A stretch of 64,000 nucleotides of DNA from an uncultured Verrucomicrobia subdivision 3 bacterium (GTDB taxonomy: Bacteria > Verrucomicrobiota > Verrucomicrobiia > Limisphaerales > UBA11358). Position numbers and translations under genes: made by a program. Shown here piece by piece: positions 1-64,000 of this stretch; positions within the stretch are counted from its first letter, which is position 1, and every line of letters starts with the position of its first letter. The notes below the pieces were generated by a model. The model searched no databases, was not told the DNA's origin, and was given only the letters and a program-made list of their open reading frames with translations. The DNA is taken from NCBI GenBank assembly GCA_903827955.1, contig CAIKKJ010000075.1, forward strand, positions 32,332-96,331, in the 5' to 3' direction.

Positions 1-558
1 CCGCGTCCACTCCTTCGCTTTCGTCGGCGATTTTGTCCACGCCACGCCGAGTGAAAGCGGGTCGGTCTCGTAGCCTTGCTTCGCGCCGCCGATGTAGGTG
101 AGCCAAAACTTGCCGGCGAATTTTTCTAGTGCGTGCGTGCCGTCCCAATGGTAATCGCACAACGCAATTCCGCCGTCCGCCTGCCACGCGTCCCACTGGT
201 TCGTGGGCGTGAAGGTAAGAATTTTTCCCAGCTTCTCCCAATGCAACAGGTCGTCGCTCTTCGCAAGGAACGTCTGGTAGCCCACCTTGTTCGTGATGGC
301 AACATACAGCATGAACCAATGCTTGCCGCTGCGGAAAATGCTCGGGCAATCCACGAGCACGTTCGTGCTTTCGCCGCGCAGCACTACGCCATATTTAAAC
401 GGCGTCTTCACCTCGTCGTAAATCTGCTGCATCACGTTCGTGTCCACAAGCCGGCCTTCGGGGATGGCGGGGATGACCGTGCGATGGGAATCAGCGGCGT
501 GAACACTCTGGAGTGCCAGACCAGACAAGCACACAGATAGCAGCAACAGTAGTTTCAT
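1..558 (-). CDS. GH43-like secreted glycosidase, 3' end cut by window
   Basis: The ORF track misses this gene because its frame runs off the left edge of the window. Reading the minus strand from an ATG at 558 gives 186 codons with no stop. The protein opens with a signal peptide (MKLLLLLSVCLSGLALQSVHA) and is therefore exported. The motifs that follow (CPSIFRSGKHWFMLYVA, then KSDDLLHWEKLG) resemble a blade of the five-bladed beta-propeller glycosidases of the GH43/GH32/GH130 type, which cleave plant or algal polysaccharide side chains. The catalytic acid and base cannot be assigned because the C-terminal part is missing. It is the last gene of a minus-strand run with sugar oxidoreductase and isomerase genes, which fits carbohydrate degradation. 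The family level is inferred from motif style only. Confidence 0.72.
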   Translation of the reverse strand, partial: MKLLLLLSVCLSGLALQSVHAADSHRTVIPAIPEGRLVDTNVMQQIYDEVKTPFKYGVVLRGESTNVLVDCPSIFRSGKHWFMLYVAITNKVGYQTFLAKSDDLLHWEKLGKILTFTPTNQWDAWQADGGIALCDYHWDGTHALEKFAGKFWLTYIGGAKQGYETDPLSLGVAWTKSPTKAKEWTR

Positions 559-580
559 AATCAATTTCAGTTTGGGAATA

Positions 581-1654
581 TCAATGGCCGGAATTTTTCG
601 TCGCGCGGATGATTTCATTGCGACCGCTTTGCGCCGAACTGCAGGCGGCGGCGATGATTTCCATCGAGGCGAGGCCAAGTTCGCCCGACGAACCATTGGC
701 AGCATTGCCGAGAATCGCCTCGATAAAATTTAGCGCGGGTGATTGCGCCGGATAGATTTCTTCCGCCGCGAGCGGTTTGAATTCCGTGCGTTGGTTCGCA
801 AAATCGGTCAGCGTCATCGTGCCGCGCCACAGTTCCAGTTGCAAAATGGCTTGGCTGCCGAAAACACGAACCTCGTAATTTTTTTCCGCCAACGGCGTTG
901 CGGCCGTGCTGGCGAGCGAAACAAGCGCGCCGTTTTCCATTGTAATGGTTAGGGCGTTGTAGAGGTCGTTCGGCGAGCCGTCGCGGTCGAAGCGCGCGAA
1001 GACTTCGGCCGGGCGCAGTCCGGTGAGAAACGTCAGATACGCCGCCGCGTGCGAGACCTGACAGTAGATTTGCCCGCCGCCGGCGATGGCCGGGTCGTTG
1101 TAAGAACCGCGCCCCGGCTGGACATAGACGTTGTCCATCCCGTGTGTCGGCGAGGTGTTGATGCCGCGCAGCAACTGGTCAATCGGGTTGGTCATCAGCA
1201 CGGAAATCATTTTGACTTCGCCCAGCGCACCGGCATGAATCAAACGCCGCGCCTCGATGCCGTGCCGCGTGAAATGCCACGGGCAACTGATAAGCAATTG
1301 CAAATTTTTCTGTGCCGCCAATTCCACGAGCTCACGCGCTTCGGCGGCGGTGAAAGTCATCGGCTTTTCCACCAGCACATGCAGCCCGCGTTCGAGCGCA
1401 GCCTTGGCTTGCGCGTAGTGGACGTTCGGCGTGGAGGCCACGATGACAGCGTCGAGCGGTTGCAGCGCGAGCAAGGACTCAACTTCAGTGCAGGCGTGGG
1501 CCGCGCCAAAATCCCGCGCGATTTTTTCCGCCTGCTCGCGACCGCGTGTCTGGATGGCGACGAGTTTTGCCGCCGGATGCGATCGCACCGCCGGCAGGTG
1601 AGCGAAGGTCGCCCACCATCCCGCGCCAATCACGCCAATGGAAATTTGCTTCAT
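581..1654 (-). CDS. Gfo/Idh/MocA-family NAD(P)-dependent oxidoreductase
   Basis: The 357-residue protein begins with a Rossmann nucleotide-binding motif (ISIGVIGAGWWATFAHLPAV) and carries the family signature EKP in VLVEKPMTFTAAEARELVE at about residue 95. The C-terminal half has the alpha/beta substrate domain of the family. The tracked ORF starts 22 residues further upstream at 1720. I chose the ATG at 1654 because the Rossmann strand normally lies within the first ten residues and the extension looks non-native. These enzymes oxidise or reduce hydroxyls of sugars, inositols or nucleotide sugars. The neighbouring glycosidase and isomerase suggest a free-sugar substrate, but the substrate cannot be read from sequence. 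Confidence 0.9.
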   Translation of the reverse strand: MKQISIGVIGAGWWATFAHLPAVRSHPAAKLVAIQTRGREQAEKIARDFGAAHACTEVESLLALQPLDAVIVASTPNVHYAQAKAALERGLHVLVEKPMTFTAAEARELVELAAQKNLQLLISCPWHFTRHGIEARRLIHAGALGEVKMISVLMTNPIDQLLRGINTSPTHGMDNVYVQPGRGSYNDPAIAGGGQIYCQVSHAAAYLTFLTGLRPAEVFARFDRDGSPNDLYNALTITMENGALVSLASTAATPLAEKNYEVRVFGSQAILQLELWRGTMTLTDFANQRTEFKPLAAEEIYPAQSPALNFIEAILGNAANGSSGELGLASMEIIAAACSSAQSGRNEIIRATKNSGH

Positions 1655-1747
1655 GCCGGAAACAGCTGACGGCGCGCTTAACTGGTTGCCGCCAAATTTT
1701 GGTTTGCCCGACGGTGTCAAAAAAAATGCGCGTTGCCGAGAATTTTG

Positions 1748-2401
1748 TCAGAAAGCGGCGGTCTGCTGCACTGCCGCCGCGAGCAGTCCGAGGTAGCTGC
1801 TGCGCGAAATTACTTTTGCTCCGAAAGGTTCGGTCGCGGGCGTGACCATTTGGATGTCGAACAATGAAAACTTTCTTTCACGCAAATGCGCCGCGAGTTT
1901 TACGAGCGCGACCTTCGAGGCGTTGTCTGCGCGGTGGAACATGGATTCGCCCGCGAACAATCCGCCAACACTTACGCCGTAGATGCCGCCCACAAGTTTT
2001 CCGGACTGCCAGCACTCGACGCTGTGCGCGTGACCGAGTTCGTGCAGCCGCGTGTAGGCCGCGATGAACTCCGGCGAAATCCAAGTGCCGCCGCGTTTCG
2101 GATCCGGCGCGGCGCACGCGGTCATTACCTTGCGGAACGCAGTGTTCACGGTGACTTCAAACGGACAGCGGCGAATAAATTTTGCTAGGCTCGCGGAAAC
2201 ATGAAACGTATCCAGCGGCATCACGCCGCGTGGTTCCGGGGACCACCAAGAAATCGGATTCACGCTCCACGGAAAAATTCCGCTGCGATACGCGAGCAGC
2301 AGCCTTTCAGGCGAAAGGTCGCCGCCGACCGCGAGCAGGCCATCCGCGTCGGCCGCGTTTACGTCGGGAAACCAGAGTCGCTGATCCAGCATCGCGGGCA
2401 T
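1748..2401 (-). CDS. aat: Leucyl/phenylalanyl-tRNA-protein transferase
   Basis: The 217-residue protein matches Aat along its length: an N-terminal WFPDVNAADADGLLAVGGDL, then YRSGIFPW and WWSPEPRGVMP, which are signature blocks of the family. Aat moves Leu or Phe from charged tRNA onto proteins with an N-terminal Lys or Arg, creating a primary N-degron for ClpS-ClpAP. The gene lies three bases downstream of the DUF2017-like gene and follows clpS in the same operon, so degron maker and degron reader are co-transcribed here. The length is normal for the family and the start has no competitor. Confidence 0.95.
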   Translation of the reverse strand: MPAMLDQRLWFPDVNAADADGLLAVGGDLSPERLLLAYRSGIFPWSVNPISWWSPEPRGVMPLDTFHVSASLAKFIRRCPFEVTVNTAFRKVMTACAAPDPKRGGTWISPEFIAAYTRLHELGHAHSVECWQSGKLVGGIYGVSVGGLFAGESMFHRADNASKVALVKLAAHLRERKFSLFDIQMVTPATEPFGAKVISRSSYLGLLAAAVQQTAAF

Positions 2402-2404
2402 GGT

Positions 2405-2896
2405 TCACTCCGGCAGTTCCGGCGGCACGTCGCCGTTGATGATGCCGAGGAAAAACATTTCGAACGCCCCGGCGATCTCCATAAACATCGCGCGCCGCGC
2501 GCCCTCGGAGTTTGGCGCAATTTTTTTCTTTGGTTCATAGCCCGGCGAACCCAGCGCAAGCCAGCAGCCGATGCGCACGTCGTTGACGACTTGCAGCAGC
2601 CATTCCAAATCAGTTCGGGAGAAAGCAGCCTGGCTTGCATTTTCTTTATCCGTGAACCGCCCCGGCTCGTTGATCAGCGCGAGAACTTCCTGCTGGTTTT
2701 GCTGGCGTTGCGCCTTGAGCGCGTCGTCGAGCAACTGCTGGTTTTCCTCGCGTCGCGGAAATTTTTTATCCTTCGTCAACCGGTGGTGCGCGGCTGGCAC
2801 GAGCGGATACATGGAAAGCAGATGCAGCAGCAGCAGCTTTTCCTCGGTGGCAAACTCAATCAAAAAGTTTCCACCGTCATGGCCAAGAAATTTCAT
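2405..2896 (-). CDS. DUF2017-like protein in clpS operon
   Basis: This 163-residue soluble protein has no catalytic motif I recognise. It starts MKFLGHDGGNFLIEFATEEK and contains a conserved-looking helix around LEWLLQVVNDVRIGCWLALG. In actinobacteria a DUF2017 protein is encoded next to clpS. The size, acidic helical character and position here match that arrangement, so I call it DUF2017-like by analogy. Its ATG overlaps the clpS stop codon by four bases (ATGA), which implies translational coupling. A role in adaptor function or degron handling is inference from context. Confidence 0.65.
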   Translation of the reverse strand: MKFLGHDGGNFLIEFATEEKLLLLHLLSMYPLVPAAHHRLTKDKKFPRREENQQLLDDALKAQRQQNQQEVLALINEPGRFTDKENASQAAFSRTDLEWLLQVVNDVRIGCWLALGSPGYEPKKKIAPNSEGARRAMFMEIAGAFEMFFLGIINGDVPPELPE

Positions 2897-3198
2897 TTGC
2901 CATCGCGCTCCAGCGTGGCATTGAGCGTGTATTTCTGAAGCTGGTGAACGTAGAACTCCGCTTTCTCCAAACTCTCCCGCGTCAGCACGCTCTTGCCGTT
3001 TTTGTGAACTTCCAGCATGTGCTTCTCGGCTTTCTTGCGCTCCCAGCCGAAGACGGTTTGGAAAACATGCGTCACATAATCCATCAAATTCACCGGGTCG
3101 TCCCAGCAGATGACGAGATAGCCCGGCTCGTGTTCGCTGGCGGAATCCGCCGCATGCGAAATGTCCGGGGCGACTTCAGGAAAAGCGGTGGCGGGCAT
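2893..3198 (-). CDS. clpS: ATP-dependent Clp protease adaptor ClpS
   Basis: The 101-residue protein shows the ClpS core: YLVICWDDPVNLMDYVTHVF (the family has LxNDDxxxMxxVxxVL) followed by KAEKHMLEVHKNGKSVL. The usual Asn-Asp pair of the hydrophobic pocket reads Trp-Asp-Asp here, followed by Pro-Val-Asn. ClpS delivers substrates with N-terminal Leu, Phe, Trp or Tyr to ClpAP. It is the first gene of a tight three-gene operon with the DUF2017-like gene and aat. The N-terminal 25 residues are a flexible extension, as usual for the family. Confidence 0.93.
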   Translation of the reverse strand: MPATAFPEVAPDISHAADSASEHEPGYLVICWDDPVNLMDYVTHVFQTVFGWERKKAEKHMLEVHKNGKSVLTRESLEKAEFYVHQLQKYTLNATLERDGK

Positions 3199-3230
3199 GA
3201 TTCAATTTATTTCAGTCGCACAAAAAAACT

Positions 3231-4658
3231 TTAGCACACCCGCGCCACTTCAATGCCAAGCAATTTGCCCAGCTTGTCAATTTTGTCTGCAATGTGACTC
3301 ACGCCGACCGCGCAATGATGCGCCGGGCCGTGCGCGTTCCAGTCGTTGACAAATTTCCGCGCGCCGATGGAAAATTTGTAACGACTGTTCGTATTTCCAA
3401 TTTCTAAAATTGGTCCGGAAACGGATTCACCTTCGGCCACGAGCAGTTTTAATTTTCCATCTTTCGTTTCCACGACAGACAGCAACGTCACCGCGCCGTG
3501 CTTCACGGACATTTCCACCGACAAGCCGCGTCCGACTTTGCCGTGATAAACCTTAAGCGGACGCACTTTAGTTTTTCCTTCAGCGATGGCTATGTGACCC
3601 GGCCCGTCGTGCCCCATGAGCACCACGTCAGCGGCAAAATCCAGCGCGTAATATTCCGTGAACGAGCCGCCCACGCCGAAGGTGTCCATGATCTTCATGG
3701 CCTGGGCGTTTTTCACTTCGTATTCGCCGGCGACGGGAATGCCGCGCGCGGTCAAAAGTGAATTGCCCAAAATAATCGAGCTGATGGCGTCTTCGTTTTC
3801 TGCATTGCCCGTGCCGCTGTAAAAATACGCGAGCGAGCCGAGGTCGTGTTCCTTCACCAAGCGGTCGAGCGCGACGGAAGTTTTCGCGGCGCGCTCCAAC
3901 TCCGCTTGCGAACAATCCGACTGCACGGCAAAAACTTTTTTGAACTTCGCGACGCGCTCCTTGATCTGGGCGGCAGAAACATCGCGGCGCAGCGCGGCGA
4001 GTTCGTCCACCTCCAAAATTTCCAGATGGCCGCCGAACGTCGCGCATTGCAGCGTGGTGTCGGAATAAATATCCAGCATCCCGCCGTAATAATGTCCCAT
4101 CAAACCGAGGCGATTGTGAAACATCTTGTGTGCGACGCGCGCAGCTTCGATCCACGCATCCACTTCGTTCCAGCAAACCGGATCGTCATGCAGCATTCCG
4201 GTGACTTGGTGAAAATCAATGCCGGCGCGGCTGAAAACATTGGCGATTTCCGGCACGGGACACGCGGCGCAATACGCCAGCCAGTCGCCAGTCATCGCGG
4301 TGCGATCGCCCATGCGGTTAAATTTTTCGTAATCAATCGCGGCGGCGGGCGCGAGATTCAAAATGATGACGGGAACTTTCGCGCGTTGCACCACGGGCAA
4401 AACCGTGGACGAAAGCGCATAAGTTGTGACGTGGAGAAAAATCACATCCACATCGGCCGCACGAAATTGATGTCCGGCTTCCAACGCCTTCACCGGATTG
4501 TCAATCAGGCCGAGATTCACCACTTCGACGCCGGGACGTTCCAATTTTTTCTGAACGGTGCGAACGTAGCTTTCAAGACGCGGCTTGAGTCCTTTGAACT
4601 GCGGCCAGTAAGTGTCGAGGCCAATGCCGAAGAGACCGACGCGGAGATTACGTTTCAT
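3231..4658 (-). CDS. L-fucose/L-arabinose isomerase-family protein
   Basis: The 475-residue protein resembles the FucI/AraA fold. It has an N-terminal Rossmann-like half (LRVGLFGIGLDTYWPQFKG) and a C-terminal catalytic half with Glu, Asp and His residues in segments such as GTGNAENEDAI and VVLMGHDGPGHIAI, where the metal-binding residues of the family lie. These enzymes interconvert aldose and ketose sugars using Mn2+. The next gene upstream encodes an RbsD/FucU-type mutarotase, which commonly accompanies such isomerases. The exact sugar is unknown. The length suits the arabinose-isomerase-like subfamily better than classic FucI, which is nearer 590 residues. Confidence 0.83.
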   Translation of the reverse strand: MKRNLRVGLFGIGLDTYWPQFKGLKPRLESYVRTVQKKLERPGVEVVNLGLIDNPVKALEAGHQFRAADVDVIFLHVTTYALSSTVLPVVQRAKVPVIILNLAPAAAIDYEKFNRMGDRTAMTGDWLAYCAACPVPEIANVFSRAGIDFHQVTGMLHDDPVCWNEVDAWIEAARVAHKMFHNRLGLMGHYYGGMLDIYSDTTLQCATFGGHLEILEVDELAALRRDVSAAQIKERVAKFKKVFAVQSDCSQAELERAAKTSVALDRLVKEHDLGSLAYFYSGTGNAENEDAISSIILGNSLLTARGIPVAGEYEVKNAQAMKIMDTFGVGGSFTEYYALDFAADVVLMGHDGPGHIAIAEGKTKVRPLKVYHGKVGRGLSVEMSVKHGAVTLLSVVETKDGKLKLLVAEGESVSGPILEIGNTNSRYKFSIGARKFVNDWNAHGPAHHCAVGVSHIADKIDKLGKLLGIEVARVC

Positions 4659-4681
4659 ATGGAAAAAGCTTCAGAGTTCAA

Positions 4682-4758
4682 ACCGCGAACCACGCGAAAT
4701 ACACGAACGAATTAATTTTTGATTTCGAGTATTTCGAGTGTTTCGTGTGTTTCGCGGT
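4682..4758. repeat. Intergenic hairpin repeat of CGAA/TTCG units
   Basis: Between the mutarotase and isomerase genes lies an imperfect inverted repeat. The left arm runs ACCGCGAACCACGCGAAATA and the right arm ends TTTCGTGTGTTTCGCGGT. The outer eight bases (ACCGCGAA and TTCGCGGT) pair exactly. The arms are themselves made of short recurring units (CACGAA, TTCGTG). The form resembles the dispersed hairpin repeats I recall from verrucomicrobial and planctomycete genomes. It is not followed by a T-run on either strand, so it is unlikely to be an intrinsic terminator. Confidence 0.6.
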
Positions 4759-4773
4759 CAAAATTGTTTTTGT

Positions 4774-5163
4774 TCAACCCGAAATCAAAATGGTGTTCGC
4801 ATATTGCGTCGTGTCGCCGGTGCGGATCAAGCCGATGGCGTGCGGCACGCGTTTTTTGAAATCCACATGCGGCTCGAATTTTGTCGGCACGCCGCGCAGC
4901 GCGGTGGCGAATTTTGCGCGCGTGGCGGGGGAATTGTTTCTCAGGAACTCCTTCGCCTGAAATGCCTGGGTGAAATTGTGGTTCGCGCGCACGGCGGCGA
5001 TGAGTTGCAGCACCGTCGGCAAATCGTCCACGATGGAGATGTCTACCGTTTCAATCATCGGCCAGAACGGAAAGCCGCGGTCGGCAATGACGAGCGCGTT
5101 CGTATGCCGCACGCGCGCGAGCAGCGAGAGGATTTGCGGATTGAGAATACCGTGGTTAATCAT
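4774..5163 (-). CDS. RbsD/FucU-family sugar mutarotase
   Basis: The 129-residue protein aligns by eye with RbsD/FucU. It has an N-terminal NHGILNPQILSLLARVRHTN with the conserved histidine, then VIADRGFP, and near the end the family signature IRTGDTTQYANTIL. RbsD/FucU proteins interconvert pyranose and furanose or anomeric forms of ribose, fucose and related sugars. It lies directly upstream of the isomerase gene on the same strand, which supports a pathway for a 6-deoxy or pentose sugar. Which of the two subfamilies it belongs to is not decided by what I can see. Confidence 0.87.
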   Translation of the reverse strand: MINHGILNPQILSLLARVRHTNALVIADRGFPFWPMIETVDISIVDDLPTVLQLIAAVRANHNFTQAFQAKEFLRNNSPATRAKFATALRGVPTKFEPHVDFKKRVPHAIGLIRTGDTTQYANTILISG

Positions 5164-5224
5164 GCTTGGATTATCGGAGAAACCGGCTCCCCGTCAATCC
5201 GTCAAAAACCGCCGCCGGTAATTT

Positions 5225-6202
5225 TTAAATTCTAAAATGGCTGCCCGTGAACTTTGGAAAAATCTGCATGACCCACGCTCCGATTAGCCGGCAATGCCAA
5301 TACACCAACACCACGCCCAAGGCGAGCGGCACTTCACGCCGGGCCAGGCCGGCTTTTTTTCGCTGCCAAAAAATGGCTTTGCCTCCCTCGAACATTGCGG
5401 CATACGAGCGGCGCAGCTCGCGGTAGCTTTCACGCCCAAACCAGGATTGGCCACGAAATGTCCGGCGCAGCAGCAAATCATCGCGTCCCTGGGCCAGACC
5501 ACGAATTAAAAAATGCCGTCCACCGTTAGGCGGCGGGTGGCTGACCTGTGCCCCGGTGTGCTGGTGGATTTTCATCCCGCTGTTCCGCCATACCACGGCA
5601 AGCTGCACACAGGCACCACGGGTCGCCCCCGCTGCCATCCTGGGAAATTCAAATTTCCCCAGCAAGCATCTGCGGATAGCAAAATTGTTTGCGTGAAAAA
5701 CCGGTGACTCCTTTAACACCGCTTCGGTTGCACGCAGCGGAAAAAACCAGCTCAACGCCATCGCCCGCCCCAGAAAATCTGACTGGTCGAGATAAGTATG
5801 CCCGGCCACCACGTTCACCTCCGGGTGGACGAACGATTGCAGGAGCGTGACCAGCCAGCCCGGGTCGGGAATGACGTCACTATCCAAAAAAACGATGATT
5901 TTGCCCTCCGCCGACCGTGCACCGAAATTTTTTAGCTCGTAATAGTTCAGCCCGGCCGCCGCTGCCAATCGCCATTCTATGTGCGCATCGCCCGCTTGAA
6001 ATACCTGCGCCAGTTCATTCCGGACGAGTGCCGCCGGAATGTATTCGTTCAAGGCGACAATGATTTCAAAGTCCACCGCTGGCTGGGCGGCTGCGTTCAG
6101 TTCCAAAATCTGTCGGCGAACTTCCCGCAACATCCGGCGGCAGCGGTCCATTTCTGACAGCCGCACGTTTTCCCATTCAATGACGATAGAGAATTTTTCC
6201 AT
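5225..6202 (-). CDS. Family 2-like glycosyltransferase
   Basis: The 325-residue protein has the GT-A layout of GT2 enzymes: a nucleotide-binding half with FEIIVALNEYIPAALV and the DxD-type motif in IIVFLDSDVIPDPGWLV at about residue 105. A hydrophobic stretch near the C terminus (LALGVVLVYWHCRLIGAWV) could anchor it to the membrane. Its start codon lies one base past the stop of the phosphohexomutase gene, so the two are probably co-transcribed. Donor and acceptor are unknown. Confidence 0.82.
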   Translation of the reverse strand: MEKFSIVIEWENVRLSEMDRCRRMLREVRRQILELNAAAQPAVDFEIIVALNEYIPAALVRNELAQVFQAGDAHIEWRLAAAAGLNYYELKNFGARSAEGKIIVFLDSDVIPDPGWLVTLLQSFVHPEVNVVAGHTYLDQSDFLGRAMALSWFFPLRATEAVLKESPVFHANNFAIRRCLLGKFEFPRMAAGATRGACVQLAVVWRNSGMKIHQHTGAQVSHPPPNGGRHFLIRGLAQGRDDLLLRRTFRGQSWFGRESYRELRRSYAAMFEGGKAIFWQRKKAGLARREVPLALGVVLVYWHCRLIGAWVMQIFPKFTGSHFRI

Positions 6203-6203
6203 G

Positions 6204-7631
6204 TCAGACCGTTTGCGTCAATCGTCGGCCGAGTTGTAAAAGTTTTTCCATGTCCGCAGCGGACTTGCCCTCGGCGTAAATGCGCAGCACCGGCTCGGTG
6301 CCGGAGCCACGCAGCATTAGCCACGTTGAATCCCCGGCGACAAATTTCACGCCGTCGCGCGCGTCCACTTTTGCGAGCGGCGAACGGAGAAGTTTTTTTG
6401 GCGGATTGGTTTTCAGCGATTCCATGAGCGCGGCGCGTTTCTCCAGCGGATAATGCGCGTCGTAACGGCCGTAGCGATGCGGGCCAAACTCCTTTTCCAG
6501 CCGCGCGTAAATTCTATTCACGGAAATTTTTTCCATCGCCAGCATTTCCAGCAGAAACAAACCGGCCGCCAAACCATCCCGTTCGGGAATGTGGTTGGCA
6601 AAACCGACCGAGCCGCTTTCTTCTGCGCCGAAGAGCGCGCCCGGCTTCATCATTTCCGGCGCGATGAAGCGAAAGCCGATGCCGACTTCGGTGAGCGGCA
6701 GATTCCACGCCCCGCACATTTTGTCCACCATCGCCGTGGTGTTAAAAGTTTTCGTCACCGTGCCGCGCCCGCCGCGGTTGCGCACGAGATGATGCAGCAA
6801 CAGCGCGATGACTTGCTGATTCGTCAGCGGATTGCCGCGCCCGTCCATCGCGCCGATGCGGTCGGAATCGCCATCGGTCACGAGGCAGATGGCGTGCGGA
6901 TTCTTTTTTAACTGCGCGCCGCCGAGTGCGTAATTTTTCGGCAACGGCTCCGGGCAGATGCCGCCGAATAAAACATCATGCTTGGAATTCAGCGTGGTGA
7001 CGGTGCAATTTGTCTTCGCCAGTAGTGTTTCAAAAACTCCCGCGCCGACGCCGAACAACGGATCATGCGCCACGCGCAATTTGGATTTGGCGATGAGCTT
7101 GAAATCCACGAGTTTTTTGATGGCAGCGAAATGTGCGGGGCGAATGTCTTGAACGGAAATTTTTAGTTTTGAATTTTTAGTTTTTGGTTGCGGCTGACTG
7201 CGGTCCAAAAACCTTTCAACGGCCTTGCACGTCTCCGCGTCGCTGCTGCCGCCGAAGTGCGACTTGAGCTTGAAGCCGTTGAAGATCGGTGGATTATGGC
7301 TGGCGGTGATCACCACGCCGCCGACCGCACCGAGATTTTTCACCGCAAAGGAAACGCACGGCGCCGGCGTCGGCGTGGAGGTGAGGATGACTTGAAAATT
7401 ATTCCCCGCAAAAACCTCGGCGGTGATTTGTGCAAAACGGTCGGAGAAAAAACGGCGGTCGTAGCCGACAATTACTTTTGGCTCGCGCCCAAAAATTTCA
7501 GATTGCGGATTTGAAATTTCAGATTTCCAAAAATCCGCCGTGGCTTGCGCGACGCGCGCGACGTTGGCAAAGGTAAAATCTTCCGCGATGACCGCGCGCC
7601 AGCCGTCCGTGCCGAATTTGATCTGGCTCAT
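6204..7631 (-). CDS. Phosphoglucomutase/phosphomannomutase family protein
   Basis: The 475-residue enzyme starts MSQIKFGTDGWRAVIAEDF. It has the phosphoserine loop VVITASHNPPIFNGFK, the metal loop VTDGDSDRIGAMD, the sugar-binding GAEESGSVGFA and a C-terminal phosphate-binding domain (RGSGTEPVLRIYAEG). It interconverts hexose 6- and 1-phosphates, feeding nucleotide-sugar synthesis. The tracked ORF begins 88 codons upstream, but that part is a shadow of rpe. The ATG at 7631 overlaps the rpe stop by four bases (ATGA), which fixes the start. Glucose, mannose or glucosamine specificity is not clear from the sequence. Confidence 0.93.
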   Translation of the reverse strand: MSQIKFGTDGWRAVIAEDFTFANVARVAQATADFWKSEISNPQSEIFGREPKVIVGYDRRFFSDRFAQITAEVFAGNNFQVILTSTPTPAPCVSFAVKNLGAVGGVVITASHNPPIFNGFKLKSHFGGSSDAETCKAVERFLDRSQPQPKTKNSKLKISVQDIRPAHFAAIKKLVDFKLIAKSKLRVAHDPLFGVGAGVFETLLAKTNCTVTTLNSKHDVLFGGICPEPLPKNYALGGAQLKKNPHAICLVTDGDSDRIGAMDGRGNPLTNQQVIALLLHHLVRNRGGRGTVTKTFNTTAMVDKMCGAWNLPLTEVGIGFRFIAPEMMKPGALFGAEESGSVGFANHIPERDGLAAGLFLLEMLAMEKISVNRIYARLEKEFGPHRYGRYDAHYPLEKRAALMESLKTNPPKKLLRSPLAKVDARDGVKFVAGDSTWLMLRGSGTEPVLRIYAEGKSAADMEKLLQLGRRLTQTV

Positions 7632-8344
7632 AGCGCAAACGATGGTGGCGGTAGCGAAGGCACGGCAAGGTCGGCGAGCGCCGGGTCGCTGGCGCAGGCG
7701 ATCTTCCGCATTTTTTTGACGGCCGCGCCCATGTTGCGCTGGCTGAACAGCGCGGTCCCGGCCACAAACGTATCCGCCCCGGCGCGGGCGCATTCGGCGA
7801 CAGTTTGGTTGTTGATGCCGCCGTCCACCTCGATGCGATAATTCAATTTCCGTTCGCGCCGCCAAGTTTCCGCCTGCTGGATTTTGGGCAGGCATTCGTG
7901 GATAAAACTTTGCCCGCCGAAGCCGGGATTAACAGTCATCACGAGCAGCAAATCAATTTTGTCGAGATACGGCGCGGCTTCGGCGATGGCGGTGGGCGGG
8001 TTGACGGCGAGACCGACTTTTTTGCCGAGCGATTTTATTTTCCAGAGGAGCTGCGGAACTTTGTCGCCGAGTTCTACGTGGACGATGATTTGGTCCGCGC
8101 CGGCTTTGACAAACGGCTCCAGCAAAATTTCCGGCTTGCCGCACATCAGATGCACGTCGAAGAAAAGTTTTTTGGCGTGCGGCCGAACGGCGGCGACGAC
8201 GGCGGGGCCGAAGGAAATGTTCGGCACGAACTGGCCGTCCATGATGTCGAGGTGCAGCCAGTCGGCCCCGGCGCGTTCGGCGCGTTCAGCCTCCTTGCCA
8301 AGGCGGGTGAAGTCGGCGGCGAGCAGTGACGGCGCAATTATCAT
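7628..8344 (-). CDS. rpe: Ribulose-phosphate 3-epimerase
   Basis: The 238-residue TIM-barrel enzyme opens MIIAPSLLAADFTRLG and carries the signature blocks WLHLDIMDGQFVPNISFGP, FFDVHLM, VMTVNPGFGGQSF and RIEVDGGIN, with the metal-binding His and the catalytic Asp residues in place. Rpe interconverts ribulose 5-phosphate and xylulose 5-phosphate in the pentose phosphate pathway. The last 15 residues (PALADLAVPSLPPPSFAL) form a proline-rich tail beyond the usual end. It is translationally coupled to the downstream phosphohexomutase gene. Confidence 0.95.
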   Translation of the reverse strand: MIIAPSLLAADFTRLGKEAERAERAGADWLHLDIMDGQFVPNISFGPAVVAAVRPHAKKLFFDVHLMCGKPEILLEPFVKAGADQIIVHVELGDKVPQLLWKIKSLGKKVGLAVNPPTAIAEAAPYLDKIDLLLVMTVNPGFGGQSFIHECLPKIQQAETWRRERKLNYRIEVDGGINNQTVAECARAGADTFVAGTALFSQRNMGAAVKKMRKIACASDPALADLAVPSLPPPSFAL

Positions 8345-8400
8345 GGCGCGAGGATAGCGGATGAAGGCTGGCGGATGGAAGATGGAAAATTTCCGCCGTG

Positions 8401-11400
8401 TTATTTTTTCTTCGCGTCGAGGCTTTTGCGGACGATCCGGGCCAGCGCATGCGGCAGATACGGCTTTTGCAAATAATTCAAATCCGGGTCAAGCTTGAAC
8501 CCCTTGCCCAGCGCATCGGCACCGTAGCCGGTGGAAAAAACGACTTTTAAATCCGGCTTCTCCGCCCACAGTTTTTCGGCCAGCTCGCGGCCGTTCATGC
8601 CGCCGGGCATGATGACATCGGTGAATACGAGCTGGATTTCGTTTTTGTAATCGCGCCAGATTTGCAGGGCGTTGTTGCCATCTACCGCCTGAAACACGCG
8701 GTAGCCGTGGCGGTTTAGCGTGCGGGTGATAATCTCGCGCAAGTCACGCTCGTCCTCGACCACGAGCACGGTCTCCGTGCCGCCGAGCGCGCGGAACTGC
8801 GTCTCGGTGGCGGCCTCAATCTCCGGTGCGAGCACGGCACTGGCGGGCAGAAAAATATTGAACGTGGTGCCCTTGCCCATTTCACTATCAATCTCAATCC
8901 AACCTTTGTGCTGTTTGACAATGCCATAGACGGTCGCCAAGCCAAGGCCTGTGCCTTTGCCAAGTTCCTTCGTGGTAAAAAACGGCTCAAAAATGCGCGG
9001 CAAATTTTCCGGCGGAATGCCATCGCCCGTGTCGGTGTGGCTCAAACAGACAAATTTTCCCGGCGTGGCCTCGACGGATTTGCGGATGTGCGCCGTGTCC
9101 ACGTCGCGCATCGAAATGCGGATTGCCAGCCGTCCGCCCCGCGGCATCGCGTCGCGCGAGTTCACGGACAGGTTCAATAAGATCTGTTCCAGCATCGTCG
9201 GGTCGGCCTCGACAATCGCCGGCTGGCCGTTGAAATGTATCTGCAACGCGATGTCCTCGCCGAGCAACCGGCTGAGCATTTCCTTCATGCCGCCAACCAC
9301 GCGATTCAAATCCAGCGGACGCGGATTGACGATTTGTTTGCGGCCGAACGCCAGCAACTGCCGGGTGAGACCAGCGGCGCGTTCGGATGCTTGCTTGATC
9401 TGGTTGGCGGAGACGAGCGCCTTCGGCTCCAGCGGCGTCATCGCCAGCAGCGATGCGTGCCCGAGGATGATGGTGAGGATGTTGTTGAAATCGTGCGCCA
9501 CGCCGCCGGCGAGCTGGCCGATGGCCTCCATCTTTTGCGACTGGCGCAATTGCTCTTCCAAGCGTTTATGCAGCGTGATGTCGCGGAATAGGCTCAACAG
9601 GAGGCGCGGCTTGCCGCCCGCGCTGACGTAGGAATCGGTGACTTCCAAAACCAGCCGGCGGCCATCTTGCAACACGGCCTGATGCTCCACATTACTACGG
9701 GCGATGCAAGCGGTGAAATTAGTGCGGTATTGAAGTAACACCTGTTCCGTGTCCGCATCTGCCGCGTAGGCCACGCTCAATGGCCGGCCTTCAAGTTTTT
9801 CCTGCGGCAGACCTACGAGGCGGCAATACGCGCCGTTCACCGCCACGATACTTCCGTTTTCATCGGTGAGCCGCATGCCGTCCACGGAATTTTCCCAGAC
9901 GGAGCGAAACAACGTTTCCGAGCTGCGCAACGCCATCTCCGCCGCATGGCGCTCGCTGACATCGCGGACATGGAACAGCAGTGCCGGGCGGCCCTCAAAT
10001 TCCACGCGCACCACGCGGCCCTCCACCGGAATGATGTTCCCGTTCGAGGCCACGCTTTCGCTCTCGAACCATTTGACTTCGCCGGCGGCGATCTTCACGA
10101 GATTTTCCCGTGCGTATTCGCGGCGCGACGGCGGGATGAGCTGCTCGATGGCGTTCTGGCCAATCAAAGCCTCACGCGGCAATCCATGCAACCGGCAGGC
10201 GGCGGCATTCACGTCCAACACATTCGCCTGCAAGTCCTCGACAAAAATTGCATCCGGCGAATTTTCAAACAGATCATGGAACCGCTGCTGGCTATGTCGC
10301 AATTCTTCCTCGGCGTGCACGCGCTGCAACGCGCCACCGCATTGATCGGCCAGTGTCTGCAACGTCTGCGCATCGTTAGCGGCAAAACTGTGCGACCGGC
10401 GGCTCTGGATGAATAGCACGCCGATGACGCGTTCGCCGTTGCGGATGGGTGCCACCATCGTGGTGCCGATTTTCTCGCCGGTTTCCTGCGCCGAAATCAC
10501 CTCCGCACCCCGGGTGACGACGCGGCGGACAATCGCATTCGCATGCTGCGGCTGGGTTGAGCCGGGGATTTCCACTCGTTTGCCGTCAATCGTCGTGATG
10601 GTCAGCAGCGAAACCACCTCGTCTTTTTCCGACGAATACAAATCCAACGCGAAATCATCCCAGCGGAACAGTTCGTCCGCCGCCTCGCAGATGAACATCG
10701 CCGCCTCGGCCGCCGTCGTGACCGCGCTCAACTGGTGGCTTAACTTTCCGAACAGCGCATTGTGGTGCGCGGCGCGACGGCGCACGGTCACATCCGTGGC
10801 CATTGTGAGCGCGGCGAGTTTGCCGTGAAAGGCGAGCGGCGACCAAACGACCTCCATGTCCATCGTCGTGCCGTCCTTGCGGCGATGACGCCAGACGAGG
10901 CCGCTGGCATTCGCGTCCGGCAACGCAGATTTGAGCTGGCCGGCAAACTCACCCGCGCGCAAATCCGCGAGGCTCATCTTCAAAAATTCATCGCGCGCGT
11001 AGCCGTAGTGCTGCACCGCCGCCTCGTTGATCTCCAAAATTTTCAATGTTTCCAGATCGAAGACCCACATCGGATGCGGGTTGCCCTGGAACAAAAGCCG
11101 GTATTGTTTCTCACTGCGCTTGAGTTCCTCCTGCGTCTCATGGCGCAAGACGCGTTCCGCCGCCTCGGCCACCGCCCGGCGCACGGCGGACGGCAGACGG
11201 TCGCGGTTTTGTTTGAGGACGTAGTCCGTCGCGCCGGCCTTGAGGCTTTCAATGGCCGCGTGTTCACCAATGGTGCCGGACATCAGGATGAATGGCAGGA
11301 GCGGAAGTTTTTCGCGGACGATTTTCAACGCGTCCAGCCCCGTGAAGTCCGGCAGCTTGTAATCCGAGATGAGCACATCCCATTTCTGCGACTCGAGCGC

Positions 11401-11532
11401 TGCGAGAAATTCCGCGCGGTTGCTGACCAGCCGGATGTCCGCCGACAGGCTGTCGTGCTCCAGCAAATCGCGCACCAGCAGCGCGTCGGCCGGGTTGTCT
11501 TCCAGATGCAGGATGCGGAGCGTTGGGTTCAT
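8401..11532 (-). CDS. Hybrid histidine kinase: REC-PAS-GAF-PAS-PAS-HisKA-HATPase-REC
   Basis: The protein starts with a receiver domain ([14 protein letters not shown], phospho-acceptor Asp in [13 protein letters not shown]). It continues with a PAS domain around residue 145, a GAF domain ([13 protein letters not shown] onward), two more PAS domains ([14 protein letters not shown] and [16 protein letters not shown]), a HisKA box with the phospho-His in [20 protein letters not shown], a HATPase domain ([21 protein letters not shown]) and a C-terminal receiver ([13 protein letters not shown]). There is no membrane segment, so it is a cytoplasmic phosphorelay hub. I prefer the ATG at 11532, which puts the receiver strand at the N terminus. 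The tracked start at 11559 adds nine residues. No dedicated output regulator is adjacent. Confidence 0.93.
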
Positions 11533-11702
11533 TCCGAAAAATTTCTCCAAAACGAGCAAATTTCACGCCGCACACACGGCATCACGGTAAAAGAGCAGCC
11601 GGCGACAAAAATGTAAAGAACAGACGGTTTTCCGAGCCAATCCCACGCAGAGCGCCGAAATGGGCGCGTTCAAGATTGGGACAGAATGAAAGTTTTTAGA
11701 CG

Positions 11703-11730
11703 TTGACTTCTCCAACGCATCCGCTAGATT
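11703..11730 (+). promoter_or_regulatory. Putative housekeeping-type promoter of rpsT
   Basis: TTGACT and TAGATT are separated by 16 bases in the gap between the divergent kinase and rpsT genes. The expected transcription start is about 24 bases before the rpsT ATG. The same TTGAC-16-TAGATT pattern occurs upstream of asd, which strengthens both calls. Confidence 0.6.
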
Positions 11731-11760
11731 TTGCGGCCTTTTACGCAACTAGAATAATTT

Positions 11761-12039
11761 ATGCCGAACACGAAGTCAGCCGAACGCCGCATGCGCGGCA
11801 GCGCCCGCAAAAACCTGCACAACCGCAGCATCGCCTCCAACCTGCGCCGCGTGGAAAAAGAATTCCGCGCCGTGGTTGCCGCCGGCAAAAAAGATGAAGC
11901 GGTCAAGCTGCTCCCCGGCGTTCATTCCGCCTACGATAAGGCCGTGAAATCCGGCGTCGTCAAGCGCCCCACCGCCAACCGCAAGAAATCACGTCTAGCG
12001 CTCACGCTAGCCGCCAAGCCAGCCGCCGCGAAGAAATAA
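11761..12039 (+). CDS. rpsT: 30S ribosomal protein S20
   Basis: The 92-residue basic protein begins MPNTKSAERRMRGSARKNLH and ends in a lysine- and alanine-rich tail. It matches S20 throughout, including AYDKAVKSGVVKRPTANRKKSRL. S20 binds 16S rRNA early in assembly of the small subunit. It is a single-gene unit with its own promoter upstream and a strong hairpin terminator downstream. In many bacteria S20 represses its own translation, but nothing in the short leader shows that here. Confidence 0.97.
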   Translation: MPNTKSAERRMRGSARKNLHNRSIASNLRRVEKEFRAVVAAGKKDEAVKLLPGVHSAYDKAVKSGVVKRPTANRKKSRLALTLAAKPAAAKK

Positions 12040-12056
12040 TTTTCCGCAAACGAAAA

Positions 12057-12092
12057 TAAAAAGCCGGAGCAATTTTGCTCCGGCTTTTTTGT
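12057..12092. terminator. Bidirectional intrinsic terminator between rpsT and aspS
   Basis: A 10-bp perfect stem (AAGCCGGAGC / GCTCCGGCTT) with a 6-base loop is followed by T6 on the plus strand and preceded by an A-run that gives a T-run on the minus strand. It can therefore end both rpsT and the convergent aspS transcript. Confidence 0.93.
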
Positions 12093-12116
12093 TTTTCAAA
12101 GTTTCGGCAATCTGCC

Positions 12117-13949
12117 TCACGCCTTGACCGGACTCGCTGCTGGAGCCGGAGCGGCGGCTGGCTTCACTTTCACTTCGATGTAAAGGTCGCGCAGCTGCTT
12201 CGGTGAAACCTGACTCGGTGAATCGGTCATCATGCAAGTGCCCTTCGCGGTTTTCGGGAAGGCGATGACGTCGCGGATACTAGACGTGCCACACAGAATC
12301 GCGATGAGTCGGTCGAAGCCCAGAGCGATGCCGCCGTGCGGGGGCGCACCATATTTGAACGCGTCCAGCATGTAGCCGAAACGCAATTTCGTTTCTTCCG
12401 GCGGAATGGCGAGCAGTTCCTCGAAGATGGTTTTCTGCACGTCGGGCTGGTGGATACGAATGGAGCCGCCACCGAGTTCCACGCCGTTCACCACGATGTC
12501 GTAGTGCTGGCCGCGAACTTTCTTCGGGTCGGTCTTGAGCAACGGAACGTCCTCGGCCACGGGCGCGGTGAACGGATGATGGCTGGAATACCAGCGGTTT
12601 TGTTCGCGGTCGAAACCAAGCAGCGGAAATTCGATGACCCAGAGAAAATTAAATTGTTTCGGATCAATCACCAGCTTGCCCTGCGTCTTCAAAACGTCGG
12701 CGCAATACAAACGGATCTTGCCGAGAATTTCGCAGGCGTTGAGCCATTGGTCGGCGGCGAACAAAATCAAATCGCCTTCCTGAATCGCCAGCTTCTGTGT
12801 GAGCGCGGCCTTCTCGGCCTCGCTGAAAAATTTCACGATGGGTGATTTCCATTCCCCGTTTTCCACTTTGATGAACGCAAGGCCTTTCGCGCCAAAACTC
12901 TTGGCGTATTCGGTCATCGTCTCGATCTGGCCTTGCGTCGCGCCGGCCATGCCTTTCGCGTTGAGCGCTTTCACCACGCCGCCGTTGGCGATGGTGCCGC
13001 TGAACACTTTGAACGTGCTCGCTTTGAAATCTTCCGTCATGTCCACCAGCTCCATGCCAAAGCGCGTGTCGGGCTTATCAATGCCGTAGCGGTTCAGCGC
13101 TTCCTCGAAAGAGATGCGCTTAAACGGCGTCGGCACGTCCATGTTCAACGCCGTTTTCCAGACGCGCTTGAGCAAGCCTTCGATGAGCGGATAAATATCT
13201 TCGCGATCAATGAAGCTCATCTCGATATCTACCTGCGTGAACTCGGGCTGGCGATCCGCGCGCAAATCTTCATCGCGATAGCAGCGGGCGAGTTGGAAAT
13301 ATTTTTCCACGCCGGCGACCATCAAGATTTGTTTGAACTGCTGCGGCGATTGCGGCAACGCATAAAACGTCCCGGCCTCGCGACGGTTCGGCACAAGAAA
13401 CTCGCGCGCACCTTCGGGCGTGGACTTGAAGAGCGTCGGCGTTTCGACTTCGAGGAAGCCTTGTTCGTCCATGTAGCTGCGCGTGGCGATGGCGACTTTG
13501 CTGCGGACTTTTAGGTTGCGCGCCATTTCCGGACGGCGCAGGTCGAGATAGCGATACTGCAAACGCAATTCCTCGTTCACCTTGCTGGCGACTTCGGGAT
13601 CGTCCACCGCGAACGGCAGCACTTCCGCCATGTTCAAGACTTCGAACGCGGTGATGCCGACTTCGATTTCGCCGGTGGGGATTTTAGAATTGTTCGTGCC
13701 TTCGGGACGGTGACGCACCTTGCCGGTGAGGCTCACGACGCATTCGCTGCGGAGCGACGCGGCTTGCGTGAAAAGTTCCGGCGTCAAATCGCTCGGATCA
13801 AAAACCGTTTGCGTGCGGCCTTCGCGGTCGCGGATGTCGATGAAGATGAGGCCGCCGAGATCGCGGCGGGAATGGACCCAACCCGAGAGCGTGACGGTTT
13901 GCCCGATGTGAGCCGGGCGCAGTTCGTTGCAATGATGCGTGCGTTTCAT
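12117..13949 (-). CDS. aspS: Aspartate-tRNA ligase
   Basis: The 610-residue class II synthetase has the N-terminal OB-fold anticodon-binding domain (TVTLSGWVHSRRDLGGLIFIDIRDREG), motif 2 (CYRDEDLRADRQPEFTQVDIEMSF), the bacterial GAD insertion in the middle and motif 3 (GGIALGFDRLIAIL). It charges tRNA-Asp. The C terminus carries a 20-residue Ala/Pro-rich extension (KPAAAPAPAASPVKA) that is not part of the conserved fold. Whether it is discriminating or also charges tRNA-Asn cannot be settled by eye. It ends at the terminator shared with rpsT. Confidence 0.96.
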   Translation of the reverse strand: MKRTHHCNELRPAHIGQTVTLSGWVHSRRDLGGLIFIDIRDREGRTQTVFDPSDLTPELFTQAASLRSECVVSLTGKVRHRPEGTNNSKIPTGEIEVGITAFEVLNMAEVLPFAVDDPEVASKVNEELRLQYRYLDLRRPEMARNLKVRSKVAIATRSYMDEQGFLEVETPTLFKSTPEGAREFLVPNRREAGTFYALPQSPQQFKQILMVAGVEKYFQLARCYRDEDLRADRQPEFTQVDIEMSFIDREDIYPLIEGLLKRVWKTALNMDVPTPFKRISFEEALNRYGIDKPDTRFGMELVDMTEDFKASTFKVFSGTIANGGVVKALNAKGMAGATQGQIETMTEYAKSFGAKGLAFIKVENGEWKSPIVKFFSEAEKAALTQKLAIQEGDLILFAADQWLNACEILGKIRLYCADVLKTQGKLVIDPKQFNFLWVIEFPLLGFDREQNRWYSSHHPFTAPVAEDVPLLKTDPKKVRGQHYDIVVNGVELGGGSIRIHQPDVQKTIFEELLAIPPEETKLRFGYMLDAFKYGAPPHGGIALGFDRLIAILCGTSSIRDVIAFPKTAKGTCMMTDSPSQVSPKQLRDLYIEVKVKPAAAPAPAASPVKA

Positions 13950-14044
13950 GAAATTATTCGCCAGAGCGAACAGGAATCTTGGCTGGAAACGCCACAGTTT
14001 TCAAAGACTTTTTGCGTTCGTCAGCGGGTGCGCGCTAGCCGGCA

Positions 14045-14647
14045 TCATTGCGCCCGGACGCGGATGAAGACATTATTGCCGGGCGGCTTGCCGCAGATGA
14101 CGTCGTTGGTGCCGTTCGGTGCGGCGTTGGTCTGGACGACGGTGAGGGCAAACCAGTTGGTCGAGGCGAGGTTGGTGTTGTATTCCGGAAAATAGGAAAA
14201 CGTGTTCGAGCCGGTAAACTTGAGATTCAAATTGGTGCCGACCGCGAACGTGAGAATTTTCGGCGGCAACGGCGTGGGCGGGTTCACCATCACGATGCTG
14301 CCGTTAAAACCATGAATGCCGCAGTAGTAGAAGCAATCGGAGGCGTTTGCCGGCACCGCGAACGTGACCGTTCCCGAACTCGTGTTCTCGCCCGTCACGC
14401 CGGCTGGAACTGTTCCAAAAACTGTCGCACCAATTCTAAACGGATGGAAACCAGCCGTGTTCACCGCGAAGGTGTAAGTTTTGCCGCGCTGCAAGGTGAT
14501 GGTGGGATTTCCGTTCACGCCATTGATCAAGAAGGCGAATTGTGAACCGGGCGTGGTGACGCTGAAATCCGCCGCCTGCGCTGCGGGCGTAACCGCCGTC
14601 AACCACAGCAGGCCAAAGGTGAATAAAATCAGGTTTTTTAATTTCAT
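14045..14647 (-). CDS. Secreted cupredoxin-like copper protein
   Basis: The 200-residue protein has a signal peptide (MKLKNLILFTFGLLWLTAVTPAAQAA) and a plastocyanin-like domain with a plausible type 1 copper site: His in GFHPFRIG, then Cys and His in CFYYCGIHGFNG and Met in IVMV. The domain ends at about residue 125 with a proline linker. The last 65 residues (FSYFPEYNTNLASTNWFAL onward) resemble the small C-terminal beta modules of verrucomicrobial secreted proteins. Electron transfer or copper binding in the periplasm is the likely role. It is divergent from leuS, and no redox partner is nearby. Confidence 0.82.
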   Translation of the reverse strand: MKLKNLILFTFGLLWLTAVTPAAQAADFSVTTPGSQFAFLINGVNGNPTITLQRGKTYTFAVNTAGFHPFRIGATVFGTVPAGVTGENTSSGTVTFAVPANASDCFYYCGIHGFNGSIVMVNPPTPLPPKILTFAVGTNLNLKFTGSNTFSYFPEYNTNLASTNWFALTVVQTNAAPNGTNDVICGKPPGNNVFIRVRAQ

Positions 14648-14748
14648 GGTAAAGTAAGGATGCTTTCATTTCCGATTTGTTCCAGACAATTTCACCCCCA
14701 AATTCCGCGATTGAGTCAGGGGATTTCTTGCGTATCATTCAGCGCTCT

Positions 14749-17700
14749 ATGTCCAGCAGCCGCAGACAATATCCGTTTCACCTGATCGAACCCAAGTGGC
14801 AGCAAACTTGGGAGCAGCAGCAGGCTTTCCGCGCGTTTAATCCGAACGAGGAAATTCCCGCGAACCATCCTTTCGCCGTGCGCCATAAGCTTTCCGGCAA
14901 AGTTTCCGCCACGCAACTGCCTGAAAAATTTTACATCCTCGACATGTTTCCGTATCCGAGCGGCGCGGGCTTACACGTCGGGCATCCCGAAGGCTATACA
15001 GCCACGGACATTCTCGCGCGCTACCGTCGCGCGTGCGGATTCAACGTGCTGCATCCGATGGGCTGGGATTCGTTCGGTTTGCCTGCCGAGCAATACGCCG
15101 TCAAGACCGGCCAGCATCCGCGCGTGACGACCGAGGCGAACATCGCCAACTTCACGCGCCAGATCAAGAGTCTCGGCTTCAGCTACGACTGGTCGCGCGA
15201 ACTCGCCACGACGGATGTGGAATATTTCAAGTGGACGCAGTGGATTTTCCTAAAGCTTTACAATTCGTGGTTCAATCCCGAAACGAACAGGGCTGAACCG
15301 ATTGAAACGCTGAAATTTCCGGCAGAATTGGAATCAACGTCGGTGGGGCGAGCGTCCTCGCGAGCCGACGCGTGGGACGGCTCGTCAGTAGCCTCGCCCC
15401 ACCAAGACCTCGAATCGCGCCGCCGCGCTTATCGCGATTCCAAACGCCTCGCCTATGTCAGCGAAGCGCCGGTGAACTGGTGTCCTGAACTCGGCACGGT
15501 GCTGGCCAATGAGGAAGTCATAGACGGCAAGAGCGAAGTCGGCGGCTTTCCAGTCATCCGCAAGCCGATGCGCCAATGGATGCTCCGCATCACCGCCTAC
15601 GCCGAGAAATTGCTGGCCGACCTCGACACGATTGACTGGAGCGATTCGCTCAAGGAAATGCAGCGGAACTGGATTGGGGGCAGCGAAGGCGCGGAAGTAG
15701 AATTTCGAGCTGGTGGAAAATATGTTCGGCGCAGCGATAATGCCGAATCAGAATTTCAAATAGGCCCAAAAATTCCAGTGTTCACAACACGTCCAGACAC
15801 GTTGTGCGGCGCAACCTATTTGGTCATGTCGCCAGAAAATAAATTGTTGGATGAAATTGTCGAAGACAAATGGCCGTTTTGGGCATACGCAGAATTGAAA
15901 GGAACGTCATTATTTGGCAAAGAGCCGGCAACGCCAAAGGAAGCTCTGGAATTGTATCGCAAATATGCGGCTTCAAAGAGCGATTTGGAACGAACTGATC
16001 TCAATCGAGAAAAAACAGGCGTGTATATTGGCGAATCAGCGGTTGAACCCATTCGCGAAAACATAATCCCCATCTTTGTCGCAGATTATGTTTTAGCAAA
16101 CTACGGGACGGGCGCAATAATGGCTGTTCCAGCCCACGACGAGCGTGATTGGGAATTTGCGAAAAAATACCGACTGTCAATTCGCGCGGTCGTCATGCCA
16201 CCGGACGAATGGCTCATGAACGCGGTCGGTTCACCGCCGGCGGAATGGTTCACTAACGCATTCAAACTTTTGAACTTGTCAATGGATTCAATGGATTTGC
16301 TGACGGCAGCACGGAAGTTATACGAGCGAGACTGCGGTCTTTTCCCTTATCCGTTTGTTGGAACTGGCACTGCAATTAATTCCAGTGGGACTGATGATCT
16401 CCAAGTTAATGGCTTATCCACCGCCGAAGCCAAAGCGAAAATCACCGCTTGGCTCGAAGAAAAAAAACTCGGCAAGCGCACCATCAACTACAAATTGCGC
16501 GACTGGCTGTTCAGCCGCCAGCGTTACTGGGGCGAACCGTTCCCGATTGTTTGGAAAAAGGACGCCGCCGGGAATTTGCACCACGAAGCATTGCCGGAAA
16601 GTTCGTTGCCACTGTTGCCGCCGTCGCTCGAAGATTACAAGCCCACTGCCGACGGCCAGCCACCGCTCGCCCGCGCGAAGGATTGGTTGAATCTGCCCGA
16701 CGGTTCCGTGCGCGAAACGAACACCATGCCGCAGTGGGCCGGCTCGTGCTGGTATTATTTGCGTTACACCGATGCGAAGAACGTGCAGTCGTTCGTCGGC
16801 AAGGATGCGGACAATTATTGGATGGCCTCGAATGGCAAGGCGGCGGGCGTGGACCTTTACGTCGGCGGCACGGAACACGCCGTGTTGCATCTGCTTTACG
16901 CGCGGTTCTGGCACAAAGTTTTGTTCGACCTCGGCCACGTTTCGACGCCCGAACCGTTTTACAAACTCGTCAATCAAGGTCTTATCCTCGGCGAGGATAT
17001 GCAGAAGATGTCCAAGGCTCGTGGTAATGTGGTGAATCCTGACGCTGTCGTCGAAGAATACGGCGCGGATGCGCTCCGGCTTTACGAGATGTTCATGGGG
17101 CCGTTGCAGGACACCAAGCCATGGAACACCAAGGGCGTCGAAGGCGTCTATCGTTTCCTCGGCCGCGCGTGGCGTTTGTTCGTGGACGAGAAAGCGGAAA
17201 CGGCTTTTGAACAGGCTGAGACTACGACTGAACCGTCCAAGCACGCAGAGTTGCTTGATTTAATTTTACTCGATGGCGGCATTACCGACACGGACGCCAC
17301 GCCCGCGCAACTCAAGACACTCCACGCCTGCATCAAAAAAGTCACTGAGGATTTGGACGGCATGCGCTTCAACACAGCGATTTCCGCGATGATGGTGTTC
17401 ATCAACGAGGCGATGACGTGGCAGACGAAGCCGTTGTCGGTGATGAAAACTTTTCTGCAACTGCTCGCGCCGTTCGCGCCGCACATCGCGGAAGAATTGT
17501 GGGCGCGGCTGCATTCCACGTTCGGCCAAACCGCGCCGTCACTGGCTTATGCGGTGTGGCCGAAGTTTGATGCGGCTTTGCTCGTCGAAAGCGAGATCGA
17601 ACTGCCGGTGCAAGTGAATGGCAAGTTCCGTGACACGATCAAGGTGGCGGTGGACGCCGATAACACAGCCATCGAGGCGGCGGCGAAAGCTTCGGAAAAA

Positions 17701-17781
17701 GTCCAAACGTTTATCGCAGGCAAGGCCATCAAGAAAGTCATCATCGTGCCGAAGCGGATGGTGAATTTAATTGTCGGCTAA
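14749..17781 (+). CDS. leuS: Leucine-tRNA ligase with in-frame repeat insertion
   Basis: The 1010-residue class I synthetase carries the HIGH motif (MFPYPSGAGLHVGHPEGY), the CP1 editing domain (VFTTRPDTLCGATYLVMSP, GAIMAVPAHDERDWEFA) and the KMSKS loop (EDMQKMSKARGNVVNPD). I chose the ATG at 14749 because MSSSRRQYPFHLIEPKWQQ matches the family start; the tracked ORF adds 24 residues. It is longer than the usual 820-870 residues. Part of the excess is TSVGRASSRADAWDGSSVAS, encoded by a 62-bp hairpin repeat. The editing-domain stretch (about 15,700-16,440) is visibly more AT-rich than its flanks. Activity is expected because all catalytic motifs are intact. Confidence 0.95.
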   Translation: MSSSRRQYPFHLIEPKWQQTWEQQQAFRAFNPNEEIPANHPFAVRHKLSGKVSATQLPEKFYILDMFPYPSGAGLHVGHPEGYTATDILARYRRACGFNVLHPMGWDSFGLPAEQYAVKTGQHPRVTTEANIANFTRQIKSLGFSYDWSRELATTDVEYFKWTQWIFLKLYNSWFNPETNRAEPIETLKFPAELESTSVGRASSRADAWDGSSVASPHQDLESRRRAYRDSKRLAYVSEAPVNWCPELGTVLANEEVIDGKSEVGGFPVIRKPMRQWMLRITAYAEKLLADLDTIDWSDSLKEMQRNWIGGSEGAEVEFRAGGKYVRRSDNAESEFQIGPKIPVFTTRPDTLCGATYLVMSPENKLLDEIVEDKWPFWAYAELKGTSLFGKEPATPKEALELYRKYAASKSDLERTDLNREKTGVYIGESAVEPIRENIIPIFVADYVLANYGTGAIMAVPAHDERDWEFAKKYRLSIRAVVMPPDEWLMNAVGSPPAEWFTNAFKLLNLSMDSMDLLTAARKLYERDCGLFPYPFVGTGTAINSSGTDDLQVNGLSTAEAKAKITAWLEEKKLGKRTINYKLRDWLFSRQRYWGEPFPIVWKKDAAGNLHHEALPESSLPLLPPSLEDYKPTADGQPPLARAKDWLNLPDGSVRETNTMPQWAGSCWYYLRYTDAKNVQSFVGKDADNYWMASNGKAAGVDLYVGGTEHAVLHLLYARFWHKVLFDLGHVSTPEPFYKLVNQGLILGEDMQKMSKARGNVVNPDAVVEEYGADALRLYEMFMGPLQDTKPWNTKGVEGVYRFLGRAWRLFVDEKAETAFEQAETTTEPSKHAELLDLILLDGGITDTDATPAQLKTLHACIKKVTEDLDGMRFNTAISAMMVFINEAMTWQTKPLSVMKTFLQLLAPFAPHIAEELWARLHSTFGQTAPSLAYAVWPKFDAALLVESEIELPVQVNGKFRDTIKVAVDADNTAIEAAAKASEKVQTFIAGKAIKKVIIVPKRMVNLIVG
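15342..15403. repeat. REP-like 62-bp hairpin element inside leuS
   Basis: Perfect 11-bp outer arms (GGTGGGGCGAG at 15342-15352 and CTCGCCCCACC at 15393-15403) enclose an inner hairpin with GAGCCG and CGGCTC arms. The element lies in frame within leuS, is translated without a stop, and sits in a peptide absent from typical LeuRS. The shape is that of a dispersed extragenic palindrome. I noticed no second copy in this window. Confidence 0.78.
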
Positions 17782-17814
17782 AACTTGGTTGAACGGTGAA
17801 AGTGTGGATGAAGG

Positions 17815-17843
17815 TTGAATTGCACCGGGCAACCTTCTAGTGT
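17815..17843 (+). promoter_or_regulatory. Putative promoter of the Wzz-like gene
   Basis: TTGAAT and TAGTGT are separated by 17 bases. The predicted start site leaves a leader of about nine bases before the ATG at 17859. A 7-bp hairpin (AAGGTTG / CAACCTT) overlaps the -35 box and spacer. It has no T-run, so it is more likely an operator-like symmetry or chance than a terminator for leuS. Confidence 0.45.
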
Positions 17844-17858
17844 GAACTAGAAATTCCC

Positions 17859-18533
17859 ATGAGCAACCCGCCCATCATCCAAGGTTCACCAGTGCTTCAG
17901 TCCGACCCGCCGTTACGCGGGGCGGTGGCACTCGGTCTCACAGTTTTTCTGATCGTGATGATCATCAGCACCGCGATCACCTTTGTTTTGCCGGAGTCGT
18001 ATTCCAGCACGGCGCGAATCAAGGTGGAAATCACGCCGGCGAATCGCGGCCCTAATTTTCTTCAAACCGAATTTGAAGTCATCCAGTCACAAATCGTGTT
18101 GAGCAATGTGGTCCGGCAGTTGAACTTGAACGATTATTGGGGGAAGAAATATTTCAACGGCGAAACCCTCAAGACCACCGAGTCTTTGCAAATCTTGAAA
18201 GCCCGATTGAGCTTGGAAAGTGTTCGTGGCGCCGACCTCATCGCCATCACCGCTTTCAGTGACGACCGGCGGGAAGCCGCCCAAATCGCCAACGCCATTG
18301 CCACCGCCTACCAGAATTTTTGCAGCGAACGACAAAAGGCCGATGGCGCGAAGCCGCTTGATCCACGCATCATCGCTGATGCGATGGTAATCTTCGTCGA
18401 CCCCGCTGAACCGGCTTCCAAGCCGTGCAAACCAAACAAACCACTGAACCTCGCGCTCGGTGCGATAGCGGGCGCTGGTCTCGGTGCCATGGCCGGTGGT
18501 TTGCTGCTGCTGTTTCGGCGCGGACAAAGATAA
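17859..18533 (+). CDS. Wzz-like polysaccharide chain-length protein without kinase domain
   Basis: The 224-residue protein has an N-terminal membrane segment (GAVALGLTVFLIVMIISTAIT), a periplasmic Wzz-type region (ESYSSTARIKVEI, then FEVIQSQIVLSNVVRQLNL) and a second membrane segment near the C terminus (LALGAIAGAGLGAMAGGLLLLF) preceded by a proline-rich PAEPASKPCKPNKP. This is the layout of polysaccharide co-polymerases that set chain length of O-antigen or exopolysaccharide. No tyrosine kinase domain follows the second segment. The nearby glycosyltransferases and deacetylase fit a polysaccharide role. Confidence 0.83.
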   Translation: MSNPPIIQGSPVLQSDPPLRGAVALGLTVFLIVMIISTAITFVLPESYSSTARIKVEITPANRGPNFLQTEFEVIQSQIVLSNVVRQLNLNDYWGKKYFNGETLKTTESLQILKARLSLESVRGADLIAITAFSDDRREAAQIANAIATAYQNFCSERQKADGAKPLDPRIIADAMVIFVDPAEPASKPCKPNKPLNLALGAIAGAGLGAMAGGLLLLFRRGQR

Positions 18534-18623
18534 TTCTGCGAAGTTGCTGTTAGCTGAATTGTCAGAATTAAAAATCAGCCAACCCAATTTTGAAAACCTG
18601 GTCAACTCTGTCCAAGCCTTCGG

Positions 18624-19736
18624 TTACCGGCGCGTCTTGGCGGCGAGTTCCAGAATACCTTCCGCCGCTTCCTCGTCGCCGTTGATTTCAAATTTCGGCG
18701 GCATCGGCTTGCGGCCTACCCACGAATCTTTCGCGTGCATGTCCATCATGCGGTCGAGCAGGTCGGCTTCGGTGACGTGGTAGCCGAGGCCGAGATCTTC
18801 GGTCATGCGCGCGTTGATGAATTGCTCGGCGTGACCCGGCACAGGCAAAACAAACGTCGGCTTGCGAAACGCGAACGCCTCGGACAGCGCGGAGTAACCG
18901 CCGTTGATGACGAGCGCGTCGGCGCGGGCGAGGATCTCGGTGTTGCTCATCAGGCGACCGTGGAATTTCACGTTGCCGTGCGAGTTGCCGTCGCGCCCGA
19001 CGACGTCCACGTTGAAGGGGAATTCACGGTTGTCAAAATTCACCAGCGTCGCGTGGACGGAACCGCTCAACATGAAGACGACGTTCTTCAACTGTTTCGG
19101 CGAAAGATTTTTCACTGGCGTCTGGCCAATGATTTCACGGACGTTTTTCCGCACAATCAAACCAATGCGCTTAAACTTCGGATGCCGCGTGGGTGTTCGT
19201 AGCGGATACGGACTCAAAATCAGGTCGCAAAATTTGCGGTGGAACAGGTAGTCGGAAAATTCCACGAACCAAAAATGGCTGCGGACGCCTTTGGCATCGC
19301 GCCGATGCTTGAAGAATTCCGTGACGACGACTTCGGAATTATTGATGGCTGCGATGGGAATTCTTTTGCGGCGTAACGGCGCGGTGGCGTATTCGGAGTC
19401 CGTCACGGCGATGTCGGGCTTCACCTCGGCGATGATCTGTTCGAGCTTGGCGCGCTTGGCCTGCGCCAGTTTTGCGAGGTTGCCGACGGTCTTAATCGTG
19501 GCCCAGCCGCTCACGCCGCCGTTGCTGCCGGAATAATAAAACGACGCCATCTCATGCAGCGACGCGATGCCGGGACGGTTGGAAAAATATTTCAACCCGT
19601 TGCCGGAGGTCAGCACATGGACTTTTACGCCCGCTGCCGCAAGATTTTCGATCACCGCGTGGCATCGCGTGCTATTGCCCATGCCAAGGCCGTTGATGAG
19701 GAAAAGACAGGAAAAGGACACGCGACAGGTTGGCAT
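18624..19736 (-). CDS. MurG/MJ1255-like glycosyltransferase
   Basis: The 370-residue protein has a GT-B layout. The N-terminal half starts with a glycine loop (LFLINGLGMGNSTRCHAVIENL) and the C-terminal half ends with a donor-site motif (ALVINGGYSALSEAFAFRKPTFVLPVPGHAEQFINA), as in the GT28-related MJ1255/VC2487 group. These enzymes transfer sugars from nucleotide donors, often onto lipids. The gene is divergent from the deacetylase gene, with only about 42 bases between start codons, so the two are probably co-regulated. Acceptor and donor are unknown. Confidence 0.78.
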   Translation of the reverse strand: MPTCRVSFSCLFLINGLGMGNSTRCHAVIENLAAAGVKVHVLTSGNGLKYFSNRPGIASLHEMASFYYSGSNGGVSGWATIKTVGNLAKLAQAKRAKLEQIIAEVKPDIAVTDSEYATAPLRRKRIPIAAINNSEVVVTEFFKHRRDAKGVRSHFWFVEFSDYLFHRKFCDLILSPYPLRTPTRHPKFKRIGLIVRKNVREIIGQTPVKNLSPKQLKNVVFMLSGSVHATLVNFDNREFPFNVDVVGRDGNSHGNVKFHGRLMSNTEILARADALVINGGYSALSEAFAFRKPTFVLPVPGHAEQFINARMTEDLGLGYHVTEADLLDRMMDMHAKDSWVGRKPMPPKFEINGDEEAAEGILELAAKTRR

Positions 19737-19778
19737 TGTCCGCTTGACAAAATCAATAAATATTCAGACAAGCCAGCG

Positions 19779-20549
19779 ATGATTATTTGCGCCGACGACT
19801 ACGGAATGCGCGCGGACATTGACCGCGCCATCCTCCAGCTCTGCGATAACGGCAAGCTCGCCGCCGTGTCGTGCATGGTCTTGTTCGAGCGTTGCGACGG
19901 CGCGCTGATGGAAAAAATCCGCGCGCACGAAAGCCGCGTGGACCTCGGCCTGCACTTTTGCCTAACGAATGAAAACCTGCCGCTCTCCGCGCCGCTGGAT
20001 AAAAACGTGCTGCCGGAGTTTGGAAAATTATTTCGGCGCGCAATATTCCGGCGATTGAAGCACGAGGAAATTTTATCACTGCTCGCGGCGCAATACGATT
20101 TGTTCGTCAAAAAATCCGGGCGCGCGCCGGACTACATTGACGGGCATTTGCATTCGCATCAACTGCCGGTGGTGGCGGGCGCGCTGGTGGATTTTGTTAG
20201 TCAGTTGCCAACGGAAAAACGGCCTTACATCCGCAACACGCGGCTTTGCACGCGCGAACTCCAGCGCAAAAATCTGCCGCCCATGAAAGCTGGTTTCATC
20301 GGCGCGTTCGGCGCGCGGCTGGAGAAAAGGCTGCGCGCGGCAGGCATCGCCACGAACGACGGCTTCTCCGGCATCTACGATTTCAAAGAGTGGCGGCGCT
20401 ACTCGGAATTTTTCCAAAAGTTCGCCGCGTGCTTGCCGGAGAAAAATGGAATCCTCGTCACGCATCCCGGCTTCGACGAAGACTGGCGGCGCAGCGAATT
20501 TGAAACATTGGAAAAATTTCCTGGCGGTGCGAATCGCTTTCAGCGCTGA
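19779..20549 (+). CDS. YdjC/ChbG-like carbohydrate deacetylase
   Basis: The 256-residue protein begins MIICADDYGMRADIDRAIL, which contains the metal-binding Asp-Asp pair of the family. It also has the His residues of YIDGHLHSHQLPVV and a late GILVTHPGFDE block. YdjC/ChbG/HpnK proteins remove N-acetyl groups from chito-oligosaccharides or lipid-linked sugars. The tracked ORF adds 75 codons that are antisense to the neighbouring glycosyltransferase. The ATG at 19779 places ADDYG where the family has it. The pairing with a divergent glycosyltransferase suggests modification of a lipid-linked or surface glycan. Confidence 0.85.
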   Translation: MIICADDYGMRADIDRAILQLCDNGKLAAVSCMVLFERCDGALMEKIRAHESRVDLGLHFCLTNENLPLSAPLDKNVLPEFGKLFRRAIFRRLKHEEILSLLAAQYDLFVKKSGRAPDYIDGHLHSHQLPVVAGALVDFVSQLPTEKRPYIRNTRLCTRELQRKNLPPMKAGFIGAFGARLEKRLRAAGIATNDGFSGIYDFKEWRRYSEFFQKFAACLPEKNGILVTHPGFDEDWRRSEFETLEKFPGGANRFQR

Positions 20550-20550
20550 A

Positions 20551-22143
20551 TCATTGCGGCACGGCGACGAGCGCGATGCCGTTGCCGTAAAATGTCACCG
20601 CCGAGTCGTTGGAATTCACCAAGGTCGCGGCGCGTAGTTCAAAAAAGTTGGTCCGCGAAAACAGCGCGCCCGCCGCCTGTAATTCCAGTTCGCGCGACTT
20701 GACGTAGTGGCTGATCAGCCGTGCGTGACGGAAAATATTATTCTTTTCGCCCGGCGGCACGGCGGCGATGTAATCCGCATCGCGCACCTCGACGCGGCCT
20801 GCCGCCCGCGCTTTCAATTGCTGATAAACCAGATTCATCTTCGCGCAGCTCGGCACGAAGATCGGGCCGTTTGCGATGCGGTCGCCCTCGAATTTGCAAA
20901 TCACCGGCATGAACCACAAATCAGCGGCGACCGTGACGAGCAGCGCCGGCAGGAAAATCTTTTTCAGCCACGGCAATTCCAGACAGCGCGCCGCGCCGAC
21001 GCCGGCGAGCGTGAACAACAGCGGCGAAATCAGCAGGCAATAGCGCGAGTGAAACGGCTTGCCCGCGACGAAGCTGAACGCCAGATACGCGAGAAAAACA
21101 AAGGCGGCGGTCAGCAGACCGGGCGGTTGCGCCAGCGTTTCGCGTAGTGTGGCGGAACGATTTTTTAACGCCGACTTCACGGCGAGGATTGCGCCCAGCA
21201 AAATCCCCAGCGCAAAAATCACCGAGACGGCGTTCACCGCAATCAGTGCCGGCACGCCGCCGAAAGCACGTTGCGCCAGAGTTTGAAAATCACCGGGCGC
21301 ATAAGTCCAGCCGGGGTTCCAAAAATTCACGAGGAAGGTGAACGGCGAGGAAAAAATTTTCAGCGCGTCCGGCGAGAAACCGCCGTTGCCGCCGGTCAGC
21401 ATCCCGCGCGTATTGGCCCAGTCGTGCCGCGCGTCGCCGAGAACGTAGGGGACGTAGCTCGCTGCCGCCGCGAGCAGGCCGATGACAAGCCAGCACCAGT
21501 TCACGCACAGCCGCGCAAACCAGCCGAACGCGATGAGCGGCAGAATCAGCGACAGCGTGCTCATGTGAAATTGCGCGCCGGCGAGCAGCAGCAGCGGCAG
21601 CAAAAAAATCGCGCGCGATTTTTGAATTCGCACGCAGCGGAACAGCGCGAGGAAAATCACCGCGCCCAGCAACGGCATCGGCGAAGGATTCCAGACAATT
21701 GAAGAATATTGCACCATCCACAGCGACACGGCCATGAACAGCGCGCCAAAACTTGCCGCTGTGACGCCAACCAATTCACGCGCCAGCCGCCACGTCAGCG
21801 CGATGGCGGCGAGGTTCACGGCGATCATGAGCAGCACCACTCCGTCGAGCGAGCCGTAGAGCTTGAGTCCGGCGACGCAAAAAAGCGTCCACAGCGGGCC
21901 GGGAAGTTTGGAGTGCGGATTGCAGTTGGGCTGGCCGATGTAGAGTGCGCGTTCGCCACCGTTCTCAAAATTCGCGGCGACCTCGTAGGCCTCGATACCG
22001 TCCACCTGATAGCCGAGCGCGTGGCTTTGCGCCCAGCCGAAATAGCCCAGGCGCAACGCCAGCGCGACGAGCAAGATGACCGGCAGATGCCAGGCGGAAT
22101 ATTTTTTCAGCCAACCAACGGCAGGATTGGATGGCGGCTGCAT
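20551..22143 (-). CDS. GT39/ArnT-like membrane glycosyltransferase
   Basis: The 530-residue protein has about ten hydrophobic segments starting with LPVILLVALALRLGYFGWA. An early acidic loop motif (YQVDGIEAYEVAANF) sits where PMT/ArnT-type enzymes hold the catalytic Asp. Such enzymes use polyprenyl-phosphate sugars to glycosylate lipids or proteins on the outer face of the inner membrane. The tracked start at 22215 overlaps the helicase gene. The ATG at 22143 begins four bases past the helicase stop and is preferred. The C-terminal 130 residues are soluble and probably periplasmic. Confidence 0.75.
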   Translation of the reverse strand: MQPPSNPAVGWLKKYSAWHLPVILLVALALRLGYFGWAQSHALGYQVDGIEAYEVAANFENGGERALYIGQPNCNPHSKLPGPLWTLFCVAGLKLYGSLDGVVLLMIAVNLAAIALTWRLARELVGVTAASFGALFMAVSLWMVQYSSIVWNPSPMPLLGAVIFLALFRCVRIQKSRAIFLLPLLLLAGAQFHMSTLSLILPLIAFGWFARLCVNWCWLVIGLLAAAASYVPYVLGDARHDWANTRGMLTGGNGGFSPDALKIFSSPFTFLVNFWNPGWTYAPGDFQTLAQRAFGGVPALIAVNAVSVIFALGILLGAILAVKSALKNRSATLRETLAQPPGLLTAAFVFLAYLAFSFVAGKPFHSRYCLLISPLLFTLAGVGAARCLELPWLKKIFLPALLVTVAADLWFMPVICKFEGDRIANGPIFVPSCAKMNLVYQQLKARAAGRVEVRDADYIAAVPPGEKNNIFRHARLISHYVKSRELELQAAGALFSRTNFFELRAATLVNSNDSAVTFYGNGIALVAVPQ

Positions 22144-22147
22144 CTTC

Positions 22148-25100
22148 TTATTCTTCCGCGAACAGATATTCCAAATCTGTCGCCGTGAGGCTGCGGGCGA
22201 AGCCTTCTTCGCCAAGCACGTCGGCGATGGTCTTGGCCTTGCTCTGTTGCAGTTCCCAGATTTTTTCCTCCACCGTGCCGGGCGCGATGAGGCGATACGC
22301 GTTCACCGTCTGCGTCTGGCCAATGCGATGCGAGCGGTCAATGGCCTGCGCCTCGACTGCCGGATTCCACCAAGGATCGTAAAGCACAACGTAGCTGGCG
22401 TTCGTCAGATTCAATCCCGTTCCCGCCGCGCGCAAACTCAAGAGGAACACGCACGCGCCGGATTCTTTTTGGAAATCGTTCACGACGGACTGGCGATCTT
22501 TTGTCTGGCCGGTTAGGACGTGCGTGTGGATGTTGCGCGCTTTACATTCCTTTTGGAGGAGTTCGAGCATCTGCACAAATTGCGAGAAGACCAAAACTTT
22601 TTGGCCGTCGGCAATGAGCGGATCGAGCAATTCAAAGAGCGTATCGGTCTTGCCGCTGGCGGTGTCGCTGCCGACGAGCGCGGGATGGCAGCACACCTGG
22701 CGCAACCGCGTGAGCGCGGCGAGGACGTGCATCTTGGATTTGTTCAAGCCCTGCGTCTCGACCGCCTTCATCACCTGATCGCGGCTGCGGCGCAACTCGG
22801 CGAGATACAGTTTCCGCTGGTCTTCACCGAGCGGACAATCGCGGCGCTCCTCGATGCGGTCGGGCAAATCTTTCGCGACGTGTTTTTTCAAACGGCGCAG
22901 CAGGAGCGGGCGCAGCTTGGCGGACAGACGGCGGCGCGCGATGCGCTGCTCGGATTCGGCATTCTCGCCGCCTTTGGGTTCGTAGGTGTCGAGAAATTGA
23001 TCCTGCGTGCCGAGATAACCGGGCTGGATGAAATCCACGATGCTCCACAGATCGAGCAAGCGGTTTTCCAGCGGCGTGCCGGTGAGCGCGATTTTGTTTT
23101 CGCACTTCAATTGCTTCACCGACTGCGTGACCTGCGCGCCGGGATTTTTGATGAACTGCGCCTCGTCCAAAATCACCGCACGGAAACTGAACTTGTGAAA
23201 CTCTTCCAAGTCGCGCCGCAACAGCGCGTAGTTCGTGACGATCAAATCGTGCTGTGGAATCTGTTTCCGCAAATTGTGCCGCGCCGCGCCGCTTTCCAGC
23301 ACGAGCACTTTCATGTCGGGCGTAAACTTCTCCGCTTCGCGCCGCCAGTTGTGCAGCACGGACGCGGGGCAAATCACCAATGACGGCTTGGGATTTTTCA
23401 CATTGCGTTCCTTGAGCCAGTCGAGCCACGTCAACGTCTGCAAGGTTTTGCCGAGCCCCATGTCGTCGGCAAGAATGCCGCCGAGTTTGACCTGCACGAG
23501 GTGCGCGAGGAAATCAAAACCGTCTTTTTGATACGGGCGCAATTCCGCCTGCAAACCTTTCGGCAATTGCGCGTTCGGCACGCCTTTGAAATCACGGACT
23601 CGCTCGCGCAACGCCTGCGCCTCGGGTGAATCCACAAAACGCATCAACCCGTTTTCGTCCAGATGTGCGACGTGTTCCAGCCCGACTTTTTGCGGCACGG
23701 CAATGAGTCCAGCCACGCCCATGTCGGCCATCGCTTCGTGCGCACTCTGCACGGCGTTCGTGTCAAGCTCCACCCAGCCGGCGTTCGGCAATTTCACGAA
23801 CCGGCTGGTCGCGGCGGCGAGGCGATCCAAATCGGCCTTGGAAAGTTTCATGCCTTCCGCCTCCCATTCGGCACTCACGGACAACCAGTCAATGCCGCTG
23901 CCTTTGACAATTAATTTTGGCTTGAGTGCACGCGGCTTGAGAAACAGGTGATGGAACGCGGGGTTGCCAAGAAATTCTGCATCAGCCGGCCGGGAAGCCC
24001 AGGCTTCCGCCAGCAGGCCGAGAAAGTTTTCATTCGCATCGCCGATCCACAACCCGGGCTCCTGCATGAACCAGTCGAGTTTCCGCAGCCAATGCACGGA
24101 CGGATCGAGGCGCGGGTCATCAAGGATTTCCGGTTTGTCGCCGGCCTTGATGCTGCGGTTGTGCGGTGCCCATTCGTGGCCGTTCCAAACCCAGGTGCTT
24201 TTGTCGCGCAAACTTTTCGCGAGCAACCGCAGCTGCACGGTGTCATCCATCAGTTCAAAGACAAACTGCGGCGTGGCCTGATGCGCCACGCAAAGCTGCT
24301 CCCAGTCCACGCCGTGATTCGCCTGCGTCTTGCGCAAGTGCAGCAGCAAGCGATGGCTCAGTTTGCGCACGGGCACGGACGGTTTTTGTGAAAGATATTT
24401 CAGCACGCCGTTCGGCGGCGCGTTGCGCAGCAGGAAAAATGTGTTGCCGATGAGGGCGATGGGCGCCTGGCGGTTGAAAAATTTTGCGTCGGCGATCGCG
24501 TGGGAAGTGCCATCCTGCAACGTGATGCGATGCGTGAAGGAAAGTTCTTGCGTGCCGTTCTCCAGCTGGGGCGTGAGCGAAACCACATCGCCATGAAAAT
24601 GGATCATCTGGCCGTTGGCCGCGAGTTCGAGCCGGCCAGTGTTGCCCCAGCGCGCGAGCCACTGCAGCAGTTCCGCATCGGTCAGCAGCAGCGACGTCTC
24701 GTGGCCGGCGCGTTCGCGGTGCGTGTCGTAAATCCACTGGACGAATTCCCAGTCCCACGGGGTGAACAGCTCCTGCTCGTGCGCGGCGCGAACGACGAGA
24801 TCCACAAGGTCATGCAGCGAACGCGCTTTTTCGCCGGTGCGCGGACGGAGCAAAAGAAATTGCAGCGCGAGCCGGTGGCGCGAAGGTTCCGCCACATCCG
24901 GTTGCGGTTTGCACACGACGCGCAGCGTGGCGCGCGGCGTGTCGAGGTGCAGCGGCGCGGGCGGCGAGAGCCAGTTTTCCAATTCCTTGACGAGGCGTTG
25001 TTCCTGCTCGGCTTCCTCGGCCTTGGCAAAACGCTCCGGGCTGGCGTGCGTCTGCAATTCCGGCGGCACGGAACGCTTGGCGCGCAAAAACAAAAACGCG

Positions 25101-25417
25101 AGTTCCTCCAGCCGGTTTTTGCCGGTCGCGGCGAGCAACTTTGGCCACCAGTCCGTCGCGGGAAAATCGCGGCGCGAGAGCGAGAGTTTTTCAAAATAAT
25201 CCTCAAGCAGCAGCCACGAGCGTTGCGAATCCGGGCAGGTGGCAAAGCCTTTCAGGATGTCCTCACGCTCGCAGACGGTGTTCTTGGAGTCGGAAAGTTC
25301 GCGGCGCAAATCGGCGAAGGCACCGTAAGTCTGCGACAAAACCTTGTGGTGGGCGTCGTATTTATTCGCGCCCGTGCGGGTCGCGCCATTCCCGTTTCTG
25401 ATTGGAGTTCTCGGCAT
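22148..25417 (-). CDS. SNF2-family helicase-like ATPase
   Basis: The 1089-residue protein has a roughly 630-residue N-terminal region of unknown fold followed by a complete SNF2 motor. The motor has motif I (GGILADDMGLGKTLQTL), motif II (AVILDEAQFIKNP), motif III (IALTGTPLENRLLDLWSI) and the C-terminal lobe with VLVFSQFVQMLELLQ and YDPWWNPAVEAQAIDRSHRIGQ. These motors translocate on DNA and remodel nucleoprotein, as RapA does for RNA polymerase. No nuclease, methylase or defence partner is adjacent, so a housekeeping role in transcription or repair is more likely than defence. The downstream membrane glycosyltransferase is only co-located. Confidence 0.92.
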   Translation of the reverse strand: MPRTPIRNGNGATRTGANKYDAHHKVLSQTYGAFADLRRELSDSKNTVCEREDILKGFATCPDSQRSWLLLEDYFEKLSLSRRDFPATDWWPKLLAATGKNRLEELAFLFLRAKRSVPPELQTHASPERFAKAEEAEQEQRLVKELENWLSPPAPLHLDTPRATLRVVCKPQPDVAEPSRHRLALQFLLLRPRTGEKARSLHDLVDLVVRAAHEQELFTPWDWEFVQWIYDTHRERAGHETSLLLTDAELLQWLARWGNTGRLELAANGQMIHFHGDVVSLTPQLENGTQELSFTHRITLQDGTSHAIADAKFFNRQAPIALIGNTFFLLRNAPPNGVLKYLSQKPSVPVRKLSHRLLLHLRKTQANHGVDWEQLCVAHQATPQFVFELMDDTVQLRLLAKSLRDKSTWVWNGHEWAPHNRSIKAGDKPEILDDPRLDPSVHWLRKLDWFMQEPGLWIGDANENFLGLLAEAWASRPADAEFLGNPAFHHLFLKPRALKPKLIVKGSGIDWLSVSAEWEAEGMKLSKADLDRLAAATSRFVKLPNAGWVELDTNAVQSAHEAMADMGVAGLIAVPQKVGLEHVAHLDENGLMRFVDSPEAQALRERVRDFKGVPNAQLPKGLQAELRPYQKDGFDFLAHLVQVKLGGILADDMGLGKTLQTLTWLDWLKERNVKNPKPSLVICPASVLHNWRREAEKFTPDMKVLVLESGAARHNLRKQIPQHDLIVTNYALLRRDLEEFHKFSFRAVILDEAQFIKNPGAQVTQSVKQLKCENKIALTGTPLENRLLDLWSIVDFIQPGYLGTQDQFLDTYEPKGGENAESEQRIARRRLSAKLRPLLLRRLKKHVAKDLPDRIEERRDCPLGEDQRKLYLAELRRSRDQVMKAVETQGLNKSKMHVLAALTRLRQVCCHPALVGSDTASGKTDTLFELLDPLIADGQKVLVFSQFVQMLELLQKECKARNIHTHVLTGQTKDRQSVVNDFQKESGACVFLLSLRAAGTGLNLTNASYVVLYDPWWNPAVEAQAIDRSHRIGQTQTVNAYRLIAPGTVEEKIWELQQSKAKTIADVLGEEGFARSLTATDLEYLFAEE

Positions 25418-25513
25418 CTAAACTAAAAAATAATGTTCTATCATTTCGACAGAACCCGCGTGGCCGGTCAATCGCAAATGAAAAGTTTTTTGGTCGGGAC
25501 GTGGGCGACGCGA

Positions 25514-25541
25514 TTGACGATGGCGTTTTTTTTGATAGATT
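25514..25541 (+). promoter_or_regulatory. Putative promoter of asd with very short leader
   Basis: TTGACG and TAGATT are separated by 16 bases, the same arrangement as at rpsT. The -10 box ends 12 bases before the asd ATG, so the transcript would have a leader of only about six bases and no room for a Shine-Dalgarno sequence. Confidence 0.62.
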
Positions 25542-25553
25542 GTCCGGCCTTTT

Positions 25554-26558
25554 ATGAATCGCAATCCGCATGTCGCAATTGTCGGTGCCACGGGAGCCGT
25601 GGGCATCGAGATGATCAAGACCTTGGAAAAAAGAAAATTTCCCGTGGGCAAACTCACCCTGCTCGCCTCGGCGCGCTCGGCGGGGAAAAAATTAAAATTT
25701 CGCGGCAAGGCGATCACGATCAAGGAACTCACCAAGGATTCATTCGCGGGCGTGGACATCGCGCTGTTCAGCGCGGGCGGCGGCATCTCGCGGGAATTCG
25801 CACCGATCGCGGCCAAGGCCGGCTGCGTAGTCGTGGATAATTCCAGCGCGTTCCGCCAAGATCCGAACGTCCCGCTCGTCGTGCCGGAAATCAACGCGGC
25901 GGACGTCAAGAAGCACAAGGGCATCATCGCGAATCCGAATTGCACCACGGCCATCACGCTGATGGCGTTGTATCCGCTGCACAAAAAATTCGGCGTGAAA
26001 CGCATTTTTGCTTCGAGCTACCAAGCGGTTTCTGGCACGGGCGCACAGGCGATTGAAGAATTGAAGCGGCAGGTCGGCCAGGTCGTCGCCGGCAAAAAGG
26101 TGACGAAGGAAGTGTATCCCCACCAGATTGCCTTCAACGTGCTGCCCCATGTGGATTCATTTTTGCCGACCGGTTACACGAAGGAAGAGATGAAGATGGA
26201 GAACGAAGGCCGCAAAATCATGCACCACGACAAATTTCGCGCGAGCGTGACCTGCGTGCGCGTGCCGGTCTATCGTTCGCATTCGGTCGCCGTGAGCGCG
26301 GAATTTGCCAAGCCCATCACCGTGGCCGCCGCGCGGGCGGTGTTGAACAAAGCGCCCGGTCTCGACGTGGTGGATGAACCGGAAAATAAAAAATATCCGA
26401 TGCCGCTCAACACGTCCGAGCAATACAACTGCCAGGTTGGCCGGATTCGTCTGGACTGCGCGTTGGACAACGGCTTGTGCTTCTGGGTCTCGGGTGATCA
26501 GTTGCTCAAGGGCGCGGCGCTGAACGCGGTGCAGATCGCCGAGGAACTGCTGAAGTAA
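25554..26558 (+). CDS. asd: Aspartate-semialdehyde dehydrogenase
   Basis: The 334-residue enzyme begins MNRNPHVAIVGATGAVGIEM (Rossmann loop), has the catalytic cysteine in IIANPNCTTAITLMALYPLH, and continues with SSYQAVSGTGAQAIEEL and the substrate-binding RVPVYRSHSVAVSAEF. It reduces aspartyl phosphate to the semialdehyde that feeds lysine, diaminopimelate, threonine and methionine synthesis. It is a single-gene unit, with its own promoter and a hairpin terminator. The length is normal. Confidence 0.97.
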   Translation: MNRNPHVAIVGATGAVGIEMIKTLEKRKFPVGKLTLLASARSAGKKLKFRGKAITIKELTKDSFAGVDIALFSAGGGISREFAPIAAKAGCVVVDNSSAFRQDPNVPLVVPEINAADVKKHKGIIANPNCTTAITLMALYPLHKKFGVKRIFASSYQAVSGTGAQAIEELKRQVGQVVAGKKVTKEVYPHQIAFNVLPHVDSFLPTGYTKEEMKMENEGRKIMHHDKFRASVTCVRVPVYRSHSVAVSAEFAKPITVAAARAVLNKAPGLDVVDEPENKKYPMPLNTSEQYNCQVGRIRLDCALDNGLCFWVSGDQLLKGAALNAVQIAEELLK

Positions 26559-26591
26559 CCAGCTGGTTACAAAATTAAAAGTCCATTGAGC

Positions 26592-26630
26592 GTCCGCCAA
26601 AGTGTGATAGCTTTGGCGGACTTTCATTTT
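26592..26630 (+). terminator. Hairpin terminator after asd, abutting next start codon
   Basis: A perfect 11-bp stem (GTCCGCCAAAG / CTTTGGCGGAC) with an 8-base loop is followed by TTTCATTTT. The last base of the T-rich tail is immediately followed by the ATG of the next gene at 26631, leaving no leader downstream of the hairpin. Confidence 0.82.
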
Positions 26631-27896
26631 ATGGCAAAACGCAGGCAGCAGCAGGAATCCGGGCAGGCGGCGAACAATTTCCAATTCACCCTCGCGGGAC
26701 TGATTATCTTTAGCCTAGCGCTGATGGGCGGCGCGTCGCTAATCACTTGGAAGCTGTCGCAGAAGAGCGCGGCGCGCACGGAGCCTTACGCGGTGGATAC
26801 CAAGGACAAGTCCGCCACCGTCCGCAGCGGGGCGTGGGGCACGCTGCTCACGCGTGACATCGAACTGGAACGGCCAGCGGAATACCTCACGGAAGAAGTC
26901 GCGTTGCCGAAGCCGGAAATCTGGTCGTTCGCTGGGATGCGCCCGGAGGCGGTGAAAAAACTGTTCGCGGCGAACGGGGTTTCCGCCGGACAGATCGCCT
27001 CAGCCTTCGCGCCGGGAAGTTATTCGGAGAAAAACTCCGGCACGGAATTAAAGCCGTCGGAGTCATTTCTGACTTCATTCACCCCGGAGCAGCGTCAGAA
27101 ACTCTACCTCGCGCTAGCCGGCGCGGGCGTGAACCTGTATCTGGATTTCCCTTACATTTTTCCGGGCAATGATTTTGCGGACATCTGCACCAGCGGACAT
27201 CTGCTGCCGGAGGAAGTGGCTTTGCTGAAGCAACTCGCCTATCCAAATGGAACGGCGCAGCAGTTGTCCGATTATTTTTTCCTGCTGGAAAAAATTCCCA
27301 CACTGGAACGGCGCACGAAGGTAACGCAGGCGCTTTCGCGGCAGTCCGCCGTGCTCGCGCGCCTCGCGGTGCAACCGGACACGGACATTGACAAGATTGC
27401 GAGCTACTGGGGCAACGTGCCGAACGTGCGCTTCACCAACATCCGCCCGCTGATGGAATCACTCAAGCAACTGCCGGAGGGTGGCAGCCTGAGCCTGCTG
27501 TATTTCCTGCCCAAGTTTGCGCGCGAACGGCTCTACACCTTTCCGCTGCCCGCGCAGACTGGCGACCCGGTGATGGACTGCCATTGGACGACGTTCAACT
27601 TTTTCAACGAGACGCCCGACAACCGTTTCAATGACGCCAACTATGCCGTGCAGTTCATCCAGAAAAATTATTATCAGATTTCCGCGCCGTCGCAGTATGG
27701 CGACATCTTGCTGTTGATGAATGAAAAACAGGAGGTGAAACATTCCGCCGTCTTCATTGCCGACGACATCGTCTTCACGAAAAACGGCAACAACTATCGC
27801 CAGCCGTGGATGCTCATGCGGATTCCTGACCTGCTCACGACCTATCCCGCCACACCGCCCATGAAGACAGTTTACATGCGGCGCAAGACCGATTGA
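26631..27896 (+). CDS. Membrane-anchored protein with NlpC/P60-like Cys-His domain
   Basis: The 421-residue protein has one N-terminal membrane segment (FTLAGLIIFSLALMGGASLITW), a helical middle region of unknown family and a C-terminal domain. In that domain a cysteine (GDPVMDCHWTTFNFF) and a histidine (EVKHSAVFIADDIVFTKNG) are spaced as in papain-like NlpC/P60 peptidoglycan hydrolases. A periplasmic, membrane-tethered amidase or endopeptidase is the best guess. I set the start at 26631 because the tracked ORF start lies inside the asd terminator hairpin. The gene converges with exbD, with three bases between them. Cleavage activity is inference only. Confidence 0.66.
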   Translation: MAKRRQQQESGQAANNFQFTLAGLIIFSLALMGGASLITWKLSQKSAARTEPYAVDTKDKSATVRSGAWGTLLTRDIELERPAEYLTEEVALPKPEIWSFAGMRPEAVKKLFAANGVSAGQIASAFAPGSYSEKNSGTELKPSESFLTSFTPEQRQKLYLALAGAGVNLYLDFPYIFPGNDFADICTSGHLLPEEVALLKQLAYPNGTAQQLSDYFFLLEKIPTLERRTKVTQALSRQSAVLARLAVQPDTDIDKIASYWGNVPNVRFTNIRPLMESLKQLPEGGSLSLLYFLPKFARERLYTFPLPAQTGDPVMDCHWTTFNFFNETPDNRFNDANYAVQFIQKNYYQISAPSQYGDILLLMNEKQEVKHSAVFIADDIVFTKNGNNYRQPWMLMRIPDLLTTYPATPPMKTVYMRRKTD

Positions 27897-27899
27897 AAA

Positions 27900-28337
27900 T
27901 TATTTTACGCCCGCTTCCTTCATGTAGGCGCTGGAAATCCTGATGTTCGCCGCTTTGGCGACATCCATCACCCGCACAATCTGCCCCCACGGCGCGGCCT
28001 TGTCCGCCCGCACGGCCAGCTTGGCTTCATTGCCGGTGGCACGGGCTTTTTCGGCATCCACAATCAACCGGCCGCGCAACTGGTCTGGCGTCACCACATC
28101 GCCCGCCAGGCCGTAGCGCAAAGTGCCGGAAGCCTCGATGCTCACGAGCAACGGCGGATTTTCATTCGCGCCGGATCGCAAGGCGGAATTGGATTCCGGC
28201 AACGCCAGCCGCAGCGCGGGCTGCTGCCGAAACGTCGTCGTCACCAGCAGAAAAATCACCAGCACGATCAGCACATCAATCAGGGCGACGATGATGACCG
28301 CCGGCGCGGTGCGGCGTTTGTGCAGGATGAATCTCAT
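27900..28337 (-). CDS. ExbD/TolR-family protein
   Basis: The 145-residue protein has a single N-terminal membrane segment with the conserved Asp (APAVIIVALIDVLIVLVIFLL), followed by a periplasmic domain of the ExbD/TolR type. With ExbB/TolQ it uses the proton gradient to power an outer-membrane energy transducer. The ATG at 28337 overlaps the stop codon of the upstream ExbB-like gene (ATGA), so I prefer it to the tracked start at 28376. It is the last gene of a three-gene envelope operon. Confidence 0.9.
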   Translation of the reverse strand: MRFILHKRRTAPAVIIVALIDVLIVLVIFLLVTTTFRQQPALRLALPESNSALRSGANENPPLLVSIEASGTLRYGLAGDVVTPDQLRGRLIVDAEKARATGNEAKLAVRADKAAPWGQIVRVMDVAKAANIRISSAYMKEAGVK

Positions 28338-28933
28338 TTCTTCTCCGCAGATTGGCGGCGGATGAATTCCGCGCACAGCGTTTCCATTTCCACGGCGAGC
28401 ACTTCAACCTTTTTTGAAAAATAACTCCAGGCCACCAGCGACGGGATGGAAATCAGCAGGCCGATGAGCGTCGTCCGCAAAATCAAACTGATACCCTGCG
28501 CCAGTTTGGAAGCGTCGTTGATGTTCGTCAAACCCGTCTGCCCGATGTCGCCGAACACCGTCATCATGCCGAAAATGGTTCCGACCAGGCCGAGCAGCGG
28601 CGCGATGCCTACGATGACTTCCAGCACGACCAACCCCTGCTCCAACTTCACGACTTCATGACGCGCGGCTGTTTCCACCGCCGCCTCGGTGTCGGCTTTG
28701 GGCCAGTCACGATGCGCATCGGCAACCCGCAGCAGGCGACCGAGCGACGACGGCTGCGCTTCACAAAGCTGCCGGAGATTTTTCAAATCTTCGTCCGTGC
28801 GGCAAACCGCGACCGCAGCGGCGAGCCGCGCCGGCACGACGCTGCCCCAGCGCAATGTCCACGCGCGCCAGATGATCACACCCAGTCCCGCCACCGAGGT
28901 CAGGCCGAGTAACACATAAACAATTTTATCCAT
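28334..28933 (-). CDS. MotA/TolQ/ExbB-family proton channel protein
   Basis: The 199-residue protein has three membrane segments: an N-terminal one (IVYVLLGLTSVAGLGVIIWRAW) and a C-terminal pair (VVLEVIVGIAPLLGLVGTIFGMM and LILRTTLIGLLISIPSLVAWSYF). The GLVGTIFGM block is the family signature. It forms the stator with the downstream ExbD-like protein. It lies 24 bases after the TonB-like gene, giving the order tonB-like, exbB, exbD. Confidence 0.92.
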   Translation of the reverse strand: MDKIVYVLLGLTSVAGLGVIIWRAWTLRWGSVVPARLAAAVAVCRTDEDLKNLRQLCEAQPSSLGRLLRVADAHRDWPKADTEAAVETAARHEVVKLEQGLVVLEVIVGIAPLLGLVGTIFGMMTVFGDIGQTGLTNINDASKLAQGISLILRTTLIGLLISIPSLVAWSYFSKKVEVLAVEMETLCAEFIRRQSAEKK

Positions 28934-28957
28934 AAATTTTTCGAGTCGCGAACCGGT

Positions 28958-29926
28958 TTAATAATAATAAAACGTAAAGGAAATTTCCCGATAATTCGCA
29001 TTGATCATGCGCTTCATGTCCGCCGGCCATTTGCCGAAAGGCGCAGCATCCTGCACGGCTTCCTCGCAAACGTAGCCGAGCAACTGGCCGACGGTATTCT
29101 CCAAAAATTTCACTTCCATGATTGTGCCGTCAGCCTGCAACTTGAAATGCACGATGACCTTGCCGGTGCGGTCCTCGGCGAAACGATGGCTGTCCAGCAA
29201 ATCATACCAGCGCTGCGTGACCGCCTCGACAATTGCGCGGTCGTAATCACCAAACGCCGTGGATTTCACGTCGAGCGACGACCATTGTAACTGTCGCTTC
29301 ACGCCGCCGTCCTGATGCATCGCCTGGCCGGGCAGCTGTTGCGTCTGCGCCTGTGCCTGTTTCAAAGTGCGCGGCCGCTGTTGCGCCGGTGCTGATTCGG
29401 GTTTGGGCTGGACCGGCTTGCTCAATTTCAAATCGCCCAGGCTCATCGGGTCATGCGGATGCGCTTCCTCTACCGGTTTGGTTTCTGGCGCTGCTTCCGC
29501 CGGCGGCGGGGTAGACGGCTGCAATTTCGGCAGCATCGGCACGTCCTCGGTTTTCGGCACATCCTTCTGCTTGCCGTTCACCTTTGGCTGGCTGGAATTT
29601 TTCTCCGGCTCGGGATTGGCCGCTTGGGAATTTTTGTTGGAATAATATTTCGTCTGCTTCGGCGGCTCCGGCGCGGCGTGGCTCACGTCCACAAAAATCA
29701 ACGGCGGCTCGGCCTCGTGCTTGGCCGCCAGCATGGTGGTATTTTTTTTCTCGGGTTTTTTGAACCATGAGATCGCCTGCAACCGTTTCCACCAGCCAAG
29801 CTTTTTTCCCGCTTCGTAGCCCGACCACGCGCCGAGGTGTAACATCAGCGAAATCAAAAGCGCGACGACCAGCCGGCTGGAGCCAAGCCGGCCGGGACGC
29901 AACGACTGGATTTCAGCGCGAGCCAT
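28958..29926 (-). CDS. TonB/TolA-like energy transducer
   Basis: The 322-residue protein has one membrane segment near the N terminus (SSRLVVALLISLMLHLGAWSG) and a long periplasmic linker rich in Pro, Lys, Glu and Gln (residues about 75-215). A C-terminal domain follows with TGKVIVHFKLQADGTIMEV, which fits the TonB/TolA fold. The start at 29926 (MARAEIQSLRPGRLG) is preferred over the tracked 30004, whose extra residues are cysteine- and arginine-rich. It would carry energy from the adjacent ExbB/ExbD pair to an outer-membrane partner not present in this window. Confidence 0.82.
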   Translation of the reverse strand: MARAEIQSLRPGRLGSSRLVVALLISLMLHLGAWSGYEAGKKLGWWKRLQAISWFKKPEKKNTTMLAAKHEAEPPLIFVDVSHAAPEPPKQTKYYSNKNSQAANPEPEKNSSQPKVNGKQKDVPKTEDVPMLPKLQPSTPPPAEAAPETKPVEEAHPHDPMSLGDLKLSKPVQPKPESAPAQQRPRTLKQAQAQTQQLPGQAMHQDGGVKRQLQWSSLDVKSTAFGDYDRAIVEAVTQRWYDLLDSHRFAEDRTGKVIVHFKLQADGTIMEVKFLENTVGQLLGYVCEEAVQDAAPFGKWPADMKRMINANYREISFTFYYY

Positions 29927-30026
29927 GAACGGAAATTTTGCCTCATGGACGCGTCTCCGGCAACAGCAGGGTTTGACGTCCGTTTTCCCGCCTTGCAGTT
30001 TCACCGCGTTTTGCTTTCATCGCGCC

Positions 30027-30788
30027 ATGCCGAAAGTTCCGCTCGCCCAAATCGTCACACACTGCGATAAAATCCTCCGCACCGCCGAAATCGGCGACTA
30101 CGACGGCGCAGTGAACGGCTTGCAGATGGAAAATTCCGGCCACGTCACGCGTATCGCCGCGACCGTGGATGCCAGCCTCGCCACGGTGAAGCTTGCCATT
30201 GCGGCGCAAGCGGATTTGCTCATTGTGCATCATGGCTTGTTTTGGTCAAAGATGCAGCCACTGACGGGCAAAAAATTTGAGCTGCTGCAATTGCTCGTTG
30301 AAAACAACCTCGCCATTTACAGCTCGCATCTGCCGCTCGACGCACACCCGAGGCTGGGTAACAATGCGCAGCTCGCCGAAGCGCTGGGCTTGAAAAATCT
30401 AAAACCATTTTTCTTCAGCCACGGGCAGAACATCGGGCTAAAAACTTTTGCCAAAATTTCCCGCGCCGAACTGGCCAAAAGGCTAGAACGTGCGACCGGC
30501 GCGAAACCAAAATTGCTTCCCGGTGGAAAAGAAGCCTGCGGGCGCATCGGCATTGTCACCGGCGGCGCGGGCGGCGAGTTGAAACAGGCGGCGGCGGAAG
30601 GCGTGGACACCTTCATCACCGGCGAAGGCCCGCACTGGACTTATGCGCTTGCCGAAGAACTGGGCGTGAATGTTTTTTACGCCGGCCATTACGCCACGGA
30701 AACATTTGGCGTGAAGGCACTGGCGGCGGAGCTGGCCAAAAAATTCCGTGTGCCGTGGGAATTTCTCGACCACCCGACGGGGTTATAG
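30027..30788 (+). CDS. Nif3-like dinuclear metal protein (YbgI family)
   Basis: The 253-residue protein carries the metal-site motifs of the Nif3/YbgI family: IVHHGLFW near residue 65 and AGHYATETFGVKAL near the C terminus, plus the substrate-loop-like SSHLPLDAH. Family members bind two metal ions and have been linked to GTP cyclohydrolase-like chemistry, but the physiological role is not established. The ATG at 30027 gives MPKVPLAQIVTHCDKIL, which matches the family start. The extra 34 residues of the tracked ORF overlap the tonB-like start region. Its 3' end overlaps the convergent glycosyltransferase gene by six bases. Confidence 0.9.
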   Translation: MPKVPLAQIVTHCDKILRTAEIGDYDGAVNGLQMENSGHVTRIAATVDASLATVKLAIAAQADLLIVHHGLFWSKMQPLTGKKFELLQLLVENNLAIYSSHLPLDAHPRLGNNAQLAEALGLKNLKPFFFSHGQNIGLKTFAKISRAELAKRLERATGAKPKLLPGGKEACGRIGIVTGGAGGELKQAAAEGVDTFITGEGPHWTYALAEELGVNVFYAGHYATETFGVKALAAELAKKFRVPWEFLDHPTGL

Positions 30789-31760
30789 GTCGGGCTTGAT
30801 CTTCGGATCGCGCGGATTTTTTTTCTGCGCGGCGATACCGTCGCGCACGCCGCGTAAATCTTCACGAAAGACGCGGGCGAGTTCCTTTTTCCCAGTGAGC
30901 GAGTATTGCGCAATCTTGATGTAGAGTTGCACGAAACGGCCGACCTTCATGCAAAACATCAGCGGGTTGCCGGAGTTTTCGTGCATGAGCGCCGCGCCAC
31001 CAAAGCTGTAGGCGTAACGGGTTTTAAATACATCCTCGGTGGTCATGCGGTGATGATTGTGCCGCACCACGGCGCGCGGTTCGTAAATCAGGCAATGGCC
31101 GGAACGCAGCACGCGATAATTGATGTCAATGTCTTCGCCGCTGCGCAACGGCGCGCCGGCACCAAGGCGGTTGTCGAAACCGCCGAGCTGGTCGAGTGCG
31201 AGCTTACGGAACGACATGCTGCTGCCGTGGCCGACATTCCACGGTGCCATGCCTTTTCCCTTCAGATGCTTGGCGAAAACTTTCAGGACATTCCGCAAAA
31301 CTAGGCCAATGCTGAAACGCACTTCGTCCGGCATGAATTCGCGGCGCACTTCGCCCAGATCCTGCCCGGCGACTTCCTCAAACAAATCGGCGGCGGTTTC
31401 ATTGCGATGCGGCACGACCCGGCCGGAGCAGCCCCAGACTTCGGGACGGGAATAATTTTCGACGAGTAACGAAAGCCAGTTGGTCGCGGGCAGGCAGTCG
31501 TCATCGGTGAAGGCGATGATTTCGCCGGTGCAATGCGGCAGTCCGGAATTGCGGGCGAGCGACTGGCCGAGGCGCGGTTCGACAATGTATTTGGCGCGGA
31601 ACTGCTCCGCAATTTTCGCGGATTTTTCTTTTTCCTCGCCATTGCTACTGTCCACGATGACGACTTCAAAATCGGGATAATCCTGTTTGGACAACGCCGC
31701 CAGCACTTCGGCCAGATAGCCGGAATGGTTACGGGTGATGACGATGACGGAGGCGCGCAT
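30783..31760 (-). CDS. Family 2 glycosyltransferase
   Basis: The 325-residue protein starts MRASVIVITRNHSGYLAEVL. It has the GT2 nucleotide-binding strand (DFEVVIVDSSNGE), the DxD-type motif in EIIAFTDDDCLPATNW and the acceptor-side SGEDIDINYRVLRSGH. It is the last gene of a minus-strand run beginning with the YfhO-like gene. The ATG at 31760 begins four bases after the FkbM gene stops and is preferred over the tracked 31805. It probably adds a sugar to a surface glycan. Substrates are unknown. Confidence 0.9.
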   Translation of the reverse strand: MRASVIVITRNHSGYLAEVLAALSKQDYPDFEVVIVDSSNGEEKEKSAKIAEQFRAKYIVEPRLGQSLARNSGLPHCTGEIIAFTDDDCLPATNWLSLLVENYSRPEVWGCSGRVVPHRNETAADLFEEVAGQDLGEVRREFMPDEVRFSIGLVLRNVLKVFAKHLKGKGMAPWNVGHGSSMSFRKLALDQLGGFDNRLGAGAPLRSGEDIDINYRVLRSGHCLIYEPRAVVRHNHHRMTTEDVFKTRYAYSFGGAALMHENSGNPLMFCMKVGRFVQLYIKIAQYSLTGKKELARVFREDLRGVRDGIAAQKKNPRDPKIKPDL

Positions 31761-31764
31761 CGGT

Positions 31765-32796
31765 TCAGACCTGACGTTTTTCAAACTTGGATTCCAGCAG
31801 GCCAACCTTGTCGCGGTGGACGGCGAAAATATTCATCGCCGTGTGCAGCAGCAAACGCTGGGCGGGCTGAAAAGGCACGAGCGCGAGCGTTTCCTTTGGC
31901 TGCGGGTGCGGGTCAAATTCATCGCCCACGAGACAAGGGCCGCCGGCCTGACGCAACCACGCGGCGTGGTAAAAAACGTAGCCCAGTTCTTCGAGCAACT
32001 GGATGGGCCGCATGATTTGGGCGAGGTCTTCGGTGTCGCGTTTATTTTCAAACGCAATCATCGGTTGGTGCTTGGCGATAGTTTTCTTGCCGCCGAGGAA
32101 GACTTCGCTTTCATTGCCTTCGACATCCACCTTCATCACGTCGGGCGGCGGGCCGTCGAACTGGTCGAGCATGGAAGTTTTGATGCCGCCGACGCCGCGA
32201 TTTTCTTTGGTCACCGTGGCACAGCCGCTGTGAATTGAATCCGGCAGGAACATCGAAGCCGTGCCCGCTTCTGCCATCAGCGCAAAATCATGAAGCTGGA
32301 TGCGGTCGCCTAAACCGGCTTGTTGCACCATGCTAGCAATGTCCTGATGCGTGGTGGGGAAAGGTTCAAACGCGTGAATCTTTCCCTGAAAGCCGGGCCG
32401 CGTCGCGGCCATGAGTGAAAACCAACCCCAGTTGCTGCCGATGTCGTAGAACACGCCGTTGTCCGGGATGACGAGATCGAAGAGCGAAGCGACCTGCGGT
32501 TCATAGCCCATCACGTATTGCTTGAAATAGAGGATGGCGTAGGTCGCGTTTTTGGTGTTGTAGGAAATATGTTTCCGCTGGCCGTTGACGGTCAGGTAAA
32601 ACGAGCCCTTCATCGTGAACGGGGAAAATTTCCGGTAGAGCAAAAACGTGAGCAGGTTGTGAGCGCCATACAATCCTTGCTTGCCCTGCGTGCTCCAGCG
32701 GTCGAACGGATAGCGGTAGCAGCGCACAATCCACGGCAGATGGTCGAGTTCAAACGGGTTTCGGCGCGTGATTTCGCGGCACAGGATTTCTTTCAT
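31765..32796 (-). CDS. FkbM-family methyltransferase
   Basis: The 343-residue protein has a SAM-binding motif (NGVFYDIGSNWGWFSLMAA), the acidic strand-2 end (KIHAFEPFPTTH) and the FkbM signature VMKVDVEGNESEVFLGG. FkbM enzymes O-methylate hydroxyls, often on sugars or polyketides. The N-terminal 90 residues precede the methyltransferase fold and have no motif I know. Co-location with a GT2 gene four bases downstream supports methylation of a glycan residue. Confidence 0.88.
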   Translation of the reverse strand: MKEILCREITRRNPFELDHLPWIVRCYRYPFDRWSTQGKQGLYGAHNLLTFLLYRKFSPFTMKGSFYLTVNGQRKHISYNTKNATYAILYFKQYVMGYEPQVASLFDLVIPDNGVFYDIGSNWGWFSLMAATRPGFQGKIHAFEPFPTTHQDIASMVQQAGLGDRIQLHDFALMAEAGTASMFLPDSIHSGCATVTKENRGVGGIKTSMLDQFDGPPPDVMKVDVEGNESEVFLGGKKTIAKHQPMIAFENKRDTEDLAQIMRPIQLLEELGYVFYHAAWLRQAGGPCLVGDEFDPHPQPKETLALVPFQPAQRLLLHTAMNIFAVHRDKVGLLESKFEKRQV

Positions 32797-32884
32797 CGCG
32801 TTGAGGCTATTGAGAAGTCATCGACGGGCAAGCATTTTTACGCGCTGCCCGCCGCGAAGTTGTTTTTAAAAATCCGGCCTGCGC

Positions 32885-35569
32885 CTATTTTTTTTGCGTC
32901 GCCAAAAAGAGTCCAGCCGCCAGCAACCCCGCCAGCCCGATCGCCACCAGAGTGATGTAAAGCGGCTTGCTGGGCAGGCTGTAATAAAATTCCACCGTGT
33001 GCTGGCCGGGCGCAAGTTGCACGCCGCGCATGAGGAAGTTGCAGCGCAGTAATTCGGCCGACTGTCCGTCCACGGACACGCGCCAACCGGGGTCGAACTT
33101 GTCGTTCAGCAGCAGCACAGCGGGCGCAGCGGCGTTCGCAGTGAAGGTGATGCGCTTCGTCGAATAATTTTTAAACACCACTGTGCCGGGGCTGCTATCG
33201 TTCGTTGAACTGGCGGGCAGATTTTTTGACGGCGTGGAAACGAGCACGGTTTTGGCCGGATCAAAATTCAAGTCGGCGAGCATTTTCAGATTGGCCGCGT
33301 CGTTGGTGCTGACCTGCCAGCTGGAAAATAATTTTGCGCGCGGCAGGGCGCCGGTGAATTCAAACAGCGCGTATCGGCCGTTGTCATTCAGCGTAGCAGT
33401 GAGTTCTTCCAATCGTTGCGGTTGGAGCACGCCGGGCTTGGGCACGATTTCAAAACGCTGGGCGATGCGGAAGCGGTGTTGCACCGGATCAAGCTGCTGG
33501 TTCATCACTTCCAGATAGCCGGCGGGACCGAGCAGATAGCAAGTATTGGACAATTCCCAGCGGCGCGCCATCAACGGAGCGGATTCTGCCGTGCCGCGCG
33601 GTGATAATGCTTCAAGATACATCTTCAAATCCTCCGCCATGCGCGGCATCTGGATGATGTCGAGGCACTGGATGTTGTAATACGGAAAATGATGCTGCAT
33701 CCATTCGATGCGATAAACCTGGTCGAGCAACTCCATGCCTTCCGGCGCGCGAAACGGCAGACCGGCCACGCGTTGTTCCCACGGATTTTTGGTGAGCTGC
33801 GCCACGATGGGATTGAGTGTGCCGACTTCGTATTTCTGTTTGTAATCCCAATGGATGACATACGGCAGATTGGCGCGGCCTAAATCAAACAGTAAAAATC
33901 CGCCGAGACAAATCGTGCCCAACCGCGCGCGCGAACCGCGAAAACCGCCCGCCAGCAATTGCGTGAACAAAACCAGCGCCACCGCCAGCAGCACCACAAA
34001 CCAGCCGGCCTGCGCGATGCTGAAACCGGCAATCTGCCCGGCCATGTCTTCACCCGGAAATCCGCGCTTTTGCAGCCACGCCACAAACGCCGCACGCTGG
34101 CTGGAAAAAATCATCCAGCCAAGGACGCTGGCGGCGAGCGCCGCACCACTGGCAAACACCCAGCGCCGGTCAAATTTATTGGCGCGCGTCCACCAGGCAT
34201 TGAAAGTTCCCGCCGGGGTAGCGGCGTCCAGTTGCCGGCTCAAGGCCTGCAGGCCATACGCAAACAACACCAGCAGCGCCCAACAGAAAAAAATGATAAA
34301 CTTGCACGGGTTACGGATGGTGGAAAAATACGGCAGCTGATACAGCGCGCCATAAAACATTGGCGCAAAACGTCCCCACGATAACAGCAGCGAACCGACC
34401 AGCACCACAATCCAGAACCAGATAATTTTTTTCTGCGATGAGTTGAACGGCGAGTTTTCGCGCCGGAAAGATTGAACCACCGTCCACAACGCAACCAGCA
34501 TCACCAGCACGCCGCAATAATCACCGCCGCCAGTGAACCGCATGAATGACGAAGCCGGCGGCGCACCCTGTTCGCCGCTGTCGTAATAGCGATCCAACAC
34601 CGGATCACGGCCTACGCCACCCCAATAGTTGCCGCCGTCATAAAATTTTGCGACTGCCGGCATCATGTCTTTCGGCGTATCCATTTTGTAGCCGAACAGT
34701 CCGGGCACGATGAGCCCAAGCGTTTCTGTCTTGGGCAGGCTCCATTGCGTGGCCCAGTCCCAATGCGCGGCCTTGGTTTCCGAATCTTGCGCCGTGCCGG
34801 CCACGCCGGTGATGGAATTACCCACGAGTGCCAGCACCGTTTGCAACGCCATGAAGCCGGCGAAAACAGCGATGACCGCAACGTGGCTGATGCCACGGAA
34901 AATTCTGATTGGCATGGTGCCATCGGCTTCGACCAGTGATTTGAAGAAAATAAAACCCGCCACCAGCACACTGCATAACGCGCCGACATCAGCACCTTCA
35001 ACCACATTCATGCCCACGCAAAAACCGGCCAAGACGAGTCGCAAGCAGAAAATTTTCCACGGGGTTTCCTTAGTGTTGGCGATAGCCAGCGCGAGCGCAA
35101 AAAAATTCATGCCAATGGCAATTTCCACCGAGGCAATTCCCCAGCAGGCACCTGCAAAAAACGTAGAATTCAGCACAGCGGCCAACATTCCCATGGTCGC
35201 GGCGAAACTGGTAAATTTGAGTGCGCGCAAAAATGCCCACACACCCAATCCCAGCACAAACAAGGAAACGGGCGCGTAAAATTTGGAATAGCCGACCGGG
35301 CCTATAGACCAATAAAGCAGAGCACGAATGCTAGGCGTATACGTTCCGACGGCAAAACCGACATCGTTTAAGTCATCCCACATTCCGGTCAGCGCCCCCG
35401 GCATCTGTTGCCAATTGACATTTTGCTGACCGAGCGGACCGTCGTTGGAAAAATGAACATAACCCGGTAAAAAACTGCGCCAAAACAACAGGCCGATAAC
35501 GGCCATTAATAACAACGGGGCAAAAAAACGAGCCTGATAACGCGGCAACAGTGAAGGTGTATTTTTCAT
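32885..35569 (-). CDS. YfhO-like large membrane protein
   Basis: The 894-residue protein has about a dozen hydrophobic segments, beginning with FFAPLLLMAVIGLLFW. A C-terminal soluble domain contains LLNDKFDPGWRVSVDG and GVQLAPGQHTVEFYY, which are the hallmark blocks of the YfhO family, and a last membrane segment follows. Family members are GT-C-like enzymes implicated in glycosylation of cell-wall polymers such as lipoteichoic acid. Here a surface polysaccharide or glycolipid is more likely. It is the first gene of the minus-strand run with the FkbM and GT2 genes. Confidence 0.85.
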   Translation of the reverse strand: MKNTPSLLPRYQARFFAPLLLMAVIGLLFWRSFLPGYVHFSNDGPLGQQNVNWQQMPGALTGMWDDLNDVGFAVGTYTPSIRALLYWSIGPVGYSKFYAPVSLFVLGLGVWAFLRALKFTSFAATMGMLAAVLNSTFFAGACWGIASVEIAIGMNFFALALAIANTKETPWKIFCLRLVLAGFCVGMNVVEGADVGALCSVLVAGFIFFKSLVEADGTMPIRIFRGISHVAVIAVFAGFMALQTVLALVGNSITGVAGTAQDSETKAAHWDWATQWSLPKTETLGLIVPGLFGYKMDTPKDMMPAVAKFYDGGNYWGGVGRDPVLDRYYDSGEQGAPPASSFMRFTGGGDYCGVLVMLVALWTVVQSFRRENSPFNSSQKKIIWFWIVVLVGSLLLSWGRFAPMFYGALYQLPYFSTIRNPCKFIIFFCWALLVLFAYGLQALSRQLDAATPAGTFNAWWTRANKFDRRWVFASGAALAASVLGWMIFSSQRAAFVAWLQKRGFPGEDMAGQIAGFSIAQAGWFVVLLAVALVLFTQLLAGGFRGSRARLGTICLGGFLLFDLGRANLPYVIHWDYKQKYEVGTLNPIVAQLTKNPWEQRVAGLPFRAPEGMELLDQVYRIEWMQHHFPYYNIQCLDIIQMPRMAEDLKMYLEALSPRGTAESAPLMARRWELSNTCYLLGPAGYLEVMNQQLDPVQHRFRIAQRFEIVPKPGVLQPQRLEELTATLNDNGRYALFEFTGALPRAKLFSSWQVSTNDAANLKMLADLNFDPAKTVLVSTPSKNLPASSTNDSSPGTVVFKNYSTKRITFTANAAAPAVLLLNDKFDPGWRVSVDGQSAELLRCNFLMRGVQLAPGQHTVEFYYSLPSKPLYITLVAIGLAGLLAAGLFLATQKK

Positions 35570-35743
35570 TTAGTTACGAGCCAATTGACATTCGGCGGCA
35601 GGGTTTGTTCAACCGCGAGCGAACGTTCAGTCTTGGCGCAGACCGGGCGACTGTCAAGAATGTCTCTCGCCCGCAGAGAAAACCAGTGCTTTTGGCCGCG
35701 GTGCAGATTAACATCAACGCCCATAGGGTTTACGTTCTGATTC

Positions 35744-36814
35744 ATGAAAAATATTGTCATGCTGCAGGGGATGGGTAACAACGAGCGCGGTTGGGCGCGG
35801 CTCGTCTCCAAGTTCGGGCGCGTGACGCTGATCCAGCAGGGCCTGATTCAGCATGTCGAGGTTTGGGAGAATGAAACAAAGATTTTCGACGGTCCGGAAA
35901 CCAGCGTTAAGAGCACCCGACAGTTGGATGAAGCCACATTTTCTTCACTGACCATTTTTCGTTCTATTGCGCGTTGCGTGGAAAATGCCAAGGATGGAAA
36001 GATTGATGCGTTGATTGCAGCCAATTACAGCGGCGGGCTGGCGGCGTTGGTTTTGCGATGGTTTGGGCGCACGAAGAAGATTGTGTTGACGGTTTCAGAT
36101 TTTCTGCCACCGCGCGGTTCGCTGGCCGTGCGGCTGCATCGGCGGATTACTGCGGCTTTAACCCGTTTCGTGGCGCGGCGGGTGGACGAGGTTTGGACGG
36201 TTTCGCCCCGGATTCCAACGGCGTTGGTCAACCCTAATAATTACGTTTTCCCGATTTGCTTGGATGACAATCAAGTGTCGGCCGGCACACGAAATGAAAT
36301 CGGATACATCGGATTCCCCTCGCCCGACCACGCGCTTGAAATTCTGTTTGAAATTGCCCGGCGGCATGACCTGCGCCTCAACATTATCGGCCAGTCACCG
36401 TATCTGGAATCCATCAAACATCTGGCACCGCCGACAACCGTTTTTCATGGAACCTTGAGCGACCCAAAAAAGGTGAACGCCATCTTGTCCCGCTGCTTTT
36501 GCGGCTACGCGATTTATCGCAACACCGGCCCGCAGAGTTACAGCTACTACGGAATTCCGTCCAAAACATTTTATTATTTTGCCAGCAACACGCCGGTGGT
36601 GACGACTAACACGGCGCATTTCAGCCCGCGCATCGAAGAATTTGGCGTCGGCCGCGTCGTCGAGCCAACGTCGACAGAAATTGAACAGGCAATTTTGCAG
36701 ATACAAGCGGAGTTTTCCAAATTTTACAAGGCGATTGGCAGTTTTAGAACTGCCTGGAACGTTGACGCGGAAAATTTTCATCGAGAACGGTTCGTTAAAC
36801 TGGGGGTGTTGTAA
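35744..36814 (+). CDS. GT-B fold glycosyltransferase (GT4-like)
   Basis: The 356-residue protein has an N-terminal acceptor half and a C-terminal donor half. The donor half contains GYAIYRNTGPQSYSYYGIPSKTFYYFASNTPVVTTN in its pieces: a Y-x-I-P-S-K block followed by a glycine-poor version of the GT4 donor loop. No clear membrane segment is present. It opens a plus-strand run of glycan genes and is divergent from the YfhO-like gene over about 174 bases. The family call is weaker than for the other transferases because the E-x7-E motif is not obvious. Confidence 0.68.
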   Translation: MKNIVMLQGMGNNERGWARLVSKFGRVTLIQQGLIQHVEVWENETKIFDGPETSVKSTRQLDEATFSSLTIFRSIARCVENAKDGKIDALIAANYSGGLAALVLRWFGRTKKIVLTVSDFLPPRGSLAVRLHRRITAALTRFVARRVDEVWTVSPRIPTALVNPNNYVFPICLDDNQVSAGTRNEIGYIGFPSPDHALEILFEIARRHDLRLNIIGQSPYLESIKHLAPPTTVFHGTLSDPKKVNAILSRCFCGYAIYRNTGPQSYSYYGIPSKTFYYFASNTPVVTTNTAHFSPRIEEFGVGRVVEPTSTEIEQAILQIQAEFSKFYKAIGSFRTAWNVDAENFHRERFVKLGVL

Positions 36815-36879
36815 TTTTGCTTTTCCGGGCAGAAAACTTTTGCTTACCGAGTCGAAATCGGCAAGCCTCTTGATTCAAC

Positions 36880-37818
36880 ATGAAGCCGCTTTGCGACGCC
36901 CTAAAAGACAATTTCACGATTGCGAACCTTGGTTGTATCGGTGATGCCGACTACCGCTTGCCCCGCAGCATTGTCAAAGCCCTGACGGTGGTGGAAGTGG
37001 ATGCCGAAGGTGGTGCCCGCACTCAAAGCGATTACCACCGCAAAATTCAAATCACCGCTCCCATCGCCGGAACGGCGGGCAAAAAACCATTTATTCGCAA
37101 CACCTTTGCCGGCACCTGTTCGCTGCTCCGCCCGCGTCCCGGCAAGGTTGAAGAATTTGCGATGCAGCAGTATTTCAACGAAGTCGCCGCAACCGAGATG
37201 GAATGTGATACCCTGCCTAACTTGCTGAAGCGGGAGAAAGTTTCCGGCCTTGATTTTTTGAAGACTGACGTGGAGGGGCTTGATTCCGCCATCATCCAAA
37301 GCTGCCAAGAATTTTTTGGCAAGACGCTGGCGTTTCAGGCGGAACTGCGATTCGATCCGTTCTACGAAACCGAGCCATGCTTTCATGAAACCGTTTCGCT
37401 ACTCGCCGCGCACGGCTACGAAGTGCTGGACATCATCCACATCGACCGCTGGAAATACGCCACGCCGAACTGGAAATGGCAGCTTGAAGGCCGTGCCGTC
37501 TGGGCGGATTTTTTGTTTGTCCTGAAGCCGGAAAAATTAGCCGCCAACTTTGGCGCAGACGCCCCGCTGGCCGTGGCCAAGCAGATTATCATCGCCGCCA
37601 TGCTGGGGAAAAAAAATTACGGCGAATTCCTTCTTCAAAGGTTCGCTGCCATTTTGCCGGAAGACTGGAAAAAAGAACTGCGCCTCGTGGTCAAACCACG
37701 CGGTTTAAGTTTGAACCAAATCCGGCAGTCGCTTCGTCGCCAATTCATGCCACTGGAATTGTTTCTCAAACACCGTATCAATCGCAGTCGGCACGTTTCC
37801 ATCCGGCTGGGTAATTGA
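36880..37818 (+). CDS. FkbM-like methyltransferase
   Basis: The 312-residue protein has a degenerate SAM loop (ANLGCIGDADYRLPRSI) and the FkbM-type signature LDFLKTDVEGLDSAIIQ, which matches MKVDVEG in the paralogue at 31765. The usual D-x-G-x-x-x-G is altered to L-G-C-I-G-D. The C-terminal 90 residues are basic and helical. It lies in a run of glycosyltransferase and methyltransferase genes, so sugar O-methylation is the likely role. Confidence 0.75.
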   Translation: MKPLCDALKDNFTIANLGCIGDADYRLPRSIVKALTVVEVDAEGGARTQSDYHRKIQITAPIAGTAGKKPFIRNTFAGTCSLLRPRPGKVEEFAMQQYFNEVAATEMECDTLPNLLKREKVSGLDFLKTDVEGLDSAIIQSCQEFFGKTLAFQAELRFDPFYETEPCFHETVSLLAAHGYEVLDIIHIDRWKYATPNWKWQLEGRAVWADFLFVLKPEKLAANFGADAPLAVAKQIIIAAMLGKKNYGEFLLQRFAAILPEDWKKELRLVVKPRGLSLNQIRQSLRRQFMPLELFLKHRINRSRHVSIRLGN

Positions 37819-37941
37819 CGGCGCGTGTTCAGATCAGATACTTAAAAATCGAAATCATACCTTGCACAGACACGGTGAAAATTCAGATTGCATTTGGATT
37901 TTTTGGTTGTCGGTTGTGCTGACAGGGTGATAATTTGACAC

Positions 37942-38652
37942 ATGAAACCTTCGGATTTTCAGAGACAATTCAGCACCGGTGGCGGATATACGCCAGATGA
38001 ACCCAAAGGCCCGCGCATCGAAAAAGTCAGGCGGATCCTCACGGCTTCCTCGGCAAAATCAATTCTCGACATCGGATGTTCGAATGGGGCGATTCTAAAG
38101 CCGCTGGCTGGCACACGCGAATTACACGGCGTGGATATTTCCGATGAATTAGTGCAACGAGCCAACGCCATGGGCATGAAGGCCGTTGTGCATGATGTGG
38201 AAAGCGGCTCACTGCCTTATTCCAAAGACACTTTTGATGCTGTGTTTTGCGGCGAAACTATTGAACATCAGGTGGACACAGACTGGTTGTTATCCGAAAT
38301 CAACCGAGTGCTCAAACCGGGAGGCGTAGTGGTCTTAACATTCCCTAACGTTCGCACGGTTCTGGGTATTCTCATGCTAACCTTCTTCAATATTCCGCCG
38401 ATGTATGCCGCACGATACCGAGCATCACACGTCCGCGACTTCACGCTCAAAACAGTGCGAATGGCATTGGAGAAAAATGGCTTCGCCTGTGAGCAAGCAG
38501 TTGGCACCGCATTCTATCTGCCAAAAATTGGTGAATTTGCTAAAAATTTAGCCGAATGGTTTCCTTCTTGGTCCCACACAACCATCGTCGTGGCGGCAAA
38601 AAAAACAGACGCCGTTTATCCGCCGACAAATTTAACAGATTTGATTTATTAA
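37942..38652 (+). CDS. Class I SAM-dependent methyltransferase
   Basis: The 236-residue protein shows motif I (KSILDIGCSNGAILKPLAG), the post-motif LHGVDIS and a motif IV/post-region of the ubiquinone-methylase type (FDAVFCGETIEHQVDTDWLL, RVLKPGGVVVLTFPN). It is probably an O- or C-methyltransferase acting on a sugar or lipid-linked glycan, judging from neighbours. The coding sequence is less GC-rich than the next gene. About 120 bases upstream are free of genes and include TGATAATTTGACAC just before the start, a possible -10 region with a short leader. Confidence 0.85.
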   Translation: MKPSDFQRQFSTGGGYTPDEPKGPRIEKVRRILTASSAKSILDIGCSNGAILKPLAGTRELHGVDISDELVQRANAMGMKAVVHDVESGSLPYSKDTFDAVFCGETIEHQVDTDWLLSEINRVLKPGGVVVLTFPNVRTVLGILMLTFFNIPPMYAARYRASHVRDFTLKTVRMALEKNGFACEQAVGTAFYLPKIGEFAKNLAEWFPSWSHTTIVVAAKKTDAVYPPTNLTDLIY

Positions 38653-38728
38653 ACAGTAACTTAAGTATCTGTATCAATAAGGAATGGCATTGACGTCACG
38701 ACCACATTTACACCAGCATTAATTTCTC

Positions 38729-39475
38729 ATGCAGATTGAAAGCAATTTTTACGACCGGCTCCATACCAAGGACAAGTCCTACGGCAAAAACGTCTATGAT
38801 GTTCCCCGCCTGATGTCCGCCGCCGCGTTCGGCCGCTGGCTGGAGCGCAGCCAGGGCAGCAAATCACAGCTCCGGGTGCTGGACATCGGCTGCGGCAAGG
38901 CGCAGTTTCTTTACGACCTGACCGGTGCGCTGCGCCAGAATCATCAGGCCGGTTTCAAGCGGATTGCAGTGGTGGATTTGATTCGCGCGGAGAACAGCCG
39001 CCTGCCGGAAATTTCCCCCGCCCCGGATTTTTTTCAGCAGAGCGTGGATGGCCAAAAGCTTCCGTTTGCGGACGCCAGCTTTGATTTTGTGAGCTGCAAC
39101 CATGTCCTCGAACATATTTTCCAGACGGAACAATTTGTCTGCGAAATCCGCCGCGTGCTCCAGCCCGGCGGGCTGGCCGTGATCAGCGTGCCGAACTGCG
39201 CCGCGTGGATGAACCGCGTCGCCTTTCTGTTTGGTGGCCAGCCGCTGGGCAGTGAAGTGGGCACACGATCCGTGACCTACGGGTTCTGGCCGCCGTTCAT
39301 GCAGAATCGGCTCAAGCAGTTCGATCCTTCCGGCCACATTCGAGACTTCACACCGCGTTCGCTGCGCGACTTGACTGCGGCCTGTGGTTTTCAACCGGCC
39401 GGTTGGTGGGCTCAAGACGGCGGTGTGATTGCCACCCTCCAACGGAACATCGGCATTTTGCTGGAACCGAAGTGA
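38729..39475 (+). CDS. Class I SAM-dependent methyltransferase
   Basis: The 248-residue protein contains motif I (LRVLDIGCGKAQFLYDL), the acidic motif II (RIAVVDLIRAENSRL) and LPFADASFDFVSCNHVLEHI with RVLQPGGLAVISVPN. It is a second methylase of the same broad type as its upstream neighbour but not a close duplicate. The target is unknown. The downstream glycosyltransferase begins 25 bases later, suggesting co-transcription. Confidence 0.86.
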   Translation: MQIESNFYDRLHTKDKSYGKNVYDVPRLMSAAAFGRWLERSQGSKSQLRVLDIGCGKAQFLYDLTGALRQNHQAGFKRIAVVDLIRAENSRLPEISPAPDFFQQSVDGQKLPFADASFDFVSCNHVLEHIFQTEQFVCEIRRVLQPGGLAVISVPNCAAWMNRVAFLFGGQPLGSEVGTRSVTYGFWPPFMQNRLKQFDPSGHIRDFTPRSLRDLTAACGFQPAGWWAQDGGVIATLQRNIGILLEPK

Positions 39476-39500
39476 CCCGGCGGCGGCCGATTTTCAGCCA

Positions 39501-40631
39501 ATGTCCACCAGCCCGTCGCGCATTTCCCTGATGCTGTCCATGAACGGCAGCTTGGCGAGCGAAGGTAAATCCATTGGCGGCGGTGATCTGGTTTTGTTCA
39601 AGTTCATCCGGCATTCTGAGACCCCGCCGGATATTTTAATTCCCGCCTCGGCACAGAAATTTGCCGTCACCACCGGCCGGAAAATTCTCACCCAAAAAAA
39701 CAACGACCTCTCGCTGCCAGGCATCGTCTGGTTGTTTCTGGTGCGGATCGTCCAGGGCATCTGGCTGGCGTGGAGCAACCAAAAAAAATACGACGTGGCG
39801 CTGGCGGCTTCGCCGTTCGGTGTGGATGTCATTCCCGTCTGGTTTTGGAAGGCGCGGCGCAAAGGCGCGGTGATTTATCACGTCATCCCGCCGCGGAAAG
39901 CAGTGAACTGCATGACGCGCCTTCGGTTTGGTCTGGCGGCACTAGAACAAAAAATCACCATGGCGATTTTGCGCCGGGCTTGCGATTTCATAGTGGCCGG
40001 AAATGAAATGACCCGGCGCGAGCTGGCCATCCTGCTGCCGGGAAAGGAGATTTTTATTCTGCCGGCCGGCTTTGACGCCAGCCTGTTTGACCAGATTCCG
40101 CCGCAGGAAAAAGATCCGAATCTGGCCTGTTTCATTGGCCGCATGGTTTCGCAAAAGGGAGTGTTGGACCTGCTGAAAGTCATGACGGCTTTGGCCAAGA
40201 CGCATCCCGATTTGCGGTTGGTCATGGTTGGCACCGGGCCGGAGCGGGATTTTTTCAGCTCGGAAATGATCCGGTTGAAATTGTCCAAAATCCAGCTGGC
40301 GGGATTTATTTCCGAGGAAGAAAAAATCACTCTGCTGAAAAAATCCGCGTATTTTTTCTTCCCCAGTTATGAGGAAGGCTGGGGCATTGCCTTGGCGGAG
40401 GCGCTTTACTGCGAGTGCCGTTGCTTGTGCTACGAGCTGCCGCATTACCGCTCCATCTTTGGCGAATTTCCGGCGTATGTGCGGCTGGGCGACGCGGAAG
40501 ATTTCGTGCGCGTTTTCAATCAGGGCGCGGCCCTTGTGCCGGGTCAGAAAGATTTTGTCCGTCAATACGACGATCCTAACGTCGCCCGCCAGCTCGCCGG
40601 GCATCTGGAGGCGGTCGCCGCTGCCAAATAA
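39501..40631 (+). CDS. Family 4 glycosyltransferase
   Basis: The 376-residue protein has the GT4 C-terminal half with [32 protein letters not shown] and the E-x7-E-type donor motif in [20 protein letters not shown]. The start at 39501 ([16 protein letters not shown]) avoids the overlap of the tracked ORF with the preceding methyltransferase. It probably transfers a hexose or deoxyhexose. The two dehydratase genes that follow could make its donor. Confidence 0.9.
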
Positions 40632-40693
40632 TTTTGGCGGGCATCCGGGCTTGCCGCCGCGCGGAAATTTCGGAACAATTCCCGCCATTCGCT

Positions 40694-41677
40694 ATGGTAA
40701 AAAAAGCTCTCATCACCGGCATCACCGGCCAAGACGGTTCCTACCTCACGGAACTGCTCCTGGCCAAAGGCTATGAAGTTCACGGCATCGTCCGCCGCAC
40801 CGCTGCGCCGTATCGCGGCTACCTTGCTCGTGCCGCCATGGCCGCTGACGCAAAACTTTTTCTGCACCATGGTGATCTGGCGGATGCGGGTTCAATCATC
40901 CGGCTGCTCGAAAAAATCCGGCCTGATGAAGTCTACAACCTCGGCGCGCAAAGCGACGTGCGGATCAGCTTTGATATTCCGGGCTACACGGCCGATGTCA
41001 CCGCCACCGGCGTGGCGCGTTTGCTGGAGGCGATTCATCAGCTCGGCCTGCCGGCAAAATTCTATCAGGCGTCTTCCAGCGAAATGTTTGGCAAGGTTCG
41101 GGAAATTCCGCAGACGGAAGTAACGCCTTTCCATCCGCGCAGCCCCTACGCGGTCGCCAAGGTCTATGGATTTTGGATCACCGTCAATTATCGCGAGTCC
41201 TACGGCCTGCATACCAGCAACGGAATTTTGTTCAACCACGAGTCGCCCCGGCGCGGCGAAAATTTTGTCACCCGCAAAATCACCACCGCCGTCGCCCGCA
41301 TCAAGGCCGGGCAACAAGCCAAATTATTCATGGGCAACATCGAGGCCCAACGCGACTGGGGCTATGCCAAAGAATATGTTGAGGCCATGTGGTTGATGCT
41401 GCAACAACCGCACGGCGATGATTACGTCATCGCCACCGGTGAGACCCACAGCGTCCGGGAATTTTTGCAGCTCGCCTTTGACCACGTCGGGCTGGACTGG
41501 CAGAAGCACGTTGAGATTGATCCGAAATTTTACCGCCCCGCTGAAGTCGAACAACTGATTGGCAACGCCGATAAGGCCAAAAAGAATTTGCACTGGTCGC
41601 CCAAGACAAAATTTGCCGACCTCGTCCGGCTCATGGTGGATGCGGACGTGAAACTGCTGGCCGAAAGCCGCCAGTAA
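40694..41677 (+). CDS. GDP-mannose 4,6-dehydratase-like enzyme, copy 1
   Basis: The 327-residue extended SDR begins [20 protein letters not shown], the Gmd-type NAD(P) loop. The catalytic set is present: ASSSEMFG (Ser/Glu) and [12 protein letters not shown] (Tyr-x3-Lys), the latter very close to the Gmd signature. Gmd converts GDP-mannose to the 4-keto-6-deoxy sugar. Related DmhA/WcbK enzymes act on GDP-manno-heptose, and the heptose genes ten kilobases away make that substrate possible. The start at 40694 is chosen over 40634 because the NAD loop must sit at the N terminus. Confidence 0.88.
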
Positions 41678-41688
41678 TTTCTGCTCCA

Positions 41689-42687
41689 ATGAAGCGCGCC
41701 TTCATCACTGGCATCGAAGGACAGGACGGTTCCTATTTGGCCGAACTGCTGTTGGCCAAGGGCTACGAAGTTCACGGAATTTTTCGCCGTTCCACCAACG
41801 GCCGGGCCGTGAACTTGAAGCCGCTCAAAGCGGATCCCGGAATTTTTCAAAAAACTCTTTTTCTGTATCCCGCCGAACTCGACGAGCCAGATTCCGTGCG
41901 CCAGCCGCTGCAACAATCCGCGCCGGATGAGATTTACCACCTCGCCAGCCAGAGCCATGTCGGCCAGAGTTTTGAGCAGGTCGAGGAAACCTGCCGCGTG
42001 ACCGGCCTGGGCGCGTTGCAACTTTTGGAAATGGCGCGTCAACTGCCCCAGCCGCCGCGATTTTTTCACGCGAGCTCCAGTGAAATTTTTGGCAGCCCCG
42101 CGCAATCTCCGCAGGATGAAAACACGCCGGTCAATCCCATCACGCCCTACGGCTGCGCCAAGGCGTTTGGCACCCAGATGACGCGGATTTACCGGAAAAA
42201 CTTTGGGATGTTTGCCGTCAACGGCATCCTGTTCAACCACGAGTCGCCGCGCCGTGGCGAAAATTTTGTGACCCGGAAAATCTGCCGCGCCGTGGCGGCC
42301 ATCAAGGCCGGAAAACAATCGGAGCTGGCTTTGGGCGACACCAGCGCGCAGCGCGACTGGGGCAATGCCCGTGATTATGTGCGCGGCATGTGGCTGGCCA
42401 TGCAGCACAGCACGCCGGAAGATTTCGTATTTGCGACCGGCAAGCTGCACCGCGTGCAGGATATCGTGGAACTTGCGTTTCGCGCGGCGGACTTAGACTG
42501 GCGGAAATTTGTGCGGCAGGAAAAAAACCTGTTTCGCGCCGCCGACCCGCGTCAGGTTGTTGGCAACCCAGCAAAGGCAAATTATTTTTTGGGTTGGGAG
42601 CCGGAATTTAATTTTGAAGAGACTATAAAAGAAATGACGTTGGCAGAAATTGCCAACGTCAATTTAGAAAAGCTCAAAATGCTTTAA
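41689..42687 (+). CDS. GDP-mannose 4,6-dehydratase-like enzyme, copy 2
   Basis: The 332-residue protein is a tandem paralogue of the gene 11 bases upstream. It shares ITGIEGQDGSYLAELLLAKG and an identical [20 protein letters not shown] core block except for its first residues. The catalytic motifs remain (ASSSEIFG, TPYGCAKAFG), but the region around the Tyr-x3-Lys departs from the classic Gmd signature that copy 1 keeps. It may have a different sugar or act as the follow-on epimerase or reductase. Both copies being simple isozymes is less likely given this split. Confidence 0.85.
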   Translation: MKRAFITGIEGQDGSYLAELLLAKGYEVHGIFRRSTNGRAVNLKPLKADPGIFQKTLFLYPAELDEPDSVRQPLQQSAPDEIYHLASQSHVGQSFEQVEETCRVTGLGALQLLEMARQLPQPPRFFHASSSEIFGSPAQSPQDENTPVNPITPYGCAKAFGTQMTRIYRKNFGMFAVNGILFNHESPRRGENFVTRKICRAVAAIKAGKQSELALGDTSAQRDWGNARDYVRGMWLAMQHSTPEDFVFATGKLHRVQDIVELAFRAADLDWRKFVRQEKNLFRAADPRQVVGNPAKANYFLGWEPEFNFEETIKEMTLAEIANVNLEKLKML

Positions 42688-42811
42688 GCTGTGAAATGTG
42701 CAGAAGGTGAATTTGCAAAACGCCTAATAAACCCTTTTGAAACACCCCAAAAACAAATAGCGCCAATTACCAATAACAGATTAAAGTTTTTTTATTTTTG
42801 CTAAAAAAGCC

Positions 42812-43423
42812 TTAAGCCATTTTTTTTCTTGAGATAAATACAACGATACTGATGGCAGAAAATGTAAGAAAAAACGTTGAAGTCCGGTCGGGCACGTTAT
42901 GAGTTACTTCAACGACTCCATATAAATTTGGTTGGCCAGCAACTGTGGCAGCTCCTGTCCAATCATTCCATTGACCTCCTCCGTCTAGGCCTTGTGCTAA
43001 AATATAGGCAAAATACTCAGCCGATCCGCCACCCCCATTGTTCGGTTCCCCTGGTCGCCAATTTCTATAAGTTGATGAATCTCCGCTGGACCACAAAAAA
43101 TCTGCCGCGTGTTGCGCACCGCTGCCGTCGCCGGTGATTGGGTCATAAAGACCGATCCAAAGGTCGCGATTATTACCCCAGAGATTCCAAATCCAATTAT
43201 TTTCAGCTAAACTACTAACTGCAACCAAATTTCCTCCCATGGCGACAGCTGCAGTTTGAGCGTCTATCCAAGAGCTACTCGAAAGCAAATAGTAGGTGTT
43301 AGAATTGTCCGGATTAACTGCTTGGTCAATTACTACGGGAACCGCAACAACGGTATAATTTATACACCAAGATAAAACGGTAAAAATTAACAGATGTTTT
43401 ATATGTTTATATTTACTCTTCAT
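42812..43423 (-). CDS. Exported C-type-lectin-fold protein with VPDSG-CTERM-like tail
   Basis: The 203-residue protein has an N-terminal signal segment (KHLLIFTVLSWCINYTVVA) and a C-type lectin-like domain with YYLLSSSSWIDAQTAAVAMG, NLVAVSSLAENNWI, WIGLYDP, WRPGEPNN and WNDW blocks. It ends with VPDRTSTFFLTFSAISIVVFISRKKMA. That tail has the motif-hydrophobic-basic order of VPDSG-CTERM/PEP-CTERM sorting signals, with RT in place of SG. It should be exported and processed at the cell surface. The gene is clearly more AT-rich than its neighbours, suggesting later acquisition. The start at 43423 is preferred to 43483. Confidence 0.85.
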   Translation of the reverse strand: MKSKYKHIKHLLIFTVLSWCINYTVVAVPVVIDQAVNPDNSNTYYLLSSSSWIDAQTAAVAMGGNLVAVSSLAENNWIWNLWGNNRDLWIGLYDPITGDGSGAQHAADFLWSSGDSSTYRNWRPGEPNNGGGGSAEYFAYILAQGLDGGGQWNDWTGAATVAGQPNLYGVVEVTHNVPDRTSTFFLTFSAISIVVFISRKKMA

Positions 43424-43542
43424 AGTATTTCTTCTGATTAATCGTGCTCTAAAACTGGGCAGACTGTTCGATGAATGATCCATTTTGTCAATAAAACAAG
43501 ATTTTATGAGTTGTTATTTATTTGTAGTAGAACAGTGCTGCT

Positions 43543-44553
43543 TTATTTTTTTAATTCCTGTTTCACCTGCAATTCGGCGATGAGCTTTTTGTCCTGGCCA
43601 CGGCGTTTGTAGGTCAGCACGCCCCACGCATTGCCCAGCACGCTCGCGGGACTCGCGAGCAGATGCCAGAGCCAGCGCGCGTCGCCGTCGCGAAAAATTC
43701 CGCGCAACGTGTGCCACAACGGGCCGAAAAAGGTGACGCAATAAACCGCCGCTAGCCACAATGGCACCGGCGGTTTTTCTTTCATCCAGTTCACCGGCAT
43801 TTCTTTCTGCACACGGAGAAAATGCACCGTGGCCCGCCGGCGTTTCTGCACAAATTTCCAGAGCGTTTGGATGTAGTAATGATGCACACCACGTCCGTGC
43901 AGCCGCAGCCATTCGCGTTTGCCGTTTTTCATTAGAAACATGGCGACATGCGTATCCTGAAATTTTTCATTCGCCGCCACGGATTGCAAATCGGCAAGGC
44001 GGTAAAAGAATCCGTTGGCACCGAGCGGGTAGGAATAAGTTCCATCCGGCAAAACCCAGCGCTCGATTTCACCATCGCGCGCGACGAGCTTGGGGTTGGA
44101 ACTCATCAGCCAGCATATCGGGTCACTGATGTGCAACCGTGCCGTGAGGTAGGCGCAGAACGAACTCATCTTCGGCGACGGCAAATAGTAAGCCTCCAGT
44201 CCGAGCGCCTGCGGATTTTTGGCGAGCGCTTCGACGGCGAGTGAAAAATAATCCGCGTGCGTCACCTCGTTGTCGGCGTCGAGAAAAACAATGACCTCAC
44301 CGGTGGCGTGGCGCAGGGCGAGGCGTTTGCCTTCCTCCATGTTTTTGCCGTTGTCATCGAGGATAATCGCGCCAAATTTTTTGGCGATCTCCCGCGTGCA
44401 GTCAGTCGAGTGCGCGTCGGCGAGAATGATTTCAATCTGCTCGCGCGGATAACTTTGCCGCACTACAGACGCCAGACAGTTCTCCAAAATCGCCGCCGCG
44501 TTCAGCGTCGGGATGATCACGCTGATGCGGACATTTTTTTCTGAAGCAGACAT
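43543..44553 (-). CDS. Family 2 glycosyltransferase
   Basis: The 336-residue protein begins with the GT2 strand VRISVIIPTLNAAAILENCL and carries the DxD motif in GEVIVFLDADNEVTHADYF. The C-terminal part has a hydrophobic stretch (LWLAAVYCVTFFGPLWHTL) that may sit in the membrane. It follows a methyltransferase gene by eight bases on the same strand, so the pair is probably an operon adding and methylating a surface sugar. Confidence 0.9.
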   Translation of the reverse strand: MSASEKNVRISVIIPTLNAAAILENCLASVVRQSYPREQIEIILADAHSTDCTREIAKKFGAIILDDNGKNMEEGKRLALRHATGEVIVFLDADNEVTHADYFSLAVEALAKNPQALGLEAYYLPSPKMSSFCAYLTARLHISDPICWLMSSNPKLVARDGEIERWVLPDGTYSYPLGANGFFYRLADLQSVAANEKFQDTHVAMFLMKNGKREWLRLHGRGVHHYYIQTLWKFVQKRRRATVHFLRVQKEMPVNWMKEKPPVPLWLAAVYCVTFFGPLWHTLRGIFRDGDARWLWHLLASPASVLGNAWGVLTYKRRGQDKKLIAELQVKQELKK

Positions 44554-44561
44554 GAAATGAT

Positions 44562-45332
44562 TCAGGCGGCCTGAGCGGAGTTTTTCAACGGCTTGCGGCC
44601 CTGCAGCGCCAAATAATGCCCACGGTGTTTTATCACGCCTTCCAGCATACGGCTCAAACCATCGGGCAAAGGAAGAATGTTGATGGAGCGCGCCTCGGCT
44701 TCAAAGCCGACCAGTTGAAACAGCTCCTGCGCCTGCCGCACGGTCAGCACGCGCACATGGCCGGACACCCCGGAAAATGCCGGGTGATCCAACGGCAACG
44801 GCTCGGCTAGCGTTTCGTTGTAGTGCAGGCCTAGTGGATTACCCAAATAGCGTCCGCACGTTTGCATCAGCGAAAACGGCGTGTAACCAAGCGTGAGGGC
44901 AAACCAGTTCAGCAGACTGCACAAATTTTCCGTGGCGATGATGACTGTGCCGCCCGGTTTGAGCACGCGATGCGCCTCGATGGCGAACAGCCGACAATTG
45001 TGTATGTGTTCGATGACTTGATTGCTGAAGACCACATCAAATTTGTTGTCCTCGTAAGGCCAGCGTCCGTTTAGGTCGAAGCTGGTCATCTTCATTCCGC
45101 GCGCTTCAGCCGCCGCCTTCAAATTCGGCGCGCCTTCCACGCCATGAAATTCGCGCGGCGGATTTTTGAAGTAACGGAAAAGCATGCTGCCATCGCCGCA
45201 ACCGACATCCAAAATGCTGTCGGGCTTCAGCGAGGCGGCAAGCTGCCCCGCCCAGTCGTTGCAACGGTTGATGCCGGCGTGCCGCGATTTGGCCACCGTA
45301 TTTTGCAGCGCTTTGAGGATGAAATTCGCCAT
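44562..45332 (-). CDS. Class I SAM-dependent methyltransferase
   Basis: The protein has motif I (DSILDVGCGDGSMLFRYF), EFHGVEGAPNLKAAAEARG, KFDVVFSNQVIEHI and RVLKPGGTVIIATEN. I give the ATG at 45332 (256 residues), which leaves a 97-base divergent gap to the epimerase gene. An in-frame ATG at 45431 would add 33 residues and make the two divergent start codons overlap. The tracked start at 45776 is certainly too early because it runs antisense through the epimerase. The target is probably a glycan. Confidence 0.84.
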   Translation of the reverse strand: MANFILKALQNTVAKSRHAGINRCNDWAGQLAASLKPDSILDVGCGDGSMLFRYFKNPPREFHGVEGAPNLKAAAEARGMKMTSFDLNGRWPYEDNKFDVVFSNQVIEHIHNCRLFAIEAHRVLKPGGTVIIATENLCSLLNWFALTLGYTPFSLMQTCGRYLGNPLGLHYNETLAEPLPLDHPAFSGVSGHVRVLTVRQAQELFQLVGFEAEARSINILPLPDGLSRMLEGVIKHRGHYLALQGRKPLKNSAQAA

Positions 45333-45429
45333 GTATGCCCAATTCGTTAGCAGAAAGTCGCGGGCGCGGCAAATCCGAATCAAAAACACTGGCAGAAGCT
45401 GCGCCGTCTGATTAAATTGCCCGACTGTC

Positions 45430-46410
45430 ATGCAACAAATTTTCATCACTGGTGCCGCCGGCTTCATCGGCAGCAACCTCGCCGACCGGCTGCTCGCCGA
45501 CGGCAAAACCGTCGTTGGCTGGGATAATTTTTCCACCGGCCAGCGAAAATTCCTCGACGGCGCGCTGAAAAATAAAAACTTCAAACTCATCGAGGGTGAC
45601 AATCTGGATTTGCCCGCGTTGACGAAAGCGATGGTCGGCTGCGACACTGTTTTCCACCTCGCCGCCAATGCCGATGTGCGCTTCGGCCTCGAACATCCGT
45701 CCAAAGATTTGCAGCAGAACACCGTCGCCACCTTCAATGTCCTCGAAGCCATGCGCGCCAATGGCATCAAGCGCATCGCCTTTTCTTCGACAGGCAGCGT
45801 CTATGGCGAGTCAGCCGTGATTCCCACGCCGGAAGACGCGCCATTTCCGATCCAGACTTCGCTTTACGCCGCGTCCAAAGTTTCTGGCGAAGGAATGATT
45901 TCCAGCTACTGCGAAGGCTTCAAATTTGAAGGCTACATTTTTCGGTTCGTCTCAATTCTCGGCGAACGCTACACACACGGCCACGTTTTTGATTTCTATA
46001 AACAATTGCTTGAACATCCCGACCGCTTGAAAGTTCTCGGCGACGGCACGCAACGAAAAAGTTATTTGTATGTGCAAGATTGCGTCAGCGCCATGCTGCA
46101 CGTCATCAATCAGGGCACCGCAAAAAATGCGAAGCACGGCGTGGAAATCTACAACCTCGGCAACGACGAATATGTTCAGGTCAACGACTCCATCGGCTTT
46201 ATTTGCGGCGCGCTCGGCTTGAAGCCAAAAATGGAATACACCGGCGGCAATCGCGGCTGGGTGGGCGACAATCCGTTCATCTTTCTCGCCACCAAAAAAA
46301 TTCAAAGCACCGGCTGGAAAACGTCGCTCACGATTGAACAAGGCATCAGCCGCACGCTCCAATGGTTACAGCAAAACCAGTGGGTTTACGAATCGCGCAG
46401 CCACAAATAA
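45430..46410 (+). CDS. NAD-dependent sugar epimerase/dehydratase
   Basis: The 326-residue extended SDR starts MQQIFITGAAGFIGSNLADRL and has the catalytic FSSTGSVYGES and SLYAASKVSGEGM (Tyr-x3-Lys). It is of the UDP-glucose 4-epimerase-like type acting on nucleotide sugars. It is the first gene of a four-gene plus-strand operon (epimerase, dehydrogenase-like, SDR, Gfo/Idh/MocA) with one or two bases between genes. The set looks like a pathway for one unusual nucleotide sugar. The substrate cannot be named from sequence. Confidence 0.9.
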   Translation: MQQIFITGAAGFIGSNLADRLLADGKTVVGWDNFSTGQRKFLDGALKNKNFKLIEGDNLDLPALTKAMVGCDTVFHLAANADVRFGLEHPSKDLQQNTVATFNVLEAMRANGIKRIAFSSTGSVYGESAVIPTPEDAPFPIQTSLYAASKVSGEGMISSYCEGFKFEGYIFRFVSILGERYTHGHVFDFYKQLLEHPDRLKVLGDGTQRKSYLYVQDCVSAMLHVINQGTAKNAKHGVEIYNLGNDEYVQVNDSIGFICGALGLKPKMEYTGGNRGWVGDNPFIFLATKKIQSTGWKTSLTIEQGISRTLQWLQQNQWVYESRSHK

Positions 46411-46411
46411 G

Positions 46412-47680
46412 ATGAACGTCACCGTCCTTGGCCTCTGGCATCTCGGCAGCGTCACCGCGGCGTGCTGCGCGAAACATTTTAACGTCGTCGGACTGGATTT
46501 CGACGCAGCGAATATCGCGAAGTTAAATGCCGGCCAAGCCCCGCTGCTCGAACCGGGCTTGAACGAACTCCTCGCCGCCGCTCTTGCCGCCAAAAAACTT
46601 TCGTTCACGACTGATGCCAAAGTCGCCTGTAAAAACGCGGATATTCTCTGGCTCACCTATGACACGCCGGTCAATGACGAAGACGAATCCGACGTTGAAT
46701 TTGTTCTCGGCAATCTCCGCCGCGCCGTGCCATCATTGCCGAACGGCGCACTTGTTTTAATTTCTGCCCAGCTCCCGGTCGGCACCTGCGCGCAGTTGGA
46801 AAAAGAATTTCCGCGGTTCCACTTCGCCTGCTCGCCGGAAAATTTACGGCTGGGCAAGGCGATTGATGCGTTTGAAAAAGCCGATCGCGCCATCGTTGGC
46901 ATTCGCAACGACGCGAAGAAAAATTTGCTAGCAGAGCTATTCAAGCCCTTCGCTGCGCAGACGATTTTGATGCGCACCGAGTCGGCGGAAATGGTCAAGC
47001 ACGCGCTAAACTCGTTTCTCGCGCTCTCCATCACCTTCATCAACGAAGTCGCCCGCCTCTGCGAATACACCGGCGCGGACGCCAAGGAAGTTTCCCTCGG
47101 CTTGAAAAGCGAAGCGCGCATCGGGATGAAATCTTACCTCGGCCCCGGTGGTCCATTTGCTGGCGGCACACTGGCGCGTGATGTCGTCACGCTTTCCAAA
47201 TTGGCGACCGCGCATGGCGAAATAATCTCAGTCATCCCCGCCATCAAGCAGAGCAACGACCTGCATCGCGGCTGGGCTTTCCGCCGTTTGCAATCGCGGC
47301 TCGGTGATCTGCGCGGCAAAAAAATCGCCGTGCTCGGCCTGACTTACACGACGAACACCGACACGCTCCGCCGCAGCGCGGCTGTGGAATTGTGTCAGCA
47401 ACTTTTGGCCGCAGGCGCAAAAGTCTCTGCGTATGACCCGGCCGTAAAAAATCTTCCGTCCGAATTGAGTTCGGTTTCGCTCGGCAACGATATTTCCGTT
47501 GCGCTGGCGGGCACGGAAGCCGTGGCCGTTTGCACCGAGTGGCCGCAATTTCGGCAGGCGGACTGGGCGAAAATCATTCCGCTCATGCGCCAACCGGTCT
47601 TTGTGGACGCAAATCGTTTTCTCGAAAAGGAATTGAAAAACGTCGCTGGCGTGGAGCATCTTTCCGTTGGACGTGCCTGA
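46412..47680 (+). CDS. UDP-glucose/GDP-mannose dehydrogenase-family protein lacking catalytic Cys
   Basis: The 422-residue protein has the Rossmann start MNVTVLGLWHLGSVTAACCA, the central-domain block ESAEMVKHALNSFLALSITFINEVA with the conserved Lys and Asn, and the C-terminal domain (KIAVLGLTYTTNTDTLRRS). The active-site block that normally reads GGSCLPKD is AGGTLARD here, so the nucleophilic Cys is Thr and the Pro-Lys is Ala-Arg. A two-step oxidation to a uronic acid through a thiohemiacetal therefore looks impossible. The start at 46412 follows the epimerase stop by one base. It may oxidise a hydroxyl only once, or only bind substrate. Confidence 0.86.
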   Translation: MNVTVLGLWHLGSVTAACCAKHFNVVGLDFDAANIAKLNAGQAPLLEPGLNELLAAALAAKKLSFTTDAKVACKNADILWLTYDTPVNDEDESDVEFVLGNLRRAVPSLPNGALVLISAQLPVGTCAQLEKEFPRFHFACSPENLRLGKAIDAFEKADRAIVGIRNDAKKNLLAELFKPFAAQTILMRTESAEMVKHALNSFLALSITFINEVARLCEYTGADAKEVSLGLKSEARIGMKSYLGPGGPFAGGTLARDVVTLSKLATAHGEIISVIPAIKQSNDLHRGWAFRRLQSRLGDLRGKKIAVLGLTYTTNTDTLRRSAAVELCQQLLAAGAKVSAYDPAVKNLPSELSSVSLGNDISVALAGTEAVAVCTEWPQFRQADWAKIIPLMRQPVFVDANRFLEKELKNVAGVEHLSVGRA

Positions 47681-47681
47681 C

Positions 47682-48542
47682 ATGAAACTCAAAAATCTGA
47701 ACGCCCTCATCACCGGCGGCAGCCAGGGGCTCGGCAAAACCATCGCGGAGCATTTTCTGCGCGAAGGCGCAAACGTCGTGTTGTGCGCGCGTAGCGAAAA
47801 AGATTTGTCCGCCACGCGAGATGAACTGGCTAAAAAATTTACCGCGCAAAAAGTTTCCGCCCAGACCTGCGATGTCTCGCACGAGGCACAGGTCAACGAA
47901 CTCGTCGCCTTTGCGCTGCGCGAACTGGGTTCGCTTGATGCGCTCATCTTGAACGCCGGCATTTACGGGCCGATGGGGCCGACGGAATCCGTTTCGCTCG
48001 ACGAATGGCGGCGCGCAATGGACATCAATTTATTTGGCGTGCTCCTGCCGAGCCGCGCGGTGATTCCCCATTTTAAAAAGGCTGGCCGCGGTAAAATCGT
48101 TGTCTTGAGCGGCGGCGGCGCGACAAACCCGCTGCCAAACATCAGTTCTTACGCCGCGTCAAAGGCGGCGGTCGTGCGCCTGATGGAAACACTCGCGGAA
48201 GAATTAAAATGTTTTCACGTGGACGTGAACGCCATCGCTCCCGGCGCGCTCGCGACCCGGTTGGTAGACGAAGTTCTCGCCGCTGGCGCGGAAAAAGTTG
48301 GTGCGGCCTTTTTCGAGAAGAACAAAGGCTGGAAAGAAAAAGGCGCGGTGCCGCTGGAACTTGGCGCGAATCTCGCCGTGTATCTCGCCAGCGCGGAAAG
48401 CAATGGCATCACCGGCAAGCTGATCAGCGCACAATGGGATCCGTGGAAAGATTTGCAGAAACATCACGATGAACTGGCAAAATCGGACATCTATTGTCTG
48501 CGCCGCATCGTGCCGGAAGATCGCGGTAAGAAATGGAATTGA
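47682..48542 (+). CDS. Short-chain dehydrogenase/reductase
   Basis: The 286-residue protein has the classic SDR glycine loop (NALITGGSQGLGKTIAEHF), the structural NAG motif (LDALILNAGIYG) and the active site with Ser in VVLSGGGATNPLP and ISSYAASKAAVVRL (Tyr-x3-Lys). The start at 47682 lies one base after the dehydrogenase stop. The tracked ATG five codons earlier would overlap it. It probably reduces or oxidises a sugar intermediate made by the two upstream enzymes. Confidence 0.9.
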   Translation: MKLKNLNALITGGSQGLGKTIAEHFLREGANVVLCARSEKDLSATRDELAKKFTAQKVSAQTCDVSHEAQVNELVAFALRELGSLDALILNAGIYGPMGPTESVSLDEWRRAMDINLFGVLLPSRAVIPHFKKAGRGKIVVLSGGGATNPLPNISSYAASKAAVVRLMETLAEELKCFHVDVNAIAPGALATRLVDEVLAAGAEKVGAAFFEKNKGWKEKGAVPLELGANLAVYLASAESNGITGKLISAQWDPWKDLQKHHDELAKSDIYCLRRIVPEDRGKKWN

Positions 48543-48543
48543 T

Positions 48544-49527
48544 ATGAGCTTACGAGTTGCATTGATCGGCTGCGGCCTTATCGGACAAAAGCGTTTGAAC
48601 CTGCTGCCGCCCGGCAGCGTTACCGTCGCCTGCGACACGCAACTTGAGCGCGCTAAAAAAATCGCCGCCCAAAGTTCCGGCTGCGTCGCCACGGAATCAT
48701 TTGAGCAGGCTGTCAGTTCGACGAACGTGGACGTGGTGATGATCGCCACGATAAATTCCGCGCTCGCGCCGATTGCGCTCGCGGCGGTGAAGAACGGCAA
48801 GCACGTTCTTGTGGAAAAACCCGCTGGCATCAGCGTGGCGGAACTTGAAGCACTCGAAGCAGCCGCGCAGAAATCCGGCGCGCTCGTCCGGGTCGGCTAT
48901 AATCACCGCTATCATCCGGCGTGCTTGAAGGCGTTAGAAATTTTTCGCAGCGGCGCGCTGGGGCCGATGATGTTTGTGCGCGGACGTTACGGTCAGGGCG
49001 GACGCATCGGCTACGAAAAAGAATGGCGCGCGGACGCAAAACTTTCCGGCGGCGGCGAGTTGATTGACCAAGGCGTTCACCTGATTGACCTCGCGGGAAT
49101 TTTTCTGGGCGAATTCACGAAGGTCGAAGGTCACGCCACGACCTATTTCTGGAAGATGCCGGTGGATGACAACGCCTTTCTTTCGCTCCGCAACGCCGCC
49201 GGCAACACCGCGTGGCTGCACGTCAGTTGCAGCGAATGGAAAAATTTATTCAGCCTCGAAATCTACGGACGCGACGCCAAGCTCCACTGGGAAGGACTCG
49301 GCGGCAGCTACGGCATAGAGCGATTGACGTATTATAAAATGCTGCCGCAGATGGGGCCACCGGAGACGACAATCTATGAATTTCCGCGCGGCGATGAGTC
49401 GTGGAAAATCGAAATGGCGGAATTTTTTGAGGACATCAAACTCAAGCGCACGCCGGTGCCGGGTTTGAAGGAAGCGAAGGCGGCATTGGAAGTCGTTGAA
49501 AAAATTTACGGTATGGCGGGGAAATAA
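48544..49527 (+). CDS. Gfo/Idh/MocA-family oxidoreductase
   Basis: The 327-residue protein starts MSLRVALIGCGLIGQKRLNL and has the family signature in GKHVLVEKPAGISVAELEAL, plus GGGELIDQGVHLIDLAGIFLG, where family members hold the catalytic Lys/His or Asp/His pair. It ends the four-gene operon and lies one base after the SDR stop codon. In glycan loci such enzymes often make 3-keto sugars that precede amino or branched sugars. No aminotransferase is present here, so the product is unclear. Confidence 0.9.
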   Translation: MSLRVALIGCGLIGQKRLNLLPPGSVTVACDTQLERAKKIAAQSSGCVATESFEQAVSSTNVDVVMIATINSALAPIALAAVKNGKHVLVEKPAGISVAELEALEAAAQKSGALVRVGYNHRYHPACLKALEIFRSGALGPMMFVRGRYGQGGRIGYEKEWRADAKLSGGGELIDQGVHLIDLAGIFLGEFTKVEGHATTYFWKMPVDDNAFLSLRNAAGNTAWLHVSCSEWKNLFSLEIYGRDAKLHWEGLGGSYGIERLTYYKMLPQMGPPETTIYEFPRGDESWKIEMAEFFEDIKLKRTPVPGLKEAKAALEVVEKIYGMAGK

Positions 49528-49569
49528 CAATTTCTCCCAACTGCTACTGACGCAAAAACGAAAAAGACC

Positions 49570-50673
49570 TTACTTCGGAGCCGGATTATTTTCGCCCAGA
49601 AACCGGCTCCAAGGCAGGTTTTCCTGCAATAGCCGGGCGAGTCGCAAGTTTCCGTTTGAATTCAGGTGGGTAGGGTCGCAGAACTCCGCACCTTGCCAGT
49701 TTGCGCCTTCGACAAAACCGCCGTAAATCACCTGATCGCCATCGGCCCGACGTTGCATGGCGGCGTTCAGCGCGACCTCGGCGTTGAAGATGCCTTGTTT
49801 GGTCAGGTAAGGCGCCCACCATTTATAATTCGTCTCGCTGATTGTCTCCGGCGATAAAGCGTGCGGCAGCAACACAACGCGGACGTGCTGTGCCCGGCAC
49901 GCCTGCAGAAGAATATCAAGATTGGTGCTGAAAGTTTCGACGATGCGCGGATCCACTGCATCCGAAACGTGGCCAGCGGGAGCGCCATGCGGGAACGGAG
50001 AATCACCAAGAACTTTGATTGTCTCCAGCAAGACCACGGTTCCTTGAATCAAAGCGCAATTGGGCAACCGATCCCGGCGGCAGGCGCCCGTCGCGGAGAA
50101 GCGGAGTGAAGGTTGATGAAAATTTTTATAGTCAACGCCGGGCTCATCAACATTCATGCTGCGCAGGTCATTTAATCCCATTTGAAAGATGACCATGTCC
50201 GGCGAATACCGAGCCAGAACCTGCGGCAGTAATTTCTTGTGCTCCACCGAGCTGTGTCCCGGAATGCCGAAATTAAGCACTTCAAAATTCGGCAGCAACA
50301 GTTGCCCCAGATAAAAAGGCCAGGTCTGGCTGTCCGCCGCACCGACACAATAAGTCGTGGAACCGCCGATGCACGCAATCCTGCGCTGCGTTTTCACCGG
50401 CGAAAATTCACTCCCGCGAAATCCATCCGAGTTATGATGATGGCTGTTTCCCTGAACGGTGATATCAACATTCTTTCTGGGCGTCAGCAGCCATTCCGGG
50501 TGCGGTTCGAACAGCAGATAGTTCGCGCTCTTCGGCCGCGAGTAAATCCATTGGCCTTCGGCCAGCCGCAGCCCGATGGCGAACAGCCCTTCTGCACAGA
50601 CGGCCAAAAGAAATATCATGGCGATCAAAAAGCCCGCTCTTTTACCGCGGCTCATCGGCATCTTGCCAGTCAT
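49570..50673 (-). CDS. Membrane-anchored SGNH/GDSL hydrolase
   Basis: The 367-residue protein has one N-terminal membrane segment (AGFLIAMIFLLAVCAEGLFAIGL) and then the SGNH blocks in order: Ser in IACIGGSTTYCVG, Gly in VLNFGIPGHSS, Asn in IFQMGLNDLRS and the Asp-His pair in CDPTHLNSNG. These enzymes remove or transfer acyl groups on glycans or lipids in the periplasm. The ATG at 50673 is preferred to the tracked 50862, whose extra 63 residues are basic and not signal-like. Lying in a glycan locus, sugar O-acetyl ester hydrolysis is a reasonable guess. Confidence 0.85.
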   Translation of the reverse strand: MTGKMPMSRGKRAGFLIAMIFLLAVCAEGLFAIGLRLAEGQWIYSRPKSANYLLFEPHPEWLLTPRKNVDITVQGNSHHHNSDGFRGSEFSPVKTQRRIACIGGSTTYCVGAADSQTWPFYLGQLLLPNFEVLNFGIPGHSSVEHKKLLPQVLARYSPDMVIFQMGLNDLRSMNVDEPGVDYKNFHQPSLRFSATGACRRDRLPNCALIQGTVVLLETIKVLGDSPFPHGAPAGHVSDAVDPRIVETFSTNLDILLQACRAQHVRVVLLPHALSPETISETNYKWWAPYLTKQGIFNAEVALNAAMQRRADGDQVIYGGFVEGANWQGAEFCDPTHLNSNGNLRLARLLQENLPWSRFLGENNPAPK

Positions 50674-50862
50674 TACATCATTGGAACGATGGTTGACGGG
50701 GTTATGCCGTGCACGCTTCTTGGTCACATCGAAAATTATTTGGCACCCGCACGCCGAACGCCAGCCCGAATATTGGTCATTTCGCCATGCGCGGCGCTTT
50801 CCACGCCAGCCGCACCAAGTTTCTGCTTTCCCGCTTTCCGCATTTCGTTTTTCATTAGGCAA

Positions 50863-51843
50863 ATGATCATTGCGCGTTCACCACTTCGCATCAGCCTCGG
50901 CGGCGGCGGCACGGACTTGCCGTCGTATTACGAAAAATTCGGCGGCTTCCTCATCGCCGGCGCGATTGACCGCTACGTTTACATCACGCTGCACGAAACC
51001 TTCGTGCCGGATTTGATCGTGAAATATTCCGAGCTGGAACGCGTGCCAGCGGCGGCGCAACTCAAACACCCGATCATCCGCGAAGCCTTTGCCGCGCTGG
51101 GTATGGATGGTCATTCACTCGAACTGACTTCCATGGCGGACATACCGTCGGGAACTGGTCTCGGCTCGTCCGGCAGTTTCACCACCGCGCTGCTCAAAGC
51201 CTTGCACGCGCACAAAAAGAATCTCGTTCACCCCGCCGAACTCGCCGAACAGGCGTGCGACATCGAACTAAACCGCCTCAAAGAACCCATCGGCAAACAG
51301 GATCAATACATCGCGGCGTATGGTGGATTAACGTGCTTCAAGTTTTTGCCCGGCGGCAAAGTCGAAGCGTGGCCGTTGAAAATTTCGGACGAAACGCGCG
51401 ACAATCTCGAAGACAACCTCCTGCTCTTCTTCACCGGCTATTCCCGCAGTGCTTCGGCAATCTTGAAGGAGCAGGATGTGAAATCGAAGTCCGACGACAA
51501 GTCCATGATCGAGAATCTGCACTTCGTCAAAGACCTCGGCCTGCAAAGCCAGGCGGCGCTCGAAAGCGGCAACCTTGCCGAGTTCGCGCGGCTGATGGAC
51601 GTGCATTGGCAGCGCAAGAAACAGCGCAGCGGCGGCATGAGCAATCCCAAGATCAACGAATGGTATGACCTCGCGATGGTCAGCGGCGCACTCGGCGGCA
51701 AGCTCATCGGCGCGGGCGGCGGCGGCTTCCTGATGTTTTACGCGGAGGACAAGGCCAAGCTGCGCCACGCCATGCGCACGGCGGGCCTGAAGGAAGTGCG
51801 CTTCCGGTTTGATTTCGAAGGGACGAAACTCGTCATCTCGTGA
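50863..51843 (+). CDS. hddA: D-glycero-alpha-D-manno-heptose 7-phosphate kinase-like GHMP kinase
   Basis: The 326-residue GHMP kinase starts MIIARSPLRISLGGGGTDLP, closely like HddA, and has motif 2 (DIPSGTGLGSSGSFTTALL) and motif 3 (IGAGGGGFLMFYAED). HddA phosphorylates D-glycero-D-manno-heptose 7-phosphate at C1 (alpha), on the way to GDP-heptose. The partner genes hddC, gmhA and gmhB lie on the same strand but about 5.7 kb downstream, beyond an accessory block. The tracked ORF start at 50239 runs antisense through the SGNH gene. The ATG at 50863 fits the family. Confidence 0.9.
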   Translation: MIIARSPLRISLGGGGTDLPSYYEKFGGFLIAGAIDRYVYITLHETFVPDLIVKYSELERVPAAAQLKHPIIREAFAALGMDGHSLELTSMADIPSGTGLGSSGSFTTALLKALHAHKKNLVHPAELAEQACDIELNRLKEPIGKQDQYIAAYGGLTCFKFLPGGKVEAWPLKISDETRDNLEDNLLLFFTGYSRSASAILKEQDVKSKSDDKSMIENLHFVKDLGLQSQAALESGNLAEFARLMDVHWQRKKQRSGGMSNPKINEWYDLAMVSGALGGKLIGAGGGGFLMFYAEDKAKLRHAMRTAGLKEVRFRFDFEGTKLVIS

Positions 51844-51934
51844 ACGCATTTGACTCGCGTTGAAATGGGAAAAATTCTTTCCGACCACGCGAAAAAGTCT
51901 GGTTCGACCGCGTCCGGCAATCCGTGAATAAGAC
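51844..51934. other. Gene-free spacer between hddA and the 21-nt array
   Basis: These 91 bases after hddA hold no ORF, hairpin terminator or clear promoter. Together with the array and the short leader after it they make up the only gap over 300 bases in the window (51844-52282). One more 21-nt register can be laid upstream of the array but lacks the CTG core. Confidence 0.5.
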
Positions 51935-52249
51935 TTGGCGCGTCTGCCACCGGCTGCGGCCACGCTGACAGTTGAATTGGACGCTCTGCAAGCAACATTT
52001 GCCAGTCGTGCTACGACTTTGTCGGCTCTGTCACCAGCTTTGGCGTATCTGTCAGTCAGATTGGCGATGCTGGCTGTCGGTTTGTAGCATCTGAAGATTA
52101 CTTTTGCCGTGCTGTCAGTCGCTTTATCCGCTCTGTCAGCCACATTTACCGTCCTGCCACCTGACTCCACCCGACTGTCTGCCGCCCTGACCAGACTGGC
52201 TTTTGCACCGGCCTATCTGCCTGTAGATTTTTTGCCACTGACCCCTTGA
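51935..52249 (+). repeat. Array of 15 degenerate 21-nt units with a CTG core
   Basis: Cutting the sequence every 21 bases from 51935 gives 15 contiguous units with no insertion or deletion. Fourteen of the fifteen have CTG at positions 10-12 (the fourth unit has CGT), and eleven begin with TT. The best-kept units carry CTGTCAG, a short palindrome around a central T. Primary identity between units is otherwise low, so ordinary tandem-repeat searches may miss it. Read on the plus strand in the unit frame it gives Leu-x-x-Leu-type heptads (LAYLSVR, FAVLSVA, LSALSAT). That frame has a TAA just before the array, a TAG in unit 8 and no proper start. The minus strand gives Ala/Asp/Arg/Lys heptads. 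It ends 33 bases before the helical protein gene. Confidence 0.85.
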
Positions 52250-52273
52250 TTTTCCGTTCTGTTGTGCAAAATT
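52246..52273 (+). promoter_or_regulatory. Weak candidate promoter at the end of the array
   Basis: TTGATT and AAAATT are separated by 16 bases. The -35-like box overlaps the last array unit, and the start codon lies nine bases past the -10-like box. The -10 box is poor, so this rests mainly on position and on the short-leader habit seen at asd and 53079. Confidence 0.3.
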
Positions 52274-52282
52274 TCTCACCGT

Positions 52283-52978
52283 ATGACTGCCAAACAAGAG
52301 AACAAGTTGTCAATGTTTCTTGCGGTCAAGGCTGTATGCGACCGCAACACAGCGACCATCCAGACGCTCCCCGCGTTTGCCGATGGCTATACGGAGTTCA
52401 CGACGCACGTCGCGAACATTCAAACCCTCGCGCAGAATCAATCCGTGGATGCCACGGGCCTTGCTGCCGACAAACAACAACTCCGCAAAAACATGGCCAC
52501 CGCTGCCGCGACCATCGCCGCTGCCGTCAACGCCTACGCCAAGAAGGTCAAAAACAACGACCTCGCCGCGCAGAGCAGCGTGACCGCCAGCGATATGACC
52601 AGCGGACGCGACACCGCTGCCGCCGACACCGCGCGCAACGTCCACGCCGCCGCGACGGCGAACCTGGCCAACCTTGCGCCCTACGGCGTGACCGCCGCCA
52701 AGCTCACCGACTTGAAGGCCAAGATAGACGCCTACGCCGCGAGCCTGTCCAAGCCGCGTGACGCCGTGGCCTCCGGTTCCACGGCCACCAAGCAATTGGC
52801 CGATGAGTTTGACGCCGCCGATGCCGCGTTGAACGACCAGATGGATGCACTCGTGCCGCAGTTCGCCGCTGCAAACGCGAAGTTTGTGGAGGACTACAAC
52901 AACGCCCGCATCATCGTGGATTCGGGCGGTGGCAAAGCGAAAGCCAAGACGCCCACGCCCAAACCCCCAAGTCCGTAA
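52283..52978 (+). CDS. Alanine-rich helical-bundle protein of unknown function
   Basis: The 231-residue protein starts MTAKQENKLSMFLAVKAVCD and is almost wholly helical by composition, with long runs of Ala, Asp, Lys and Thr. It has no signal peptide, membrane segment or catalytic motif. The last 20 residues form a basic proline-rich tail (GGGKAKAKTPTPKPPSP). I recall similar uncharacterised proteins in Verrucomicrobia and Bacteroidetes, with a pattern of helix pairs broken by a YG-V-T turn and a late P-R-D/A motif, but no function is known to me. The start at 52283 is preferred over 52262. It follows the 21-nt array and has its own terminator, so it forms an isolated unit. Confidence 0.78.
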   Translation: MTAKQENKLSMFLAVKAVCDRNTATIQTLPAFADGYTEFTTHVANIQTLAQNQSVDATGLAADKQQLRKNMATAAATIAAAVNAYAKKVKNNDLAAQSSVTASDMTSGRDTAAADTARNVHAAATANLANLAPYGVTAAKLTDLKAKIDAYAASLSKPRDAVASGSTATKQLADEFDAADAALNDQMDALVPQFAAANAKFVEDYNNARIIVDSGGGKAKAKTPTPKPPSP

Positions 52979-52998
52979 AATAAAATTCGGAAAACACG

Positions 52999-53030
52999 AC
53001 AGCCTCCAGAAATGGAGGCTGTTCTTTTTT
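52999..53030 (+). terminator. Intrinsic terminator of the helical protein gene
   Basis: A perfect 9-bp stem (ACAGCCTCC / GGAGGCTGT) with a 6-base loop is followed by TCTTTTTT. It lies 21 bases after the stop codon and separates this gene from the next transcription unit. Confidence 0.93.
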
Positions 53031-53066
53031 CGGCTCTTTAATCTTTAGGGGCTTTGATGCTGGCAG

Positions 53067-53072
53067 TATAAT
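53067..53072 (+). promoter_or_regulatory. Perfect -10 box giving a probable leaderless mRNA
   Basis: TATAAT ends seven bases before the GTG at 53079, so transcription would begin at or next to the start codon. The -35 region (TTTAGG at 17-bp spacing) is poor. The box follows directly on the upstream terminator. Confidence 0.5.
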
Positions 53073-53078
53073 TCGAGC

Positions 53079-53945
53079 GTGCAAAATGGTCTGAAAGACA
53101 TTGATTTGTCGCCGCCAAGCTTCCGACTCCCACCGGATTTCAAGAAGCACGCGATTACTTTTTTGACCTTTGTAGGCAAAGAAATGCTTTCGACACAGCG
53201 AAATCTTTTTGACGCCATTCAGTCATTCGAGCGTCGGGTTGTCGTAGATAATCATATCGACTGGTTCGGCTTATCGGGGCTGCCTGAAAATTCAAACACC
53301 GCATTCATTTTGGGCACAACGACGGACAGGGAATCGTCACCGTTGAACCTGCTTCTTGAAGATTTATCCGGGAAGCCAAAAGTTCGCAAAAACGTATTCA
53401 TGTTTGGAATGAAGAGTCCTACACACGAAGACATTCTTGCCGGACATCGAACGCCACTCCTTGTGATCTCCCAGTTTGACGAATATGCCACGACGATTTT
53501 GGACATGGATGGCATCCGTAAATTTGACCAGCCTGGCGGGGAAAAGAGTAAATGGGATTCCTCCCGATCAATAAACGATGAGAAGCAAAAGATTTTGGAT
53601 TTGCTGGAAATAAAAAATGTCGGAGAAACCGCACGGCTGAAAGATATAAAACCTTTGGACGGAAAATTGCGTTTGTCCATTGAGCAACAAAGGTCAAAAT
53701 GCTTTAAACGCTTTTGGGAGAGCAACGATGTGGCACGTTTGGCATACTGCCGCTTACTTTTAGGCAAAGATCGTGAGTCACGCAAAGCACGAAAGGAATT
53801 TGAAGCAGAACATTATCCAAATGTGTTCGGCGATCTACACCTCATGCAGAACGCATTGTTTTTTAACGCTGGGTGCGCTAGCGATGACAAAGCGGTGCGG
53901 AAAATGGCAGCTTTTTGTGGAATAGAAAGACTTGAAATGCCATGA
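53079..53945 (+). CDS. Unknown soluble protein, co-transcribed with FG-GAP surface protein
   Basis: I do not recognise this 288-residue protein. It has no signal peptide or membrane segment, is charged throughout, and is Lys/Arg/Glu-rich in its second half (KDRESRKARKEFEAEHYPN). The first half contains hydrophobic strands such as NTAFILGTTTDRESS and TPLLVISQFDEYATTILD, which suggest an alpha/beta core. The start is a GTG placed seven bases after a TATAAT box. An ATG 37 codons downstream is an alternative. The stop overlaps the ATG of the FG-GAP gene by four bases. The coding sequence is AT-richer than the heptose genes on either side, consistent with transfer. Confidence 0.72.
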   Translation: MQNGLKDIDLSPPSFRLPPDFKKHAITFLTFVGKEMLSTQRNLFDAIQSFERRVVVDNHIDWFGLSGLPENSNTAFILGTTTDRESSPLNLLLEDLSGKPKVRKNVFMFGMKSPTHEDILAGHRTPLLVISQFDEYATTILDMDGIRKFDQPGGEKSKWDSSRSINDEKQKILDLLEIKNVGETARLKDIKPLDGKLRLSIEQQRSKCFKRFWESNDVARLAYCRLLLGKDRESRKARKEFEAEHYPNVFGDLHLMQNALFFNAGCASDDKAVRKMAAFCGIERLEMP

Positions 53946-56821
53946 AAATAATCCCTTTTATTTTTGCGCTCATGCTATCCATTGCGCTACAAAAAGCAGC
54001 GGGCCAAGTTCCATTTGCTTCCACTGTTAACTATACAGTGGACACTACGGCAATTACGCTTGCGACAGCAGATGTTAATGGGGATGGTTCTTTGGATCTT
54101 ATATGCGGCGACTATGATTCTAATGCGATTACCGTTTTGACCAACAACGGCAGTGGGCATTTTATTTTCTCTGGTAAGTATACCGTGGGACGGCAGCCCG
54201 TATGCGTGATAACGCCTGATGTAAACGGTGATGGAAAGCCTGACATCGTTTGTTCTAGCGAGGGCACAAACAGGGTTACAGTTTTAACTAACAACAGCAG
54301 CGGGCAATTTTCATTATCATCCACATTAACAGTTGGGGCGTTTCCAGAGTCGGTAGCTGATTCGGATTTTAATGGAGACGGTTGGATAGATTTAGTATGT
54401 GCAAATTATACAGCCAAAACACTGTCATTGTTTACAAATAATGGCGCAGGAGGATTTGTGTTGTCCGCCACCTTGAATGTGCCGAATTCTCCAATCACAG
54501 TAAAAACGGCAGATTTTAATGGAGATGGATGGCCTGATATAATTTGTTCGGATGGCATTCAGACTCTTTTTATAAATAATGGACACGGCGGCTTTAACAC
54601 CAGCACTATCAATGTAAGCGGTAGAGTAAGCACGGCTGACGTCAACAGCGATGGAGCGATAGACCTAATATGCGTCGGCTCACAAATTTCTGTTTTAACA
54701 AACAATGGAACAGGGACGTTTTTGCAATCAAGCTCTTTGCCGAATACACTTGGTGCTGTATACGCTGTTGCGGCAGATGTTGATGGCAATGGTTTTCCTG
54801 ATTTAATGTGGGGAAATGAAAATGGCGGCAACGGAACGACCATTTTCATTTACACGAATAATCTAAATGGAGGTTTCGGATCAAATACAGCTTTAACCGT
54901 CGGATCAGGCCCTTTTCAAGTTATTGCCGCAGATTTTAACAACGATGGGAGATTGGATTTAGCATCAGCAAATGCGGGCACGGGGACAATTTCTGTTTTA
55001 ATCAACAATTCAACCTATACCCCATCTGGTGGACTTCGTGTAAATATTTTACCTTCGAGCGCAGTCAATGTTGGTGCGCAGTGGCAGGTGGATGGTGGCT
55101 CGTGGTTAAATAGTGGTGCATTTGATTATGGATTGCCTGCTGGAAATCATACCGTGACATTTTCGACATTGGCAGGCTGGACTACACCAACGAGCCAGAC
55201 TGTTAATGTTAATCTGAATCAGACGACAAATATATCAGCCTTATATGTTCAACAATTTGGCTCATTGCAGATAAGTCTTTCTCCGACTGATGCGGTGAGT
55301 GCTGGGGCGCTTTGGCAGATAGATGGTGGCAGTTGGCAAAATAGCGGGACAACTTTGGCCGGTTTGCCAGTTGGAAATCATACCGTTACATTTAATACAA
55401 TTAACAGTTGGGTTAAACCGAGCAATCAGTCTTTGGCGATCAGCAATAATCAAACGACATTTTCAACGGGGACATATATCCTGCAAGGCTCATTGCAAGT
55501 GACTCTTTCGCCAGCCGGCGCGGTCAGTGCAGGGGCGCAATGGCAAATAGACGGCGGTGCATGGCAAAACAGCGGGATGACCATTGCCGGGCTTACTGCC
55601 GGTGATCATACGGTATCATTTTCAACGGTGGCAGGATGGGCGACCCCCACGGCACAGACGGTTACGATAAGCAACGGTCAAACCAATACGGCAAATGGAA
55701 TTTATGTTCAGCAGTTCGGGTCTTTGCAGGTTGGTCTTTCACCGTCGGGTGCAGTAAGTGCCGGTGCGCAGTGGCAAGTGGATGGTGTAGCTTGGCAGAA
55801 CAGTGGAGCGACGGTAGGAGGTTTGACGTTGGGAAGTCATCAAATAAATTTTTCGCCAGTGCCGGGTTGGGGGCTGCCAGCGAGCCAAAATGTGACGGTT
55901 TATTACAACCAGACAACCACTGCCGCTGGTAATTATTTGCCGCCTCATCCCGCCACCGCAACGGCCATAACCAACAATGGTTTTGTGGTTGCCGTCACGA
56001 TTGTAGATGGTGGCGTGGGTTACACAAATACCCCTCACGTTTATCTCGTGGGTGGCGGCGGAGCTGGTGCTCAAGGCACAGCCATCGTTAGCAATGGTTT
56101 TGTGATTGGCGTTACCATAACCAATGCCGGTTTCGGCTACACCAATCCGCCGACTGTGGCCATTGCCCCTCCGTTTCCGCTGTGGCTTGGAATCGCACCA
56201 GCAACCAGTCTCGCTTTTACAAATCTCAAAGTCGGCACGAACTACCAGCTTCAAATCTCGCAATCAGCGACGTGGGTAAATCTCGGTTCGTCCTTTGCGG
56301 CTGATGCCACCAACTACACGCAATATTTTGATGGAGCGATTGATGGTTCGATTTATCGGCTGATGGCCCTGCCGCTTCCGTATGGCGCAACCGCCACGCC
56401 GATTTTGGCCTACGGATTTGTTGTCGCGGCCACGGTGAATGATGGCGGTTCTGGCTATGTTTCAACTCCCGGCGTGCAAATCATCGGTGGTGACGGCATC
56501 GGTGCGGTAGCCAAAGCCACTGTCAGCAACGGCATGGTAACGGCAATCACGCTGACCAATGCGGGTTTTGGTTATACCAGTCTGCCCACCATTCAAATTG
56601 ATCCACCCCCCATTTTCGCTTTGCTACCCAGCGTAGTGAAAGCGTTCCGGCTGGATTACAGTGGCTTGACTCCCGCCCTGACGTATCAGCCTCAAGCCTC
56701 ACCGGATTTGTCGGGCTGGATTAATTACGGAACGAACTTCACCGCCACGGATTACACCAACTCGCAATACTTCATCAGCGGGACAAACGGACAGTTCTTC
56801 CGTTTGCTTCTGCTTCCGTAG
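53942..56821 (+). CDS. Secreted FG-GAP/VCBS and PEGA-like repeat surface protein
   Basis: The 959-residue protein has a signal peptide (MKIIPFIFALMLSIALQKAAGQ). Residues about 25-355 hold roughly seven FG-GAP/VCBS-type repeats with calcium-loop motifs such as DVNGDGSLDLICGD and DFNGDGWPDIICSD, the pattern of a beta-propeller. Four tandem 76-78-residue repeats follow (GSLQVTLSPAGAVSAGAQWQ, AWQNSG, HTVSFSTVAGW), resembling PEGA-like beta domains. The C terminus has two copies of a glycine-rich beta motif (TITNAGFGYTNPPTVAI) alternating with small modules ending YRLMALP and FRLLLLP. It is probably exported and acts in adhesion or glycan binding. It is AT-richer than its surroundings and overlaps the upstream gene by four bases. 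Confidence 0.87.
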   Translation: MKIIPFIFALMLSIALQKAAGQVPFASTVNYTVDTTAITLATADVNGDGSLDLICGDYDSNAITVLTNNGSGHFIFSGKYTVGRQPVCVITPDVNGDGKPDIVCSSEGTNRVTVLTNNSSGQFSLSSTLTVGAFPESVADSDFNGDGWIDLVCANYTAKTLSLFTNNGAGGFVLSATLNVPNSPITVKTADFNGDGWPDIICSDGIQTLFINNGHGGFNTSTINVSGRVSTADVNSDGAIDLICVGSQISVLTNNGTGTFLQSSSLPNTLGAVYAVAADVDGNGFPDLMWGNENGGNGTTIFIYTNNLNGGFGSNTALTVGSGPFQVIAADFNNDGRLDLASANAGTGTISVLINNSTYTPSGGLRVNILPSSAVNVGAQWQVDGGSWLNSGAFDYGLPAGNHTVTFSTLAGWTTPTSQTVNVNLNQTTNISALYVQQFGSLQISLSPTDAVSAGALWQIDGGSWQNSGTTLAGLPVGNHTVTFNTINSWVKPSNQSLAISNNQTTFSTGTYILQGSLQVTLSPAGAVSAGAQWQIDGGAWQNSGMTIAGLTAGDHTVSFSTVAGWATPTAQTVTISNGQTNTANGIYVQQFGSLQVGLSPSGAVSAGAQWQVDGVAWQNSGATVGGLTLGSHQINFSPVPGWGLPASQNVTVYYNQTTTAAGNYLPPHPATATAITNNGFVVAVTIVDGGVGYTNTPHVYLVGGGGAGAQGTAIVSNGFVIGVTITNAGFGYTNPPTVAIAPPFPLWLGIAPATSLAFTNLKVGTNYQLQISQSATWVNLGSSFAADATNYTQYFDGAIDGSIYRLMALPLPYGATATPILAYGFVVAATVNDGGSGYVSTPGVQIIGGDGIGAVAKATVSNGMVTAITLTNAGFGYTSLPTIQIDPPPIFALLPSVVKAFRLDYSGLTPALTYQPQASPDLSGWINYGTNFTATDYTNSQYFISGTNGQFFRLLLLP
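55027..55940 (+). repeat. Four tandem ~230-bp coding repeats (PEGA-like domains)
   Basis: Four consecutive units encode G-[SG]-L-[QR]-V...GA-x-WQ-[IV]-DG...NSG...GW...Y-[IV]-x-Q. Units 2 to 4 are the most alike in DNA as well, for example GGCTCATTGCA near the start of units 2 and 3. Such arrays can gain or lose units by recombination. Confidence 0.8.
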
Positions 56822-56846
56822 CCGTAGTTCCAAAGTTTGAGATTGT

Positions 56847-56957
56847 ATGAGCCTTCCGCTTTCCCAAATTCCCGTCGCCATTCTCGCGGGTGGACTCGCC
56901 ACGCGGCTGCGGCCCATCACGGAAAAAATTCCCAAGTCGCTCGTGCCCGTCGCAGGT
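56847..56957 (+). pseudogene. Truncated duplicate of the hddC 5' end
   Basis: From its ATG this segment encodes MSLPLSQIPVAILAGGLATR and continues through VPVAG, matching the first 37 residues of intact hddC at 57549. About seven of 111 bases differ, and several of the changes are silent. After GTCGCAGGTC the similarity stops abruptly. The frame runs on to a TAA at 57015-57017, giving a 56-residue chimera whose end overlaps the antitoxin start. It is the left flank of the toxin-antitoxin insertion. Confidence 0.9.
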
Positions 56958-57007
56958 CACCCGGCTTCACGCTTGTCAAAATTAACCATGTGCGCGAGAC
57001 TTCTCCC

Positions 57008-57241
57008 ATGCCAATAACCTTGGATCAAATCGTTGAGGAAACCCGCGAGATGCCGAGTGACACGGTGGCGGAATTGATTGACCGCATCATGGCCGCACGG
57101 CATGGCGGGATTGAGCCATCGGTGGCAGCGGCATGGAAAACCGAGACTGACCGGCGGGTTGCGGAAATCGAATCGGGCAAGGTCAAAGGCGTGTCTCCTG
57201 CCGAGAACGCCGCGCGCATCCAAAAAATCCTTCAGCGGTGA
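57008..57241 (+). CDS. Antitoxin of a ParE/RelE-type toxin-antitoxin pair
   Basis: The 77-residue acidic protein (MPITLDQIVEETREMPSDT onward) matches the short putative addiction-module component family. That family has an N-terminal helix pair and a conserved stretch like AAWKTETDRRVAEIESGKVK, followed by PAENAARIQ. It should bind and neutralise the toxin encoded immediately downstream and repress the pair. The ATG at 57008 is chosen because the tracked upstream extension runs through the broken hddC copy. Its stop overlaps the toxin GTG start by four bases (GTGA). Confidence 0.88.
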   Translation: MPITLDQIVEETREMPSDTVAELIDRIMAARHGGIEPSVAAAWKTETDRRVAEIESGKVKGVSPAENAARIQKILQR

Positions 57242-57534
57242 AGCCGCATATTTTTCATCCCGAAGCCGATGAAGAATACGTCCAAGCGGTGCAATACTAC
57301 GCGGACATCGCCCTCGAACTCGGCCACCGCTTTCACGACGAAATAGAGCATCTCATCGGTGAGGTGTGCGCACAGCCAGAGCGATTTTGGAAATTTGATC
57401 CTCCCGTCCGTCGGCATTTAAGCGATGATTTTCCTTACGCTGTCATCTTCCTAGAGAAGCCAGAACACATCTGGATTGTAGCCGTGATGCACATGAAACG
57501 GCGTCCGGGCTATTGGCGCGATCGGTTGGATTGA
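57238..57534 (+). CDS. ParE/RelE-superfamily toxin
   Basis: The 98-residue protein has the ParE/RelE layout: an N-terminal HPEADEEYVQAVQYYADIAL helix region, then FPYAVIFLEKPEHIWIVAVMHMKRRPGYWRDRL, where the last basic stretch is typical of plasmid-stabilisation toxins. Members inhibit gyrase (ParE) or cleave mRNA on the ribosome (RelE). Which applies here is not visible. The start is a GTG overlapping the antitoxin stop. The gene ends 14 bases before the intact hddC ATG. Confidence 0.9.
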   Translation: MKPHIFHPEADEEYVQAVQYYADIALELGHRFHDEIEHLIGEVCAQPERFWKFDPPVRRHLSDDFPYAVIFLEKPEHIWIVAVMHMKRRPGYWRDRLD

Positions 57535-57548
57535 TTTTCAGAAATTAC

Positions 57549-58265
57549 ATGTGCCTTTCACTTTCCCAAATTCCCGTCGCCATTCTCGCGGGCGGACTTG
57601 CCACGCGGCTGCGGCCCATCACGGAAAAAATTCCCAAGTCGCTCGTGCCCGTCGCGGGCCGACCGATTCTCGCGCATCAACTGGAGATGCTCCACGCGCA
57701 GGGTATCCGCAAGGCGGTGCTGTGCATCGGCTTTCTTGGCGAGATGATCCAGCGCGAATTCGGCAATGAGGCTTACGGCATCCAACTGGAGTATTCCTTC
57801 GACGGCGAGAAATTGCTCGGCACCGGCGGCGCGATCAAACGCGCGTTGCCCAAGCTCGGCGAGGAATTTTTCATCCTCTACGGCGATTCGTATCTGCCGA
57901 TTCCCTACGCGCCCGTCTCGGAATTTTTTCATCGCAGCGGCAAGCCCGGCCTGATGACGGTCTATCGCAACGAAGGACTTTACGACACGAGCAACGTGGT
58001 TTTCGCCGATGGCGAGATCAAGGTTTACGACAAGAAAGTCCGTCTGCCGGAGATGCGGCATATTGATTACGGCTTGAGTTTGTTCAAGTCGTCGGTGTTC
58101 GATGCGTATGCCGCCGACCAGGTTTTTGATCTGGCCGAAGTGATGGGCAAACTCGTCCGCGAAAAACAACTTGCGGGCTACGAAGTGCCGGAGCGATTTT
58201 ATGAAATGGGCTCACCTGCGGGCTTGGCAGAGTTGGAGGCGTTGCTACAATCCAAACAATCATGA
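57549..58265 (+). CDS. hddC: Heptose 1-phosphate guanylyltransferase-like nucleotidyltransferase
   Basis: The 238-residue enzyme has the sugar nucleotidyltransferase loop VAILAGGLATRLRPITEKIPKSLVPVAGRPIL, the acidic metal-binding FFILYGDSYLP and an EKLLGTGGAIKRAL block, as in HddC. HddC joins GTP and D-glycero-alpha-D-manno-heptose 1-phosphate to give GDP-heptose. It overlaps gmhA by four bases. The ATG at 57549 is preferred to 57513, which lies in the toxin gene. Relatives that use other sugars exist, but hddA, gmhA and gmhB in the same locus favour heptose. Confidence 0.88.
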   Translation: MCLSLSQIPVAILAGGLATRLRPITEKIPKSLVPVAGRPILAHQLEMLHAQGIRKAVLCIGFLGEMIQREFGNEAYGIQLEYSFDGEKLLGTGGAIKRALPKLGEEFFILYGDSYLPIPYAPVSEFFHRSGKPGLMTVYRNEGLYDTSNVVFADGEIKVYDKKVRLPEMRHIDYGLSLFKSSVFDAYAADQVFDLAEVMGKLVREKQLAGYEVPERFYEMGSPAGLAELEALLQSKQS

Positions 58266-58858
58266 GCTTTACGAAACAATTTCTCGCCGAAGTCCAGCAG
58301 GTCACGGCGCAACTGAACGAAGCCGCCATTGAAAAATGCGCGGACGAACTCGCGGCCATCCGTGCGCGTGGCGGGCGCTTATTTATCCTCGGCGTCGGCG
58401 GCAGCGCGGGCAACGCCGGTCATGCCGTGAATGATTTCCGCAAAATCTGCGGCTTCGAAGCCTACGCGCCGACGGACAATGTTTCCGAGCTCACCGCCCG
58501 AACCAACGACGAAGGTTGGGCGACAGTTTTCTCCGAATGGCTGAAAGGCTCGCGCATCAATGCGAAAGACGGGTTGCTGATTTTTTCCGTCGGCGGCGGC
58601 AATCTGGAAAAAAATGTTAGCCCGAATCTCGTCAGTGCGATTCAAGTGGCGAAGTCGGTCGGCGCTTCAGTCGTCGGTATCGTTGGCCGCGACGGCGGTT
58701 ACACTGCACAGCAGGCTACGGCTTGTGTCATTGTTCCGACGGTGAATCCCACGCATGTCACGCCGCATAGCGAGGCGTTTCAGGGCATCGTGTGGCACTT
58801 GCTTGTGTCGCATCCCAAGCTCAAAGTCGCGCAGACCAAGTGGGAATCTACGAAGTGA
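58262..58858 (+). CDS. gmhA: SIS-domain phosphoheptose isomerase-like protein
   Basis: The 198-residue SIS-domain protein has the sugar-phosphate loop LFILGVGGSAGNAGHAVNDF, then GLLIFSVGGGNLEKNV and a late SEAFQGIVWHLL helix. GmhA turns sedoheptulose 7-phosphate into D-glycero-D-manno-heptose 7-phosphate. The loop departs from the canonical GGSAADAQH but keeps the Gly-Ser and His. It is translationally coupled to hddC upstream (ATGA) and gmhB downstream (GTGA). Confidence 0.87.
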   Translation: MSFTKQFLAEVQQVTAQLNEAAIEKCADELAAIRARGGRLFILGVGGSAGNAGHAVNDFRKICGFEAYAPTDNVSELTARTNDEGWATVFSEWLKGSRINAKDGLLIFSVGGGNLEKNVSPNLVSAIQVAKSVGASVVGIVGRDGGYTAQQATACVIVPTVNPTHVTPHSEAFQGIVWHLLVSHPKLKVAQTKWESTK

Positions 58859-59394
58859 AGCGCGCCGTTTTTCTCGACCGCGATGGCGTTATCAACCGTT
58901 CTATTACACGGGATGGGCTACCGTTCCCGCCGATGAGCATGGCGGATTTTGAAATTCTTCCGGGCGTTCCCGAAGCGTGTGCGAAGTTGAAAGCCGCTGG
59001 TTTTCTGCTCGTCCTCACCACCAATCAACCAGATGTGGGGCGTGGCATCGTTCCGCGTGAACTCGTCGAAGCGATGAATGCCGAGGTGTCAAAAGTTGTC
59101 GAGTTGGATCGCATCGAGATTTGTTTTCACCCCGGTCGCGGCGCTTCGGATTGCGATTGTCGCAAGCCCAAGCCGGGGATGTTACTCAACGCGGCGAAAG
59201 CGCTCGGCATTGACCTCGCACAGAGCTGGATGGTCGGTGACCGCTGGCGCGATGTGGATTGCGGCCACGCAGCGGGCTGCAAGACTGTTTTCATCGAAGG
59301 CAACTACGTCGAGCAGTTGAAGCAGAAACCTGATTTTTCCGCTCGCAATCTGGCCAAGGCTGCTGACATCATTCTCGCCCAAACTAAGAAATAA
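58855..59394 (+). CDS. gmhB: D-glycero-D-manno-heptose 1,7-bisphosphate phosphatase
   Basis: The 179-residue HAD-family protein starts at a GTG overlapping the gmhA stop and reads (M)KRAVFLDRDGVINRS, with the DxD nucleophile. It has LVLTTNQPDVGRG and the GmhB zinc loop (ICFHPGRGASDCDCRKPKPGML) with three Cys and one His, then WMVGDRWRDVDCG. It removes the C7 phosphate of heptose 1,7-bisphosphate before nucleotide activation. The tracked ATG at 58792 lies inside gmhA and is rejected. Confidence 0.93.
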   Translation: MKRAVFLDRDGVINRSITRDGLPFPPMSMADFEILPGVPEACAKLKAAGFLLVLTTNQPDVGRGIVPRELVEAMNAEVSKVVELDRIEICFHPGRGASDCDCRKPKPGMLLNAAKALGIDLAQSWMVGDRWRDVDCGHAAGCKTVFIEGNYVEQLKQKPDFSARNLAKAADIILAQTKK

Positions 59395-59397
59395 TTT

Positions 59398-60120
59398 ATG
59401 AAGCGCACCCTGAAAGATTTGACGGTAAAAATTTACGCCGACGGCGCGGACAAGGCCGGAATGCTCAAGCTCAACGCCGACCCGCTCATCCAAGGCCTCA
59501 CCACGAACCCCACGCTGATGCGCAAGGCTGGCCTGACGGATTTTGAGGCGTTCGCGCGCGACATCTTGCAGACCATCACGGTCAAGCCGCTCTCGCTCGA
59601 AGTTTTTTCTGACGAATTCTCCGAGATGAAGCGCCAAGGTTTGAAGATCAACGGCTGGGGAAAAAATGTCTACGTCAAGATTCCCATCACCAACTCGCGC
59701 GGTGAATCGGCGTTGCCGCTCATCAAGGAACTCGCCGCGGAAGGCGTGAAACTGAACGTCACCGCGCTGCTCACCGTCGAGCAAGTGAAGGGCGTGGCGG
59801 CGGCATTGAATCCGAAAGTGCCCGCCGTGGTTTCGGTTTTTGCCGGACGCATTGCGGATACGGGCGTTGACCCGGTTGGCATTATGGCGGAGAGCAAAAA
59901 CATTCTCATCGGCCTCCCGCAAGCGGAACTGCTTTGGGCGAGCGTGCGCGAAGTGCTGAATATTTTTCAGTCAAACGATTGCGGCTGTCACATCGTGACC
60001 GTGCCGCACGACATTCTCGGCAAGGCGCAGAAGATGACGGGGATGGATTTGACGGAGCTTTCGCTCGATACCGTGAAGATGTTTGCGAACGACGCGGCGG
60101 CAGCGGGTTTCAAACTCTGA
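59398..60120 (+). CDS. Transaldolase-family protein
   Basis: The 240-residue TIM-barrel protein has IYADGADKAGMLKLNADPLIQG, then GLTTNPTLMRKAG and the Schiff-base lysine in NVYVKIPITNSRG. VSVFAGRIADTG and MFANDAAAAGF follow near the end. It is of the short transaldolase/fructose 6-phosphate aldolase group. It begins three bases after gmhB, so it is very likely co-transcribed with the heptose genes. There it could supply or drain sedoheptulose 7-phosphate, the GmhA substrate. Confidence 0.9.
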   Translation: MKRTLKDLTVKIYADGADKAGMLKLNADPLIQGLTTNPTLMRKAGLTDFEAFARDILQTITVKPLSLEVFSDEFSEMKRQGLKINGWGKNVYVKIPITNSRGESALPLIKELAAEGVKLNVTALLTVEQVKGVAAALNPKVPAVVSVFAGRIADTGVDPVGIMAESKNILIGLPQAELLWASVREVLNIFQSNDCGCHIVTVPHDILGKAQKMTGMDLTELSLDTVKMFANDAAAAGFKL

Positions 60121-60133
60121 TTTGCTTTCAAAC

Positions 60134-60165
60134 AAAAAGGCCGCGCATGTTTGCGCGGCCTTTTT
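60134..60165. terminator. Bidirectional intrinsic terminator of the heptose operons
   Basis: A 14-bp perfect stem (AAAAAGGCCGCGCA / TGCGCGGCCTTTTT) with a 4-base loop lies between the transaldolase gene and the convergent GT9 gene. The A- and T-runs let it act on both strands. Confidence 0.93.
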
Positions 60166-60181
60166 GTGTTGATAGCGTAGT

Positions 60182-61249
60182 TCAAATCAACTTCGTCACC
60201 GCCGCAAAAACGTCCGCGACTTTCACCGACTCCATCGCGGCGACAAGTTCCTCGCGTGTGCCTTTGATGTCGCCGCCGTCGTAGCGGTAATAATCCAAGT
60301 TGCGCCCGTTTACCACGGGATTTTTTATGAGCGTGAATTGATTTCCGTAAGGCCAGTTCGTCACGTTCAACGTCGGCGCCTCAATCACGATCTGGTTCGG
60401 CACCTTCATCGCCGCCGCGATGTGCATCAGCGACGTGTCCACGCTCAAGAACGCGCTGCACCGCTTCATCAACGCCGCCGTTTCGCGCAGATTTTTTGTC
60501 TTCGCCTCGCGTGTCAGGTCGGCGTTCGCCTGCGCCAGCACCACGGCGTGATCCTTCGCCTCGTCCGGCCCGCCGAATAGTAGCACATGAATATCCGGCC
60601 GCTGCTTGTTCAACTGCCGCACCAATCCGGCATGATTCTTCAACGGCCAGCGCTTCAACGGCAAATTCTTCGTGCCGCCGGAACCGACATGAAGGCCGAG
60701 AATTATTTTGCCGAACAATTTGTGCTTCGTCAGGAAATCATCCGCAAACCGCTCGTCGCCCGGCTCGAGAAAAAATTCCATCTCATGCGCCGGAAGTTTC
60801 TTCTGCGCGCCGATCATCGGCAGCACGTCGAAATTATTATCAATCGAATGCCGCGCGTAATCCTGCGGCAGCGAACCGGTGACGAGCCAGTTATCCAACC
60901 AATGGAAGCATTCGTATTCGTGGCTGATGCGCACCTGCGCGCCCGCCAGCCACGCCGCGACGCGGTAGTGGATGCGGCTCTGCGGATGCGTGTTCACGGA
61001 AAGCTGATAACGCTCGCGGCGCAGCGACCATAGGAAACGCGTGGCTTCGAACTTGCCACACTTCATCAGATTTTTCTGAAACACGCGGTTCACGTTCGGA
61101 TTGTGCTCCAGCAAATCCTTCGCGCCCGGCCACATCACCAGCGCGTCAATCACTGCATCGGGGAAATTCTCGCGCAGCTCGCGGATGAACGGCGTGGCGA
61201 TCAGCGTGTCGCCGATGCCGGCGAGAGAGATGACGAGAATCTTTTTCAC
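60182..61249 (-). CDS. Family 9 glycosyltransferase (heptosyltransferase-like)
   Basis: The 355-residue protein begins (M)KKILVISLAGIGDTLIATPF, the GT9 N-terminal signature. It has LGLHVGSGGTKNLPLKRWPLKNHAGL for the donor half and SAFLSVDTSLMHIAAAMKVPN near the C terminus. GT9 enzymes add ADP- or GDP-activated heptose to LPS core or other glycans. The start is a GTG at 61249 overlapping the stop of the adenylyltransferase gene (GTGA). The tracked ORF start at 61705 is a shadow of that gene. It is the likely user of the nucleotide heptoses made here. Confidence 0.88.
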   Translation of the reverse strand: MKKILVISLAGIGDTLIATPFIRELRENFPDAVIDALVMWPGAKDLLEHNPNVNRVFQKNLMKCGKFEATRFLWSLRRERYQLSVNTHPQSRIHYRVAAWLAGAQVRISHEYECFHWLDNWLVTGSLPQDYARHSIDNNFDVLPMIGAQKKLPAHEMEFFLEPGDERFADDFLTKHKLFGKIILGLHVGSGGTKNLPLKRWPLKNHAGLVRQLNKQRPDIHVLLFGGPDEAKDHAVVLAQANADLTREAKTKNLRETAALMKRCSAFLSVDTSLMHIAAAMKVPNQIVIEAPTLNVTNWPYGNQFTLIKNPVVNGRNLDYYRYDGGDIKGTREELVAAMESVKVADVFAAVTKLI

Positions 61250-61731
61250 AACCGCGAAATCTTTTCCAGCAAGCCCGTCGTAGATTTTCCGGAAACGAAA
61301 GGAACGAGAACAATCTTTCCGCCCGCCGACTCGACCGCGCGACGCTCGTCCTGGTTCAACGTTTCCAAGGTGTAATCGCCGCCCTTGACGTAAATATCCG
61401 GCTGCGCGGCGGCGAGAAATTTGGTTGCGGTTGCGTCGGTGAAAATGCAGACGCCATCCACGCTTTGCAACGCGGCCAAAACCGACTCGCGATCCGTTTC
61501 GGAATTCACCGGACGCCCCGCGCCTTTCAAGCCGCGCACCGCCGCGTCGCTGTTCACGCCGATAAGCAGTGCATCGCCGAAATTGCGGGCGTGCTCCAGA
61601 TAGGTGACATGGCCGAGGTGCAGGATGTCGAAGCAGCCGTTCGTGACGACGAGTTTTTTGCCCGTCGCGCGAAATTGGTTTCGCCACGCCGGTAAATCGT
61701 CCCACGCGATGATTTTGTCGCGGAAATTCAC
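61246..61731 (-). CDS. rfaE2: D-glycero-beta-D-manno-heptose 1-phosphate adenylyltransferase
   Basis: The 161-residue protein is the stand-alone cytidylyltransferase-fold half of HldE. It has LVVTNGCFDILHLGHVTYLEHA (the HxGH nucleotide site), GVNSDAAVRGLKGAGRPV and DIYVKGGDYTLETL. It makes ADP-D-glycero-beta-D-manno-heptose from the 1-phosphate. The matching kinase half (RfaE1/HldA) is not in the window, whereas the alpha-specific kinase HddA is. It is translationally coupled to the GT9 gene. Confidence 0.92.
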   Translation of the reverse strand: MNFRDKIIAWDDLPAWRNQFRATGKKLVVTNGCFDILHLGHVTYLEHARNFGDALLIGVNSDAAVRGLKGAGRPVNSETDRESVLAALQSVDGVCIFTDATATKFLAAAQPDIYVKGGDYTLETLNQDERRAVESAGGKIVLVPFVSGKSTTGLLEKISRL

Positions 61732-61848
61732 GCCGTCATTTTGCCCGCGCGCCGCCGGTTGGCAACGATTTTACAACGCCCGGCAAAAAGGCACCGCCAG
61801 TCCACACTTGCAGCCCCCGCGCCGACCCCGTAGTTTGCGCCCGCTGCC

Positions 61849-62472
61849 ATGTCATATCTCGTCTGTTTTGCGCTGAAAGAAGAAGCCGCGCCGCTCAAAA
61901 AAATTGCGGCGGCAAATCCCGCCATAACCATCCTGATTGTTGGCATCGGCCGGCAAAATGCGGAAAAATCCATCCGCAAATTTCTCGCCAACCATTCGCC
62001 GGAAAAGGTTTTTACCTGCGGTTTTGCCGGCGGACTGAACCCGGATTTGAAAATTGGCGAGGTCGTTTTTGAAAGCGGACATCACGCGGCACAACTGGTC
62101 GCCGCCGGCGGAAAACCGGCGACATTTTTTTGCGCCGACCGCATCGCCACCACCGTGGCGGAAAAGCAAAAGCTGCGCGCGGAAACCCGCGCCGATGTGG
62201 TCGAAATGGAATCGGCAGCCATTCACGCCGTCTGCCGCGAGCACGGCCTCCCCTGCTCCACCGTCCGCGTGATTTCCGACACGGCGAATGAGAATTTGCC
62301 ACTGGATTTCAATGCGCTGGCCAACGCGGACAAAAGTTTGAACTTCGGAAAATTATTTCTGGCCATCGCCAAGTCGCCAGGAAAAATCGGCGCACTGATG
62401 GATCTGCAAAAGAAAACCAGCTTCGCCGCGAAGCAACTGGCGGCGGTCTTGGAAAAAATCACCGCGCGCTGA
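61849..62472 (+). CDS. Nucleoside phosphorylase-family protein (HpnG-like)
   Basis: The 207-residue protein has the purine phosphorylase/MTA nucleosidase fold markers: TCGFAGGLNPDLKIGEVVF, then the purine- and ribose-binding VVEMESAAIHAVCREHGLP and VRVISDTANENLPLDF with the catalytic Asp. It resembles the hopanoid-associated phosphorylase HpnG, which removes adenine from adenosylhopane. MTA/SAH nucleosidase remains possible. No other hopanoid gene is visible. The YdjC/HpnK-like deacetylase lies 40 kb away. The gene is divergent from rfaE2 over 117 bases. Confidence 0.8.
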   Translation: MSYLVCFALKEEAAPLKKIAAANPAITILIVGIGRQNAEKSIRKFLANHSPEKVFTCGFAGGLNPDLKIGEVVFESGHHAAQLVAAGGKPATFFCADRIATTVAEKQKLRAETRADVVEMESAAIHAVCREHGLPCSTVRVISDTANENLPLDFNALANADKSLNFGKLFLAIAKSPGKIGALMDLQKKTSFAAKQLAAVLEKITAR

Positions 62473-62477
62473 CGACG

Positions 62478-64000
62478 TTAACCCGCCGCCGAAATGACCG
62501 GCAGCGACACGCGAATCACGCCGTTGGGTGACGGGATGATTTCCAGTTTGCCGTGGTGGTTCTGGATGATTTTTTGCGAGACCGATAGGCCGAGACCGAG
62601 GCCAACGTTGCGCGTGGTATAGAACGGCGCGGGAACTTTCTTCGCAGCGTCGGCGGTGAAGCCACTACCGGTGTCCTGCACTTCGATGGTCACGGCGCGT
62701 TCGCCGGGTTGGAAATTCACAGCGATCTTCGCCGCTTTGGGATTCGCTTGAATGGCGTTCAACATGATTTCCGAAAAGGCGTGCTTCAACGCCGCGCGGT
62801 CGCCGGTGACGACGTAGGGCAGGCCGCTATTTTCTAAATTCAACTGCGCGCCCTCGGCAGGCTGCTGGCGCATGGCTTCCTGAAATGCGTCTTGCACCAG
62901 TGTTTCCACGGGGCAAATATCCTTGGCAACATGACCTTCGCGCGCGAGAAAACGCATTTGGCTCACGAGCCGGGAAACGCGCTTTACGCCTTCGCCCATC
63001 GCAATACCGAGTGATTCGCGGAATTCTGCGTCGTCAAATTTTTCGGCGAGCAACTGCTGGTGCGTGGAGAGCGGAACCATCGCGTTGCCGATTTCGTGCG
63101 CCATGCGGTCGGCCATCGAGCGGACGAGGCGCAGGTTCGCGGCCTCGATTTCGAGATTGCGCAACTGCTCGCTCTGCGTGAGGTCATCGGCCGTGAGCAG
63201 CGCGGAGGCCGGCGTCGCGGAATTGCCGCGTTGAAACGGCACGATGCTCACGCTGTAAGTGGTGCCGGGCGAACTTTCCGGCGCGTAGCGGAACGGTTCG
63301 AGCGCGGAACCGGTCTTGAGCACCTGATAAATTTTTGCGCCGAGCGACTGCGGCAAATCGCTGAAGTCCAGGCCGCCGGTGCGCTCGTTCTTGCGCCCGA
63401 AATGGCGGCGCGCGGCCTTGTTCGCGTGCAGCACTTTCAGGTCGCGCCCGACGACGATGCACGCGCTGCTCAATTCTTTCAGCACGTCAGACATCAGCGC
63501 GTGGTTGCCGGACAATTGTTCGTGCAACCAGATGTTGCGCAGGCCGAGGCCGACCTGTTCGAGCAGCCGGAAAATCATTTCCAGCTCCACGTTCACCAGC
63601 GGTTCGCCGGTGATGCGGCCATCAAACACGGCCACGCCGATGACGGCATCGCGATCCAAAATCGGCACGGCCACTTGCGCGCCGAGCAGTTCAAATTCCT
63701 TTTGCGTCTCATTGTCGAAGCGGACCTCGTCGCTGTCGCGGCGCAAAATCCGGCCGAGCCGCGACACTTGCGCGCCGATGCCGGAGTCGAGCGAGAGTTC
63801 GATGTGCTCCAGCAATCCCGCCGGGATGCCGGTGGCCGAGGCCGCGTGCAAACGACGCGCGGTTTCGCGCGGCGAAACTTCCGTCAGCGGCGCGCACGGG
63901 CGGTTGAGAAAAATCGCCGCGCGGTTCACGCTCAAAGTTTCGCGCAGGAAGCGGAGAAATTGTTTCAGCATCGCCTCGGCGTCGAGCGAGTGCGTGAGGA
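62478..64000 (-). CDS. Histidine kinase with GAF and PAS regions, 5' end cut by window
   Basis: The frame stays open to the right edge (THSLDAEA precedes the first tracked Met), so the true start lies outside the window. The visible 507 residues comprise a GAF-like domain (FLRFLRETLSVNRAAIFLNRP onward), a PAS-like region (LSSACIVVGRDLKVLHANKAARRHFG), a HisKA-type box with the phospho-His in MAHEIGNAMVPLSTHQQLL, and a HATPase domain with VQDTGSGFTADA and NVGLGLGLSVSQ. The HEIGN box in place of HEIRN marks a kinase subgroup. No receiver domain or regulator gene is visible. It ends six bases from the convergent phosphorylase gene. Confidence 0.9.
   Translation of the reverse strand, partial: LTHSLDAEAMLKQFLRFLRETLSVNRAAIFLNRPCAPLTEVSPRETARRLHAASATGIPAGLLEHIELSLDSGIGAQVSRLGRILRRDSDEVRFDNETQKEFELLGAQVAVPILDRDAVIGVAVFDGRITGEPLVNVELEMIFRLLEQVGLGLRNIWLHEQLSGNHALMSDVLKELSSACIVVGRDLKVLHANKAARRHFGRKNERTGGLDFSDLPQSLGAKIYQVLKTGSALEPFRYAPESSPGTTYSVSIVPFQRGNSATPASALLTADDLTQSEQLRNLEIEAANLRLVRSMADRMAHEIGNAMVPLSTHQQLLAEKFDDAEFRESLGIAMGEGVKRVSRLVSQMRFLAREGHVAKDICPVETLVQDAFQEAMRQQPAEGAQLNLENSGLPYVVTGDRAALKHAFSEIMLNAIQANPKAAKIAVNFQPGERAVTIEVQDTGSGFTADAAKKVPAPFYTTRNVGLGLGLSVSQKIIQNHHGKLEIIPSPNGVIRVSLPVISAAG

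Follow-up and report, generated by a model that had tools for sequence, protein, structure and literature searches.

The window, a stretch of 64,000 nucleotides from an uncultured Verrucomicrobia subdivision 3 bacterium, carries a heptose operon in which an HddA-like kinase gene and an HddC-like nucleotidyltransferase gene, neighbors in most congeners, are separated by a compact block. This block is comprised of a short left flank, a non-coding array of 21-nt units, a gene for an alanine-rich helical protein and an intrinsic terminator (Table 1). A preliminary description of this DNA had recognized a module inside the heptose operon and a strong terminator at its end, and both points hold. It had also set the end of the array 33 bases before the ATG, which is about right: the clear part of the array stops approximately 42 nt before the start codon and weaker units reach to within 7 nt of it.

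Table 1. Features at the insertion site in the window (positions are those of the window)
Feature	Position	Strand	Remarks
HddA-like GHMP kinase, flanking gene	50863-51843	+	Its stop codon marks the left boundary of the insertion
Whole insertion, missing from most congeners	51844-56838	+	Block plus two unrelated ORFs
Left flank of mobile block	51877-51936	+	Derived from a split thrS half-gene (3' end)
21-nt tandem array, non-coding	51940-52275	+	16 degenerate units, one register, no indel
Helical-bundle protein gene, no described family	52283-52978	+	231 aa, Pro-rich C-terminal tail
Intrinsic terminator closing the block	52998-53023	+	11-bp stem with CTTTTTT behind it; homology between copies ends immediately 3' of it
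ORF of no family, inside insertion, outside block	53079-53945
FG-GAP protein, inside insertion, outside block	53942-56821
HddC-like nucleotidyltransferase, flanking gene	57558-58265	+	Directly 3' of the kinase in most congeners

The periodicity of the array is well above what base composition and neighbor preferences produce. The lag-21 identity over positions 51934-52282 is 0.476 vs 0.267 +/- 0.026 for first-order Markov resamples (z 8.1), and the maximum of 2000 such resamples at this lag was 0.354. Identity is 0.489 at lag 42 and 0.458 at lag 63, and off-register it is 0.249 at lag 20 and 0.297 at lag 22. Tandem Repeats Finder did not detect the array because its units are too degenerate. 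A cis element that keeps its period and not its sequence is hard to reach by homology or motif searches, and this one was found by periodicity only.

The suggestion that the module moved in as a block is supported by the genomic organization of its relatives. Of about 25 informative congeners, 17 have the kinase and nucleotidyltransferase genes side by side, with a gap within 42 bp in 16 of them and of 129 bp in the other. The copy in the window and two copies located at thrS have the flank, the array, the gene and the terminator in common and diverge right after the terminator, so that the claim stands for these four parts; it has to be corrected in that the insertion of approximately 5 kb also holds two unrelated ORFs that are not shared. 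In the two genomes with thrS-located copies (G028, locus L053, and G069, locus L052) the block lies directly behind the N-terminal half of thrS, and the end of this half-gene forms the block's left flank; in G069 the C-terminal half is found after another 5 kb or so. The left end of the block in the window consists of about 60 bp of thrS-derived sequence, 92% identical to the interval between the thrS N-terminal half and the array at both loci, and its presence there indicates that the block moved together with its left flank. In another genome (G006) only the first ~50 bp of the array are left at the same kinase/nucleotidyltransferase site. The comparison rests entirely on draft genomes, most of them metagenome-assembled, and a misbinned contig (for example in G069) cannot be excluded.

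Two further observations concern these sites. The thrS gene has been split repeatedly in the genus by insertions of about 2-8 kb (seven loci, one of them, L217, in the window's own genome); the insertion point is one internal loop, residues 318 to 368 of the intact 687-aa protein (G018), and the split ThrRS may work in two pieces. In the window, a 125-bp direct repeat (90%; positions 56839-56963 and 57541-57665) corresponding to the 5' end of the nucleotidyltransferase gene brackets an inserted Unstab_antitox/ParE pair, as if this insertion had restored the nucleotidyltransferase by duplicating the start of the gene.

The preliminary description had inferred that the array is the fixed partner of the protein, a claim that homologs routinely lacking an upstream 21-nt periodicity would refute. 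Homologs were gathered from the window's own genome (two), from 25 of 146 relatives, from 40 of 320 genomes of the order and from named GTDB genomes of Verrucomicrobiota and Bacteroidota; the two Bacteroidota orders searched contained homologs in 6 of 7 and 34 of 295 genomes. For members with at least 400 nt of readable upstream sequence, an array was scored when the best upstream lag between 12 and 60 was 21, 42 or 41. This was the case for 107 of 143 homologs (lag 21 in 55, 42 in 50 and 41 in 2); among the other 36, 30 had no lag reaching 0.45 and a few gave 14, 20, 44 or 55. Downstream of the gene, lag 21 was found in 8 of 104. In 946 kb of flanking DNA there are 67 period-21 segments vs 2 to 5 for each other period from 16 to 26; the 67 include arrays that recur in overlapping loci, coding heptad repeats and runs of N. 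The arrays contain a median of 14 units and lie at a median distance of 135 nt from the start codon. On the protein tree both deep clades have them, and members without an array group together; two seeming absences (L024, L042) have their array about 2-4 kb away from the gene, with another ORF between. The array is thus a fixed companion of the protein family, 5' of the gene, in two phyla, and the partnership is real and old; the routine absence that would have refuted it did not occur. Likewise, the statement in the preliminary description that related genomes hold many copies proved correct: one related genome has as many as 7, and a Bacteroidota genome has 11.

Several loci depart from the usual arrangement. 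At L145 (3970-8091) a long methyltransferase-like gene has seemingly landed between the array and the helical-protein gene, and two family members (L293, L337) have array periods of 20 and 22. An orphan 21-nt array (L210, 3703-4118) follows the nucleotidyltransferase of the heptose operon in G017, whose genome yielded no copy of the protein gene.

Comparison of the window with L053 gives 92% identity for the flank, 80% for the gene and 87% from the stop codon to the terminator vs 55% for the array, and beyond the terminator the sequences are unrelated. The array in the window nevertheless differs in length from those at L053 and L052 by exactly one 21-nt unit. The array is the part of the block that changes fastest, and it keeps its register. 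Unit G+C ranges from 14% to 76%, some arrays are near-perfect (L097, L103, L231) and others very degenerate. Arrays from the same genome are no more similar (0.293) than arrays from different genomes (0.282), and array similarity, which is higher on the same strand, tracks protein identity only above about 65%. The unit sequence is private to each locus. Two loci (L249 and L256) have upstream flanks of 215 bp that are 82% identical beside unrelated arrays, and the proteins of L258 and L251 are 78% identical while their arrays are unrelated, which is awkward for sequence-specific recognition. A unit is shared by a few distantly related pairs from different phyla, such as L007 (Verrucomicrobiota) and L061 (Bacteroidota), which have a similarity of 0.70 and carry the common unit in the same orientation with respect to the gene.

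The register is kept through this turnover. In 35 arrays we counted 4 phase jumps vs about 3400 mismatches to each array's own consensus, and in 50 further arrays 12 jumps vs 5071 mismatches. Because arrays were chosen by their lag-21 signal, which favors unbroken ones, the contrast is at most as large as these ratios suggest. Within the unit, the main peak of column entropy is at 10.5 nt (k2 0.205 vs 0.126 for an AR(1) null, 34 non-redundant arrays). Several spectra had been examined when this peak was picked out post hoc, and in the first Bacteroidota subset taken by itself it did not reach significance (p 0.83); for these reasons it was retested on 47 later-fetched arrays, where it was 0.240 vs 0.136 (0/1000; one-sided Wilcoxon p 1.2e-4). 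Conserved positions therefore recur every 10.5 bp in a register of almost exactly 21 bp. The length of 21 bp corresponds to two turns of B-DNA, and a pair of conserved patches in each unit, with one patch to each turn, is the trace expected of contact from one face of the helix. Dyad symmetry of the units is very weak (mean z 0.28). A 7-nt sub-repeat hinted at by the base spectra was not borne out by autocorrelation.

The protein encoded next to the array has been described as alanine-rich and helical, and this is what we find: 231 aa, 24% Ala and an AlphaFold2 model that is all helical with a mean pLDDT of 91. The family is conserved over about 215 residues; most verrucomicrobial members end in a Pro-rich tail, and Bacteroidota members are often longer, with a carboxypeptidase-regulatory-like domain in both of those tested by Pfam. 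Searches of Pfam, NCBIfam, PHROGs, PADLOC and PDB sequences gave nothing convincing, with one weak DUF4407 match below the Pfam cut-off, and family searches found no HTH or other DNA-binding family in the protein. Foldseek returned no match at E <= 0.001; the best VIA-align hits (Z 8.8) were chemoreceptor sensor bundles (HBM fold: McpS, TorS), within the noise expected for helical bundles. The pI of most members is neutral or acidic (5-7), and this is evidence against simple DNA binding through the helical domain alone. No relatives of the window protein were found in phages, plasmids or viral contigs, including 72,556 plasmid records without a match.

Taken together, the evidence points to an unknown kind of DNA element that works with a protein. 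The reading that we prefer, with a probability of roughly 0.4, is a two-part module of array and helical-bundle protein in which the array is read as double-stranded DNA from one face by the module's own protein or a complex containing it. The constraint on helical spacing makes a row of proteins on double-stranded DNA the most economical reading, and we infer that one face of the array would be contacted by protein in a regular row. One step further, the protein of the row would be the product of the neighboring gene or a complex that includes it; a fixed, private pairing makes this the simplest account, and binding has not been shown. Each copy would then autoregulate through its own array, used as a cis-acting platform for nucleation or as an operator, or would treat that array as its private DNA address. 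With less assurance, we also propose that the whole may be a satellite-like system, present in at least two phyla, whose conserved information lies in the 21-bp spacing rather than in the letters and in which each gene copy has a private, fast-changing array that its own protein holds in helical register.

The main rival is that host proteins read a helically phased regulatory region and the helical protein is merely the regulated product; RNA polymerase alpha subunit, IHF/HU-like proteins or other nucleoid proteins could be such readers. We regard this as doubtful, although the register and the 10.5-bp evidence also fit it, the array is always 5' of the gene (at the median distance given above), and independence from unit sequence is what such a region would show and what is seen. 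Predicted curvature gives it mixed support: the 21-bp phasing raises it to 1.101 vs 1.049 for shuffled sequence and 1.086 and 1.068 for arrays re-spaced to 20 or 22 bp, but not above column-permuted 21-bp arrays (p 0.19), and intrinsic curvature was rejected as a selected trait. Host readers also leave unexplained why one protein family in two phyla should need such a region.

It is improbable that the array is a functionless by-product of slippage or unequal exchange that then decays, its unit length set by the copying mechanism. Arrays that range from near-perfect to very degenerate, with quickly turning-over units, are what this would produce, but decay should leave indels, and about 85 arrays show 16 phase jumps vs about 8500 mismatches, a contrast somewhat inflated by selection; the 10.5-nt conservation and the restriction to one gene family would require another cause.

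An array that acts as RNA, whether as a repeated leader, a protein-binding decoy or a processed short-RNA precursor (type III toxin-antitoxin-like or CsrB-like), is less credible again. Its fixed 5' position and orientation would suit such a role, and in three Bacteroidota copies the array is preceded by a block containing a promoter-like TTTG...TAAACATTTG and could thus be transcribed; a promoter scan in Bacteroidota gave too few sites for placing transcription starts. Against this, folding of both strands gave no signal (mean z -0.02 vs shuffles, 37 arrays), Rfam gave no match above threshold, no terminator-like site was found on the + strand between array and gene (51800-52280, window only), and neither a 21-nt register nor conservation with a 10.5-nt period would be expected of unpaired RNA. 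The idea that the array is translated, or is a relic of coding heptad repeats, is close to refuted: 21 nt is 3 x 7 and some arrays are open in one frame, but minimum stops occur as column resampling predicts (32 observed vs 34 expected) and no 3-nt period is present in the variability, both of which indicate that the array is not coding, and phase jumps are mostly of 1 nt and members with periods 20 and 22 exist.

Among known systems, plasmid iterons are direct repeats of about 20-22 bp in helical phase beside one protein gene, with units that differ between replicons. The likeness extends to the direct-repeat array in helical phase, the single adjoining gene and the varying unit; the differences are that the present module is chromosomal (in an operon or the thrS loop) and multicopy, with 14 units at the median, and that no Rep initiator or winged-helix domain was found in the family at the thresholds used. 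Single-protein plasmid partition loci such as pSK1 par are similar in that the cis site of their one protein is a repeat array upstream of its gene, but our module differs in that no HTH was found, in being chromosomal and in having many private arrays per genome. By analogy, the preferred DNA-protein module would work in outline as Rep does on iterons or as a single partition protein does on a centromere. Type III toxin-antitoxin systems (ToxIN) also place a tandem repeat array directly upstream of one protein gene; here the module has no array-gene terminator (in the window), no RNA structure and a helical protein, and no ToxN-like endoribonuclease was identified by Pfam, NCBIfam or PADLOC families in 35 members, the model being all helical. 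CRISPR and TIGR arrays differ in that the present units are contiguous (21 + 0 nt) without unique spacers. Eukaryotic centromeric satellites, as an analogy only, share fixed unit length, fast turnover and within-array homogenization; their units are nucleosome-sized and not 21 bp, and the present arrays are bacterial and tied to one adjacent gene.

A full-text literature search gave no description of the module in the open-access subset covered, most subscription journals and bioRxiv preprints being outside it. No described system that we found matches, and the module could be an unusual iteron- or centromere-like kind. If our preferred reading is true, it would be a widespread bacterial DNA-protein module without a named family and a bacterial case of concerted evolution, satellite-like and linked to one gene; what fixes the length of a repeat unit would then become a simple question of re-spacing. 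Finally, the thrS insertion in the window's own genome (L217) contains a different array, of period 42 nt (490-790), upstream of an unrelated ORF of 287 aa (828-1691), possibly a second family of like design.
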